A DNA stretch of 52,108 nt from assembly GCA_948442255.1 (NCBI GenBank), contig CAOJRT010000006.1, positions 1-52,108 on the forward strand. The letters are read 5' to 3'. A program made the translations under genes and the position numbers. Source of the stretch: an uncultured Caryophanales bacterium. Lineage in GTDB: Bacteria > Bacillota_I > Bacilli_A > RF39 > UBA660. The notes under the pieces were generated by a model. The model was given only the letters and a program-made list of their open reading frames with translations. It did not search any database and was not told the origin of the DNA. Shown here one piece after another: positions 1 through 52,108 of the stretch; positions within the stretch are counted from its first letter, which is position 1, and each line of letters opens with the position of its first letter.

Positions 1-252
1 TTTTATTCTACTTTTATTGTACTCCCCTCCCGTACTAAAATGTCAATCAAAATTTAATGAAATACGGTAAAAACTGCAAAAAAAAATACTCTTTTATTTT
101 TTGTCTTTAATTACTTTCTTTTAGCTTGGATGAGGCAGACTAGATGCAGATAGTATTGCCTGTGATGATGGTTATTACAGTCCTTGTATATTACATGCAG
201 AAAAAGGTTTACTTTAAGGATTTATAAAAAGATAAATAAAAATTACTATATG
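1..252. other. Intergenic edge of window, no gene recognised
   Basis: I see no credible gene in this stretch. Both strands are AT-rich and interrupted by stops. A short plus-strand open stretch near 140-220 has no start with a ribosome binding site and no recognisable family. It may be the decayed tail of a gene outside the window. Confidence 0.4.
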
Positions 253-277
253 TAAAAAAGTAGAATCATCTACTTTC
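253..277 (-). terminator. Rho-independent terminator of the suf operon
   Basis: Read on the minus strand, an 8-bp stem (257-264 with 269-276) and a 4-nt loop are followed by a run of six T. It overlaps the last codons of sufU, which suits termination of the sufCDSU transcript. Confidence 0.75.
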
Positions 278-697
278 TTCATATTCTTTTAAGGCTTTTT
301 CTAAACCTTTCCAAGGGATTGTTGCACAGCCAATCCTATTTTCTTGCATATATATTTCATTATAACAATTTGCCTCTTGTAATAGGGAGGTATTGTATTC
401 TTTTGCTTGTATCATACGATTATATTCTTGCATAATTTCCTTTGCTTCTTCAATTGTCTTTCCGATTAATAGTTTTATCATAATGGATGTTGCCGAGGTT
501 GAAATAGCACATGCTTCGCCATCAAAATAAATATCCTTTATTTTATCCTTTTCAAACAAAATATAGATATCTATATTATCAATACAAGTCTCACTATTCG
601 CATTTACTTTTTTATATGTTTTATCTTTTATTATTCCCCTATGGATAGGGTTCATATAATGCTCCATAATAATGGCATTTTTTGTTTCTTTATCCAT
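266..697 (-). CDS. sufU: SufU-type sulfur-transfer protein
   Basis: This 143-residue protein belongs to the SufU/IscU-like family. SufU uses a zinc-bound cysteine site to accept persulfide from SufS and pass it to the SufBCD scaffold in the cytoplasm. The family's ligands are visible: Cys38 with Asp40 (TCID), Cys63 (GEACAIS) and Cys124 (RIGCATIPW), and the C-terminal PWxxLxxAL signature is present. It lies 8 nt downstream of sufS as the last gene of sufC-sufD-sufS-sufU and is followed at once by a terminator. Its length is normal for SufU. Confidence 0.93.
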   Translation of the reverse strand: MDKETKNAIIMEHYMNPIHRGIIKDKTYKKVNANSETCIDNIDIYILFEKDKIKDIYFDGEACAISTSATSIMIKLLIGKTIEEAKEIMQEYNRMIQAKEYNTSLLQEANCYNEIYMQENRIGCATIPWKGLEKALKEYEESR

Positions 698-705
698 TTT
701 TACAC

Positions 706-1914
706 CTACATTAGCATTTCATTTATAATTCTATTTTTATCTTTTAAAAGGTCAGCCACGTAATCCATCTCTTCTTTGGTATTATAAAAATATATACTTA
801 TACGAACCGTATTTTTTATGCCAACTTCATTTTTTAAGATTTTTGCACAATGGTTTCCTGCTCTTACGCATACTTTGTATTTATTTAAATAAACAGCAAC
901 ATCTTGAGCAAATATGTCTTCAACATCAATTGCTATAATTCCGCTATCACTTTCTTCATTGATGATATTGATGTGCTCTATTTGTTTTAGTTTACTTACT
1001 AGATAATTTCTTAGATTCAATTCATGATCATGTATTTTTTCTAATCCAATAGAGGCTATGTATTCAATTGCACTCCCTAAACCTATTGCTCCTTCTATAT
1101 TAGGAGTTCCTGCTTCTAATCTTGTCGGAAGTTCTTTTAAATAGACTTCATCTACATTATCGAATGATTCGTTCATTCCTCCCCCTAATTTTTGTGGTTC
1201 CATAGTGTTTAGTAGTTCATATTTTCCATAAAGAACGCCTATTCCAGTAGGACCACACAATTTATGTCCAGAAAAAGCTAAAAAGTCACAATCAAGGTCT
1301 TGGACATCGGTTTTTATATGAGGAACGCTTTGAGCACCATCTACAACAACAAAGATGTTATTTTGATGAGCAAATTCACAAATTTCTTTAATAGGTCTTA
1401 AATCTCCAATTACATTCGTAATATAAGCTAAACTAATGACTTTTGTATTTTTTGTTATTACTTTTTTTAAATTAGATAATGTGACATAGTGATTTTCGTC
1501 TAAAGGACAATACTTTATAATAGCGCCATTTGTTTTCCCTAATAGAAACCATGGTAATACGTTAGACGCATGTTCACTTTCACTAATGATGATTTCATCT
1601 CCTGGTTCTATGATGTGTTTAAAAAAACCATTTACTATCATATTTAGTGATTCAGTTGCTCCACTTGTAAAGACAATTTCCTGACGACTTTTGGCATGAA
1701 TAAAATCTCTGACAATATCTCGCGCTTCTTCATATTCTTTATCTACTATTAATGATAAATCATAATCTCCTCGATGGGCATTTGCGGTATACTTTGTATA
1801 ATAATCATTAATTTTTTCTACTACACAATTAGGCTTCCAAGTAGTCGCTCCATTATCTAAATAAATATATTCTTTATTTAACATGGGAAAGTCTTCTCTA
1901 TTCAATTTATTCAC
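706..1914 (-). CDS. sufS: Cysteine desulfurase SufS
   Basis: This is a PLP-dependent group II cysteine desulfurase of 402 residues that takes sulfur from L-cysteine for Fe-S cluster assembly. Lys218 in FSGHKLCGPTG is the expected Schiff-base lysine. Cys356 in RAGNHCAK sits where the persulfide-carrying cysteine is found. The substrate-binding stretch TSGATESLN and the PLP-contacting DGAQSVPH are also present. The start overlaps the end of sufD by 8 nt, so the two are probably translationally coupled. SufU, its usual sulfur acceptor, follows directly. Confidence 0.95.
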   Translation of the reverse strand: MNKLNREDFPMLNKEYIYLDNGATTWKPNCVVEKINDYYTKYTANAHRGDYDLSLIVDKEYEEARDIVRDFIHAKSRQEIVFTSGATESLNMIVNGFFKHIIEPGDEIIISESEHASNVLPWFLLGKTNGAIIKYCPLDENHYVTLSNLKKVITKNTKVISLAYITNVIGDLRPIKEICEFAHQNNIFVVVDGAQSVPHIKTDVQDLDCDFLAFSGHKLCGPTGIGVLYGKYELLNTMEPQKLGGGMNESFDNVDEVYLKELPTRLEAGTPNIEGAIGLGSAIEYIASIGLEKIHDHELNLRNYLVSKLKQIEHINIINEESDSGIIAIDVEDIFAQDVAVYLNKYKVCVRAGNHCAKILKNEVGIKNTVRISIYFYNTKEEMDYVADLLKDKNRIINEMLM

Positions 1915-2596
1915 CTCCTATTATCTCTTTTATTTTTCGTTTTTCTTGATCTTTTATATCTAAGTTTCCAATTAAAAAGCCACTTTTTATTAATTCTGTT
2001 GCCTTCTTTTCTGTTAATCCTTTTGTTTTTAAGTAGAATAAATCGTCTATATTTATTCCGCTTATAGTTGCCGCATGGTTTACTTCTACTTCACTAGATG
2101 AAACTAGAAGGTTGGGAATGATTACACTCTCTTCTTCGTTTGTTAATAAGATATGAATATCTTCTAGGAAATGGTTTTCTTTTGTATTTTCCCCTACTTC
2201 TGCTGTTACTTCGGCTATAACATTCCCTTTGTTTTGCGTGACTGCTTTTATATTAATCTCTGTATTATTGTAGTTCCCTTTTAAAAGGGGATCAACGTTT
2301 ATTTTACACTCTCCATTGGTAAGAAAAGAATAATTTAAAATGGCTTTTGTGTTATTATCTTGTTCTAATTTTATAAAAGTATTCGCTTTACTATAATACA
2401 TAAAACGATTATATAAAAGATTGGCGTTTTCTTTTAATATAATAGTTAATTTTAAATTTTCTTCTTTTTTCTTTATTTCCTCAATGATTACATTTCCTTC
2501 TATGGCTAGTATTACATCTTCAGCTTCGATTTCTAATTCATAGGTATTTTCTTTTAAAGTTACAATCTTTTCTCTATCTATTACTATTTTATTCAT
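1907..2596 (-). CDS. sufD: SufD, short form, Fe-S scaffold subunit
   Basis: SufD pairs with SufB and SufC in the cytoplasmic Fe-S scaffold. The C-terminal core is recognisable from about residue 165: SSSEVEVNHAATISG, then FYLKTKGLTEKKATELI, the beta-helix end and helical tail shared by SufB and SufD. At 229 residues it is about half the usual SufD length (roughly 400-440), and the usual N-terminal helical domain is missing. The gene lies between sufC and sufS with a 10-nt gap and an 8-nt overlap, and the frame is clean, so this looks like a reduced but functional form. It could also be called a SufB/SufD-family protein. Confidence 0.85.
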   Translation of the reverse strand: MNKIVIDREKIVTLKENTYELEIEAEDVILAIEGNVIIEEIKKKEENLKLTIILKENANLLYNRFMYYSKANTFIKLEQDNNTKAILNYSFLTNGECKINVDPLLKGNYNNTEINIKAVTQNKGNVIAEVTAEVGENTKENHFLEDIHILLTNEEESVIIPNLLVSSSEVEVNHAATISGINIDDLFYLKTKGLTEKKATELIKSGFLIGNLDIKDQEKRKIKEIIGGE

Positions 2597-2606
2597 TTTT
2601 CTATTT

Positions 2607-3353
2607 CTATCCTACTTCATTTGTCTCGTCTAAAGATATAAATCCTTCTTTTTCTATTCTACTAGCTAAAGATGCATCTCCTGTTTTGATAATTTTCTTA
2701 TTTTTTAGGATATGAATGTAATCAGGTTTTAAAATTGCTAGAAGTTTTGGATTGTGTGTTACTACTAAAATAGAACAATTGGTAAGATCATGGTACTCTT
2801 TTATAGAGGAAGCGACTATTTTTAATGCATCTACATCCAAGCCTGAGTCGACTTCATCTAAAAGTAGTAAAGATGGCTTTAACATCCAAATATGAAGAAG
2901 TTCTATTTTTTTTCTTTCTCCTCCTGAGGCTCCACTGTTAATATCACGATGAAGGAAACTTTCTGGTAATGCTAGTTTTTCACAAATTTCTTTAGCTTCT
3001 TTTTGGAAAGAAAATATATCAATATGTTCCTTATTCTTTTCAGCAAGTGCTAATCGCAACATTTCCGCATTCGTAACTCCTTCAATTGCAATAGGATTTT
3101 GAGAAATCATCATCATTCCTAAATTTGCTCTTTCAGAAGTTGTTAATGTTGTTATATCTTGTTTTTTATAAAAAATGCTTCCTTTGGTTATTTCGTAGCT
3201 TGGATCTTTTAGTAGAGCACGACAAATGGTGCTTTTCCCAACTCCATTAGGTCCCATTAGGGCGTGAATCTCTCCTTCTTTTATTTCTAAATTTAAATCC
3301 TTAATGAGTTCTTTTTCTCCTGTTGTTATAGTTATTTCTCTTATTTGTAGCAT
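2607..3353 (-). CDS. sufC: SufC, Fe-S scaffold ATPase
   Basis: This is a 248-residue ABC-type ATPase that drives conformational change of SufBD during cluster assembly. Walker A is GPNGVGKST (residues 34-42), the signature is SGGERKK, and Walker B is LLLLDEVDSGLD with the D-loop. There is no membrane segment, as expected for this soluble member of the ABC family. The start has an AGGTGA ribosome site and is the first gene of the suf operon. The reading frame stays intact through an A8 tract, in contrast to the A7-associated frameshifts near 26 and 30 kb. Confidence 0.96.
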   Translation of the reverse strand: MLQIREITITTGEKELIKDLNLEIKEGEIHALMGPNGVGKSTICRALLKDPSYEITKGSIFYKKQDITTLTTSERANLGMMMISQNPIAIEGVTNAEMLRLALAEKNKEHIDIFSFQKEAKEICEKLALPESFLHRDINSGASGGERKKIELLHIWMLKPSLLLLDEVDSGLDVDALKIVASSIKEYHDLTNCSILVVTHNPKLLAILKPDYIHILKNKKIIKTGDASLASRIEKEGFISLDETNEVG

Positions 3354-3370
3354 TTTTCATCACCTTTCTT

Positions 3371-3399
3371 ATTTTAGCATTTTTTTCCACCTTCGTCTA
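3371..3399 (-). promoter_or_regulatory. Candidate promoter for sufCDSU
   Basis: On the minus strand, TAGACG and TAAAAT are separated by 17 nt. The -10 is preceded by TGC, an extended -10 element. It lies just upstream of sufC. The -35 is only a partial match. Confidence 0.45.
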
Positions 3400-3543
3400 T
3401 AATCATGCAGAGAAAGAAAAAGACACTCTAAATTCTTGTGTCCATTTTACCTGTGAAATTTCAAATGTAGTCTTTCTTACAAAAATCAATTAATTCATCA
3501 TTTTTGCAAGTTTCTGACTCGATATGCTTTTTTAAAAGAACAT

Positions 3544-4161
3544 CTATAATTTCCACTTTCTGCTTCTTCTATCCCTGACATTAATTTTTCCAGTCTCCAC
3601 ACGCAACTCTTGTTCTTCTATTTTTCTTGCGACAAATTTTAGCGCTTTCCTACACATTGCATCAAACTCTTTTTGAATGTCAATCTTATATTTTTGGGCA
3701 ATGTTAAAGCAAATAGTCATCATGCGCACAATACGATCCTCAAAGAAATCTTCTGGTGTTTTTCCTTCATGGGATTTTCTAAATCTTTCTCCTGTTATTT
3801 CCATATAACTCTCACTTATTTGGGAAGATAAGAGAACTAAATCCACTATTTCTACAGACTTTTCTTGTGTTGCCTCATTTAAATTGGCGTTTTTTAACTT
3901 CTGTGTACTAGCTAGATAAATTAAAGAAAGTAAAATATCGCATAGTTCATCTTCAAAAGTATCTAAAGGGCGTTCTTTTTCCAATACACTACTAGTATCT
4001 TGACAGGATATTGCAATTAATTGCCCTACTTGAATAGAAAGTTCATTAATATAACTTCTTATATCCCATGGTTTTTCTTTTATTTTTCCAAATTCTTCTT
4101 CTAACATCCTTGCTTTTGGTGTGTTTTTTTGTAAAAAAAGTAAAGGTACTCTTGTTTGCAT
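3544..4161 (-). CDS. MazG-like NTP pyrophosphohydrolase fold protein
   Basis: This protein of about 205 residues is all-alpha and resembles MazG-type nucleotide pyrophosphohydrolases, which hydrolyse NTPs to NMP and PPi. The metal-binding pattern is suggested by an acidic helix (INELSIQVGQL) followed by FEDELCDILLSL, an E-x2-E then E-x2-D layout. The second half (EIVDLVLLSSQISESY) looks like a diverged helical repeat. I chose the ATG at 4161 because GGAGG lies 6 nt upstream; an ATG at 4167 would leave no spacing. It starts inside the 3' end region of the radical SAM gene and closes the LysR-radical SAM operon. The substrate is unknown. Confidence 0.6.
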   Translation of the reverse strand: MQTRVPLLFLQKNTPKARMLEEEFGKIKEKPWDIRSYINELSIQVGQLIAISCQDTSSVLEKERPLDTFEDELCDILLSLIYLASTQKLKNANLNEATQEKSVEIVDLVLLSSQISESYMEITGERFRKSHEGKTPEDFFEDRIVRMMTICFNIAQKYKIDIQKEFDAMCRKALKFVARKIEEQELRVETGKINVRDRRSRKWKL

Positions 4162-4171
4162 ATTCATCCTC

Positions 4172-5290
4172 CTAATATAGATACGGTCTTCCGTTACTAA
4201 AAGAAGATGCCCCTCGTTTATCAGACTTTTTTCTATAAGCTAATGTTACTTTTTTTCCTAAACGGAATGTGAGATACGCAACATCACTGACAGAAAGGTT
4301 TGAATCATGAATAATTATATTATTTTCATTTTGTTCTATTTTAATTTTTTTATCATATTTGTCAATATGTTCTAACAATTCTATGATTGCTTTTTCTACA
4401 TTTTCAAGTGTTTTTTTTGCCTGTAATTGACAACGTTTTTGTTGTTCTTCTCCACAATGGTTTAAGGATAAGCATTCGTAAGTGTTAAAAAAGGGAGACC
4501 TATCTTTTTTTAAAAGGCTAGCTAAAGCACAATAGTTTGTTTGAAAAATTTGATGACTTCCTTTTTTATTATCAAAAAGAGAATGATAAGCTTCTTTGGG
4601 CCACAAGCTAGTTGCTTCGATGCATTTTTCTTTCTCTCCCTCAGGAATTCCACAAAGCTCTTCTATTTTATCTACATACCCTTTTTTTACTTTAAACCCT
4701 GCTACTACAGAAATAGAGGTATATTGGTCTACAAAAGCTAAGATTTCTTTTATTTTTTGTTTTTCAGCATTTTCTTTAAAAAAGGGGCGATAATAATGAA
4801 TCATTTTTATTTTTCGCTTCTTTAGTTCTTGAAAATTCCTAATTGTATCTTCTGGGTTTATGTTTGGTTCATATTTTTTTCCTAATCCTGAATAACTTAA
4901 ATAGACGACAATCACCTTGCCTTTTTTTGTTAATTCTTCTAGAAAATCTAAAATAAAATTTGGTATGAGACACTTGGTTATAAGAATCAAAGGATTCTTT
5001 ATATTTGCTTTTGCTAATAAATTTAATATTTCATAGGTATATTGGCTATTTTCTTCGGTTAAAAAAGCGTCTGTTCCTGGGAATAAATGAATAGGAATAT
5101 CTTTTTCATAATAAGGGGAAGAAAAAAGGAGACGAACTGCTTCTTCTGGTGAAACAAGAATTTCAGGTTTTTTTCGATTGTCATTGGTTTCTTGTAAAAA
5201 GCAATATTTGCAACCATTTGTACAACCTTGTATAGCGTCAATGACAAGCCACGTATCATGCATTTCTATGATATGCTCTTTCTTGTTCAT
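4172..5290 (-). CDS. Radical SAM protein of unknown function
   Basis: The protein has 372 residues with an N-terminal CX3CX2C motif (Cys23, Cys27, Cys30 in GCTNGCKYC), the ligand set for the radical SAM [4Fe-4S] cluster. The following alpha/beta region (IPIHLFPGTDAF, PLILITKC, VIVVYLSYSGLG) fits a TIM-barrel core. The C-terminal third has further cysteines (CLSLNHCGEEQQKRCQLQ) that might hold an auxiliary cluster or zinc. It is preceded by GGAGAGGATAAAT and sits 17 nt after the LysR gene. I cannot assign a substrate; the MazG-like neighbour suggests nucleotide or nucleic-acid chemistry, which is inference only. Confidence 0.75.
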   Translation of the reverse strand: MNKKEHIIEMHDTWLVIDAIQGCTNGCKYCFLQETNDNRKKPEILVSPEEAVRLLFSSPYYEKDIPIHLFPGTDAFLTEENSQYTYEILNLLAKANIKNPLILITKCLIPNFILDFLEELTKKGKVIVVYLSYSGLGKKYEPNINPEDTIRNFQELKKRKIKMIHYYRPFFKENAEKQKIKEILAFVDQYTSISVVAGFKVKKGYVDKIEELCGIPEGEKEKCIEATSLWPKEAYHSLFDNKKGSHQIFQTNYCALASLLKKDRSPFFNTYECLSLNHCGEEQQKRCQLQAKKTLENVEKAIIELLEHIDKYDKKIKIEQNENNIIIHDSNLSVSDVAYLTFRLGKKVTLAYRKKSDKRGASSFSNGRPYLY

Positions 5291-5307
5291 ATTTATCCTC
5301 TCCTTTT

Positions 5308-6198
5308 TTATTCTTTTGTTTCTATTAAATTTAAAAATTCTTTTCCAGCTGGTGGTAATGTTGTTTCATTATAAATTAAGAAAATTTCCTCTTCTGGTAA
5401 TTCTTTATCTAGTTTCAAGATTTCTAAATCTTCTTGTTGTTTAGCTATGGTTTCTAAGATATAACCTATTCCAAGTCCTTCTCTTACGTAATTCAGTATC
5501 ATTTCATTTGTTCCAAGTTCCATAATTGGATCAGCGGTTAAACCTTCTGTTGTAAAAACTTCTTCTAATTTCTTTCTTGTCTCTGTTGTCTTTACAGGAA
5601 GCAAAAGAGGTTTTTCTACTAATTCATTTAAAGTATTTACGGCTAAATTTTCTTTTTGTTCTTTTTTACAAACAAAGCAGTAATTTTCTTTATAAAGAGG
5701 TATTATCTTTTGCTCTTTTGTTACATCTATACTTCCAGAAATAATAAGCATATCTAAAGTATATTGATGGAAGAGTTCTAGCATTTTTTCTCTACTCTCA
5801 TTAGCCATTTTTATAATGATGTTGGGGTGTTCTTTTCTAAATTTTTTCACCAAATTATTTAAGAAATAAACACTGATGTATGTAGGAACACCAATTGAGA
5901 TTTTTCCTTTAGCAAGATCTTTACTTTCTACTAAATGTTTTTCTCCCAACATAATAAAGTTCCATGCTTTTTCAATATAAATAAGCAATTCTTTCGCTTC
6001 TGGAGTTAGTTCAATACCTCTATTAGTTCGATAAAAAAGCAAGGTATTTAGTTCATATTCTAAGTTCTGAATATGTTTGGAAATGGCTGGTTGCGAAATA
6101 TGCAAAGTTCTTGAACTTTCGGAAAAGCTTTTTGTTTTTGCTACTGTATAGAAAACACGATATAAATTTAAATTTAAGTTGTTACAAGGTAACGCCAT
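5308..6198 (-). CDS. LysR-family transcriptional regulator
   Basis: This 296-residue LysR-type regulator has an N-terminal winged helix-turn-helix (LYRVFYTVAKTKSFSESS, then ISQPAISKHIQNLE). A periplasmic-binding-protein-like effector domain starts near residue 90 (GKISIGVPTYIS) and continues to the end. I chose the ATG at 6198 because GGGGGAG lies 6 nt upstream; a longer frame to 6282 would overlap the promoter. It is the first gene of an operon with the radical SAM and MazG-like genes and probably controls it. LysR genes are more often divergent from their targets, so this co-directional arrangement implies autoregulation of the whole unit. Confidence 0.88.
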   Translation of the reverse strand: MALPCNNLNLNLYRVFYTVAKTKSFSESSRTLHISQPAISKHIQNLEYELNTLLFYRTNRGIELTPEAKELLIYIEKAWNFIMLGEKHLVESKDLAKGKISIGVPTYISVYFLNNLVKKFRKEHPNIIIKMANESREKMLELFHQYTLDMLIISGSIDVTKEQKIIPLYKENYCFVCKKEQKENLAVNTLNELVEKPLLLPVKTTETRKKLEEVFTTEGLTADPIMELGTNEMILNYVREGLGIGYILETIAKQQEDLEILKLDKELPEEEIFLIYNETTLPPAGKEFLNLIETKE

Positions 6199-6226
6199 AG
6201 AAACTCCCCCTTTTTCTTGAGTCCTT

Positions 6227-6254
6227 ATTATATCGTTTTTTCTTTTTTTGTCAA
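6227..6254 (-). promoter_or_regulatory. Sigma-A promoter of the LysR-radical SAM-MazG operon
   Basis: On the minus strand, TTGACA (6249-6254) and TATAAT (6227-6232) are perfect consensus hexamers 16 nt apart. They sit just upstream of the GGGGGAG ribosome site. Confidence 0.85.
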
Positions 6255-6269
6255 CATTCGATATAACTA

Positions 6270-6307
6270 AAAAGAAAAACAACTATAAACGGCAGTTATA
6301 GTTGTTT
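6270..6307 (-). terminator. Terminator after the thioredoxin-fold gene
   Basis: A 12-bp perfect stem (6277-6288 with 6296-6307) with a 7-nt loop is followed on the minus strand by a T-rich tail. It ends the transcript of the gene at 6310-7119 and separates it from the strong promoter downstream. Confidence 0.85.
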
Positions 6308-6309
6308 CG

Positions 6310-7119
6310 TTATAGATTTTCTTCTACCCAACGAGTAAAATTTTCTTCTGTTTGAGCTTCAATTAATTCGCTTGTTACTATTCCATTTTCTATTTTAAAG
6401 ATGGTTGGCGTTATAGTAAAACGATAATAGGTTCTTAATCTTTCAAGCTCTTCTTTTTCCATATGTGAGATATTTAATTTGTAAATTGTCTTTTCTTCTC
6501 TATTTAAAACAGCATCAATTGTCTCTTCAAATGTTAAGCTGTAATAACAAGTTTCTTTTGCTATTAAAACAGCCATATCTTCTTTTTCGATAACTTTTTT
6601 TTCTAACTCATTTAAACTAATAGGGAGAATGGTTGCATATTTGCTTTCTTCCTCTGTTGGTTCTATTTCATTTAAATCCATTTTTTTTGTATTCTCTACT
6701 ACTTTTTTGTATATATTAGACTTCAAAGTATCTGGCTCATTTGCACTCATGATATTCTTTGTCATATAGATTGTACACATCACTATGGTTAGCGCAATTA
6801 AGATAGCTAGCAAGATAATGATTATTTTTTTAGCTTGCATTCGATTTTCACTTTTCTCTTTTAAAATAGTCTGTTCTGCTTCTAATTGTTTCATGACTTC
6901 TTTTATATTATTTGTTTGGTCTTTGCTCAAAATAATTGTTTTATCTAAATTTTTTGGAAATGTTGTTGTCTCTAATACCTTTTTTTTAGCTATGTTTTTT
7001 TTCTTGGCTACCTTTTGTTGAGGCGACTCTTTTTTTGATGCTTCTGTTTCCTTTGTACCTTTTTTTACAGAAATTTTACTAGTTGTTTTTTTTCGATTTG
7101 TTTTCTTTTTTTCGTCCAT
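6310..7119 (-). CDS. Membrane-anchored thioredoxin-fold protein with degenerate CxxC
   Basis: The 269-residue protein has a Lys-rich, low-complexity cytoplasmic tail (1-60), one membrane helix (about 98-119) and an extracytoplasmic domain. That domain reads as a thioredoxin fold: a strand MAVLIAKETC, the active-site position CYYS (Cys191-Ser194), and TITPTIFKIENG with a predicted cis-proline at Pro238. The second active-site cysteine is replaced by serine, so dithiol exchange is unlikely. A monothiol, chaperone or binding role is possible. No family name can be given from sequence alone. It is monocistronic, with its own strong terminator. Confidence 0.6.
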   Translation of the reverse strand: MDEKKKTNRKKTTSKISVKKGTKETEASKKESPQQKVAKKKNIAKKKVLETTTFPKNLDKTIILSKDQTNNIKEVMKQLEAEQTILKEKSENRMQAKKIIIILLAILIALTIVMCTIYMTKNIMSANEPDTLKSNIYKKVVENTKKMDLNEIEPTEEESKYATILPISLNELEKKVIEKEDMAVLIAKETCYYSLTFEETIDAVLNREEKTIYKLNISHMEKEELERLRTYYRFTITPTIFKIENGIVTSELIEAQTEENFTRWVEENL

Positions 7120-7266
7120 ATTACTTCACCTATCGTTCGTCCTTATTTTATCATTTTTTATTGATTAAAAAATAAGTTTTCCTTTCTTTTTTCCTTTTTA
7201 TAAAAATTACATAAACTATTCTCTTACTCTATAAAGACAGAATCTTATATTTACTATTTTCATCTG

Positions 7267-8061
7267 TTATTTCCTTGGCTTAAGTAAACAAAGGTATTCT
7301 TCTATTGTCATATTGTAGCATTGCTCTTGATTCATAAAATATACTTCATTTTCTGCTTGTAATAAATAGGAAAACAAACTCGCTTCTATCTCTAATCTTT
7401 TTAAGTAATCTTCACTATATAATATTATTTTTTCTGATTCATAACTTATATGTTTTCCATGCTTTTTAATAAAATTTATCAATAGCATTTTTAAAAAAGA
7501 TATTTCTGGATTAGATGGATGTTTGTTGCATTCTTTATCTAAATTGGAAAATAACGTAAGATAAGCTTCATCTTCCTTTATAATGTAGCTTGTTATTTGG
7601 GAGGATAAATCAACCACAATTACTTTGCATTTTAGAATCTGATCAGAATGTCTTATTCTATCTTCTTGGTATTTTGTTATGGCTTTATTTAATACTTCTG
7701 CTAATTTTTCATCTGCCACTTTAAAATACAAAGCTCTAGCAGTACTTTGATAACCATTTATAATTGTAGGATAGGCATTTAGTGCTTTGTACTCTCCCGT
7801 ATGTTTTTTTACTCTTCCACTATTTGCTATCATAAATATAGTGTTATGATAAAAATAGGAATCTATTACTTGATTTATTTTCTCTGAATCTGATAAATTA
7901 TCATACGTTAAATGATGGTAGGACTTATCTAATTCTCTTACATGATAAAATTTATTTGGCGTAATTTTTATAAAAAAATTATTTTTTGCCTTTTCCCTTA
8001 TTACAATGTCTTGATAATGTCCTGATAAAAGGTTTATCTTTCCAGCAAATGTTACACTCAT
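7267..8061 (-). CDS. Hypothetical protein, 264 residues
   Basis: I do not recognise this family. The protein has no signal peptide or membrane segment. The N-terminal half is beta-rich (SVTFAGKINLLSGHYQDIVI) and mentions many aromatic residues; the C-terminal half is helical, with FLKMLLINFIKKHGKHISYESEKIILYS in two adjacent stretches. The frame is clean and codon use matches the neighbours, so it is probably real. It stands alone between two other minus-strand genes, with short AT-rich gaps and no clear operon partner. Confidence 0.55.
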   Translation of the reverse strand: MSVTFAGKINLLSGHYQDIVIREKAKNNFFIKITPNKFYHVRELDKSYHHLTYDNLSDSEKINQVIDSYFYHNTIFMIANSGRVKKHTGEYKALNAYPTIINGYQSTARALYFKVADEKLAEVLNKAITKYQEDRIRHSDQILKCKVIVVDLSSQITSYIIKEDEAYLTLFSNLDKECNKHPSNPEISFLKMLLINFIKKHGKHISYESEKIILYSEDYLKRLEIEASLFSYLLQAENEVYFMNQEQCYNMTIEEYLCLLKPRK

Positions 8062-8119
8062 AATACCCGCCCTACTTTTTTTATAAATGGTTTCGAACCT
8101 TTTTATACTACATGATTAT

Positions 8120-8827
8120 TTAATTTTCTTTTTCTATTGCAATAAAGCGAATTGTTTTTATGACTTGGCTTTTTACAGGTCTTGATTTTTCCCCATATCC
8201 ATTGTCTTCCACTTTTACACTAGCTATTTTATCCACTATTTCTAAACCCGCAAACACGCGTCCAAAAGCAGCGTAAGAGCCATCTAAAGAAGATGCTGTA
8301 TCATGCATAATAAAGAATTGACTGGAAGCACTATTTGGATTTTTTGCTCTTGCCATCGAAATAACTCCTTTTGTATGCTTCATGTTATTGGTTACTCCAT
8401 TTAGAGCAAATTCTCCTGTAATTTCTTCATCAGATCCACCCGTTCCATCACCATTTGGGTCTCCTCCTTGAATCATGAAACCAGACATAACACGATGAAA
8501 AGTTAAACCGTCGTAAAACTTTTCATTTACTAATTTTTTAAAATTGGCAATCGTAATTGGTGCATCGCTATTTGATAGGACAATTAGCATAATATCTCCA
8601 TTTTCCATTTCTAATTTTACACGGTCTGTTTGTTCTTCTGTTTCTGTAAATTTATAGCCTTCTAGTATTCCTTTTTTTATTGTTCCATCTTCGTTTTGTT
8701 CTATTATTTCTTTCACTTGAGTTTTACTTTCTTCTTTCATTTCTTTTTCTTCCTCCTTTTCTTGGCATCCTACTAGACTCATAACTACTAGTAGTAAGAA
8801 TAAAATTTTTACTATTTTCTTTTTCAT
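8120..8827 (-). CDS. Cyclophilin-type peptidyl-prolyl isomerase lipoprotein
   Basis: This 235-residue lipoprotein begins with a type II signal peptide ending in LVGC, so Cys21 should be lipidated. After an acidic, Lys/Glu-rich linker comes a cyclophilin domain from about residue 65. The catalytic arginine segment is FHRVMSGFMIQGGDP, followed by SMARAKNPNSASSQFFI, both hallmark cyclophilin motifs. It should isomerise Xaa-Pro bonds in exported proteins on the outer face of the membrane. The length is normal for a membrane-anchored PpiB/PrsA-like foldase. Confidence 0.92.
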   Translation of the reverse strand: MKKKIVKILFLLLVVMSLVGCQEKEEEKEMKEESKTQVKEIIEQNEDGTIKKGILEGYKFTETEEQTDRVKLEMENGDIMLIVLSNSDAPITIANFKKLVNEKFYDGLTFHRVMSGFMIQGGDPNGDGTGGSDEEITGEFALNGVTNNMKHTKGVISMARAKNPNSASSQFFIMHDTASSLDGSYAAFGRVFAGLEIVDKIASVKVEDNGYGEKSRPVKSQVIKTIRFIAIEKEN

Positions 8828-8855
8828 TTTATCACCTTTTTTATCATATCAAATT

Positions 8856-9560
8856 TTAAAGCCTTTTAAAAGTATTTAAGTCCTCTTTTTCAAATTTACT
8901 AATACGATAAGAATCCCTTATTTTACTAATGGCTTTATTGTGAGTGAATACATTCAATTTGTTCTTTTTTATATAATTTAAGGTTTCTTGGGGATAGTGT
9001 ATATATAATTCACAAATTAACCAAGCTTGGGCCATATTGACATAATACTTTTCTGTTTGCTTTTCGTCTAAAAGAGAAAAAATCTCCATTATATGTTCTT
9101 TTTGAAGAAAATGATTTAAAATTAGAACAAACCCAATACGTGAAATAAATTCTTGGTTAGAAAGTGCTAAGTGACATGCTTCTTTCCAATATTTTTTTTT
9201 ATATTGTCTTACTATTTTTATACTATTACAGAAAGTATCACATAAAGACCAATCATCTACTCTTTTTATATATTCCTTGAAGTAAGAATGAAAATCTTCC
9301 TCTTCTTTTATTCTAGCGATGACTAAGCCTTGTAGCATGACTTCCTCATATGTTATTGGTTCATGGCTTAAATATTGCTTATAATCTGTATGTCCTATTT
9401 TCTTAGCTAAATCTTTTAATACAGGGACTTTTATTCCTGTTATTTCATACTGTGTTCTTATTATTTTTTTATTAAACTCTCGCGTTTTTTCTAAGCTTAT
9501 ACTTTTTAAATAGTTTGTAAAAGTTCTATAACTTTCTTCTGTCCAGTCTTTTGGTATCAT
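8856..9560 (-). CDS. AlkD-like DNA alkylation repair protein
   Basis: The 234-residue all-helical protein matches the HEAT-repeat DNA glycosylase family of AlkC/AlkD, which removes alkylated purines. Recognisable features are GIKVPVLKDLAKKI near residue 43, EEVMLQGLVIARIK, and the acidic VDDWSLCDTFC segment where the family has its conserved Trp and Asp. The start lies two stop codons after the small reading frame at 9564-9692, so translation may be coupled. It lies back to back with the SOS-type uvrX-yolD genes, which makes a local DNA-damage cluster. Confidence 0.85.
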   Translation of the reverse strand: MIPKDWTEESYRTFTNYLKSISLEKTREFNKKIIRTQYEITGIKVPVLKDLAKKIGHTDYKQYLSHEPITYEEVMLQGLVIARIKEEEDFHSYFKEYIKRVDDWSLCDTFCNSIKIVRQYKKKYWKEACHLALSNQEFISRIGFVLILNHFLQKEHIMEIFSLLDEKQTEKYYVNMAQAWLICELYIHYPQETLNYIKKNKLNVFTHNKAISKIRDSYRISKFEKEDLNTFKRL

Positions 9561-9563
9561 TTA

Positions 9564-9692
9564 TCAAAACCTCTTTTTTGTCTTTTTCATGTTTTTAAAA
9601 AAGAATTCTATTTTTTCTATTTTTCCTCTTTTAAAATAATCTATTGGCAATTTTTCTTTTATTTTTAAAGATTCCATTTTTATCTTATCCAT
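9564..9692 (-). CDS. Small reading frame upstream of the AlkD-like gene
   Basis: A 42-codon frame starts at ATG 9692 with an AGGTAA ribosome-site-like sequence about 5 nt upstream. It ends in tandem TGA TAA stops directly before the AlkD start. An extended -10 (TGTTATACT) lies just upstream of it. The peptide is Lys/Ile/Phe-rich and unlike any family I know. It could be a leader peptide for translational coupling or a small protein; chance cannot be excluded in such AT-rich DNA. Confidence 0.35.
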   Translation of the reverse strand: MDKIKMESLKIKEKLPIDYFKRGKIEKIEFFFKNMKKTKKRF

Positions 9693-9736
9693 TGTATTAC
9701 CTAAAAATAGTATAACATTTTTGGTAAATATTTACA

Positions 9737-9764
9737 TTGCTTATTTTTTTACACATGATATAAT
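9737..9764 (+). promoter_or_regulatory. Promoter of uvrX-yolD
   Basis: TTGCTT (9737-9742) and TATAAT (9759-9764) are 16 nt apart. The -10 is preceded by TGA, an extended -10 element. The putative start site falls inside the LexA box that follows. Confidence 0.6.
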
Positions 9765-9771
9765 TTAATCA

Positions 9772-9785
9772 AGAACAATTGTTTG
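9772..9785 (+). promoter_or_regulatory. LexA/DinR operator (SOS box)
   Basis: AGAACAATTGTTTG matches the Bacillus-type LexA box CGAACRNRYGTTYG at 12 of 14 positions, including the GAAC-N4-GTTT core. It sits immediately after the -10 of uvrX, an ideal place for repression. This predicts DNA-damage induction of uvrX-yolD. Confidence 0.75.
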
Positions 9786-9803
9786 TATAAAAAGAGGGAT
9801 TTT

Positions 9804-11060
9804 ATGAATGTGAAAGAAAGGCATATTTTAAGTATTGATTTAAAAAGCTTTTTTGCTTCATGTGAGTGTGTGATGCGTAAATTAGATCCATTCCAAGTAC
9901 CTTTGGTTGTAGCTAATCCAAAGCAAGGAGATGGAGCGATTACTTTAGCTGTTACACCTTTTTTAAAGAAACAAGGAGTAAAATCTAGAGGAAGATTATA
10001 TGAGATACCAAAACATATTAAGTATGTTATCGTCCCTCCTCGCATGAATGCTTATATTCAATTTAGCGAAGCCGTCATTTCTGTTTATTTAGATTATATT
10101 GCCAAAGAAGACTTACACGTCTATTCGATTGATGAGTGTTTCTTAGATGTTACAAGTTACTTACATCTTTATAAAAAAAGTGATTATGAACTTGCTGAAG
10201 AAATATTAAACGAGATTACAAAAAGAACAGGTCTTACAGCTACTTGTGGGATCGGTCCTAATATATTGCTTGCCAAAATTGCTATGGATACAGAAGCGAA
10301 ATTATATAAAAACGGAATTGCTAAATGGACTTACGAAGATGTTCCTACTAAATTGTGGAAAATTTCCCCACTTTCTCATATGTGGGGGATTGGTCCACGA
10401 ATGGAAAAAAGACTTCATTCTCTTGGTATTTATTCGGTTGGAGATTTGGCACATTATGATAAGAATCAACTAAAAAATAAATATGGTGTAATGGGAGAAG
10501 AATTATGGAATCATGCGAATGGAATTGATTTCTCTATTATTAGTGATATGAAAATTCCTCCAAAAGAAAAATCTTATTCTAATAGCCAGATCTTATTTAA
10601 GGACTATTATGGAGAAAATGTTAAAATCATCATTCAAGAAATGGTATCGGTTGTAGCAAAGAGACTACGAGAAACCAATATGCATTCTTCTGCTATTGGA
10701 CTTGCTATTGGTTACTCAAAAAGTGTGGGAGGAGGATTTTATCATACGATGAAATTGGATACTCCTACTGATAGTGAAAAAAGAGTTGGTGAAATTTGCT
10801 TCCTTTTATTTGATAAGTATTATCAAGATCAACCAATTCGTAAAGTAGGTGTGAGTGCCTTAAGGTTAACAAAAAAAGATAGTGTACAGCTTGACTTATT
10901 TAGTTCAATAGAGGAAGTAAAAAAAGAAAAGAATGAGAAAGAGGTTCTGGATATGATTACAAGTAAGTTTGGTAAAAATAGCTTATTAAAAGCATCTGCC
11001 TTACTTGCTGATTCTACCATAATGGAACGAAATAAAAAGATTGGAGGTCATAGTGCGTAA
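9804..11060 (+). CDS. Y-family DNA polymerase, UvrX/UmuC type
   Basis: This 418-residue error-prone translesion polymerase has catalytic carboxylates in SIDLKSFFASCEC (near the N-terminus) and YSIDECFLDVT (around residue 115). A helix-hairpin-helix follows (WGIGPRMEKRLHSLGI) and then a little-finger domain. The UvrX/YqjW-type members of Firmicutes have this layout. I chose the ATG at 9804, which follows an AGAGGGA ribosome site. The stop overlaps the yolD start by one base, and a LexA box lies upstream, so it should be SOS-induced and coexpressed with YolD. Confidence 0.93.
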   Translation: MNVKERHILSIDLKSFFASCECVMRKLDPFQVPLVVANPKQGDGAITLAVTPFLKKQGVKSRGRLYEIPKHIKYVIVPPRMNAYIQFSEAVISVYLDYIAKEDLHVYSIDECFLDVTSYLHLYKKSDYELAEEILNEITKRTGLTATCGIGPNILLAKIAMDTEAKLYKNGIAKWTYEDVPTKLWKISPLSHMWGIGPRMEKRLHSLGIYSVGDLAHYDKNQLKNKYGVMGEELWNHANGIDFSIISDMKIPPKEKSYSNSQILFKDYYGENVKIIIQEMVSVVAKRLRETNMHSSAIGLAIGYSKSVGGGFYHTMKLDTPTDSEKRVGEICFLLFDKYYQDQPIRKVGVSALRLTKKDSVQLDLFSSIEEVKKEKNEKEVLDMITSKFGKNSLLKASALLADSTIMERNKKIGGHSA

Positions 11061-11368
11061 TGGAACGTGGAATAATAAAGTGGCAACCTTTTAGTGCGGT
11101 AGTGCCAAGTTACAGAATGATAAATGATGTACTAAGCAAAAAAAATGTGGTCGAAATGCCTGTTTTGTCAGAAGATCAGCTTGTTACTATCCAAGAAAAA
11201 CTGCTTTCTTCCTTTCAAAAAAAAGAGATAGTTACTATTTTGTATTTTTTTGCGGGTAGGTACTATACTATTAAGGGGCTTGTTACACAAATTGATACAA
11301 ATACCCATAAAATATTATTAAATGATAAAAAATCATTATTTTTTTCACAAATCATTAGAATTTCATAA
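11060..11368 (+). CDS. YolD-like protein
   Basis: The 102-residue protein matches the YolD family (RGIIKWQPFSAVVPSYR at the N-terminus). YolD proteins are small partners of UvrX-type Y-family polymerases and are usually encoded next to them; a UmuD-like accessory role has been proposed. The start overlaps the polymerase stop by one base, so translation is coupled. The gene is followed by tRNA-Ala with its own promoter. Confidence 0.88.
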   Translation: MERGIIKWQPFSAVVPSYRMINDVLSKKNVVEMPVLSEDQLVTIQEKLLSSFQKKEIVTILYFFAGRYYTIKGLVTQIDTNTHKILLNDKKSLFFSQIIRIS

Positions 11369-11375
11369 AAAATGC

Positions 11376-11404
11376 TTGCATCCCCTTAAGATATATGATA
11401 TTAT
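11376..11404 (+). promoter_or_regulatory. Promoter of tRNA-Ala
   Basis: TTGCAT (11376-11381) and TATTAT (11399-11404) are 17 nt apart and lie 12 nt before the tRNA. Confidence 0.8.
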
Positions 11405-11416
11405 GGGTATGTTCTT

Positions 11417-11493
11417 GGGGAATTAGCTCAGCTGGCTAGAGCACCTGCCCTGCACGCAGGGGGTCGCGGGTTCGAATCCCACATTCTCCACCA
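11417..11493 (+). tRNA. tRNA-Ala (TGC)
   Basis: The 77-nt gene folds as a cloverleaf. The acceptor GGGGAAT pairs with ATTCTCC, the anticodon stem CCTGC/GCAGG holds loop CCTGCAC with anticodon TGC, and the T arm is GCGGG TTCGAAT CCCAC-like. The 3' CCA is encoded. Confidence 0.97.
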
Positions 11494-11531
11494 GATTGAT
11501 AGGAAACTCGAACTTTTCGAGTAGCAATAGA

Positions 11532-11557
11532 AAACGGCTTGTCAAAAAGTCGTTTTT
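11532..11557 (+). terminator. Terminator after tRNA-Ala
   Basis: A 9-bp stem (AAACGGCTT with AAGTCGTTT, one G-T pair) is followed by T residues, about 40 nt beyond the tRNA. Confidence 0.65.
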
Positions 11558-11604
11558 ATGTTATTACGAATGTGCATGTTACTTACATAAAATAAAAAGG
11601 GAAA

Positions 11605-11680
11605 TACTTAACACTTCAATGTTGAGTACTCACCAAATTGGTTTGCACTTAATCTTGTTAGATTAGTGCGTTTTCTTTTT
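11605..11680 (+). other. Structured region ending in a terminator, possible small RNA
   Basis: Three dyads follow in a row: a 9-bp hairpin (11605-11613 with 11620-11628), a short dyad ACCAAATTGGT (11632-11642), and a 10-bp hairpin with one bulge (11645-11655 with 11660-11669). A T-rich tail follows. It could be a small RNA or an attenuated leader for the broken gene at 11738. I see no clear promoter and no known RNA family. Confidence 0.4.
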
Positions 11681-11737
11681 AGATAAAAAAAACATATTTA
11701 TAGTTTAGACGAATAAATTAAGAAAGGAAAAATAAAT

Positions 11738-12107
11738 ATGAAAAAGGAACTCACACTAGAAATCGACTATTGGATGCATAAAGAATTAAGGGATTATTTA
11801 TTATCATTGGAAGTTTTTTTTGATGTTACGATTCAAGATGATTGTTCCTATTGAATATAATCCTGATTTAATCGACGCTAAAATGCTGAAAGTATAGATA
11901 TTCTTATTTTTAGCTGCTTTAAGAATGGCGTGTCTTATCTCTTTTGATAAACACGTTACTTGCAAAAAGAAATCATATGATATTCTTATAAAAGATTTAT
12001 GTTGTGAGTTTTGTTTTAAAGAATTTATTGATGATCTTTTTATGATTGACGGGATCGTAAAATAATGAAGAAGAAATAAAAAAATTAGAAATTAAATTTA
12101 ATTCTTA
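11738..12107 (+). pseudogene. Broken gene of unknown family
   Basis: A frame starting MKKELTLEIDYWMHKEL at an ATG with an AAAGGAA ribosome site stops after 38 codons. Coding-like sequence resumes in another frame (VPIEYNPDLIDAKM), hits a TAG, continues (DILIKDLCCEFCFKEF), then shifts again (NNEEEIKKLEIKFNS). At least one frameshift and one nonsense codon are needed to read through. I do not recognise the family. Confidence 0.5.
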
Positions 12108-12173
12108 ACTCAAAATTCATTATTAACACAAACTTTTTTTGTTTATGTTTTATTTAGTAATTATACAGAAGAT

Positions 12174-12803
12174 ATGGTTACACTCATGCGCATTGTACAC
12201 TATGGAGGTGTCCCTGCTTCCATTTGGTTACTATCCTCTTCTACTCAAGGTTGGTGTTATGATCGTGTTACTCTGCTCGCTGCAGCATTGCACGATTTTC
12301 CATTTCAAGTAGTAGAAGGAGACATAGAAGGAATTCGTTATTTGGATCCGTCAGTAGAAGAACAAATCAAAAATGATGAAGAATTAGAAGAACATTATAA
12401 CAATCATTGGTGGCTTGAAGTAAAGGATTTAGATAATATTTGGTGGGTCATAGATACAGGGAATGGAATTTGTTTTCAAAAAGAGATTTGGTATGCTATG
12501 GAAAAACCAACAATTACTTTTGTCTGTCCTAAAGAAAAATATATTCATAATCCAGAATATATTGATGCTTTTATTAGTGGAAAAAGAGATACTTTTGGTC
12601 CATTTACCATAATACCTTATTTAGAAAAAACAATTGAATCTTCTGCAATATATAGTGATGCTCTTCAAAAAGAGATTTCTCTATTTAAAGAAAAATGTAA
12701 TTATAACACTTTATGTAATCAAGTATACTTAGATATGTTGAGTTTAGGCTTATTAAAAAAGGAGGCACTTGATATGAGTGAAGAGCAATTAAGAAAAGTA
12801 TGA
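12174..12803 (+). CDS. Transglutaminase-like cysteine protease-fold protein, probably 5'-truncated
   Basis: The 209-residue product has a papain/transglutaminase-like triad layout. Cys comes in QGWCYDRVTLLAAAL, His in NHWWLEVKD, and Asp in WWVIDTGNG. A C-terminal helical tail follows. Proteins of this type in Firmicutes usually have some 60 more N-terminal residues. Here the ATG at 12174 has no ribosome site, and coding-like sequence extends a few codons upstream, so the gene may have lost its 5' end. A diverged, broken copy follows at 12872-13356. Substrate and role are unknown. Confidence 0.5.
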   Translation: MVTLMRIVHYGGVPASIWLLSSSTQGWCYDRVTLLAAALHDFPFQVVEGDIEGIRYLDPSVEEQIKNDEELEEHYNNHWWLEVKDLDNIWWVIDTGNGICFQKEIWYAMEKPTITFVCPKEKYIHNPEYIDAFISGKRDTFGPFTIIPYLEKTIESSAIYSDALQKEISLFKEKCNYNTLCNQVYLDMLSLGLLKKEALDMSEEQLRKV

Positions 12804-12871
12804 GAAAAGTATAAAAAGATTATAACTTCTATCGCTATTAAGTGTGGATAGATAGGAGCTTATTCAAATAA

Positions 12872-13356
12872 TTGATTACAACTTATTACGGAGGAATTCC
12901 TGCTTTTATATTACTTTTATTACCAGAAATTCGTCGTAGGTATTGTTGGTAGAACTGCGCTTATGGCTGTCGTTTTAAATGAGGAAAATTTTCGCCGAAT
13001 GGATGGAAATATCTTGGGAATACGATTTAACCCAAATGTTATAGAAACTATTGCTGCTAAAAGAAGAAGGAAAACCAATTAGCTTTAATTATGTCAATCA
13101 GTGTTGCATAGAGGTAAAATGGGGAAGTTTTTGGTATGTCATTCATACTTCTTCTGGTACGATTACTTTAAGAGAACTATTTTAATTATTTCAAAGGCCT
13201 AAAATAACGAAAATTTGTACTAAAGAAGAAATAAAAAGAGATTCTGATTATATAAATATTCTAAATGCGAATATAGAAAGGGATAAATATGCTTCCCTAT
13301 TTTTATTACCTTTATTTGAAACATATGTAGATAATTCTTCTTATAAAGAGCCATAA
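12872..13356 (+). pseudogene. Decayed paralogue of the transglutaminase-like gene
   Basis: Translation in pieces gives TTYYGGIPAFILLLLPE, then DGNILGIRFNPNVIETI, then CCIEVKWGSFWYVIHTSSG, which align in order with HYGGVPASIWLLSS, EGDIEGIRYLDPSVEEQI and WWLEVKDLDNIWWVIDTGNG of the gene just upstream. Frameshifts and an in-frame TAA after RELF break the frame. The Cys and His of the triad are lost, so the copy had degenerated in function as well. Confidence 0.7.
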
Positions 13357-13462
13357 AAAAAGGAGATTACTTTTTAATAAAGAAAGGATTTATTTTGATG
13401 ATTTAGCTAAACAAAAGCAAGAGAAAAGGATAGAAGAAAAAATTTGTTTTAAAATAACAAAT

Positions 13463-13487
13463 AAAAATACCCATTAAGGTATTTTTT
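13463..13487 (+). terminator. Terminator closing the plus-strand decayed region
   Basis: AAAATACC (13464-13471) pairs with GGTATTTT (13478-13485), followed by more T. It faces the terminator of rpoC. Confidence 0.65.
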
Positions 13488-13493
13488 CTTGCA

Positions 13494-13523
13494 GAAAAAA
13501 AGCGATTATTCTATCGCCTTTTC
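13494..13523 (-). terminator. Terminator of rpoBC
   Basis: On the minus strand, AAGGCGAT pairs with ATCGCTTT (one G-T pair) and a T7 run follows. It lies just after the rpoC stop. Confidence 0.75.
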
Positions 13524-13525
13524 TT

Positions 13526-16500
13526 TTAAATAGCTAGTTCTTCTTCTATTTGTGCTACGACATCTCCAGCTTCTTCTTTTATTTCTGCATCATCAATTAG
13601 TTGATCTTCTAAGAATTCACTTGGTTCATCACTCATAAATTCTTTTTCTAACATCATTTCAATATTACTATATTGTTTTGCACCTGTACCAGCTGGAATT
13701 AGTTTTCCAATTAGAACATTTTCTTTTAAACCTCTTAATTCATCTACTTTTCCTTTAATTGCTGCTTCTGTTAATACTCTAGTTGTTTCTTGGAATGAGG
13801 CTGCGGATAAGAATGAATCTGTTTCTAGTGAAGATTTTGTGATACCTAACATAACAGGTCGACCTGTTGCAGGAACTCCACCACTTAAAATAACTGGTTT
13901 ATTAGCTTCATTAAAGTCATGTAATGATACAGAAAGACCTTCTACTAATCCTGTATCTCCACCATCAACAATTTTCATTTTAGAAATCATACGACGTACA
14001 ATGACTTCAATGTGTTTATCAGAGATATCAACACCTTGTGATTTATAAACTTTTTGAATTTCTTTTAAGATATAACTTTCAGCTGTAATTGGATCTGTAA
14101 CAGCAAGCAATTCTTTAGGGCTTACAGAACCTTCTGTTAATTGTTCTCCTGCTACTACTTCTTGTCCAATATCTACACGAACTTTTGAGTTATAAAGTGT
14201 TGTATGTTCACGAGTTTCTACATCGTTTTCTACAACAATTTTGTGTTTTCCATTCGCCGCTTCAATGCTAATAACTTTACCAGCTATTTCAGCAATTGTT
14301 GCCTTAGCTTTTGGATTACGAGCTTCAAATAGTTCTTCTACACGAGGAAGACCTTGTGTAATATCCGCATCTCCACCATGCGCAACTCCTCCTGAGTGGA
14401 ATGTACGCATTGTAAGTTGTGTACCTGGTTCACCAATTGATTGTGCAGCCATTACTCCAACTGCTTCGCCAGTTTCTACTAGATTACCAGTAGCAAGGTT
14501 ACGTCCATAGCATTTTTGACATACTCCATACTGACTCTTACAAGTTAAAGCACTACGAATCTCTACTTTTTTGATTCCTGCTTTGACAATCTTCTTAGCA
14601 ATATTTTCATTAATCATTTCATTTTTATCAACAATTTCTTCTTTCGTTTCTGGATTAATGACTTTTGTAGCTGTATAACGTCCTACAATACGATCTTCTA
14701 ATGGTTCAATAATAGTCCCACTCTTTTCGTCGATAAAGTCGCTTGCTTCAATTCCTGAAATAGCGCCACAATCAGCTTCTTTAACAATAATATCTTGAGC
14801 AACATCTACTAAACGACGAGTCATGTATCCAGAATCCGCTGTACGAAGTGCTGTATCGGCAGAACCTTTACGAGCTCCATGTGTACTTAAGAAAAATTCA
14901 GAAACGTTTAATCCTTCAATGAAGTTTGATTTAATTGGGATTTCTACTGGTTGACCATTTGGTTTTGCCATACAACCACGCATACCTGCAAGTTGTGTAA
15001 AGTTTCCAGCATTACCACGAGCTCCTGAGTTCATCATCATGAAAATAGGATTTTTATGGTCGCCACTCGATATACCTTTTAATTCTTCCTCTACTTCATC
15101 TTTTGTATTATTCCATACTTGAATAATATTGTTATATCTTTCTTCTTCGGTAATTAAACCTCTTTGGTATTGTTTATTGATTTTATCTACTTTTGCTTGC
15201 CCTGCTTCAATTTTTTCGTTTTTGTCTTTTGCTTCTACGATATCGAATGCAGAAACTGTAATACCTGCAATAGTAGAATATTTAAATCCTAAATCCTTCA
15301 TAGCATCTAGAACTGCAGAAGTTTCTGTTGTTTTATAACGTTTGAATATTTGGGCGATGATTTGGGATAAATTTTTCTTAACAAAAGGTGCTACTGGTTC
15401 CATTTCAGCGATTGCTTTTTTAATATCAGTTCCCATACTCAAGAAATATTTACTTGGTGTAATATTTTCAATATTTTCTTTTGATGCTTCATTAACATAA
15501 GGGAATGAATCAGGTAAAATTTCATTGAATATTAATTTCCCGGCAGTAGTCACTAAATACTTATCTTTTTGCTCATCAGTAAACAATTTGTATTTAAATG
15601 AATTGACAGGAAGAGCGATTCTTGTATGTAAAGTAATTTCTCTTCTTTCGTAAGCCATAATGGCTTCATTTGCATTTTTATATACTTTTCCTTCGTTTTC
15701 TTCTCCTGGCTCTTCTATTGATAGATAATAGTTTCCAAGTACCATATCTTGTGAAGGGGTAACAATAGGTTTTCCTGATTTAGGGTCAAGGATATTATTA
15801 GCACCTAACATTAGAAGTCTGGCTTCTGCTTTTGCCTCTTCGGAAAGTGGTACGTGTACTGCCATTTGATCTCCATCGAAGTCGGCATTAAATCCTGTAC
15901 AAACAAGTGGATGTAAACGAATTGCTTTACCACCTACTAATTTAGGTTCAAAGGCTTGAATACCAAGTCTATGTAGCGTTGGAGCACGGTTTAACATAAC
16001 TGGATGTTCTGTTATTACATCTTCTACGATATCCCATACACATTCATCACGAGTTTCAATTAATTTTTTAGCACCTTTAATATTATGGGCTAAACCTCTT
16101 TCTACTAAACCATGAATTACATGTGGCTTAAATAGTTCAAGAGCCATTTCTTTTGGAACTCCGCATTGATACATTTTTAGGTTTGGTCCAACACAAATAA
16201 CAGAACGACCAGAATAGTCAACACGTTTTCCAAGTAAGTTTTGACGGAAACGACCTTGTTTTCCTTTTAACATACTTGATAAACTCTTAAGTGGTCTATT
16301 ACCTGCAGCTGTAATACTTCTTCCGCGACGACCATTATCGAATAAAGAGTCTACTGCTTCTTGTAACATACGTTTTTCGTTTTGAACAATAATCGTAGGT
16401 GCTCCTAATTCCAATAATTTCTTCAAACGATTGTTACGATTGATGATTCTTCTATATAAATCATTTAAATCAGATGTAGCAAATCTACCACCATCTAATT

Positions 16501-17227
16501 GAATCATTGGTCTAATATCTGGTGGAATTACAGGAAGTGCTTCTAGAATCATCCATTCTGGTTTATTTCCAGATTCATCAAATGCAACAAGACAGTCTAG
16601 ACGTTTTACAAGACGAATACGTTTTTGTCCTGTACAATCTTCTAATTCTTTTCTAATTTCTTCTACTTCAGCATGAACATCTACTTCTGTAAGTAGTTCT
16701 TTGATTGCTTCTGCACCCATTCCTACCCTAAAAGTACTGCCATATTTCTCGTAGTAAGCACGATATTCTTTATCTGATAAAGTTTGTTTTTTCTCTAAAG
16801 GAGTTTGTCCAGGGTCAATAACGACATAACTTACGAAATATAGTACTTCTTCTAAGTCTCTTGGAGACATATCTAAAACTAGTCCCATTTTAGAAGGTAC
16901 GCCTTTAAAGAACCAGATGTGTGAACATGGAGAAGCAAGTTCTATATGTCCCATACGTTCACGACGAACTTTAGAACTAGTTACTTCTACTCCACATCTA
17001 TCACATACAACATTTTTATATCTTAATCTCTTGTATTTTCCACAAGAACATTCGAAGTCTTTTGATGGTCCAAAGATTTTCTCACAGAACAATCCATCTC
17101 TTTCTGGTTTTAATGTACGATAATTAATGGTCTCTGGTTTTTTTACTTCTCCGTATGACCAACTTCTAATTTTTTCAGGAGATGCAATACCTATTTTGAT
17201 ACCTTTAAAGCTGCTAGCATCTATCAT
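13526..17227 (-). CDS. rpoC: RNA polymerase beta' subunit
   Basis: At 1233 residues this is the standard beta' subunit, close to the Bacillus length. The N-terminal zinc site is Cys60, Cys62, Cys75, Cys78. The catalytic Mg motif NADFDGDQ spans residues 447-454 with Asp449, Asp451 and Asp453. The second zinc cluster is seen in ADCGAIS and [11 protein letters not shown]. The trigger loop region [19 protein letters not shown] is intact. The start overlaps the rpoB stop by 4 nt (ATGA), so the two are translationally coupled. Confidence 0.99.
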
Positions 17228-20200
17228 AGTTCTTCACCTTCCTCTTCTAATTCTCCAGGGAATTCTAAGTCATCTAAATCGCTTTCGAATTCGTCTTCAT
17301 CCTCCTCTACGATAGGATTTTCTCCTTCCGTAGATTCTTCCATTTCTTCTTTTAGAACCGTATTTGTTAGTTCATTTACAACGATTCCATCCTCTTCCTC
17401 TTCTTCTGTTTCTAAATCTTGAATATCACAGAATTCTCCTTCACCATTTTGTACTTGAATATCAAGTCCTAAAGCTTGGAACTCTTTTAATAATACTCTA
17501 AACGATTCAGGGATTCCGGCTTGGTTAATTACTTTTCCTTTTACTAAAGATTCATATACTTTTACACGACCTACTACGTCATCTGATTTTACAGTTAAGA
17601 TTTCTTGTAAGACGTGAGCTGCACCATAAGCATATAATGCCCAAACTTCCATTTCTCCAAATCTTTGTCCACCAAATTGTGCTTTACCACCAAGAGGTTG
17701 TTGAGTAACTAATGAGTAAGGTCCTGTTGAACGAGCATGTAATTTATCATCAACCATGTGGTGTAATTTAATCATATACATAACACCAACAGATACTCTA
17801 TTTTCAAATGGTTCTCCTGTACGTCCATTGTAAAGAATTGTTTTTCCATCAGAATCAATTCCCGCAGTAGCAAGTTCCTCACTAATATCATCCATTGTTG
17901 CTCCATCAAACACTGGTGTAGCATAATGTACGCCTAGTTTCTTTCCCGCCATTCCTAGATGCAATTCAAGAATTTGTCCAATATTCATACGTGATGGAAC
18001 ACCTTGTGGATTAAGTACAATATCTACAGGTCTACCATCTGGTAAATACGGCATGTCTTCTTGCGGTAATATTAGGGAAATAACACCTTTGTTACCATGA
18101 CGACCAGACATTTTATCTCCTACTTGAATCTTACGTTTTTGAATAATATATACTCTTATAACTTTAGAAACACCAGCAGGTAATTCGTCTGAATTTTCTT
18201 TGGTATAAATTTTAACATCATGAATAATTCCGCCTGCTCCATGGTCAACTCTTAGAGATGTATCTCTAACTTCACGCGTTTTTTCACCAAATATTGCATG
18301 CAATAATTTTTCTTCACTTGTTAATTCTTGTACTCCTTTTGGAGTTACTTTACCAACTAAAATATCGCCATCTTTTACTTCTGTTCCGATTCTTACGATA
18401 CCATTTGCATCTAAGTTTTTACGAGCGTCTTCTCCCACATTTGGAATATCTCTTGTAATTTCTTCTGGTCCTAATTTTGTATCACGGCAATCAATGTCAT
18501 AATGTTCTATATGTAGAGATGTATAAACATCTTCTTTTACTAATCTTTCATTTAATACGACAGCATCTTCATAATTGTATCCATTACATGTCATGAAGGC
18601 GATTGTCATATTTTTACCTAAAGCTAATTCTCCCTTATCAGTAGAAGGTCCATCGGCAATGACTTCTCCTTTGTGAATTTTTTCACCTTTTTTAACTAAA
18701 GGATGATGGTTTACATTAGATGCATCATTACTTCTTTCGAAATTTGCTAGATGGTAAATGTCTTCTCCACCTGCTGTTTTAACAATCATTTTTTTGCCAT
18801 CTGCGTATTCTACAACGCCATCTGCTTTAGCAACAACAGTTGAGCCAGAATCACGTGCAGCAATATATTCCATTCCAGTTCCTACGATTGGAGCTTCTGT
18901 TGTAAGAAGTGGAACCGCTTGACGTTGCATGTTGGCACCCATTAAGGCACGTGTAGCGTCGTCATGTTCCAAGAAAGGAATGCAACTAGTTGTGATGGAT
19001 ACAATTTGATTTGGAGCTACGTCAACAAAATTTACTTTGTCTTTGGAAATCATAACCGTATCTCCATTTAAACGAGCAATTACTTTCTCTTCTTCTATTT
19101 CATTTTTATCATTTATTCTTAATGTAGCTTGAGAAATATAGTAATCGGCTTCCTCATCCGCTGTTAAATATACGATTTCGTCAGTTAATTTTGCGTTTAT
19201 GACTTTACGATATGGGGTCATAATGAAACCATATTCATTTATCTTAGCATAAGATGCTAAAGAAGTAATAAGTCCAATATTTTGTCCTTCTGGAGATTCA
19301 ATTGGACAAATACGTCCATAGTGACTTGGATTAACGTCACGAACTTCCATACCAGCACGTTCACGTGACAATCCTCCAGGTCCTAAGCAAGATAAACGTC
19401 TTTTATCAGTTAGTTCAGCAATTGGATTAATTTGATCCATGAATTTTGATAATTGAGAGCTACCAAAAAATTCTTTTAGACAAGCTGTTACAGGACGAAT
19501 ATTAATTAAAGTCTTCGGTGTAACTGTTTCTAATTCTTGGGTCGTCATTCTTTCTCTTATAACACGTTCCATACGAGACATACCTACACGGAATTGTGTT
19601 TGGATAAGTTCTCCTACTTGACGTACACGTCTGTTTCCTAAGTGATCGATTTCATCGTCACTACCAATTCCATATTGTAAATTCAAATAATATGAAACAG
19701 ATGCATAAATATCAGAAATGGTTAAACGACGGGAGTCAATAGTCTGATCGTTACCAATAATTTTGTGAATGATTGTTTCATCATTTGCATCATATACAAG
19801 AACTTCTTGTATTTTATTATATTCATCTAATTCCTCGTTGATAGTTACTTCTTTTATTCCATAACCACTCTCAAATAATGGACGAATACTTTCTAAAATC
19901 TCTTTTGTAATTATAGTTCCCTCAGCAACTACAACGTTTTTTCCATCTTTGATATCTTGAGCAAGCTTTTGTCCTAGTAATCTTTCTACAACGTTTAATT
20001 TTTTATTAAATTTATAACGTCCTACTTTTTGCAAGTCATAACGAAACTTATCAAAGAATCTAGTAATAAGTTGGTTCTTCGCAGAATCTAATGTAGTAGG
20101 TTCTCCTGGTCTTAATTTCTCGTAGATTTCGATTAAAGCTTCGTCTGTATTCTTCGTACTATCCTTCTCTAATGTATTAAGTAGATACTTATCTTCTCCA

Positions 20201-20832
20201 AATACTGATAAAATATCTTCGTTAGAGGAAAGACCTAATGCTCTTAAGAATGCTGTAATAGTTACTTTACGTGTCCTATCAATACGAACATAGAATATAT
20301 CACGTGCATCTAATTCGTATTCTAGCCAAGTTCCTTTGTTAGGAATAATTTCCCCAGATATGATTTTTCTTCCGTTTTTATCGATTTCTTTTTTATAATA
20401 GACTGATGGACTTCTTACTAATTGAGATACGATAACACGTTCTGCACCATTAATAATAAAGGTTCCTGCGTCGGTCATTAATGGTAGGTCTCCTAGGAAT
20501 ATTTCTTGTTCTTTTACTTCACCTGTTTCATGAATAAAGACACGTGCTTGTACTTTTAAAGGAGCAGCATAGTTTACCATACGTTCTTTTGCTTCCTTTA
20601 CTGAGTATCTTGGTTCTTCAAAATAATATTCACCTAGTTCAAGTGAAATATTACCTGTGAAACTTTCTACTGGAAATAAATCCTCAAATACTTCCTTAAT
20701 TCCCTCCTCTAAAAATCTTTGGTATGATTTTTTTTGGATTTCTAGCAAATCTGTCAATTCTAAGGTGTTTTTAATTTTTGAGAAAGTTCTTCTTTCTCGA
20801 TGGTCCCCAAATTTTGCAATTTTGTATGCCAT
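17224..20832 (-). CDS. rpoB: RNA polymerase beta subunit
   Basis: The beta subunit has about 1202 residues and an acidic C-terminal tail. I chose the ATG at 20832 ([15 protein letters not shown]) because AGGGGTG lies upstream; a longer frame to 20883 would enter the promoter leader. The rifampicin pocket is readable as [13 protein letters not shown] followed by [15 protein letters not shown]. Compared with E. coli, His526 is Asp, Asn519 is Ile and Ala532 is Cys, while Asp516 and Ser531 are kept. This predicts intrinsic rifampicin resistance. RpoC follows with a 4-nt overlap. Confidence 0.99.
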
Positions 20833-20900
20833 TTGTGTTTCACCCCTATACCTATTTTTTAGTGTTGTTTCAACAAAAAACAATACGTCACCAATTTATA

Positions 20901-20929
20901 ATTTTAAATGACGCAACTTTTCTTGTCAA
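20901..20929 (-). promoter_or_regulatory. rpoB promoter
   Basis: On the minus strand, TTGACA (20924-20929) and TAAAAT (20901-20906) are exactly 17 nt apart. The -35 overlaps the stop codon of the methyltransferase gene upstream. Confidence 0.85.
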
Positions 20930-21519
20930 CGTTTTTTGGCTTTTATTATATAAAAGCCTTTGCTTTTTTCCACTATTTCACAATTCATTGTTTTTTCCAG
21001 ATGCGAAATAGCACTTTTAGCTCCTTGATCTTTTCGGATAACGAACCACAGCTCACCCTTCGCTTCAAGACGGTCTCTTGCTCCATCCAATATGCCGTAA
21101 ACGACATCTTTTCCAGCTCGTATTGGAGGATTTGTTATAATTAAATCATATATATTGGTAATATTTTCATAAATATTACTTTCTAACACTTCTGCTTTGA
21201 TATTGTTTTCTAAACAATTTTTCTCTGCTAAGTGTAGAGCCCTTTTATTTATGTCACACATTGTGACTTTCCATTTTAGGATTTTAGCTAGTGCAATACC
21301 AATAAAGCCATAGCCACATCCTATATCTAATACTTTTAAGTTTTTCTCTTTTTTTTGTTCATAGAGGGTATTTAAAAGTAAGGTACTTCCAAAATCTAGC
21401 TTGTCTTTTGAAAATACACCATTATCACTCAAATATGTAAGTTCATACTCTTTATATTTATATCGAATTGTTCTTAATTCACTTTTTAAATCGGGGTTAT
21501 TTGTAAAATAATGTTCCAA
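20926..21519 (-). CDS. RsmC/YbxB-like class I methyltransferase
   Basis: This 197-residue SAM-dependent methyltransferase has motif I VLDIGCGYGFIGIAL (near residue 83) and the catalytic TNPPIRAGK motif typical of RsmC/RlmG-type N2-guanine methyltransferases acting on 16S rRNA. In Bacillus the same gene, ybxB, lies just upstream of rpoB, and the order is kept here. The usual rplJ-rplL neighbours are absent upstream, replaced by a transposon relic. The start has a GGTGAT-type ribosome site. Confidence 0.88.
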   Translation of the reverse strand: MEHYFTNNPDLKSELRTIRYKYKEYELTYLSDNGVFSKDKLDFGSTLLLNTLYEQKKEKNLKVLDIGCGYGFIGIALAKILKWKVTMCDINKRALHLAEKNCLENNIKAEVLESNIYENITNIYDLIITNPPIRAGKDVVYGILDGARDRLEAKGELWFVIRKDQGAKSAISHLEKTMNCEIVEKSKGFYIIKAKKR

Positions 21520-21669
21520 ATCATCACCATTTTTCTCGTTTTAGACAATATATGAATAGATTATATCCTAGTTTTTCGCCCGAGTCAACAAAATGTGAGA
21601 TATATTATAATAATTTTTGCCTAAAAATGCAATTGTTATTTACAAAAAGTGTCAAGAAAAAAAAAGAAA
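21520..21669. other. Intergenic, nothing certain
   Basis: This AT-rich stretch upstream of the methyltransferase holds no gene I can support. It probably contains the methyltransferase promoter and the end of the decayed insertion element. Confidence 0.4.
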
Positions 21670-22250
21670 TCAATACATTAAATACTTTCGAATCTCATGG
21701 TGTGTTTTCTCTGCTTCACAGGAGCTTTCATTCCTTCATAGGCTAGCTTTTTGATTTTACCCACCATACTTTTTATATTAATTACTTAACTTGTATTTGT
21801 TCCTTATCATATATTTCTATCTCTTTTTCGAGCAGATTTTTCTGGTATTTATATCTTATCATTCTTAAATCCACATTTGTTATATGTCCATTTCTTTATT
21901 TCTTCTAATATAGATAGTTTTATACTATAGGAATTCTTCCTATTTTTATTTTTAAATTTAGGAAGTTCATTTTATTTTTAAAACATCTTATACGTACCAT
22001 CTAAACCAAATAAAGTTGTTCTTAAAACTCAACTATATATACCCTTTTAGCCATACATAATCCTCTTGTAAGCTATCTAAATTAAATATCATTTCTTTTA
22101 AAGAGTAATTTATTTTTAACTCTTTAAACATTCTATCTATTGGATTAAGATAATAATATAGATAATTCTGGAATTCTCTAAGAATCGATTTAACTCTATT
22201 TTTTCTAATGATGGATACATTCTAACTTTATAAGCTTTATAAATTGACAT
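21670..22250 (-). pseudogene. Relic of an IS605/IS607-type tnpB gene
   Basis: An ATG at 22250 opens MSIYKAYKVRMYPSLEK, the typical TnpB N-terminus. A frameshift follows, then LKINYSLKEMIFNLDSLQEDY with the wLk-type ending, then LRTTLFGLDGTYKMF and NELPKFKNKNRKNSYSIK. These match, in order, the first third of TnpB proteins. The RuvC part is mostly missing, with only a short tail (KAPVKQRKHTMRFESI) resembling a TnpB C-terminus near the 3' end. There are several stops and shifts. It is an old, internally deleted insertion sequence remnant. Confidence 0.7.
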
Positions 22251-22328
22251 AGAGTATCGTCCTTTTAATGACAATTATCATATAGTAAATACATTCGTTC
22301 ATCGGTAAAATTGTACTCTAAAAAAAAT

Positions 22329-23249
22329 TTATTCTTTTTTGAATAAATCTTTTTGCTCTATATTTCTTTTAATAATAGTTACTTTCTCTGTCCAATGTGA
22401 TGACGGATTATTTGGATGTCCATTGACATAGATTGAAGAAAGTTCTGCAATAGCATTTTCACTTGTTAAGTCTATTTCATAATTATTAAGCATTGCTCGA
22501 AGAGCTGTCACATGTCCGATGATACCAGCTTCCAGTGTTGGATATTCCATCCAACCAGCATAACCTCTTTGTCCGCCGACATTATTGTCATACATGAACA
22601 AACCACTTTTTAAATATCCTGTTTCTAGATAGCTAATAGCAAGAGCTGTTGTTTTATCAACACCGAACATATCGCAAACATGCCCTAAATATTCTTCGTA
22701 TGTTAAGCCATTTTGTAAATAGACTTTTCCATCAATAATAGTCTTTTCTTCGTCTTTTTCATTAGATGCTCGAATCTCTTCTAAGGAAGAACCATATTTT
22801 TCTGGGTAGCGATACACATCACGAACAAAGTACATAATTCCTGCTTCTTCAGATGTGAAAGGATTAACAAAGGCTGCTACCACATTTTCTGGACCAATAA
22901 CGTAATTTTTCAGCCAACTATCCTTGGTATAATTTTCTGTATAAGTATGCACTAGTTCTATGGTTTTATCTACGTTTAATTTAAATTTCTGGGCATAATA
23001 AATAACCGTGTTGTCTCTTTGCCTATTTTTCATTGCGTTTTCTACTTGGTAAACAACTGCATAGTCAAGAGATGTTCTATCTTTTATATTTAATCCCGCT
23101 TCTAATTCGTTTGGCGTTTTTACCACGTTTTCCTCTAATTTATAGGTATGCAAAATAAAACAAAATAAACATACAAATAAGATGAGAGCAATAGGAACAG
23201 CCATGATTACTTGTTTTCTAAGACGTAATTTATGCCTTTTTTCCATCAT
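22329..23249 (-). CDS. Membrane-anchored lysozyme-fold (glucosaminidase-like) protein
   Basis: The 306-residue protein has a cytoplasmic basic start, one membrane helix (about 13-34) and an outer domain. From about residue 185 it shows a lysozyme-type fold related to endo-beta-N-acetylglucosaminidases: ALAISYLETGYLKSG with candidate catalytic Glu209, then NNVGGQRG, then YPTLEAGIIGHVTAL. It probably cuts peptidoglycan at the cell surface. The gene is alone, with TnpB debris downstream and the M29 peptidase upstream. Confidence 0.75.
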   Translation of the reverse strand: MMEKRHKLRLRKQVIMAVPIALILFVCLFCFILHTYKLEENVVKTPNELEAGLNIKDRTSLDYAVVYQVENAMKNRQRDNTVIYYAQKFKLNVDKTIELVHTYTENYTKDSWLKNYVIGPENVVAAFVNPFTSEEAGIMYFVRDVYRYPEKYGSSLEEIRASNEKDEEKTIIDGKVYLQNGLTYEEYLGHVCDMFGVDKTTALAISYLETGYLKSGLFMYDNNVGGQRGYAGWMEYPTLEAGIIGHVTALRAMLNNYEIDLTSENAIAELSSIYVNGHPNNPSSHWTEKVTIIKRNIEQKDLFKKE

Positions 23250-23365
23250 ACAAATTCTCCTTTAGTCTTGTATGTTATCATTTTACTTTATATTTATTTT
23301 TTAGTCAAACAAGAAGCTCTTTTCTTCTTTTTTTAAGTGTCTATTAACAGTTCGTTTACAATATT

Positions 23366-24595
23366 TTATTCAAATAGTTTAGAAAAGTTTCCTTCTTCAA
23401 AAATAGGAATCTCTTTATTATCCTCCGTTATTCCAATAATCTCTAAATCTTTCGTTCCTATCATAAAGTCCACATGGTTTTCACATTGATTTAAATGAAG
23501 AGTTGCAAGTTCTTCCTTTGTTTTATTAGGGCCATCTTGTATACATTCCGTGAAAGAAGCTCCTAATGCCATATGACAAGCGGCATTTTCATCATATAAG
23601 GTTTCGTAAAATATCATATCTGCTTCTCTAATTGGCGAATCATATGGAACAAGCGCTATTTCTCCTAGGCGGTTAGCATTTTCTGTTGAATGGATTAATT
23701 GTTTTAAAGTTTCTTCTCCTTCTTTGGCTTCGCAGGAAACAGCAACACCTTCTTTAAATGTAATACTAAAATCTTTAATTACCACATTTTGATAACACAA
23801 AGGAAGAGAGGCATACACGATACCATTTGCAGAAGTAGCGTCTGGAGATGTAAATATTTCTTCCGTAGGAAAATTAACAATCACGTCTTTGCCGTTTTGT
23901 AATGTCTCTTTTCCTGAAGCCCAAATATGATTTTTAGGAAGGGATATTTCCAAATCAGTTCCTAAACTATTTTTGTATTTTAGCTTTTTAAATTGATAGG
24001 TATTTAATTTTTGGGCTCTACTGATTAGGTGCTCAATCTTTGATTCCCAAAGTCCTTCTGTATCAGGGAAATTGATTCCACAAATTGCAAATATTTTCAT
24101 CCATAGTTCCTTAACAGGATTTTCCGCCTTTGGAAATAGTTCTTTTGCCCAAGTTTCAGTAGGAACAGCTGCGATACACCAAGGGAACATCACCTTATCA
24201 CGAAGTTCATCAAATGTAACACAGGTTTTTAAGCTGTACATACTCATCTCATTCATTTTTTTTGGATCGACATCTTTCATCAATCCAGGATTTTCTGACG
24301 TTAAATTTAAAAAGGCTGCTCCTTTTTTTGCATATTCATTCCAAATAGTACGATCCCACATTTGCGTCTTTTTTAAATCTTTAGTGTCTAAAGCAAGTAA
24401 GGCATCATGTTTTAAGTAAGCATCTTTCATATCAAAATAAATATCTTTTACACCTAGTTTATAAGCTTCCTTGGCAACTATACGAGCAAAATCTATTCTT
24501 TCCGCATTAAAGTTAATTAATAAACTTTGGCCTTTTTCTATTTTTAAACATGTTTTTAATAATACTTGAGCATATTTCTGCATTAACTCTTCCAT
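23366..24595 (-). CDS. Aminopeptidase, M29 family
   Basis: This 409-residue protein is a thermophilic-metalloprotease-family (M29; AmpS/PepS) aminopeptidase, a cytoplasmic two-metal exopeptidase. Family marks are IGEIALVPYDSP-like GEIALVPYDSPI with the metal-binding Glu, the segment YDENAACHMALGASF with a His ligand, and ENHVDFMIGTKDLEI near the end. The length is normal. The gene upstream (24599-25276) ends 3 nt before its start, so the two are cotranscribed. Confidence 0.92.
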   Translation of the reverse strand: MEELMQKYAQVLLKTCLKIEKGQSLLINFNAERIDFARIVAKEAYKLGVKDIYFDMKDAYLKHDALLALDTKDLKKTQMWDRTIWNEYAKKGAAFLNLTSENPGLMKDVDPKKMNEMSMYSLKTCVTFDELRDKVMFPWCIAAVPTETWAKELFPKAENPVKELWMKIFAICGINFPDTEGLWESKIEHLISRAQKLNTYQFKKLKYKNSLGTDLEISLPKNHIWASGKETLQNGKDVIVNFPTEEIFTSPDATSANGIVYASLPLCYQNVVIKDFSITFKEGVAVSCEAKEGEETLKQLIHSTENANRLGEIALVPYDSPIREADMIFYETLYDENAACHMALGASFTECIQDGPNKTKEELATLHLNQCENHVDFMIGTKDLEIIGITEDNKEIPIFEEGNFSKLFE

Positions 24596-24598
24596 AAG

Positions 24599-25276
24599 TT
24601 ATCTCCATTCTAAAGTATCTATGATGTTATGGTATTCATTTAAAAGGAATCTTCTATCTTCTTCCGTTATGTGTTCTTTATAAATAGTGAGGGATATATC
24701 TAAATACGCTTGTGTTGATTCGTCAATATCCTTTTTGTATAAATGTTTTTCTACATAGATTTTATTGCTTTCCCCAACTATATGGTATTCTAAATTGTTT
24801 TCTTTTATTGTTTCCACTTTAGGGTTATTTATACCTAAGTAGCTCATTTTAGAATGCATGATTTGCGAATTATTTTGGGGGTCATATTCCCAATCTTGAA
24901 ACACAATATTTGATACAATTTCATATGTTTCAAAAGAAATGGTATTTAAAGTTTCCATATCTGGAATGAGTTTGTTATAAAATAAAGCAAAATGAATTTC
25001 AGCTGCTCCATAATTATAATTTTCTTCTGGTTTAAAGACTATATTATTAGTGGTCTTATTGTAAGTAACTTTAAAACCATGCAAAAGGAATTCTTCTTTT
25101 TCACTTAGTCTATTTGTTAGACTATCAATAGAGTAATCTTTTATTTCTTCTTGGGTAAGTTTTTGGGTTGGGAGTTCATATTTATCATCTTGTCTTTTTT
25201 CGATATTTTCTACTTGTTTTTTTAGTTCATTTACACTATCAATGGCTTTTTTTAGTCCACTAAAAAAATTGTTCAT
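24599..25276 (-). CDS. Hypothetical protein cotranscribed with the M29 peptidase
   Basis: The 225-residue protein starts with a short coiled-coil-like helix (SGLKKAIDSVNELKKQVENI) and continues as a soluble alpha/beta domain with an immunity-like look (HIVGESNKIYVEKHLYKKD). No signal peptide or known motif is visible. It is 3 nt from the aminopeptidase gene. I do not recognise the family. Confidence 0.55.
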   Translation of the reverse strand: MNNFFSGLKKAIDSVNELKKQVENIEKRQDDKYELPTQKLTQEEIKDYSIDSLTNRLSEKEEFLLHGFKVTYNKTTNNIVFKPEENYNYGAAEIHFALFYNKLIPDMETLNTISFETYEIVSNIVFQDWEYDPQNNSQIMHSKMSYLGINNPKVETIKENNLEYHIVGESNKIYVEKHLYKKDIDESTQAYLDISLTIYKEHITEEDRRFLLNEYHNIIDTLEWR

Positions 25277-25342
25277 TTGATTCGCCTCTTTCTATTTTAT
25301 TATAGCACAAACTAAAACACATAAAAACGACTTTTTAGTCGC

Positions 25343-26639
25343 TTATCTTATTTTCCCTTTTGTTTCAAAAGATATATAGTTATATAAATTATTCAAGTCA
25401 TCACTATCAATGTAGATTACTCTTCCTCCTGGAGGATTAATTTTTTGATTGCCAAATACTACCCATATAATATCCATAGAAGTAGATGGCATTGTGGATA
25501 GTCCATCTGTAAATATTATTTTATTTTCTACTCTATTTGTAAAAGCATTTACAGCTATATTGAAGTCGGTTCCACCTCCACCATAAAAGGGTAGACTATC
25601 AATATCAGTTACATCCTTTATTTCAGTAAAACCATAAAACACTGTATCAAAACAACCAACTTTTACGCTTGCATTTGACAAAATGTTTTTACATTCTCTT
25701 AAAAAGTTTCTAAGAAGAGTTTCTTCAATAGAACTACTTGTATCTAAAAGAATTTCTGCTTCTGGTTTTGGTATTTCCTCTAAATAAGGTGTTAGTACTC
25801 CATCTTCTATTTGAGCATTTTGGTAAGACCAGTCTATTTCATATTTTATGGCTTCTTTTAATAAGATTCGCCAATCTATTAGAGGCTCTGCATAGCCAAT
25901 ATATGTTATGTTTCTTTTTTTCCCTCTGTGTCAGTTCCACAACCATGTGCCTGACTTGCTAGTGATTTGCTTAATTCATCTAACCTTTTTTTTCGTTCTA
26001 TTTTATTTTATTTAAAGATTTTTTTCTCTCCCATTTCAGCCATTCTTTTTATAGCTTCCTTTTTTCTTTCTTCTTGCTCTACTTTTTCAGATCTTTTGTC
26101 TATTTCCTGGTCTTTTGCTTCTTCTTTTTTCTTTTCTATTGCTTTTTCCCAAATAGAATGATCGTCGTGACCAACATTTTCCGTTTCCACTTCTTCTCCT
26201 TCTATACATGAATCTTGATTAGAAATTCCATTTTCCTGTCCTTTTCCTTGTTTTTTTCTTTTAAAAGTTTTTTATACATTTCTTCAGCATCATAATTGAT
26301 TGCTTCTTCTATGTCAACACAGCCCTTTACAAGAGACATTCCGTCCTCTTTTAAATAGGCATTTATTATCGCATCTGTTGCTTTATTCCAAATTTTTTTA
26401 TCTTTTTTTTCCGATCTAAAGATATGGTTAAAAGCAATATGACAAACTTCATGGGCAAATACAAAGGTTTGCTCAGCGTCCGTTAAGGGATTCATAAAGT
26501 TAGGATTATAATAAATTGTTTTTCCATCGGTGGCGGCGGTCTTTATCGTTTGATCTGGAAGAAAGTTTGTATTTGCTACTACACTGCCAAATAAAGGTTA
26601 TTTAATTAGTAATCTTCTTATTATTGTTTCTAGCTTCAT
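25343..26639 (-). pseudogene. Broken metallopeptidase-VWA (DUF2201-type) partner of the MoxR cassette
   Basis: Conceptual translation gives a protein of about 432 residues. The N-terminal part has NLPDQ-type TAATDGKTIYYNPNF and HEVCHIAFNH, a HExxH zinc motif. The C-terminal part has a VWA domain with the MIDAS pattern DTSSS, GGGGTDF and IFTDG. The gene has two in-frame TAA stops (26598-26600 and at about 26008) and two frameshifts, at A7 runs near 26248 and 25920. Each shift is repaired by one extra A, which makes the total length divisible by three. The family normally works with MoxR AAA proteins. This copy is probably dead. Confidence 0.75.
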
Positions 26640-26649
26640 ATACTACCTT

Positions 26650-27051
26650 TTAAATCTGTGCACAAAGAGAATAAACTTCTTCATTCATTTTATTTTTAGT
26701 TAAATTAGAACATGTAGCTACAATTAAACAATTTTTTGGCAAATCAAATGTACTTACTTTCTTATATTTTAGTATCTCGATAAATTTTGTTTGTTCTTCA
26801 AGAGCTATTTCATTTATATTTTCAATGACTAGAATAACATACCCCTTTTTACTATTTTCTATTACTTGTTTATACCATGTTGGAGGACAAAATTCGGTAT
26901 CTTCATAATGTCCATTTAATTCTGTTCTCTCTATATTAGCTTTTATAATAATGGCATGATTAAAAGAAGCTGATGGGATGTTTTCTATTAATAAAGGAGA
27001 TATACCTGCTTTTATATAATTTTCTAATAGACTTAATCGTTCTTTGTTCAT
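26650..27051 (-). CDS. Degenerate AAA-like partner without Walker A
   Basis: The 133-residue protein aligns with the middle of the MoxR protein encoded just upstream: CPPTWYKQVIENS matches IPPTWYKRLVEKC, and VILVIENIN sits at the Walker B strand with the acidic pair changed. There is no P-loop, so it should not hydrolyse ATP. It overlaps the MoxR stop by 4 nt (ATGA). It may be a regulatory or adaptor subunit of the AAA ring, or a remnant. Confidence 0.65.
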   Translation of the reverse strand: MNKERLSLLENYIKAGISPLLIENIPSASFNHAIIIKANIERTELNGHYEDTEFCPPTWYKQVIENSKKGYVILVIENINEIALEEQTKFIEILKYKKVSTFDLPKNCLIVATCSNLTKNKMNEEVYSLCAQI

Positions 27052-28976
27052 CTTCTTATTCCTCCTTGTGATAAGCTATCCGCTAGTTGTAGTTCGGCAA
27101 GCCGTTCTAATCGTTCTTTGTCTCCATGCGTCCACATGGATTCAAATGCAGCTTTTGGCTCTGCTCCTATTTTTTTCATAAATTCTCTTACTACTTCAAA
27201 ATGCTCATCGTCGACAGAGGATAATCCTACTGCGGTTGCAAATTTTTGGGCTATATCCATTTCAAAATCATCGTTTGTATAATTTCCTTCAATTACATCT
27301 TCTACAGTTATTACTTGTTGGCGAACAAAAGCAATAAAATCAGTTGTCAATTCATTTCCTATTAAAGCTCTTAGCATTGCTGGTTGATTTGTTGCATACA
27401 AAAATTTAGATGCCATCTCCCATTTTCTTGGGTCTGCATTTGGTTTGTCCCCTGTATAAGGCGTTCTTAAAACATCTTCTCCACTATAAGATTTATAAGC
27501 TACATAAGCATAAATAGCGGGATGAATTTTCGCTTGTGGCTCTTCTTTTTTTAAAGTTAATCTTTCGTATTTTTCTTTCGGCGTGGAAGCCCATCTTAAC
27601 CAACTATCTATAGTTGTGTAAATATAAACATGAGCAAAACGATTAAACAAAGGTTCAGCCATTTGATTAGCAGCTAAAGAATCCTTTAAATCATTTCCAG
27701 CAGCTACTATTCGCGCGTTTTGTGGAAGTTTCCATATTCCATTTACTTCCCCGTCTAATATTATATTGAAAGCCATTCCTTGAATAGAAGGTAGTGCATT
27801 TGTCAGTTCATCAAAAAATAGAATATGAATTTTATCTGGTTCTTTAGAGCACTTTTCTACTAAGCGTTTATACCATGTTGGGGGAATGTCAAACATCTCT
27901 TTTGTTTCCGCATTATAAACACTTTTTCCATTTAAACTATCTGGAGTAGCATTTCGCATGTATAGAATTTCACAATCAGGATCGAATTGTTTTACTCGTG
28001 CCGATTTACCCTCGCTAGAACGGCCATGCAAAAAGACGGCAACATTACTTTCCAAAGCTCCTTTTATTATCTCTTCTTCTTCTACGTTAGCAAAATTGAA
28101 AGCATAAGGATTTTTCTTTCTTATTTTTTTCCCTGATAGGCTTTCTGTGTCCTCTTGTAAATCATTTGTATATACATTATTCGTTTCAATCTCTTTTGCA
28201 AAAAAATTATCCATAAATTTTTTTATATTAGTACGAAGAAAATCTCCCGTATAATTTTGTTCTTTATTAAATTGTACTCCTGAAAAAAGAATTTTCTTCG
28301 AAAGAGCAATACTATTATTTTGATCTACAAGCCAAGTTATAGGTTCTACTTTTACCCAATATACATTCCCACTTTGTATAGTTCTTCCATCAGGCAAAAC
28401 TTCTCCATCACCATTGGAATCGCCAATGAAACGAATGTATTTTTGTCCTTTATATTCATATTCGGTAAATGTTCTTGGTTGAAAATCTTTGTTATAATCA
28501 CTTAAACTTGCAGAGTCAGTTGTATAAACTCTCCCTGTTACTTTTAAGCCTCCATTATTATAAGACTTTTCTAATTCGTTTGAAAAATTTTCATCCACTA
28601 TGGTTTGTGGATATTCTCCATAAATTGTCTCTTTTACTCCGCTTTTCCCTCTCACTACGTTCGAGGAGATAGAGGAGATGGCAGAGTAAGGTAAAGCTGG
28701 GCGAGCCCCACCAGAGCGTTTGAGAATATGGAACCAAATTCTAGTACCATCTCTGATAACGACGCGCGCGTTATTATCTTCAGGGGTTTGTGTCCACCAC
28801 CAACCAGTTCTATCTTTTCTAGAAGATCCTTCATTAGTATAAAAACCAGTTGCAACATAACCACCTAATAAAATGGCAAAGTCTGTTATTGCACATTTTG
28901 TCCCATATTTTTCAAATATATCTAATTTGTTTTTACCAAAAATTTGTTCTTCTTTTAAAAATATAAAGTTACTCAT
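27048..28976 (-). CDS. DGR target: variable lectin-like domain fused to MoxR AAA+ ATPase
   Basis: This 642-residue protein is the target of the DGR. Residues 1-100 resemble the C-terminal half of a DUF6273/C-type-lectin-like fold (GWWWTQTPEDNNARVV, then GGARPAL), and the variable repeat encodes residues 70-96. Residues 115-265 form a second DUF6273-like domain (YGEYPQTI, WVKVEPITWLVD). Residues 285-642 are a MoxR-type AAA+ ATPase: Walker A GRSSEGKS (318-325), Walker B ILFFDE (385-390), sensor AAGND and LFNRF arginine. It has a GGTGAT ribosome site and lies 56 nt after the reverse transcriptase. It likely couples ligand recognition to an ATP-driven partner. Confidence 0.85.
   Translation of the reverse strand: MSNFIFLKEEQIFGKNKLDIFEKYGTKCAITDFAILLGGYVATGFYTNEGSSRKDRTGWWWTQTPEDNNARVVIRDGTRIWFHILKRSGGARPALPYSAISSISSNVVRGKSGVKETIYGEYPQTIVDENFSNELEKSYNNGGLKVTGRVYTTDSASLSDYNKDFQPRTFTEYEYKGQKYIRFIGDSNGDGEVLPDGRTIQSGNVYWVKVEPITWLVDQNNSIALSKKILFSGVQFNKEQNYTGDFLRTNIKKFMDNFFAKEIETNNVYTNDLQEDTESLSGKKIRKKNPYAFNFANVEEEEIIKGALESNVAVFLHGRSSEGKSARVKQFDPDCEILYMRNATPDSLNGKSVYNAETKEMFDIPPTWYKRLVEKCSKEPDKIHILFFDELTNALPSIQGMAFNIILDGEVNGIWKLPQNARIVAAGNDLKDSLAANQMAEPLFNRFAHVYIYTTIDSWLRWASTPKEKYERLTLKKEEPQAKIHPAIYAYVAYKSYSGEDVLRTPYTGDKPNADPRKWEMASKFLYATNQPAMLRALIGNELTTDFIAFVRQQVITVEDVIEGNYTNDDFEMDIAQKFATAVGLSSVDDEHFEVVREFMKKIGAEPKAAFESMWTHGDKERLERLAELQLADSLSQGGIRR
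28693..28770 (-). repeat. DGR variable repeat (VR)
   Basis: This segment pairs with the template repeat at 30273-30349 (constant offset 1579 on the plus strand). In the 63-nt core, all but one of the differences fall where the template has adenine on the coding strand. Nine residues are changed (74, 75, 78, 80, 82, 83, 85, 88 and 94 of the target) and two changes are silent. The 5' edge GCGCGCGTCGTT and GGTGGGGCTCG near the 3' edge are identical. Confidence 0.93.
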
Positions 28977-29032
28977 ATATTTATCACCAATTCTATCATA
29001 ACATTTTTTTCGACATTTTTGGCATTTTTTAC

Positions 29033-30054
29033 CTATTTGAAAGGAATTAACTCCTTTTTAAATTTTTTACTCTCTTTAGTCTTTTTAATATGGTTATAAA
29101 AAGAGTTTTTTCTTTGGTAAACATATTCTTCATCTACTATTCCTTTATTGAATAGTTTATTTATTGTTTTCAAATGATTCTTCATGCGCTGTTTTGATGA
29201 TTGCCTTAATCTCATAATGATTTTTCCTTTTTCTTTTAAAATATGTCTATATCCTAAGAAATCGATCCTATTTTTCGTTCTTCCTATTTGCGTTTTTTCA
29301 TTTAGTTCTAATTCAAGAACTTCTTGACAAAACTTTTCAATTTCTTTTTTACATTCAGTTAAGTATTTTTTATCTCTATGAATTAAAATCATATCATCCA
29401 TGTATCTAACATAACTTTTTATTTTTAATTTTTCTTTTATAAAATGGTCTACTTTATTTAGGTATAAAAGGGCAAACCACTGACTTGTTTGATTCCCAAG
29501 AGGAAGACCTACGTTAGTTTTATCTGGTTGTTCTTTTATGATTTTTTTGATTAACCACATTTCGTCGTCCGAAAAATCGATTTCTTCTAAAATTCTTATT
29601 AAAATAGAGTGATTAATACTAGGAAAATATTTACGAATATCACATTTTAGAAAATATATATCATTGTTATTTTCTTTTCTAAATTCTTTCCTTAAAAAGC
29701 TATGTAATCTTTTTATAGCAAAAATAGTTCCCTTTTCTTTTCGACAAGCACAATTATCATAGATTAATTTTTTTCTATTTTTTCTTTTAAGCAGGCATCA
29801 CAAAAACATCTTACGACAAGTCTATCTTTAAAGGGTAAGGCTTCTATAATTCTTTTTTTGGGTTCATAAATAATAAATTTTTTATATTTACCTAGTTTAT
29901 ATTGTTTTGTTACTAATTCTTTTCTTAAAAGGGTTAAGTTTACCGCTAAATTTGCCTCAAAACGGATTACTTCTCCTTTATGTTGTTTGGCTTTTCGGCA
30001 ATTTTTGTAAGCACTATATAAATTTTCAAAGGTAAATATTTCTTCTAACTTCAT
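29033..30054 (-). CDS. DGR reverse transcriptase (frame break at an A7 run)
   Basis: The start at 30054 (MKLEEIFTFENL) has a GGGAGG ribosome site. RT motifs are in order: EPKKRIIEALPFKDRLVV, the catalytic KCDIRKYFPSINH, GLPLGNQTSQ, YVRYMDDMILIH with the YMDD box, then RIDFLGYRHI. The GNxTSQ sequence in motif 4 replaces the QGxxxSP of group II intron enzymes and is a DGR hallmark. The frame breaks near 29766 at an A7 run. One extra A makes 341 codons (340 residues), the normal DGR size. Slippage or a -1 frameshift could restore it; otherwise the gene is dead. No maturase or HNH domain follows. Confidence 0.88.
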
Positions 30055-30272
30055 AGGTTCCTCCCAAAAAATAAACACTCCTTCTAACGCGCAAAGAGTT
30101 TTATACTCGTTGCTTGTGTGAGTGTTTTTGTCTTTTTCCATCGCGCTAAGAAATTCTCTTTTAGCGAATAGAAAAGAAGAAAATTCCTTCACCTTACAAT
30201 ACGGATATATTTTTCTTAAAATATATTTCTCTGATTTGTTTTTTGAATCTTATAATGATTCCTTCAAAAGTG

Positions 30273-30349
30273 AATCTGGTCGAGCCCCACCATTTCGTTT
30301 GTTAATATTGTTCCAATTTCTATTACCATCTTAGTTAACGACGCGCGCG
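30273..30349 (-). repeat. DGR template repeat (TR)
   Basis: This 77-nt copy of the variable repeat lies between the avd-like gene and the reverse transcriptase, as in known DGRs. It is rich in AAC/AAT codons and reads in the target frame as VVN*DGNRNWNNINKRNGG. The core has 27 adenines, of which 14 differ in the VR. One TAA codon is present where the VR has AGA. Confidence 0.93.
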
Positions 30350-30385
30350 AAGACACACGACGGGCTCCACACGGGCGAAGCACGC
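30350..30385 (-). other. GC-rich flank at the 5' side of the template repeat
   Basis: This short block is far richer in G and C than its surroundings and holds imperfect direct repeats of a GTG(T)CTTCGC pattern. It joins the GCGCGCG edge of the TR. It is probably part of the structured template RNA. Confidence 0.45.
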
Positions 30386-30431
30386 AAATAATAAATTTTC
30401 TCCTTAATTAAAGGTCTTTCAACCTAAAATC

Positions 30432-31016
30432 CTAATTCTTTTTCTTCCATCTTTCATCATCACTTTTCTTCCAAGCAACGATAAGATTGATGGTTTCTGC
30501 AAGTAGTATAGAAATCTGCTTGTATTGCTTTTGTAGGATACAACCAGAACTTTCTGCTACCATTGCTATATAGCCTAATAATTTTAATTTCACTATTGCT
30601 TCTTTTTGAAAATTTTCTCTTTTCTCTTTATTAGTAGCTGAATTCATTTGGATGAAATTTGCTTCTAAAAGATATTCAATTGTATCTAATGCATAATTTT
30701 GCATGCGATTTACAAATACACTTCTAAACTTTTTAGGAGATTTTTCTGTTATTGTAATTACGTAAGCACATAATTTTTTAGCAATTGTAATCACCATTAA
30801 ATCATTGGCATTGGATGGGATTTTTTCGATTATTTTTAAATCTTTATCTTCTAATTCTAATACTTCTTTTTCTTTTGTTTCGTTAAATTTTTCTTTTTCT
30901 GCCATGGCTATTCCTTTCTTGATTGCTACCACATCATCTATAGCATTTGCAGATCTAGTAACAATTTCAAGTTCTTTCGGAATTTTTAACTGATTGCTTC
31001 TACTTACTTGTAACAT
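30432..31016 (-). CDS. Avd-like accessory protein of the DGR
   Basis: The 194-residue protein has an N-terminal extension followed by a four-helix bundle domain like Avd, the pentameric partner that DGR reverse transcriptases need for cDNA synthesis. The helices include KKFRSVFVNRMQNYALDTI, AIVKLKLLGYIAMVAESSG and YKQISILLAETINLIVAW. I chose the ATG at 31016 with an AAGGA ribosome site; a longer frame to 31067 is less likely. It is the first gene of the cassette avd-TR-RT-target. The N-terminal extension is unusual, since typical Avd proteins are near 130 residues. Confidence 0.75.
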   Translation of the reverse strand: MLQVSRSNQLKIPKELEIVTRSANAIDDVVAIKKGIAMAEKEKFNETKEKEVLELEDKDLKIIEKIPSNANDLMVITIAKKLCAYVITITEKSPKKFRSVFVNRMQNYALDTIEYLLEANFIQMNSATNKEKRENFQKEAIVKLKLLGYIAMVAESSGCILQKQYKQISILLAETINLIVAWKKSDDERWKKKN

Positions 31017-31177
31017 GAAAACACATCCTTGTACTTCTATCCGACAATAGTAATAGAAGTGATTCAAAAAGTTAAAATAGTTCCCAATTACTACCTGACT
31101 TTTTTGACATATTTTGAAATTTCTATTAAAGGTTTTCTTAAAATAGAAAGTTTTCTTTCTATTAATTCATTTTAACA

Positions 31178-31201
31178 TAAAAAGAACTTCTAACAAGTTC
31201 T
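31178..31201 (-). terminator. Terminator after tRNA-Met
   Basis: AGAACTT pairs with AAGTTCT around a 5-nt loop, followed on the minus strand by T5. It separates the tRNA from the DGR cassette. Confidence 0.75.
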
Positions 31202-31237
31202 CTATTGAAAGTTCGAACAAAGCGAACAAATTTCTCA

Positions 31238-31314
31238 TGGTAGCGGGAGAGGGACTCGAACCCCCAACATTTCGGGTATGAACCGAACTATCTAGCCAGT
31301 TGATATATCCCGCC
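31238..31314 (-). tRNA. tRNA-Met (CAT), elongator type
   Basis: The 77-nt gene has acceptor GGCGGGA paired with TCCCGCT and an encoded CCA. The anticodon stem TTCGG/CCGAA holds loop TTCATAC with anticodon CAT. The sequence resembles Bacillus elongator tRNA-Met, not the initiator, whose acceptor starts differently. Confidence 0.95.
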
Positions 31315-31332
31315 ATAAAAGTAAGCAATTTA

Positions 31333-31361
31333 ATATTATCATAAGCTTACTTATTTGACAA
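31333..31361 (-). promoter_or_regulatory. Promoter of tRNA-Met
   Basis: On the minus strand, TTGTCA (31356-31361) and TAATAT (31333-31338) are 17 nt apart, about 20 nt before the tRNA. Confidence 0.75.
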
Positions 31362-31390
31362 TAGTTTTTTGTAAAATATTCGTCCTTTTC

Positions 31391-31571
31391 GTAACTATTC
31401 AGACCCTATTATTATGAAATAAGCAAAAATATGCTGTAACGCTAATATTTATAAGGAAACTTAAATATTTAAACTTTTTTTAATAGTGAATATTTTTATC
31501 ATCAACATTTGAACAAGCCCTTATTTTATGGAAAATTTAATTTTTGAAATTACTATAGTCTGAATAATTAC
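31391..31571. mobile_element. 181-bp MITE-like element with 8-bp target duplication
   Basis: The ends GTAACTATTCAGAC and GTCTGAATAATTAC are inverted repeats matching at 13 of 14 positions. The flanks TCCTTTTC (31383-31390) and TCCTTTTC (31572-31579) are a perfect 8-bp direct repeat. The interior has no gene. GTAA ends with an 8-bp duplication recall IS66-family elements, so this may be a non-autonomous derivative; that family link is inference. It fills most of the gap between tRNA-Met and the gene at 31606. Confidence 0.75.
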
Positions 31572-31605
31572 TCCTTTTCTTCTTTATTTTTTTTATAAAT
31601 TTATT

Positions 31606-32543
31606 CTATTTACGAAGAAGATGACTATAATCTTTATTTAATTTTTGGTTATAAATAGCGAGCGCTTCTTCATTTCTTAATGATAATCCATAATATGCAT
31701 TCATTTCAGGTATACTAAATTCACCACATATAATTTTGTCTAACATTTCCTTTAATTTTTTAGGATCGTCTAAATAGCGGTTTCGCAAGAATCTCCATAA
31801 AATTCCGCTAAGAAATATGCGTAAGATTCATGGTTTTGGCATTCTTTATAAATACTACTATATTCTTTACCAAGGACATTTTCAACAAATATTTCGATTG
31901 CCCTTTTTTGTTCTTCTTTTTTAAACATTTGTTGTTTTAGGTAAAAAATACGGCTTGCTGCATGTTTTTCTACTATGTCTTCTTTCATTAACCTACTCCA
32001 TTCATAAGCCATAATATATTCCATAAGAATGTTTAATTCCTCTTTGTAGTGAATATTGCCAATAACGTGATTAAAATCTTTTGTAATAAAAAAGTCTAAT
32101 AAAGCTCGCATAATTACATTAGCTCCTACTACTACCTCAATAGATACTAATTCTTTGCTAATATAAATTTTCTTAGGAATATAAATTCCGTTTTCTAAAT
32201 CTGATTCTAAATCTCCTGCAAAAATAGAGATATTTGGGTTCACCTTTATCATGTTAATTAAATTTTCTATCAGTGCTTCATGCTTATCTCCTAATACTTT
32301 GACTAGTATTACTTTCAAAAAATTTTTTATTTCTTTCAATCTAACTCTATTATAAGAAAATATAAAAGGAGCGGGTATTTCCGTTTTTTCTAATTTTGTT
32401 CCTAATCTTTCATAATTTCTTTTGCTTTGTTTATCTGTTAGTTCTGAAAAATCTCTATTATGATCACGTCTTTTATCTTCTTCAAAATTATCTAAGACTG
32501 TTTTTAGTTGTTCTATTGACTCTATTGCTTGTATTGCATCCAT
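31606..32543 (-). CDS. Hypothetical protein, probably frameshifted near 31780
   Basis: One frame runs 257 codons from ATG 32543 and ends at 31770 (YFLAEFYGDSCETAI). A second frame continues from about 31788 to 31606 (RNRYLDDPKKLKEMLDKII), with only a TTG as a possible start and no ribosome site. The second part reads as the natural C-terminus of the first, so a frameshift has probably split one gene of about 310 residues. The protein is soluble and helical and I do not recognise it. Confidence 0.5.
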
Positions 32544-32619
32544 ATTGCTTCTTCTTTTTGCTCTTTATCATATAATAATCTTTTTACAAAGTCAAAAAAA
32601 GAATACTAGGCGTACTCTT

Positions 32620-33717
32620 TTATTTAATAAGAATGAATATATCATGCAATGTTACATATGCCATTAAAGCAAGCAATAAGATAAAGAAGATATTTGTTGC
32701 TATAGCTTCTATCTTTTGATTCATTTTCTTTCTTGTTATTTTTTCAATAAGTAAGAATAGAACATGACCACCATCTAAAGCTGGAATTGGTAAAATATTC
32801 ATTATTCCTAAATTAATACTTAAATAAGCGGTTAAAAGAAGAATATTTACAACTCCTGCTTTTCTTGATTCGCCAACAGCAGAATAAATTCCTACAGGAC
32901 CAGAAAGATCATTTATAGATATTTTCCCTGTAAATAAGTTGCCTACAGTTAACCACATTTGTTCCATGGTACTGATAAGTTTTCTTCCTGCATATTTTAC
33001 GGATGGAAGAAATCCTTTTTCTACTTCGGGTTTAATATTGATCCCGAATTTTTTAGTTTCTCTTCCTTTGCTGTCTTTTTCTATTTCTGGTTCAACTTCA
33101 AAAGTGTCTAATCCCCCATTTTCATGTTTTACTGTAATGGTATACTTATTATCTTTGCTTTTTAAAATAAGATATAGTTGCGCTTTATCCCACGTAGATA
33201 CTTTCTTTCCGTTAATAGCCGTAATCGTATCGCCATCTAAAATCTTTGCTTCTTCAGAAGGAGAATCTCCTTTTATAAAAGTAGCATTTGCCATAGCAGA
33301 ATCTTCCTCTACGCTATAAATAATGGGGTCTAATCTTTGTGCTCCCCAAATAAGTGCGATTGTAAATAAGAGCAAAAGAGCAAGCAAGAAGTTATTAAAG
33401 ACTCCAGCACAAAGAATGATTAATCTTTGATACCAGGGACGGTTACACATAAATTTCTCTTTTGGAATTGTGTCTGTATCGTCATCTTCATATACTTCTC
33501 CAGCCATCTGTACAAATCCACCAATTGGCAAGGCGCGAATGGAATAATTAATTCCATCTTTTCCCTTAATACTTTTTAGTACAGGTCCCATACCTAATGA
33601 AAATTCATAAATATGAACTCCTGATTTTTTTGCTGTTAAGAAATGCCCCAATTCATGTACAAAGATTAGGACTCCTAACATAAGAATAAATATCATTATA
33701 TTTAAAATTGTTTCCAT
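32620..33717 (-). CDS. rseP: Site-2 zinc protease RseP/RasP
   Basis: This 365-residue intramembrane protease has its zinc motif HELGH at residues 21-25, in the first membrane helix. A PDZ domain lies in the middle (about 125-210, with GDTITAINGKKV), and the second metal motif NILPIPALDGGH is near residue 310. It cleaves transmembrane segments such as anti-sigma factors and signal-peptide remnants. It is the last gene of uppS-cdsA-rseP; the dxr gene found between cdsA and rseP in Bacillus is missing here. Confidence 0.95.
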   Translation of the reverse strand: METILNIMIFILMLGVLIFVHELGHFLTAKKSGVHIYEFSLGMGPVLKSIKGKDGINYSIRALPIGGFVQMAGEVYEDDDTDTIPKEKFMCNRPWYQRLIILCAGVFNNFLLALLLLFTIALIWGAQRLDPIIYSVEEDSAMANATFIKGDSPSEEAKILDGDTITAINGKKVSTWDKAQLYLILKSKDNKYTITVKHENGGLDTFEVEPEIEKDSKGRETKKFGINIKPEVEKGFLPSVKYAGRKLISTMEQMWLTVGNLFTGKISINDLSGPVGIYSAVGESRKAGVVNILLLTAYLSINLGIMNILPIPALDGGHVLFLLIEKITRKKMNQKIEAIATNIFFILLLALMAYVTLHDIFILIK

Positions 33718-33729
33718 TTTTATTCCTTT

Positions 33730-34527
33730 CTATTTTATTATATTTAAAATACTGACAATAATTATATATCCTAAGACGATAAAAGATAAACTATCAAAAC
33801 GGTCAAGGATTCCTCCATGGCCAGGAATTATATTAGAAAAATCTTTTATTTCGTTTTCTCTTTTTATTTTACTAAAAAATAAATCTCCTAATTGACCTAA
33901 TACAGATAGAACAAGACTCATGCAGATAAGTAAGAAAATGTTGATTTCAGGAGTGATTACATTATAGTAAAATATAGAAGAAATAGCAGCTCCTGCTATC
34001 GTTCCTCCAAGACTTCCTTCTATTGTTTTTCCAGGAGACACTTCAGGAATCAATTTATGTTTACCGATTAATTTTCCTGTAATGAAAGCTAAAGAGTCCG
34101 TTACACAAGCTACAATAAGTAAATATAAGAGTACCCATTTATTTTCTAAGTAAATGGTTGTTGTTAGGTTAAAGAATATTCCTAAAAATAAAATGAATCC
34201 TAATAAATAAAAATATTCTTTGGTAGTATACCTCGCTTTTTTATCAAATATACTTGGAATTGCTAAAGCTAAAACAGATAAGGAAATAGCTAAAAAGGTA
34301 ACACCAAAATCGGCACTTTTACCTAATACAATTAATTCTAGACAAAGTAAACCAAGTACCATTACATAAGTTGGATAAGGTTGATGACTTTTTTTTAATC
34401 CTAAGGTTTCTTTATATGCTAAAGTAGCTAAAAGCGCCATACTTGCTTTAAAGACCATTCCTCCTATTAAGAACAAAGGAATAGCGATTGCTATTAAAAC
34501 TATTGCACTAATTATTCTTTGTTTCAT
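33730..34527 (-). CDS. cdsA: Phosphatidate cytidylyltransferase
   Basis: CdsA makes CDP-diacylglycerol from CTP and phosphatidate for phospholipid synthesis. The 265-residue protein has many membrane helices and the family signature TDSLAFITGKLIGKHKL followed by SPGKTIEGSLGG. I chose the ATG at 34527 because GGAGG lies 8 nt upstream; the frame could run to 34554. It overlaps the end of uppS by about 20 nt and is followed 12 nt later by rseP, so the three form an operon. Confidence 0.95.
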   Translation of the reverse strand: MKQRIISAIVLIAIAIPLFLIGGMVFKASMALLATLAYKETLGLKKSHQPYPTYVMVLGLLCLELIVLGKSADFGVTFLAISLSVLALAIPSIFDKKARYTTKEYFYLLGFILFLGIFFNLTTTIYLENKWVLLYLLIVACVTDSLAFITGKLIGKHKLIPEVSPGKTIEGSLGGTIAGAAISSIFYYNVITPEINIFLLICMSLVLSVLGQLGDLFFSKIKRENEIKDFSNIIPGHGGILDRFDSLSFIVLGYIIIVSILNIIK

Positions 34528-35230
34528 TTGCATCGCCTCCAAATTTTCTTTCACGTTTATTAAATTCGTCTATCGCTTCTTCAAAATGTTCTCTATTAAA
34601 ATCTGGAAAACAAATTGGCGTAAATAAAAATTCAGCATAACTTAATTCATATAATAAAAAATTGCTAAGTCTTTGTTCCCCACTTGTCCTTATCAGTAAA
34701 TCTACTGGGGGCAAATCATTATACATATAATGGTATAATGTTTTCTCATCGATGGCTTCTTCATTTAGCTTTCCTAGCTTGACGTCTTTGGCTATCTTCT
34801 TTGTTGCATCGACGATTTCTTGTTGTCCTCCATAATTAATACATATGTTAAAAACTCCTTTTGTATTATTTTTTGTTTTTTCTTTAATATAATCCATTGC
34901 TTCTAAAACATCTTCTCTTAGAGGTTCTCTTCTGCCTGAGAAAATGATTTTTATATTTTCTTTATGTAATTTATTAAATTCTTTTTTAAACCAATTGACA
35001 AACATATCCATTAAATAAGTAACTTCTTCCTTGCTTCGCGAAAAGTTTTCATTTGAAAAGGCAAATACGCTTAATACTTTTACTCCTTTGTCTATTATAT
35101 AAGGAACTAACTCTTGTGTATTTTGAAACCCTTTTTTATGTCCTTGTAAAGGAGGAAGCCCTTGTCTTTTTGCCCATCTTCTGTTTCCATCAAGTATAAT
35201 TGCCACATGATCTGGGTAATTTCTATCCAT
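34508..35230 (-). CDS. uppS: Undecaprenyl diphosphate synthase
   Basis: This cis-prenyltransferase makes the C55 lipid carrier for cell-wall synthesis. The signature HVAIILDGNRRWAK carries the catalytic Asp (Asp14 from the chosen start), and the C-terminal IRTSGEQRLSNFLLYELSY region binds IPP. I chose the ATG at 35230, with AAGGA 9 nt upstream, over ATG 35236. It is the first gene of uppS-cdsA-rseP and has its own promoter. Confidence 0.96.
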   Translation of the reverse strand: MDRNYPDHVAIILDGNRRWAKRQGLPPLQGHKKGFQNTQELVPYIIDKGVKVLSVFAFSNENFSRSKEEVTYLMDMFVNWFKKEFNKLHKENIKIIFSGRREPLREDVLEAMDYIKEKTKNNTKGVFNICINYGGQQEIVDATKKIAKDVKLGKLNEEAIDEKTLYHYMYNDLPPVDLLIRTSGEQRLSNFLLYELSYAEFLFTPICFPDFNREHFEEAIDEFNKRERKFGGDANETKNN

Positions 35231-35253
35231 TTTCATCAATCCTTCTAAAATAG

Positions 35254-35282
35254 ATTATACTATTAACCTCTTCGTAAAGCAA
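35254..35282 (-). promoter_or_regulatory. Promoter of uppS-cdsA-rseP
   Basis: On the minus strand, TTGCTT (35277-35282) and TATAAT (35254-35259) are 17 nt apart. Confidence 0.7.
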
Positions 35283-35304
35283 GAAACAACGTATTTTTAT
35301 ATAA

Positions 35305-35327
35305 ACAAAAAGAGACTAAGGTCTCTT
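35305..35327 (-). terminator. Terminator after rpsP-khpA
   Basis: AAGAGAC pairs with GTCTCTT around a 4-nt loop, followed by T on the minus strand. It overlaps the khpA stop codon. Confidence 0.75.
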
Positions 35328-35571
35328 AGAAAGAATCAATGTTAATTTTTACATTATGAATTCCTTGGATATAAGCATGTGCTTGTACAAGTGTACGAAT
35401 AGCATTTGCCATTTTTCCATTTCTTCCAATCATAGTTCCCATATCGCTTTCATGAACAATAATTTCTAAGATAGTAGAATCTTCTTCTCCGCCAAATTGT
35501 TGTACACTTACCATATCAGGTTCTTTAGCAATATTTTTAACAAGGTATTCCGTAAATGCTTTTAGTTCCAT
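35326..35571 (-). CDS. khpA: KH-domain RNA-binding protein KhpA
   Basis: The 81-residue protein is a single KH domain with the GxxG loop as IGRNGKMA. KhpA binds RNA, usually with KhpB, and affects cell division and elongation in Firmicutes. It lies one nucleotide after rpsP, the conserved order in Firmicutes, but rimM and trmD do not follow. Confidence 0.92.
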   Translation of the reverse strand: MELKAFTEYLVKNIAKEPDMVSVQQFGGEEDSTILEIIVHESDMGTMIGRNGKMANAIRTLVQAHAYIQGIHNVKINIDSF

Positions 35572-35572
35572 T

Positions 35573-35848
35573 TTACTTACCTACTTTTTTTGATTCTGCA
35601 TGTTTAGCTATAATACCATTTTTACTTAATAAATTTCTAACAGTATCTGTTGGTTGTGCTCCTTGTGCTAACCAATATAATGCTTTTTCTTCATCGATTG
35701 TTACTTCATATTCTTTTGGAATTGGATTATATGTTCCAATTGTATCAATGAATCTTCCATCTCTAGGACTACGAGAGTCTGATGCTACAATTCTATAATG
35801 AGGTCTTTGTTTAGAACCTCCTCTTTTTAATCTTAATTTAACTGCCAT
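35573..35848 (-). CDS. rpsP: 30S ribosomal protein S16
   Basis: The 91-residue protein has the S16 N-terminal signature [19 protein letters not shown] and the [13 protein letters not shown] segment. It is a primary part of the small ribosomal subunit. An AAAGGAGGG ribosome site lies before the ATG. It leads a two-gene operon with khpA. Confidence 0.98.
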
Positions 35849-35880
35849 TTGTTATCCCTCCTTTGTTTTTAAGCATTTAT

Positions 35881-35909
35881 AATATAACAAAGAAAATATA
35901 CCTTGTCAA
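35881..35909 (-). promoter_or_regulatory. rpsP promoter
   Basis: On the minus strand, TTGACA (35904-35909) and TATATT (35881-35886) are 17 nt apart. Confidence 0.85.
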
Positions 35910-35924
35910 CCTTTTTAGGTTTAC

Positions 35925-35964
35925 AACAAAAAAAGATGATAACTTCTATGCTTTATCATCTTTT
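35925..35964 (-). terminator. cotE terminator
   Basis: A 12-bp stem (35931-35942 with 35953-35964) is followed on the minus strand by a T run. The cotE stop codon lies inside the loop side. Confidence 0.85.
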
Positions 35965-36473
35965 ATGTAATCTTCTTCTACTTTATCTACATCTTCATTT
36001 TCTTCATAAATATCGTCCCAAGGAAGTTCGTCTTCTTCAATAGCTATTTTTACTTTTCCTTCGCCCACTATTTCAACACCAAGTTCTTTTTCAATATGTA
36101 GTTCTACTTCTCCATTTTTAATTTTCACATCTTGAACAGTTGGTTGTTTTAAACTTCTAACAATAATTTCATTATCGTTATTTAAAGCGGCCATGTCTTT
36201 TACACGTAGACGCATTGCTTCATCATACGTAAAGCTTTTTGTGGTTACTCCTGTTTTGGAATCATTTTCATAAGAGTACCAAACATTTACATCAAATGAA
36301 CCATTAATATTCACTTCATTTTGATGGTTACTTCCAGCAAATTTGTGGTTGATGATCCAGCAGCCTAATACAGTATCAGGTGTTTGCTCTGTTTTTAAAG
36401 TATATACATTATTTGAAGTTTTTCTTCCTTTTCCAACGATTGTTTTGGTAACGATTTCTTTATAACTAGACAT
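35946..36473 (-). CDS. cotE: CotE-family outer spore coat protein
   Basis: The 175-residue protein matches CotE, the morphogenetic protein that organises the outer spore coat around the forespore in Bacilli. Key segments are YKEIVTKTIVGKGRKTSNN, DTVLGCWIINHKFAG and GSFDVNVWYSY. A very acidic tail follows, as in the family. I chose the ATG at 36473, with AGAGG 8 nt upstream, over a GTG at 36482. Its presence argues that the organism forms spores or descends from spore formers. The start lies inside a 17-bp inverted repeat. Confidence 0.9.
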   Translation of the reverse strand: MSSYKEIVTKTIVGKGRKTSNNVYTLKTEQTPDTVLGCWIINHKFAGSNHQNEVNINGSFDVNVWYSYENDSKTGVTTKSFTYDEAMRLRVKDMAALNNDNEIIVRSLKQPTVQDVKIKNGEVELHIEKELGVEIVGEGKVKIAIEEDELPWDDIYEENEDVDKVEEDYIKDDKA

Positions 36474-36517
36474 ATTATTCACCTCTAATTTAATTTATGC
36501 TTAGAGGTGAATAATAT
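36472..36517. promoter_or_regulatory. 17-bp inverted repeat over the cotE start region
   Basis: The arms 36472-36488 and 36501-36517 are perfectly complementary around a 12-nt loop, with no T run. On the minus strand the downstream arm holds the cotE ribosome site AGAGGTG and the first bases of the start codon. The loop holds GCATAAATTA, which resembles a sigma-E/sigma-K -10, and the upstream arm holds AATATT, a possible -35. It may be an operator or, in read-through RNA from rel, a structure masking the ribosome site. Confidence 0.6.
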
Positions 36518-36530
36518 TGCCAAAAATTTT

Positions 36531-37955
36531 TTATTTTAAATATTCTTTAATTTTTCTGATAGCTTTTGAGGTTTTAGCAAATGTTAACCATTCTTTTTTA
36601 GGATGAGCTTCTTCTTTTTTTATTAGGAGAATTCGATCTTTATTATTTAGTTGCTGATCTAATTTTACTTCTTGTCCATTGATAAAAGCTTTATCAAGGT
36701 GATTGCCTATATCTGTATGTAATTTATAAGCAAAATCCACTACCGTAGAACCTTCTGGTAGCTCAACGATATCTCCTTTTAAGGTATAAACATATATATT
36801 ATTAGTAAATATTTCTTTTTTTACTTGTTCAATGTAATCTTGATCATTGTTTACTATTTCATTTAAATCATGTAAAGTATTAAAGAATTGGTAATTCTTT
36901 TTCAATTCTTCTTGCATCTTTTTCTTCCCCTCTGATTGTAATAACTCCCAATAGGCCGCTAAACCTAATGTATTTATATTATCCATTTTTCTTGTTTTGA
37001 TCTGAATTTGTAATATATGATTAGAGGGTGCAAAAACGCTTGTATGTAAGGAACGATACATATTGGTTTTAGGACATGCAATGTAGTCTTTAAACTTGTT
37101 GGGCATTGGTTTATACAATTTATGAATAAGTCCTAATACTTGATAACAAGTTTCTTCATCTTCCACAATGATTTTACAATTTACTAAGTCATGAATTTGA
37201 TTTAATTTCTTTCCTTTTTTTATCTTTTTAAATAACTGGTATGCATTCCCAATTTTGGTTCTTATTGCACATTCTATCTTTTTATTAGCACAAGATGCGC
37301 TTATTTCTTCCGCAGCTATACGAAGACTTTCTTGGTAATCTATTTCTATTTCCTTTCTTCTTTTTTCTATTGTGTCATAAGCTTCCTTGTCAAGATAAGA
37401 AAAACAAATATCTTCTAATTCACATTTTAGATGAAAAGCTCCTATAAAATAAGCAAGTGGAACAAAAATATTTAAGGTTTCTTCTGCGCTACGTTTTTGT
37501 TTTTCAGGCGCTTTAAAACTAAGTGTTTGCATGTTATGTAATCGATCACATAGTTTTATAATAATTATTCGGACATCTTCATTTAAGCTATTAATTAGCC
37601 TTCTTATATTCGCATTTGTTGCTTCATTCTTGGTGTTAAAATGCATATTACTTATTTTGGTTACTCCATCCACTAAATGTGCAACATCTGAGCCAAAAAT
37701 TTGTTCTATTTCTGCTAAAGTAAAAGCTGTATCTTCCACTACATCATGTAGTAAGCCTGCACAAAGAGTTGCTCCATCTGCTTTCAGTTTCGTAAGATTC
37801 ATACAGACGTGCAAAGGGTGGATAATATATGGTTCTCCACTTTCTCTTTTTTGGTCTTTATGTGCAACAGAAGCAAATTCGTATGCTTTTTTAACATTCT
37901 CTACTTCTTCTTTATTATATTTTTCCACTTCTTTTAAGACATCTTCTATCCTCAT
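36531..37955 (-). CDS. Rel/SpoT-family ppGpp enzyme with degenerate synthetase domain
   Basis: The 474-residue protein has an HD hydrolase domain with His46, His70-Asp71 (GLLHDVVEDT) and Asp137 (CDRLHNM), all intact. The synthetase domain (about 225-345) is altered: the catalytic Glu of the family's EIQIRT motif is Gln316 in QIQIKT, the Arg of DLxxxR is Lys261, and the GRPK loop is not kept. A TGS domain follows (about 390-450), and the C-terminal ACT part is missing. It should mainly hydrolyse (p)ppGpp. GGTGAG precedes the ATG. Confidence 0.88.
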   Translation of the reverse strand: MRIEDVLKEVEKYNKEEVENVKKAYEFASVAHKDQKRESGEPYIIHPLHVCMNLTKLKADGATLCAGLLHDVVEDTAFTLAEIEQIFGSDVAHLVDGVTKISNMHFNTKNEATNANIRRLINSLNEDVRIIIIKLCDRLHNMQTLSFKAPEKQKRSAEETLNIFVPLAYFIGAFHLKCELEDICFSYLDKEAYDTIEKRRKEIEIDYQESLRIAAEEISASCANKKIECAIRTKIGNAYQLFKKIKKGKKLNQIHDLVNCKIIVEDEETCYQVLGLIHKLYKPMPNKFKDYIACPKTNMYRSLHTSVFAPSNHILQIQIKTRKMDNINTLGLAAYWELLQSEGKKKMQEELKKNYQFFNTLHDLNEIVNNDQDYIEQVKKEIFTNNIYVYTLKGDIVELPEGSTVVDFAYKLHTDIGNHLDKAFINGQEVKLDQQLNNKDRILLIKKEEAHPKKEWLTFAKTSKAIRKIKEYLK

Positions 37956-37991
37956 ATAAACTCACCTTTTTTGTATATTCATCATAGCACA

Positions 37992-38023
37992 AAAAAAGAA
38001 AAAAAACCATTAATATAATGGTT
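37992..38023 (-). terminator. Terminator after the cohesin/cadherin-like gene
   Basis: AACCATTA and TAATGGTT (38005-38012 with 38016-38023) form a stem with a 3-nt loop, followed by T8 on the minus strand. It overlaps the stop codon. Confidence 0.75.
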
Positions 38024-39854
38024 CGTCGTTTAGTATTTCTTTCTTCTTTTTGAAGTGATAATATACGAGTAAAATAGCTCCTATTAAGAGGACAACTAGA
38101 AATGGTGTTAATATCTTTTCTAGCCATTTTTTTAACACACTTTCTTCTGGTGTAAAGGAAGCATTAGTAAATACATAAGAAGTGTCTCCATTTGTTTTAA
38201 AATGAACATAGCCATTTTCAATTGTTGCTCCTTCTGTTAGTATTTTATAATCCCCTAGTTCATTAAAAGTATAAACCTTTATAACGCCATCTGCAAAAGT
38301 ATCTCCTACATATAACGTAATATCGATATCACTTGGTAGAGTCATTTCATAAGTAAGAGGTGATGTTGTAGTCTTTTTTAATGTTAATTGGTAATCTTTT
38401 CCTTTATTTAGTTGCACTTGATACAAAAGTCCACCATAAGAATTAATGACATTGTAAAAAAGGGAGTTGTTGTTTTTTAAAAGTGTTTCTAATTGCTCTT
38501 TCGTTAAAACATGGTTATTTGATTCATAGGCATTATAATGTAAAGTTTTATTTTCATATGGAGAGGTATTATTTAAATTATTTATAATTTCTACAGTACT
38601 TGGCGTTTTGTAAGCAATTAAAGTATATTTTGTCTCTTCTTCATTTGTTTCTACTACTCTTATTTCTATAACATTAAATCCTGTTTTTAAATTTTCATTT
38701 CCTAGTATTTCGACATTTGCGGTTTTACTTTCGGTTGTTGTCTTTATTTCTAATTTGTCTTTTTCTTTTGGTACACCGACTAAAAAGGATACTTTATTTT
38801 CTCCCAAATCTATAGTATTATTATCTACTATTAAGATATGTAATTTAGAGCTTTTTTTATCTTGTTCAATTTCTGTTTCACTTCTCGTAATGATAATTTT
38901 ATATGTTTTTTCATTTCCTCCTGTAGTAGTTACACGTAATTCGAAATAGTTTTGGCCCAGTAGTAAGTCTTTAGAGCCAGTTCCAATAACAGTTGCATTG
39001 AGATCTTCTGTTTGAGCGACAATTAAGACATTCGTAATGCTTCTACTTACTGTTGCATAATATGTATCTTCCCCTTTTTTATAAGTTATATCTGTATTCG
39101 TTACATTGAGGTTCTTTAATGAAGTATCTCCTGTTCGATTATCCGTTCTGGTAATCATAATCTCGTATGTCGTAGCAGAACCATCTTCGGCAGTTACCAT
39201 CACTTGGACGCGATTATCCCCATACTCTAATTTTCTTATACCATCTCCACTAATAGTTTGTCTTTCTTCTCCTTTCTCTGCTTTTACTTCTACTTCAGTT
39301 ACAGAAGAAGGAACTGTTAATGTATAATTATATGTTGTTTTACTGAATGTTGGAAATAACGCGTAACCATCGACATATAAAGCTCCAATTGCTGTATCGC
39401 TTCGGGGGGTTACTGCACTAATGGTAATTCCACTCATTGTTTGACTTACGGGATTTCCATCGCTATATAAAGCTGGAGCTGTTTCTTTTATATCTATTTT
39501 AGAACGACCTACTTCTAAAACACTTAATTTCATAACGACTTGTCCACCATATTCCCATGGAGATGTAGTATGATCTTTATCTATATAGATTGTACCCGAT
39601 TCTAAAGTATAGCTACCTTGACTTTGTGTCCAATAAATTTCTTCTAATTTTAGGTAAGAAGCATCATAATGGATACTGTAGTGTGCTTCACTAATTAAAA
39701 TATCTTGACCATAATCAATATTTAATTGCACATAAATAGAAGAACCTACTACAGGAGCTTGTGTTGATGCTGTTAAGGCTGTGGCCGCTTTACTTCCTAA
39801 AGGGCAAAGAAAAAGGATGCTAAAGAGAAAGAGTATATATTTTATTTTTTTCAT
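38010..39854 (-). CDS. Surface protein with cohesin-like and cadherin-like domains
   Basis: The 614-residue protein has a signal peptide (1-23, ending GSKA), a cohesin-like beta domain (about 25-150), and three cadherin-like beta-sandwich repeats (about 157-415). Each repeat has the pattern of a lone Tyr-rich strand and a TTYEIMITRT-type ending. A final membrane helix (about 583-600) and a basic tail follow. It is displayed outside the cell and anchored in the membrane, probably for adhesion or polysaccharide contact. It has its own terminator and is not in an operon. Confidence 0.8.
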   Translation of the reverse strand: MKKIKYILFLFSILFLCPLGSKAATALTASTQAPVVGSSIYVQLNIDYGQDILISEAHYSIHYDASYLKLEEIYWTQSQGSYTLESGTIYIDKDHTTSPWEYGGQVVMKLSVLEVGRSKIDIKETAPALYSDGNPVSQTMSGITISAVTPRSDTAIGALYVDGYALFPTFSKTTYNYTLTVPSSVTEVEVKAEKGEERQTISGDGIRKLEYGDNRVQVMVTAEDGSATTYEIMITRTDNRTGDTSLKNLNVTNTDITYKKGEDTYYATVSRSITNVLIVAQTEDLNATVIGTGSKDLLLGQNYFELRVTTTGGNEKTYKIIITRSETEIEQDKKSSKLHILIVDNNTIDLGENKVSFLVGVPKEKDKLEIKTTTESKTANVEILGNENLKTGFNVIEIRVVETNEEETKYTLIAYKTPSTVEIINNLNNTSPYENKTLHYNAYESNNHVLTKEQLETLLKNNNSLFYNVINSYGGLLYQVQLNKGKDYQLTLKKTTTSPLTYEMTLPSDIDITLYVGDTFADGVIKVYTFNELGDYKILTEGATIENGYVHFKTNGDTSYVFTNASFTPEESVLKKWLEKILTPFLVVLLIGAILLVYYHFKKKKEILNDEPLY

Positions 39855-39920
39855 GATATCACAATCCTTTTATTCTTTTTTATTATAGTATAAAATACGT
39901 TTCTTTTCAATTGTATACCA

Positions 39921-39949
39921 TTTACCTTTTTGGTAAATTTTTATATAAT
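39921..39949 (+). promoter_or_regulatory. Promoter of the HIT gene, with an inverted repeat
   Basis: TTTACC (39921-39926) and TATAAT (39944-39949) are 17 nt apart. ATTTACC (39920-39926) and GGTAAAT (39932-39938) form a dyad over the -35, a possible operator. Confidence 0.6.
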
Positions 39950-39964
39950 AGGAATGGTGATTTG

Positions 39965-40327
39965 ATGAAAGATTGTATATTTTGTAAGATTATGAAGGCC
40001 GAAATTCCTGCTAAAAAGATATATGAAGATGATGTTGTTATAGCTATATTAGATATTAATCCTGTTGTTGAAGGACATGTTTTGATTATTCCTAAAGAAC
40101 ATTTTGATAATTTTTATAGTATACCTGATTCTATTTTATTACATGTTTATGACGTTGCAAGAAAACTTAGTAAAGAAATTGTTTCCAAATTAAATAAAAC
40201 AGGTATTACTTTACAAATTAATCAAGGTTATACTTTAGTTAATCATTTTCATATGCATTTACTTCCTGATTATGAGACACCAAAATTAGAGAAAACAGTT
40301 GATGAAATTTATGAAATTTTAAAATAA
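39965..40327 (+). CDS. HIT-family nucleotide hydrolase/transferase
   Basis: The 120-residue protein has the N-terminal DCIFCKIMKAEIPA motif with paired Cys and the histidine triad NHFHMHLLP. HIT proteins of this Hint-like branch hydrolyse adenosine phosphoramidates or dinucleoside phosphates. I chose the ATG at 39965 because GGTGAT lies upstream; the longer frame to 39911 would start within the promoter. It is one of the few plus-strand genes and is followed by a strong terminator. Confidence 0.92.
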   Translation: MKDCIFCKIMKAEIPAKKIYEDDVVIAILDINPVVEGHVLIIPKEHFDNFYSIPDSILLHVYDVARKLSKEIVSKLNKTGITLQINQGYTLVNHFHMHLLPDYETPKLEKTVDEIYEILK

Positions 40328-40354
40328 GATTCCTTTTTTTACAGGAATCTTTTT
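40326..40354 (+). terminator. Terminator of the HIT gene
   Basis: AAGATTCC and GGAATCTT (40326-40333 with 40344-40351) are followed by T. It lies between convergent genes and probably works in both directions. Confidence 0.75.
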
Positions 40355-40767
40355 AAATTGTTTATATTAATTGTGATTATATTTTGTAATTCTTTTGCCA
40401 AGCGAAGGATTTTTTTATCTGCTCCTTCATAATTATTTAGTTTTTCCGTTATCGCAATTAACCCCATATTATTTCCTTCAATCATCATTTTCGCGATATT
40501 AGAAGAGGAGTCATCCTTCATTAATTTCATTTTGGCATCTAAGTAGGTCATTAGTTTTGCCATTTTAGAAACATTTTTTCTTTCACTATTAGAAGCAGAT
40601 AATAGTTTAATTGCTTTTGTACAAATGGTGTAATAATCATTTTCTTGCTCTTTGATTAGCTTTAGTAATTTTTTGTCTTTTATATCTGACTTAATGTTTT
40701 CTATTCCGATAACTCCCATTTTAGAATTTTCATAAATATAATGTAATAATTCTATATCTTCGTTCAT
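40339..40767 (-). CDS. Hypothetical four-helix protein
   Basis: The 142-residue protein looks all-helical, with a layout like ferritin-like DUF2383-type proteins: a first helix LLHYIYENSKMGVIGIENI and a later SNIAKMMIEGNNMGLIAI. No metal ligands are obvious enough to claim activity. It is found convergent with the HIT gene and shares its terminator. The function is unknown. Confidence 0.5.
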   Translation of the reverse strand: MNEDIELLHYIYENSKMGVIGIENIKSDIKDKKLLKLIKEQENDYYTICTKAIKLLSASNSERKNVSKMAKLMTYLDAKMKLMKDDSSSNIAKMMIEGNNMGLIAITEKLNNYEGADKKILRLAKELQNIITININNLKRFL

Positions 40768-40854
40768 ATTATTTCACCCATTTATAGTATGGGATTTTTT
40801 TCATTTTCTATACCAGCTTCTTGTTTGTGATTTTATAAAGAAGTGTCAATTTGA

Positions 40855-40885
40855 GAAAAAAATAGAAGCATTTCACACTTCTATT
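40855..40885 (-). terminator. Terminator of the 40873 surface gene
   Basis: AATAGAAG pairs with CTTCTATT (40861-40868 with 40878-40885), followed by T7 on the minus strand. Confidence 0.7.
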
Positions 40886-42552
40886 AAGGATCCTTTTATA
40901 ACTTTCTCATTAGTGCTGCTTCTACTAATGATTTCTTCTACTATTGCCTCATTTTCCTTAGAATAATTTATTACAATTTCATTTTTCCTCTCACTGAATT
41001 CGTAAGATAATGAAAATACACCTATTATATTTGTTAAACTAATCGCATTCAAGTTAATTGTACCACTTATTAATGGAGAATCTGCAAACATATTATTTAT
41101 TGTAGTAGCATTAGTAAAATCTAAATTCGAAATGGCAATATTTTTCAAATTAGGGGTATGCATAAAAGTTTGGCTAAAATTTTTTATATTTGAAGTATTC
41201 CAATTAGCAGTATCGATAGCTTCTAAAGCATTGCAATTATGAAAAGTATTAGACATATTTGTTACATTATTTAAATCCCAATTGCTTGTATCTCCTAAGC
41301 TAATTAAGGAAGTAGCATTGTTGAATGCATAGGCCATTGAAGTTAGATTAGATAAATCCCATCCAGCTGTATTTAATTCCGTTAAAGAGGAAACTCCTTG
41401 AAAAGTATAATCCATACTATTTAATTTTGACAATCCCCAACTAGATGTATCTCCGAGAGATTTTAAAGCTATGTCACTCACAAAAGTTGAATTCATATTT
41501 ACCACATTATTTAAATTCCAATTAGAAGTTTCTAGAAATTCTAGTTTAGAGCAATTCATAAAAGTATTGTTTAAATTAGTTACCTTTGCTAAATTCCAAG
41601 AAGAGGTATCTAAAATTTGTAAAGAAGACATACCATAAAACATAGCTGTCATAATTTCTATTAAAGATGTGTCTAAAATTTCTCCTCCTTCTATTTTTGT
41701 AACATTTACAAAGCCATAAAAAGCTGCATTTGAGTTTGAATTCGCATATAAACTTCCATCGCCTTCGATATGTAGATTATACATAGTTGTATCTTCTGCA
41801 TTTTCTACTATATAGGCTATAACTCTACCATCTTGTTCTGTAGAAAAATCTGCTGTTGCTATCGCATTTGCAGGAGTATTGATTTTGTTATCTAAAATGA
41901 TTGTTTTTACTTGTTTATTATCTAAATCTGGAAATGATAAGGCTCCCGCTTTTATTATAGCTGGTTCTTTTTTTACTTCTTCTCTTTCCTGCGCATTCTC
42001 ATCACTTTGGGTATACTCGATTTGTAATTCTAAATCTAAGTCTAAGTCGGATGAAGGAAGATCTAAAGCACTATCAACTTCTTTAAATTCCACTCTTACT
42101 TTGATTCTTTCACTTGTTTTTTGTGCTAGTAAGTCATATTGCTTTATTGGGGCTCCATCGCTATAGGTGGTTTCAAAGGAAATGTACTTGGCATTTTCTT
42201 CACTTATTCCTACCTTGGTCACTCTATTTACCATAGCGTCCATGGCTCCATCATTTACTGTATCGACTTCGAATTCATAATACTCGCCTGGTTTTGTAAA
42301 TGTGACACCGAATGTTATTAAAGTTTTACTTGTATCAATCGTTAAGGGTTCTCTTGCCGTAACACTTCCTTCTTGCTCTGCCTCATTAGCAAAATGGATA
42401 TCCCAAGAACTTTTTGCAATATTCGTTGTTCCATTTATTTGTAACATCTGGCTCAAGTAAGCTGATCCTAAAGATACACAAAGCAATAATAACAATAATA
42501 TTCCTATAATGATGATATTCCTTTTTTTATTATTTTTTTCTTTATTTGTCAT
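40873..42552 (-). CDS. TasA-like N-terminus with PARCEL/BspA-like repeats (paralogue A)
   Basis: The protein of about 559 residues has a signal/anchor helix (about 12-36, with GSAYLSQ), a TasA/camelysin-like domain (about 37-190, GEYYEFEVDTVNDGAMDA) and then DUF285-type repeats. The repeats have the pattern DTSSWNLxxVTNLNNTF, repeated roughly every 24 residues, as in Mycoplasma PARCEL and BspA-like proteins. It is likely an exposed adhesin or matrix protein. I chose ATG 42552 with GGAG 8 nt upstream. The first 200 residues are almost identical to those of the gene at 48692. Confidence 0.85.
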   Translation of the reverse strand: MTNKEKNNKKRNIIIIGILLLLLLCVSLGSAYLSQMLQINGTTNIAKSSWDIHFANEAEQEGSVTAREPLTIDTSKTLITFGVTFTKPGEYYEFEVDTVNDGAMDAMVNRVTKVGISEENAKYISFETTYSDGAPIKQYDLLAQKTSERIKVRVEFKEVDSALDLPSSDLDLDLELQIEYTQSDENAQEREEVKKEPAIIKAGALSFPDLDNKQVKTIILDNKINTPANAIATADFSTEQDGRVIAYIVENAEDTTMYNLHIEGDGSLYANSNSNAAFYGFVNVTKIEGGEILDTSLIEIMTAMFYGMSSLQILDTSSWNLAKVTNLNNTFMNCSKLEFLETSNWNLNNVVNMNSTFVSDIALKSLGDTSSWGLSKLNSMDYTFQGVSSLTELNTAGWDLSNLTSMAYAFNNATSLISLGDTSNWDLNNVTNMSNTFHNCNALEAIDTANWNTSNIKNFSQTFMHTPNLKNIAISNLDFTNATTINNMFADSPLISGTINLNAISLTNIIGVFSLSYEFSERKNEIVINYSKENEAIVEEIISRSSTNEKVIKGSLIEV

Positions 42553-42584
42553 ATACTTCACTCCACTATTTTATTATTGTAATT

Positions 42585-42614
42585 ATTATACCTTTTTTAG
42601 AAGAGTAAAGTCAA
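42585..42614 (-). promoter_or_regulatory. Promoter of paralogue A
   Basis: On the minus strand, TTGACT (42609-42614) and TATAAT (42585-42590) are 18 nt apart. The same element precedes the gene at 48692. Confidence 0.7.
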
Positions 42615-42659
42615 TTGATAGCAAGAGGAGAAATTTTACTTTCTGTTACAATTTCACAT

Positions 42660-42683
42660 ATAAAAAGAGGTTTTATACCTCTT
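42660..42683 (-). terminator. Terminator of the RNase J-like gene
   Basis: AAGAGGT pairs with ACCTCTT (42665-42671 with 42677-42683), followed by T on the minus strand. Confidence 0.7.
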
Positions 42684-44310
42684 GTACAACAGCTATAATC
42701 ATTGGTTTACATTCTGTCTCATGATATAAATACTTACCAAGTTCTTCTCTTATTTCATTTTTTATCTTGTTGTACTCAACAAAGTTTTTGGTCATATTTC
42801 TTTCAATAATACTTAGAGCTAATTTTTTTATTTCTTCAATCATCTCGCTCGAATCTTTTACGTAAATGAATCCTCTTGTTGTTACTTCTGGACCTACTAA
42901 TATAACTTTATCTTTTTTGGAAATAGTAGCACTTATTAATACAATTCCATTTTCTGATAACATCTCACGGTCTTTAATAACCAATTCTCCTACATCTTCT
43001 GTACTTGTTCCATCTATTAGGATATCGTTTATCTTGATATGATCTAAATTTTCTTTATTATATTCCCCATTTTTAAACTCTATTACATCGCCATTTTGTT
43101 TTAATATAATATTATCTGGAGCCATATTTAGTTCTGTCGCTATATTAGCATTATTTACCATATAACGATATTCTCCTTTAACAGGAATGTAGTATTTTGG
43201 CTTTAATAAATCAATCATAATCATTAAATCTTCTGAGGATGCATGATGTAAAATAGTTTTATCTTTAGGTAAAGAAACGATATCACAACCCATAACCGCT
43301 AAATCATTTTGCACTTTTACAAGTGTTTTTTCACTACTATCGTATTTTGGTTCTGCAAAAACAACAGTGTCTGTTTTATGTAACTTAATGAATTTATCAT
43401 AGCCGTTCATAATCTTGCTTATAGAAGCATAGGGATTCTCTTTATTATCTTGAATTAAAAGAATTGAGTCTTTATCTTCTATATTAGAAAGGTCTCCTAA
43501 TAAGCTGTCAGAAAAACTAATATATCCTTCTTTTTTAGCAAAGCTAATTATATTTTGCAAGTTTTTTCCCATGATTACTACTTTACGATGCGTATTTTCC
43601 GCTGCTAAGAATATCTCTTGAATAGTGTAAATATGGGTAGGAAGAATTGTAAACAAGATACGCTTTTCATGGTGTTTAATTGTATCTTTAAAAAAATTTA
43701 CTAAACGATGAGAAGGCGAAGTATGACCTATGCGTTCAGAGAAAACAGATTCACAAAGAAGAGCTAATACCCCTTGTTTACCAATGTAGGCGATTCGTCC
43801 TAAATCCATTGCATATTTATCCATCATTTTTGGATCAATGATAAAATCCCCAGTATATACAATCGCACCATCTTTGGTATTGATAACGTACATAACAGAG
43901 TCTGGTGTCGAATGATTTACGTTAATGGGAAAGATAGATACAGATCCAAAATTAATTTTATGATGTGGTTGTATTTCTGTAATCTTTTTTCCGTCTAATC
44001 CATCATTCGTTAGAATAAACTTCGTGAATTTCGTAGCAAATATCTTTACTTTTGGAATACTTGACAACAAATCCTTAACAGCTCCCATATTTTCATAATG
44101 ACCATGTGTTAGGAAAACACCTTTGATACGTTTTTGATTTTTTTCTAAGTAATCAAAATCAGGAATGATGTAATCAATTCCATATAAATTCTCTGTTGCG
44201 TATTTAAGTCCGCAATCAAAAACAAAAATATCTTTATTTATTTCTACAACATAGCAGTTTTTGCCCATTTCATCTAGTCCACCAAGACTAAAAATTTTTA
44301 TATCACACAT
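42673..44310 (-). CDS. RNase J2-like protein with altered active site
   Basis: This 545-residue protein has the beta-lactamase/beta-CASP layout of RNase J, the 5'-3' exonuclease and endonuclease of Firmicutes mRNA decay. The zinc motif expected as HxHxDH reads HGHYEN at residues 69-74, so the Asp and the third His are replaced by Glu and Asn. His133 and Asp155 (YTGDF) are kept. RNase J2 proteins of Bacillus also have a changed motif and act mostly as partners of RNase J1. A catalytic J1 should be elsewhere. The promoter upstream has an extended -10. Confidence 0.85.
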   Translation of the reverse strand: MCDIKIFSLGGLDEMGKNCYVVEINKDIFVFDCGLKYATENLYGIDYIIPDFDYLEKNQKRIKGVFLTHGHYENMGAVKDLLSSIPKVKIFATKFTKFILTNDGLDGKKITEIQPHHKINFGSVSIFPINVNHSTPDSVMYVINTKDGAIVYTGDFIIDPKMMDKYAMDLGRIAYIGKQGVLALLCESVFSERIGHTSPSHRLVNFFKDTIKHHEKRILFTILPTHIYTIQEIFLAAENTHRKVVIMGKNLQNIISFAKKEGYISFSDSLLGDLSNIEDKDSILLIQDNKENPYASISKIMNGYDKFIKLHKTDTVVFAEPKYDSSEKTLVKVQNDLAVMGCDIVSLPKDKTILHHASSEDLMIMIDLLKPKYYIPVKGEYRYMVNNANIATELNMAPDNIILKQNGDVIEFKNGEYNKENLDHIKINDILIDGTSTEDVGELVIKDREMLSENGIVLISATISKKDKVILVGPEVTTRGFIYVKDSSEMIEEIKKLALSIIERNMTKNFVEYNKIKNEIREELGKYLYHETECKPMIIAVVQEV

Positions 44311-44366
44311 ATATAAAACATCTCTTTTCTATTTATTTCATTTTTGTAAAGGCTTGTCTTTGTAAC

Positions 44367-44395
44367 ATTATAGCAAATAAAACTTTTTTACGCAA
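44367..44395 (-). promoter_or_regulatory. Promoter of the RNase J2-like gene
   Basis: On the minus strand, TTGCGT (44390-44395) and TATAAT (44367-44372) are 17 nt apart, and the -10 is preceded by TGC. Confidence 0.75.
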
Positions 44396-44438
44396 TGACT
44401 TTTCTACTCCCTTTTTTGGGCATAAAAAAAGAAGCTTT

Positions 44439-45032
44439 TTATCTTAATGTTAATTTATAGGCTTCTTCAATTGTTTCTTTTGTTTCTTTTAAGAGGGTTG
44501 TTGCTTTATCTTTTTGAAAGCCATATCTAGAATCTACTATTACATTTGCTAAAAATGCGAAAATTTTTTTTCTTGCTGTTAAATCTAGACTAAGTAAGTT
44601 TGGCCAAGCGAGTGGGGATCCCAATATAGGAGGATGTACTGCTACTACTTTATGGATTCTATCTGATGGACTGGCATAGGCTCCAATTGTGCCTCCATAA
44701 CTTTCTGTCATTAGATTTACTTTCTTTATTCCTGCTTCTTTTAATATAGCTAGTAAACTACTACTAAAGTTTATGACATTAAATTTACTTTTTTCCTTTT
44801 CATTAATAGGGTATTCGGATGCAAAACACCCATCAAACATGGCATATCCTGCTTCTGGAACATGACCTATTCTTTGCTCTATGATATGACGACGATGTTC
44901 CATTTGCCCACCAATAAAGATTGTTGGAATATCACTACTCCATTTTTCAGCAATGTAAAGGCTTCCTAACCTATCAACCTTATATCTTTTTCTTCCTTCG
45001 CGAAAATCTACCCATTTTTTCAATATATTCAC
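44439..45032 (-). CDS. Alpha/beta hydrolase-like protein
   Basis: The 197-residue protein has a nucleophile-elbow-like segment, MTESYGGTIGAYAS, with a central Ser, after a strand IPTIFIGG and the cap-like helix region. The usual C-terminal Asp and His parts are absent or short, so it may be a reduced or inactive hydrolase. The start is GTG 45032 or TTG 45023; AGGTG fits the TTG better. Its substrate is unknown. Confidence 0.55.
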   Translation of the reverse strand: MNILKKWVDFREGRKRYKVDRLGSLYIAEKWSSDIPTIFIGGQMEHRRHIIEQRIGHVPEAGYAMFDGCFASEYPINEKEKSKFNVINFSSSLLAILKEAGIKKVNLMTESYGGTIGAYASPSDRIHKVVAVHPPILGSPLAWPNLLSLDLTARKKIFAFLANVIVDSRYGFQKDKATTLLKETKETIEEAYKLTLR

Positions 45033-45065
45033 CTATTGGAAGCTATTCTACATAACTTTATGCTT

Positions 45066-45848
45066 TTAGTCAAGTTTATTTGTTTCTTCTATTAAATTCG
45101 ATAAAGGAACAATTTTTAAGTTTTTATTTTCAATTTGCTTAATTAGCAATTCTAGTTCTGATAAAGTGACACTATCTTCAACTAATATAATCTCTCCTGC
45201 TTCTATTTTATTTATATTCTTACTTAAGTTAGAATGATTAAGTGTTAAAGAAGGTTTAAATAAATATTTCCCTTTACAATATTTTGGTGTACTATTTTTA
45301 ACATAACATAAGTCTTTATTTATTTTATTTTTTGTAAGATATTTATCAATATTATTATATATCTTTTCATTCGTTGCATCATTTATCATTTCATAATTAG
45401 TATCATAGGATTCCTTTGTAATTAAGATATTTACTGTATTCTTTTTTTCTAATAAAGAATTTGCCAAATAATTATTTGCTTCAAAGATAAGTGATACTGC
45501 ATTCTTATTACTATTTCCTCTTATAATGATTCTGTTTTTATTATCTTCTAGACTAATACTAGGAATAATTTGATTAAATATAATGGCTTCTTCATTAAAC
45601 ATTTCATATTCTTTCATATTGCTGAATGACTTATTTACATTCACTTCTTTGCCATTAAGGCCTGGTATGATATATAAATCATCTATTAAAACAGAATCAA
45701 TACTATTTACATAGAGTGTATCCTTTTTCTCTTTAATTTCTCGCATGAGAGGGTTTTTATTTTTAACATAAAGGGCTACTTGTTCTGTATAATAAAAGCT
45801 AAATAAACATATACCGAGTAAGCCTAAATATTTAAATATTTTTTTCAT
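45066..45848 (-). CDS. Membrane-anchored protein, possibly deacetylase-like
   Basis: The 260-residue protein has an uncleaved N-terminal signal helix (about 5-25) and an outer domain beginning IPGLNGKEVNVNKSFSNMK. The later part (RIIIRGNSNKNAVSLIFEAN, then ILITKESYD) looks like the entry strand of NodB-type polysaccharide deacetylases, but without the metal-binding Asp-His-His residues. It may bind cell-wall polymer without enzyme activity. This identification is tentative. Confidence 0.45.
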   Translation of the reverse strand: MKKIFKYLGLLGICLFSFYYTEQVALYVKNKNPLMREIKEKKDTLYVNSIDSVLIDDLYIIPGLNGKEVNVNKSFSNMKEYEMFNEEAIIFNQIIPSISLEDNKNRIIIRGNSNKNAVSLIFEANNYLANSLLEKKNTVNILITKESYDTNYEMINDATNEKIYNNIDKYLTKNKINKDLCYVKNSTPKYCKGKYLFKPSLTLNHSNLSKNINKIEAGEIILVEDSVTLSELELLIKQIENKNLKIVPLSNLIEETNKLD

Positions 45849-45895
45849 CCTATCACCTATTTAACTATATGAAACACTCTTGTTTTTCTTTCCAT

Positions 45896-45920
45896 ATAAA
45901 AAGAAGCTTTTGCTTCTTTT
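45896..45920 (-). terminator. Terminator of ssb
   Basis: AAAAGAAGC pairs with GCTTCTTTT around a TTTT loop (45899-45920), followed by T on the minus strand. Confidence 0.7.
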
Positions 45921-45939
45921 GAAGGGAGTTTGTTCTTTT

Positions 45940-46275
45940 CTATTTTTCTTCTTTTGGTTTGCTAGATAAGAAGGTAATCTTTTCAGCAACAACATCTGTT
46001 GCATATTTTTTATTACCATCTTTATCTTCATAACTACTTGTTTTTATAAGTCCTTTTACACCAACCAAGTCACCTTTATGACAATAAACACAAGTATTTT
46101 CTGCTACGACGTTCCATAATATACATCTTATAAAATCTGTTTCATAGATTCCATCCGTATTTTTATAAGTTCTTTGTACAGCTAATACTACAGATGATGT
46201 TTTTTTTCCATTTTCATGGCTCATTATTTCTGGGTCTTCGGTTAGTCTTCCTACTAAAACAACTTGATTTAACAT
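45940..46275 (-). CDS. ssb: Single-stranded DNA-binding protein, short form
   Basis: The 111-residue OB-fold protein has the SSB features LNQVVLVGRLTEDPE, VVLAVQRTY and GDLVGVKGLIKTSSYE. It ends KPKEEK and lacks the acidic C-terminal tip (DDxPF) that recruits partner enzymes. It might be a second, specialised SSB. A strong GGAGGT ribosome site precedes the ATG. It is not next to rpsF-rpsR, where the main ssb usually lies. Confidence 0.92.
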   Translation of the reverse strand: MLNQVVLVGRLTEDPEIMSHENGKKTSSVVLAVQRTYKNTDGIYETDFIRCILWNVVAENTCVYCHKGDLVGVKGLIKTSSYEDKDGNKKYATDVVAEKITFLSSKPKEEK

Positions 46276-46402
46276 CTATGACCTCCTTTCGAAAAGCTAT
46301 CCTACGTAATTTTCTTTTTTCTTGCAAATAAGGACTTTTTTCTTTTTCTTCCTTATTTTATCTGAATCTTTTCTTTTTCTTAGAAAATCTGTTCTTTTTT
46401 CA

Positions 46403-46431
46403 TGTAAAAACACCTCTTAAAAAGGTGTTTT
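46403..46431 (-). terminator. Terminator of sufB
   Basis: AAAACACCT pairs with AGGTGTTTT (46407-46415 with 46423-46431), followed by T5 on the minus strand. Confidence 0.8.
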
Positions 46432-46460
46432 ATAGACTTTTTAATTATTTTACCCTATTT

Positions 46461-47753
46461 TTATTCTTTTAACAGACGATTTAGTTCTACGGCATATTCC
46501 ATTGGTAGTTCTTTTTTAAAATCACTAATAAATCCCATGATAAGTAATTCTTTTGCTCTTTCTTCACTAAGTCCTTTGCTCATTAGATAAAAAAGTTTTT
46601 CTTCACTTACTTTAGAAACAGTCGCTTCATGTTCTAAAGTACTTGTTTTATTTCCCAAAATATTTTTTGGAAATGTATCACTTTTGGATAAATCGTCTAA
46701 TAGTATAGTATCACATTTTATTGTAGCTTTTGCATGATGAGCGTTTTTTGTTATCTTAGTTGTTCCTCTATAATTACTTAGACCACCTTTTTCAGCAATG
46801 GATTTGCTTACAATATTACTTTTTGTATAAGGGGCTAAATGGATCATTTTAGCTCCAGCATCAAGCGATTGTCCTTCTCTTGCATATGCAATACTAATAG
46901 AATTTCCTGTTGCTCCAGTGCCTGCTAATATACAAGAGGGATACTTCATTGTTACTTTACTTCCAATATTGCCATCTACCCATTCCATAACGCCGTTTTG
47001 TTCTACAATGGCTCTTTTTGTTACTAAGTTATAAATATCTTTTGACCAATTTTGAATAGTAGAATAGCGACAATGCGCATTCTTTTTGATGAATATTTCT
47101 ACTACTCCCGCATGTAGAGATGTTACACTATAATTTTTAGCAGTACAACCTTCAATGTAACTAAGATCGGCTCCTTCGTCCACTATAATTATGGTTCTTT
47201 CAAATTGCCCTAAGCTTTCTGTTTCAATACGAAAATAACTTTGTAAAGGACGATTTACTTTTACTCCTTTAGGAATATAAATAAAAGATCCCCCACTCCA
47301 AAGAGCTCCATTTAATGCTGTATATTTATTTTCCCTATAATCTACTAAATGATTAAAATATTCTTTAAAAAGGTCAGGATATTTTTGTAAAGCGTCATCT
47401 GTAGAAGTAAAAATAATCCCTTCCTCAATCTTTTGGTTATGATAAACCACTTCGCTTTCAAATTGGTTTGTTACTCCACCTAGATATTTTTTTTCAGCTT
47501 CAATAACTCCTAATTCATCAAAACTATTTCGAATACTGCAATTTACTTTTTTCCAATCATTCGTTATTTTTTCTTCAGTTCCTTTATAATAAGTTAATTT
47601 TTCAAAATCAATTTCTATTTTAGGTCCAAAATCAGGGTTGTCTAAGCTTTTAAATTTTTCATAAGACTTTAGACGAAAAGCTAACATCCAAGCTGGCTCT
47701 TTTTTCTTTTTTGATAACTCGATAATAAATTGTTCATTCAGTTCTTTTTTCAT
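46461..47753 (-). CDS. sufB: SufB, Fe-S scaffold core subunit
   Basis: The 430-residue protein is SufB of the SufBCD scaffold. Key features are SGGSFIYIPKGVKVNRPLQ, FERTIIIVDEGADLSYIEGCTA, a long beta-helix core and the C-terminal SRGLSEERAKELLI-like tail (MSKGLSEERAKELLIMGF). I chose ATG 47753; a longer frame to 47942 runs through a promoter and the divergent gene. The -10 TATAAT ends 15 nt before the ATG, so the leader is very short. The rest of the suf genes lie near 0.3-3.4 kb. Confidence 0.95.
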   Translation of the reverse strand: MKKELNEQFIIELSKKKKEPAWMLAFRLKSYEKFKSLDNPDFGPKIEIDFEKLTYYKGTEEKITNDWKKVNCSIRNSFDELGVIEAEKKYLGGVTNQFESEVVYHNQKIEEGIIFTSTDDALQKYPDLFKEYFNHLVDYRENKYTALNGALWSGGSFIYIPKGVKVNRPLQSYFRIETESLGQFERTIIIVDEGADLSYIEGCTAKNYSVTSLHAGVVEIFIKKNAHCRYSTIQNWSKDIYNLVTKRAIVEQNGVMEWVDGNIGSKVTMKYPSCILAGTGATGNSISIAYAREGQSLDAGAKMIHLAPYTKSNIVSKSIAEKGGLSNYRGTTKITKNAHHAKATIKCDTILLDDLSKSDTFPKNILGNKTSTLEHEATVSKVSEEKLFYLMSKGLSEERAKELLIMGFISDFKKELPMEYAVELNRLLKE

Positions 47754-47768
47754 AATAATCACATTCTT

Positions 47769-47774
47769 ATTATA
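47769..47774 (-). promoter_or_regulatory. Candidate sufB -10 element
   Basis: TATAAT on the minus strand lies 15 nt before the sufB ATG, giving a leader of about 9 nt. The -35 is weak (TTCTTA at 16 nt). Confidence 0.5.
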
Positions 47775-47783
47775 CAATATTAT

Positions 47784-47812
47784 TTGAAAATAAGAAGTTT
47801 TTTTGATACTAT
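47784..47812 (+). promoter_or_regulatory. Promoter of the divergent gene at 47833
   Basis: TTGAAA (47784-47789) and TACTAT (47807-47812) are 17 nt apart, with an extended TGA before the -10. It lies back to back with the sufB promoter. Confidence 0.7.
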
Positions 47813-47832
47813 TTATATAGTAGGTGACGATT

Positions 47833-48660
47833 ATGGCAGAACTTATTTCTTTACAAGTCCAAAAAAATAAATTGCTTTTAAATAGAATTGCTCCAGAACT
47901 TATCACAGATGGAAATACTTTACAATATGATAACCAAATCATTTCGATAGCTAATTTAGATCTATTTTTTTTATTACAAAGTAATCCTTTATTTTATCAA
48001 TGTGTTAATATGCAAGAATTACAAATTAAGGATATCTTCTCTATTATAAAGATACATGCTTTAAGAAATGGGATACAAATGGAACAGAGCCTTACTTTAG
48101 AGGATGAAAATAATAATAAACAACAGGAATTGATTCAACAAAAAAATCCACATACGGAAAACGATTCTATATTTTATAGTCAAAATGGAACATTAAAAGA
48201 AGAAGATTCTTTAATCGAGCTAATTCCTTATACAGATTTTAAAAAATTAGTTAGAAAAAAAACTGAATATACAGAAAAAGAAAATAATGCTGTTCAACTT
48301 TATTTTTGTTTTATTGACGATTTAATTTATTATGAAGATTATTTGATACCTGATTTAGTTCTTTTCCTTAATGATTATCGACAATTTTGTGAAACGTTAG
48401 CTTTATCTCAAAATGAGAAAATCGAAAGGAATCCACATGAAAAAGAAGCTTGCAGTCGGCTTTTACAGGCTATAGAAAACAAAGCTATTCATCGCAACAC
48501 AAGTAAGGAAGAAACAAAAGACAATGTAAAAAAATTAATACAACGTTTACCAGAAGATTATTTAGGGAATACAGGGTCTAGTGGAACTTTATTTGTTGTC
48601 TTACTTGTCATTCTCATTGTTGTTATTCTTGCTAGTATTACCCTTGCTTTTATAGCATAA
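47833..48660 (+). CDS. Tail-anchored protein of unknown function
   Basis: The 275-residue protein has no N-terminal signal but ends in a hydrophobic helix (LFVVLLVILIVVILASITL), so it is probably inserted by its C-terminus with the bulk in the cytoplasm. The soluble part has an acidic and Gln/Asn-rich middle (residues about 90-120) and two helical parts. I chose ATG 47833 with AGGTGA 5 nt upstream. It is divergent from sufB. I do not recognise the family. Confidence 0.6.
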   Translation: MAELISLQVQKNKLLLNRIAPELITDGNTLQYDNQIISIANLDLFFLLQSNPLFYQCVNMQELQIKDIFSIIKIHALRNGIQMEQSLTLEDENNNKQQELIQQKNPHTENDSIFYSQNGTLKEEDSLIELIPYTDFKKLVRKKTEYTEKENNAVQLYFCFIDDLIYYEDYLIPDLVLFLNDYRQFCETLALSQNEKIERNPHEKEACSRLLQAIENKAIHRNTSKEETKDNVKKLIQRLPEDYLGNTGSSGTLFVVLLVILIVVILASITLAFIA

Positions 48661-48690
48661 AAAAACTTCGTTTTTGAAGTTTTTTCTTTT
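48661..48690 (+). terminator. Bidirectional terminator
   Basis: AAAAACTTC pairs with GAAGTTTTT around a 6-nt loop, with T on one side and A on the other. It lies between convergent genes. Confidence 0.8.
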
Positions 48691-48691
48691 T

Positions 48692-50788
48692 TTAAGATAT
48701 TAAATTTCCTTTTTCTGTATTATGAAAAAGAGAACCACCTATTAAGGTATCTATCATTCCTTCATTTGCTGAAATATAATTTACAATTATAGGGTTATTT
48801 CTTACAAAATCAGGCTCGTCTGATCTAGGAAGTATTGTAAACATATTGGAAAAATTTCTTATTTTTGTTCCATTAAAATTAAGCGTTCCACTTATGTTAG
48901 GTGAATCAGAAAACATACGCTCTGTTATAGTTGCACTTGTAAAATCTATATTAGAAATATCAAAATCAGTTATATTTTCTAAGCCTTGGAAAGTTTGTTG
49001 GAAATTAGTTACTTTAGAAGTATCCCAATTTGTCGTTTTTAAGGATTCTATCTTTTTACATTCTATAAACATTCCTTTCATCATAGTGAGATTTGCTAAA
49101 CTCCAATTAGATGTATCTCCTAGAGTTGTTATATTTTCATCTCCGCCAAATGCATAAGTAACGTCAGTTACTGTTCCTAACCCCCAATTAGATGTATCTA
49201 GACCTATCAAAGCATAGCAGTGATTGAATGAATGGCTTAGATTTTTTACTTTGTTTAAATTCCACCCCTTTGTATTCCCAAGTGTTTTTAAAGCTCTATT
49301 TTCAGCAAATATAGCTCCCATGTCTTCCACATTTTCTAATCCCCAATTGGAGGCATCCAAGCTTTCTAATACATAACAATGAAAGAAAGAAGAATTCATA
49401 TTTGTAACTTGATTTAGGTGCCAACCACTTGTATCTCCAAGTGTAGTCAGAGCATTATTTTCATAAAAAGCCATATACATATTTTGCACTTTGTTTAAAT
49501 TCCAATTGGATGCATCTAGTCTTTCTAATTTTTCACAAAATTCAAAAGCACTCACCATATTTTCTACATTTGACAAATTCCAGTTTAGATTTTCACCTAA
49601 AGAAATGAGTGAGGAGGCACCTTGAAACGTATAACTTAAATTGATTAGATTTTCTAATCCCCAATTATATGCTTCTAGATATTCTATCCCACTATTTTGA
49701 AAAGCATAACTCATACTGGTTACATTTGATAGGTTCCAGTTCCCAGAACCACCTATTAATTTCAAAGAAGTGGTACTTTGAAAAGTAGAACTCATATTGG
49801 TTACATTGGACAAATCCCAATTAGAGGTATCGTCAATCGAAACTAATTTTGTACAAGATATAAACATGCTTGACATATTCGTAATTAAAGAAGTGTTTAA
49901 TTTATTCGCCCCTATAATTTCTTCTACATTACTATAAGGTGCAAAAGCATTCGAAGAATTAGGATTCGCATACAAAGAGCCATCTCCTTCTATATGTAAA
50001 TCATATTTTGTATTATCCTCTGCATTCAGCACTGTATAGGCTATAATCCTTCCATCTTTTGCTTCTGAAAAATCGGCCGTTGCTATTGCATCTTCTGGGG
50101 TATTTATTTTGTCACTAAAAATAATTCTTTTTACTCCACTGGTTACAGAAAAATTAGATAAATCACCTGCAGCTAAAAAACTGGCTTTTAAAATAGCAGG
50201 TTCTTTTTTTACTTCTTCTCTTTCATGAGCGTTTTCATCACTTTGGGTATACTCGATTTGTAATTCTAAATCTAAGTCTAAGTCGGATGAAGGAAGATCT
50301 AAAGCACTATCAACTTCTTTAAATTCCACTCTTACTTTGATTCTTTCACTTGTTTTTTGTGCTAGTAAGTCATATTGCTTTATTGGGGCTCCATCGCTAT
50401 AGGTGGTTTCAAAGGAAATGTACTTGGCATTTTCTTCACTTATTCCTACCTTGGTCACTCTATTTACCATGGCGTCCATTGCTCCATCATTTACTGTATC
50501 TACTTCAAATTCATAAAACTCGCCTGGTTTTGTAAATGTGATACCGAATGTTATTAAAGTTTTACTTGTATCAATCGTTAAGGTTTCTCTTGCCGCAACA
50601 CTTCCTTCTTGTTCTGCCTCATTAGCAAAATGGATATCCCAAGAACTTTTGGCTATATTTGTTGTTCCATTAATTTGTAACATCTGGGTTAGATAAGCAG
50701 AACCTAGAGTTACACAAAGTAATAATAACAATAATATTCCTATAATGATGATATTTCTTTTTTTATTATTCGTTTCTTTATTTGTCAC
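48692..50788 (-). CDS. TasA-like N-terminus with PARCEL/BspA-like repeats (paralogue B)
   Basis: The protein of about 698 residues is a longer sister of the gene at 40873. Its first 200 residues, from the anchor helix to the TasA-like domain, are nearly identical; the repeat region has diverged and is longer (DTSNWDLSNVTNMSSTFQ-type units, then LDASNWGLENV). The start is GTG 50788 where the sister has ATG; GGAG lies 8 nt upstream. It is probably surface-exposed and may take part in sequence exchange with the sister. Confidence 0.85.
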   Translation of the reverse strand: MTNKETNNKKRNIIIIGILLLLLLCVTLGSAYLTQMLQINGTTNIAKSSWDIHFANEAEQEGSVAARETLTIDTSKTLITFGITFTKPGEFYEFEVDTVNDGAMDAMVNRVTKVGISEENAKYISFETTYSDGAPIKQYDLLAQKTSERIKVRVEFKEVDSALDLPSSDLDLDLELQIEYTQSDENAHEREEVKKEPAILKASFLAAGDLSNFSVTSGVKRIIFSDKINTPEDAIATADFSEAKDGRIIAYTVLNAEDNTKYDLHIEGDGSLYANPNSSNAFAPYSNVEEIIGANKLNTSLITNMSSMFISCTKLVSIDDTSNWDLSNVTNMSSTFQSTTSLKLIGGSGNWNLSNVTSMSYAFQNSGIEYLEAYNWGLENLINLSYTFQGASSLISLGENLNWNLSNVENMVSAFEFCEKLERLDASNWNLNKVQNMYMAFYENNALTTLGDTSGWHLNQVTNMNSSFFHCYVLESLDASNWGLENVEDMGAIFAENRALKTLGNTKGWNLNKVKNLSHSFNHCYALIGLDTSNWGLGTVTDVTYAFGGDENITTLGDTSNWSLANLTMMKGMFIECKKIESLKTTNWDTSKVTNFQQTFQGLENITDFDISNIDFTSATITERMFSDSPNISGTLNFNGTKIRNFSNMFTILPRSDEPDFVRNNPIIVNYISANEGMIDTLIGGSLFHNTEKGNLIS

Positions 50789-50823
50789 ATACTTCACTCC
50801 ACTATATTCTTATTCTTATAAGC

Positions 50824-50852
50824 ATTATACTCTTTTAGAAGAGTAAAGTCAA
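50824..50852 (-). promoter_or_regulatory. Promoter of paralogue B
   Basis: On the minus strand, TTGACT (50847-50852) and TATAAT (50824-50829) are 17 nt apart, next to a GTCAATTGAC palindrome. Confidence 0.75.
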
Positions 50853-50952
50853 TTGACAATATAAAGTTTGAAGTTTTGCATTTCTTTTACAAATTGTAGT
50901 GATAACATTGAATCAATGCACGATGACTTTTTTTAATATGTACTATTTAACA

Positions 50953-50974
50953 AAAAAAGAGAATTTAATCTCTA
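50953..50974 (-). terminator. Terminator of the 50972 gene
   Basis: AGAGA pairs with TCTCT around a 6-nt loop, followed by T7 on the minus strand. The stem is short. Confidence 0.5.
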
Positions 50975-51589
50975 ATGTTCAATTTGATAAGGTTGTTCTT
51001 TAGAACCATTTCCATTTACATATAAAATATTATGTTGAAGGGCTATCACAGGACGTGTACCAGCAAGATACGTGCTTTCTGAGTCACCTACTCTACCACC
51101 ATTATCCACGAAAATTACAAGTGCTTTAGAATTACTGAAAAAGCCACCAGGCGAAAGTGTCCAATGCCATGATCCTGTATAAAGATAATAAGTTTCGTTT
51201 GTTCCTAGATTACTACTACTTATATACCCTCTTCCTCCTGCCATAACCACTTCATCTGACGTAATAAGTCCTACTGGATAGGTTAATGCTCCATTTCCTA
51301 TCTCACTGCTTACTGAAAAGATGTCTTCCTTGTTGGTTGCTCCTAGTTTAATTGTAGTTTTAGGTACAGCTTCTTGGTTATTATCGGTTCTAGTTCCCCA
51401 TATACGCTGTCTTGGGGCAAACGCCATAGGATAGTTTACTCCTTCCACATAATCTCGCTCATTATAGAATGGCGTGTCTTCTTTTGGATCATTATGTTCT
51501 GTATTAAAAGCACTTTTGCCTATCTCTGTTGTATCTCCTGTATTGTTACATACTCCATTACTTGGAGTTCCATTATAGATGAGTTTCAC
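50972..51589 (-). CDS. DUF6273-like (lectin-fold) surface domain, 5' part missing
   Basis: The 205-residue product has the pattern of DUF6273/C-type-lectin-like surface proteins: KLIYNGTPSNGVCNNTGDT, AGGRGYISSSNLGTN, YLYTGSWHWTLSPGG and GTRPVIAL. Such proteins normally have a longer N-terminus before KLIYNG. Here the only start is a GTG overlapping the upstream stop, with the ribosome site touching it. The gene is thus probably the second half of a gene joined by a frameshift or deletion to the TasA-like part upstream. The SPGG to RPVIAL segment resembles the DGR variable domain. Confidence 0.65.
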   Translation of the reverse strand: MKLIYNGTPSNGVCNNTGDTTEIGKSAFNTEHNDPKEDTPFYNERDYVEGVNYPMAFAPRQRIWGTRTDNNQEAVPKTTIKLGATNKEDIFSVSSEIGNGALTYPVGLITSDEVVMAGGRGYISSSNLGTNETYYLYTGSWHWTLSPGGFFSNSKALVIFVDNGGRVGDSESTYLAGTRPVIALQHNILYVNGNGSKEQPYQIEH

Positions 51590-52108
51590 CTCCCATCATT
51601 TTGAACGTAGTTAAACTTTCCTTCTAAATCTAGATGAAAAGCACTATCTGGAAGTAAGAAAGAATCGGCAAGCTCTTTTACTTCTATTAAAACGCGAATT
51701 GTGTCTCTTGACTCTGCTATTAATAAATCATTTGGTTGTATTTCTACATAATCTTTATATGTGATTGTGTAATTTAAATATTTTTTTTGTGCAACTGTTA
51801 ATGCTGTTTTTACTAAACTATCTAATTTTGCATCTAGGGAGCCTTTATTTACTACATCTACATAAAACTCATAGAAATCTCCTGTTTTATTTAAGTCAAG
51901 GGAAGCTCTAATACTTGTTTTGTCACTTCCTATGGTAGAAGATCCGTTTACACTCCCCTCTCTTACAACGACATTCTCAAAATGCACATCCCAAGTCATT
52001 TTGCCTACATTTGCAGAAGAGCTTATTTTTAAACTCTCTGAAAGAACAGCGTGCCCAATACTCATGCACAACAAAAGTATTAAGAGGCTTAAGATAAGCA
52101 CTTTCTTT
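51586..52108 (-). CDS. TasA-like surface protein, 5' end outside window
   Basis: At least 171 residues are visible. A hydrophobic anchor (LILLLCMSIGHAVL) is followed by a TasA/camelysin-like domain (MTWDVHFEN, then GDFYEFYVDVVNKGSLDA), a diverged relative of the two proteins at 40873 and 48692. The GTG at 52101 lacks context and the frame continues to the window edge, so the true start is outside. It ends 4 nt into the DUF6273-like frame. Confidence 0.7.
   Translation of the reverse strand, partial: KKVLILSLLILLLCMSIGHAVLSESLKISSSANVGKMTWDVHFENVVVREGSVNGSSTIGSDKTSIRASLDLNKTGDFYEFYVDVVNKGSLDAKLDSLVKTALTVAQKKYLNYTITYKDYVEIQPNDLLIAESRDTIRVLIEVKELADSFLLPDSAFHLDLEGKFNYVQNDGR

Follow-up and report, generated by a model that had tools for sequence, protein, structure and literature searches.

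DGR-linked MoxR systems and the cassette in the window

Ternary conflict systems that combine VMAP, MoxR and vWA proteins with a DGR have been described by Kaur et al. (2020, PMC7159879) and Dore et al. (2024, PMC10907252), and in the latter study a model was proposed in which the DGR target acts as the sensor and MoxR as the relay. The cassette analysed here lies in a stretch of 52,108 nucleotides from an uncultured Caryophanales bacterium, which is referred to as the window, and it resembles those systems in that a MoxR ATPase and a vWA protein occur together with a lectin-type domain in which a DGR creates diversity. The VMAP/MoxR-vWA systems have likewise been proposed to work as an intracellular sensor with an NTP-driven switch. 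Their architecture, however, is different. In the VMAP systems, the lectin domain (FGS/CLec) is C-terminal and is fused to the vWA protein or to an N-terminal extension, MoxR is encoded by a separate gene, a VMAP effector is usual and the hosts are multicellular bacteria, whereas in our case the lectin-type domain is N-terminal and sits on MoxR, the sensor and the ATPase form one chain, the vWA protein is of the DUF2201 metallopeptidase-VWA type and the host belongs to the small-genome Bacilli. Pfam and PADLOC scans of the target, its partner and the flanks found no VMAP domain, and PADLOC had no model that matched the target, the small AAA protein encoded next to it (AAA2) or the VWA protein. 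The fusion lacks the combination of features that defines the VMAP ternary class, i.e., MoxR, vWA and VMAP with a C-terminal lectin on the vWA protein.

Variable DUF6273 domains are also known from the tentaclins, phage C-lectin proteins with an N-terminal DUF6273 domain that is followed by Ig domains (PMC10743442). These are virion proteins without an ATPase, whereas in the present target the DUF6273 halves are swapped and there is neither a signal sequence nor a virion context. A survey of DGRs showed that their VRs are found at the C-termini of the targets with near-universal modularity, which was explained by cis-acting sites that are located outside the coding sequence (PMC8144416). The cassette shares with generic DGRs, such as those of Mtd and TvpA, a reverse transcriptase with GNQ(S/T)SQ and YMDD motifs, an Avd gene, substitutions between TR and VR that are directed to A and a lectin-type VR domain, but its VR, together with the GC-rich 3' end, sits about 545 codons ahead of the target stop rather than at the C-terminus. 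According to two further reports (PMC9976466, PMC13036017), MoxR rings work together with VWA partners. The NorQ/NorD and RavA/ViaA pairs likewise place a MoxR AAA+ ATPase beside a VWA protein; they have no variable domain, whereas here there is additionally an AAA protein without a P-loop and a metallopeptidase on the VWA partner. DGR-MoxR-vWA conflict systems and the N-terminal DUF6273 VRs of phage tentaclins are therefore already known. In the literature searched, the coverage of which was partial, we found no description of a permuted DGR target domain or of a DGR lectin domain that is fused to MoxR itself and no mention of DUF2201 together with MoxR.

On the minus strand of the window, the genes follow the order Avd, TR, RT, target, AAA2 and DUF2201 metallopeptidase-VWA, with these features:

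30432-31067, minus strand: Avd accessory gene, ORF of 211 aa; Pfam bAvd match with E 1.4e-5, below the curated cut-off
30267-30349, minus strand: template repeat (TR), which holds an in-frame TAA; 79.5% identity to the VR
29033-30054, minus strand: DGR reverse transcriptase (RT), pseudogene or frameshifted gene; piece 1 at 30054-29770, piece 2 at 29791-29036
27048-28976, minus strand: DGR target of 642 aa, fully open; circularly permuted DUF6273 domain and MoxR-type AAA+ ATPase
28683-28970, minus strand: C-terminal half of the DUF6273 domain, target residues 3-98, carries the VR; profile-profile match
28688-28770, minus strand: variable region (VR), target residues 69-97; match to the TR
28188-28640, minus strand: N-terminal half of the DUF6273 domain, target residues 113-263 (YGEYPQ ... 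EPITWLV ... SKKIL ... KKFMDNFF); profile-profile match
27048-28121, minus strand: MoxR-type AAA+ ATPase, target residues 286-642; has both Walker motifs, sensor 1 and the Arg finger
26650-27051, minus strand: AAA2, degenerate AAA paralogue of 133 aa without Walker A, fully open; overlaps the target stop by 4 bases
25343-26640, minus strand: DUF2201 metallopeptidase (HEVCH) and VWA (DTSSS) pseudogene; fragments set against the 436-aa protein of locus L139, which is intact

The target protein and its N-terminal DUF6273 module

The TR and VR of the window align over 83 bp without gaps and with 17 mismatches, 14 of which are at a template A, i.e., 14 of 28 A sites are changed compared to three of 55 non-A sites (Fisher p 5e-6). 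A-biased TR/VR mismatches were also present in four relatives, and a check of the whole genome revealed one VR only for the TR of the window. A second, distantly related reverse transcriptase is encoded elsewhere in the same genome (G000:C1:97569-98330, a 386-aa frame).

The original prediction placed a VR near the N-terminus of a MoxR-type ATPase that has intact Walker A, Walker B and sensor residues and no signal peptide, and these points held. The VR corresponds to residues 69-97 of the 642-aa target, Walker A is GRSSEGKS (residues 318-325), Walker B is LFFDE, and the conserved N428 and R446 were also found. Inspection by eye revealed no hydrophobic signal sequence at the N-terminus. The Walker A/B, sensor 1 and Arg finger motifs were conserved across 31 family members, among which Pfam matched AAA_5 in 15, AAA_3 in four and bpMoxR in one. 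The window target alone had only a sub-threshold AAA match in the Pfam scan, and its ATPase part matches records annotated as "MoxR family ATPase". Profile searches of the PDB gave no usable lectin or MoxR match, and a sequence search of the PDB gave no match for the DUF6273-type domain.

The prediction of a second DUF6273-like domain between the VR and the ATPase was not borne out, because profile-profile alignment identified the two N-terminal segments as swapped halves of one DUF6273 domain. For residues 3-98, the match is restricted to columns 77-168 of DUF6273, its C-terminal half (Prob 96.7, E 4e-10); that of residues 113-263 is restricted to the N-terminal half. When a profile with the halves swapped was compared with three normal DUF6273 proteins of related Bacilli, a single alignment over 211 columns was obtained (score 145, E 1.7e-21), while in the native order only one half aligned (score 99) and column-shuffled control profiles scored 17.6 and 16.0. 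The Pfam DUF6273 model agreed weakly and below the threshold, with residues 9-96 of L139 matching profile positions 90-168 and residues 254-322 of L034 matching positions 5-73. In a Pfam scan, DUF6273 scored no higher when the halves of single sequences were swapped, so the permutation rests on the profile-profile comparison. Two separate lectin domains were also considered and were ruled out, since each segment is a complementary half of DUF6273 and the segments do not match each other. Judged by these alignments, the N-terminal module of the target is one circularly permuted DUF6273 domain, and the swapping of its halves would account for the position of the VR at the N-terminus. AlphaFold and DALI analyses in another study (PMC10743442) revealed a resemblance of DUF6273 to C-type lectins, with a surface hairpin that bears the VR. 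Our own AlphaFold models of the target, which were built on three alignment rows (the window, L139 and L051), had a mean pLDDT of 34.8 and 41.5.

The permuted module also occurs as a stand-alone protein of about 270-320 aa (L041-L045). At L040 (2068-6986), a separate MoxR-like AAA_5 gene precedes the genes for two ankyrin-repeat proteins, each with the permuted DUF6273 module at its end, which represents a second kind of pairing between the module and MoxR. Short proteins at L150 (7820-8932) and L030 (1198-2337) consist of the sensor module and the C-terminal tail of the ATPase without the AAA core, and one of them sits directly upstream of a full fusion; they are possibly extra sensors that dock via the ATPase tail. 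Other DGRs in this bacterial family have their VR where it is usually found, at the C-terminus, and their targets are secreted or pilin-like. Such DGRs are numerous (L090, L092, L097, L098, L102, L105 and L108), and several of their targets are of the DUF6273 type.

Relatives of the cassette and their diversification

A profile of the target matched 90 of the 386 genomes that were sampled from the same bacterial family. In 24 genomes of this sample, not counting the source, a single match spanned the N-terminal domain and the ATPase, which confirms that the predicted VR-MoxR fusion has homologues. The only named non-viral match among the genome contigs was L051, a Bacilli MAG from the roe deer rumen. 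Outside the family, 395 genomes of the class and 392 of the phylum (overlapping samples) yielded no fusion; the matches there were confined to stand-alone MoxR proteins of about 370 aa, some of them adjoining a DUF2201-like gene (L048-L050). Phage and plasmid records matched the ATPase part only, with up to about 31% identity.

AAA2 and DUF2201 metallopeptidase-VWA genes form an operon with the fusion in most of the relatives, and the VWA gene is present in nearly all loci. The predicted link between MoxR and a VWA protein is therefore reflected in an adjoining partner gene, which additionally bears an HExxH metallopeptidase domain. The DUF2201 proteins have HExxH, then a third conserved His, and a MIDAS DxSxS motif. 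HExxH was kept in 19 of 21 VWA partners and altered in L031 (HEICY) and L140 (HVICH), and hence the peptidase activity may be dispensable. In the window, Pfam matched the fragments of the gene to DUF2201_N (E 1.6e-16) and DUF2201 (E 1.7e-8). An alignment of AAA2 to the AAA core of the target itself revealed that the P-loop is missing, and Walker A was absent from all of the AAA2 orthologues that were examined.

Seven fusion loci retain an adjoining RT, which is intact in L139, L140, L142, L147 and L148 and runs to the contig end in L145 and L154. Avd, RT, target, AAA2 and VWA are all open in L140, L147 and L148. In L139, an IMG/VR contig at a prophage/host boundary, the RT, target, AAA2 and VWA are intact and Avd lies in two overlapping frames. 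Orthologues of Avd adjoin intact RTs and are always found between the flank and the TR; the one in L147 matches NCBIfam DivGenRetAVD with an E of 4e-5, which is below the cut-off. In the window, Avd likely starts at the conserved M18 (about 31016). A gene of 162 aa is present upstream of Avd in L089 (1954-2442), L147 (9955-10443) and L148 (3815-4303), where Avd and RT are intact, and it has no NCBIfam match.

Over 11 kb, the L147 and L148 loci have an identity of 95.4%. Their TRs (100 bp) are identical, while the differences between the VRs affect 15 of 28 positions that correspond to a TR A compared to two of 72 others, and therefore the DGR has been active in these loci. Purifying selection acts on each of the five genes in this pair, in which the DGR is intact, with a dN/dS of 0.06 for Avd, 0.11 for RT, 0.13 for the target, 0.01 for AAA2 and 0.08 for VWA. 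The differences in the target amount to nine of 38 residues in the VR core (dN 0.18), none of the 62 preceding residues and two of 352 in the MoxR part. Across 12 relatives, the residues from mutable TR codons had a mean entropy of 2.69 bits, compared to 1.20 for the residues within that segment that are fixed. The genomes of L147 and L148 are labelled as different genera despite their 95% identity, for which horizontal transfer, a binning error or the labelling are possible reasons.

In-frame TAA or TGA codons were found in the TRs of the window (30267-30349), L139 (6626-6708), L140 (about 9230-9360) and L142 (9113-9189). The TAA in the window TR was considered as a sign of decay, but this was rejected because the TRs of L139, L140 and L142, which have intact RTs, also hold in-frame stops. 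L142 and L145 retain the RT, yet their VRs have an internal stop at the site that corresponds to the TR stop, i.e., TAG in L142 (VR 7599-7675) and TAA in L145 (VR about 7100-7200). The coincidence of the TR and VR stops indicates that copying by the DGR can yield OFF alleles of the sensor-ATPase; a stop in the VR would turn off the entire fusion. Many fusions of the family stand without a DGR, and thus hypermutation is dispensable for the persistence of the core.

Possible role and competing readings

The likely role of the fusion is cytoplasmic recognition that drives an ATP-powered effector. Information from the TR is copied into the VR with errors at adenines. In the mechanism that we propose, the DGR would thereby retune the sensor within a population, and in some relatives the stops encoded by the TR would also be copied, giving the OFF alleles. 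The ATPase would form a MoxR-type ring that displays many variable sensor domains, and the binding of a changing ligand at the VR surface would alter this ring. Via the VWA protein, the change may then switch either the metallopeptidase that is attached to it or a different remodelling activity, with AAA2 and the VWA-metallopeptidase as the route through which the ring works, which is proposed by likeness to the NorQ/NorD and RavA/ViaA rings. A protein of a phage or another invader is the simplest guess for the ligand because the sensor is cytoplasmic and variable. That the DGR serves a sensor-ATPase with such a variable ligand, acting through the VWA metallopeptidase or remodelling, we regard as an even bet. 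More tentative, and in our opinion a little short of even, is the complete scheme in which the permutation of a C-lectin domain freed the C-terminus of the target and placed the VR surface at the N-terminus of a MoxR ring, giving ordinary single-celled gut Bacilli a cytoplasmic sensor that is adaptive at the level of the population, with a DUF2201 metallopeptidase-VWA as the effector and OFF alleles from TR stops. A defence-island context was not found around the cassettes: among 82 proteins encoded in the flanks, two match DNA methylases and the remaining ones are largely housekeeping or mobile-element proteins. This counts against the sensor-ATPase reading, as do the two VWA partners with an altered HExxH, the broken RT and VWA genes of the window and the many fusions that stand without a DGR.

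The known MoxR-VWA pairs, NorQ/NorD and RavA/ViaA, are chaperones or metal inserters, and the permuted lectin could correspondingly be the substrate adaptor of a MoxR-VWA machine that matures or metal-loads the cell's own, also variable, proteins with no part in defence. Surface proteins that are hypermutated by other DGRs of the same bacteria are an example, and since several DGRs in the family hit pilin-like or secreted DUF6273 proteins, such a variable clientele is conceivable. There is, however, one VR per TR in the one genome that was checked, so no template is common to a sensor and a client, and the chromosomal site of the cassette differs among genomes, which is accessory-like rather than housekeeping. 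We consider this explanation unlikely, with perhaps half the weight of the sensor-ATPase reading. Recognition of kin or strain, in which the variable sensor would tell self from non-self proteins that are delivered by neighbours and would trigger a response, was offered as an alternative for MoxR-linked DGR sensors in PMC10907252. It would fit with close relatives carrying different VR alleles, but neither a delivery system nor a gene for a cognate self-ligand was found nearby. Moreover, the small-genome Bacilli that host the cassette are not known to be multicellular, which also counts against kin recognition, and we regard it as the least probable of these readings.

These alternatives concern the family, whereas for the source genome itself the chance is slightly better than even that the system is a relic without a present function, with a target ORF that has merely not decayed so far. 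The RT of the window is split near 29770-29790, where the frame shifts by one base within a stretch of A. The DGR-type motifs LGNQTSQ and YMDD of this RT are kept, piece 2 matches RVT_1 (E 4.8e-11) and the pieces are 72-75% identical to the intact RT of L139. The VWA gene bears about four lesions, namely two stops, one around codon 14 and the other near 26000, and two frameshifts, near 26250 and 25920, and its fragments lie in three frames relative to the intact L139 protein. The three non-A mismatches between TR and VR also fit a relic. All of the relatives are metagenome-assembled, and homopolymer errors might imitate the single RT frameshift; rpoB, rpoC and other neighbours in the window are open, which makes a general sequence error unlikely, though the RT frameshift alone could be an error. 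Because the RT and VWA genes are broken, the window copy is probably dying, and its anatomy is still informative because relatives are intact. Relatives at further stages of DGR loss are in line with this: RT and Avd are fragments in L032, and in L031 (8560-8860) the sequence upstream of the TR is fused to the sequence downstream of the VR, and both the RT and the initial ~70 residues of the target are missing. The L031 junction is a TR::VR recombination scar that ended the DGR and left the ATPase operon. On the other hand, the target (642 aa) and AAA2 (133 aa) of the window are still fully open, and L032 and L031 retain the target, AAA2 and VWA intact after the loss of the DGR, and hence the remaining parts can be useful. 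An ORF upstream of tRNA-Met (31770-32543) looks frameshift-truncated near 31770-31800, which is a further sign of decay near the site.

If the sensor-ATPase reading is true, machines of MoxR and vWA that are diversified by DGRs extend beyond multicellular bacteria, the circular permutation of the lectin domain represents an escape from the near-rule of C-terminal VRs and an ATPase itself can bear a hypervariable binding surface. The compact operon, with L140, L147 and L148 as intact examples, would give direct access to the ligands and outputs of cellular DGR sensors, a long-open question. Tandem sensor-MoxR fusions were observed within one operon in L146 (5019-11946) and also in L116, L158 and L034, which suggests mixed rings with several specificities.
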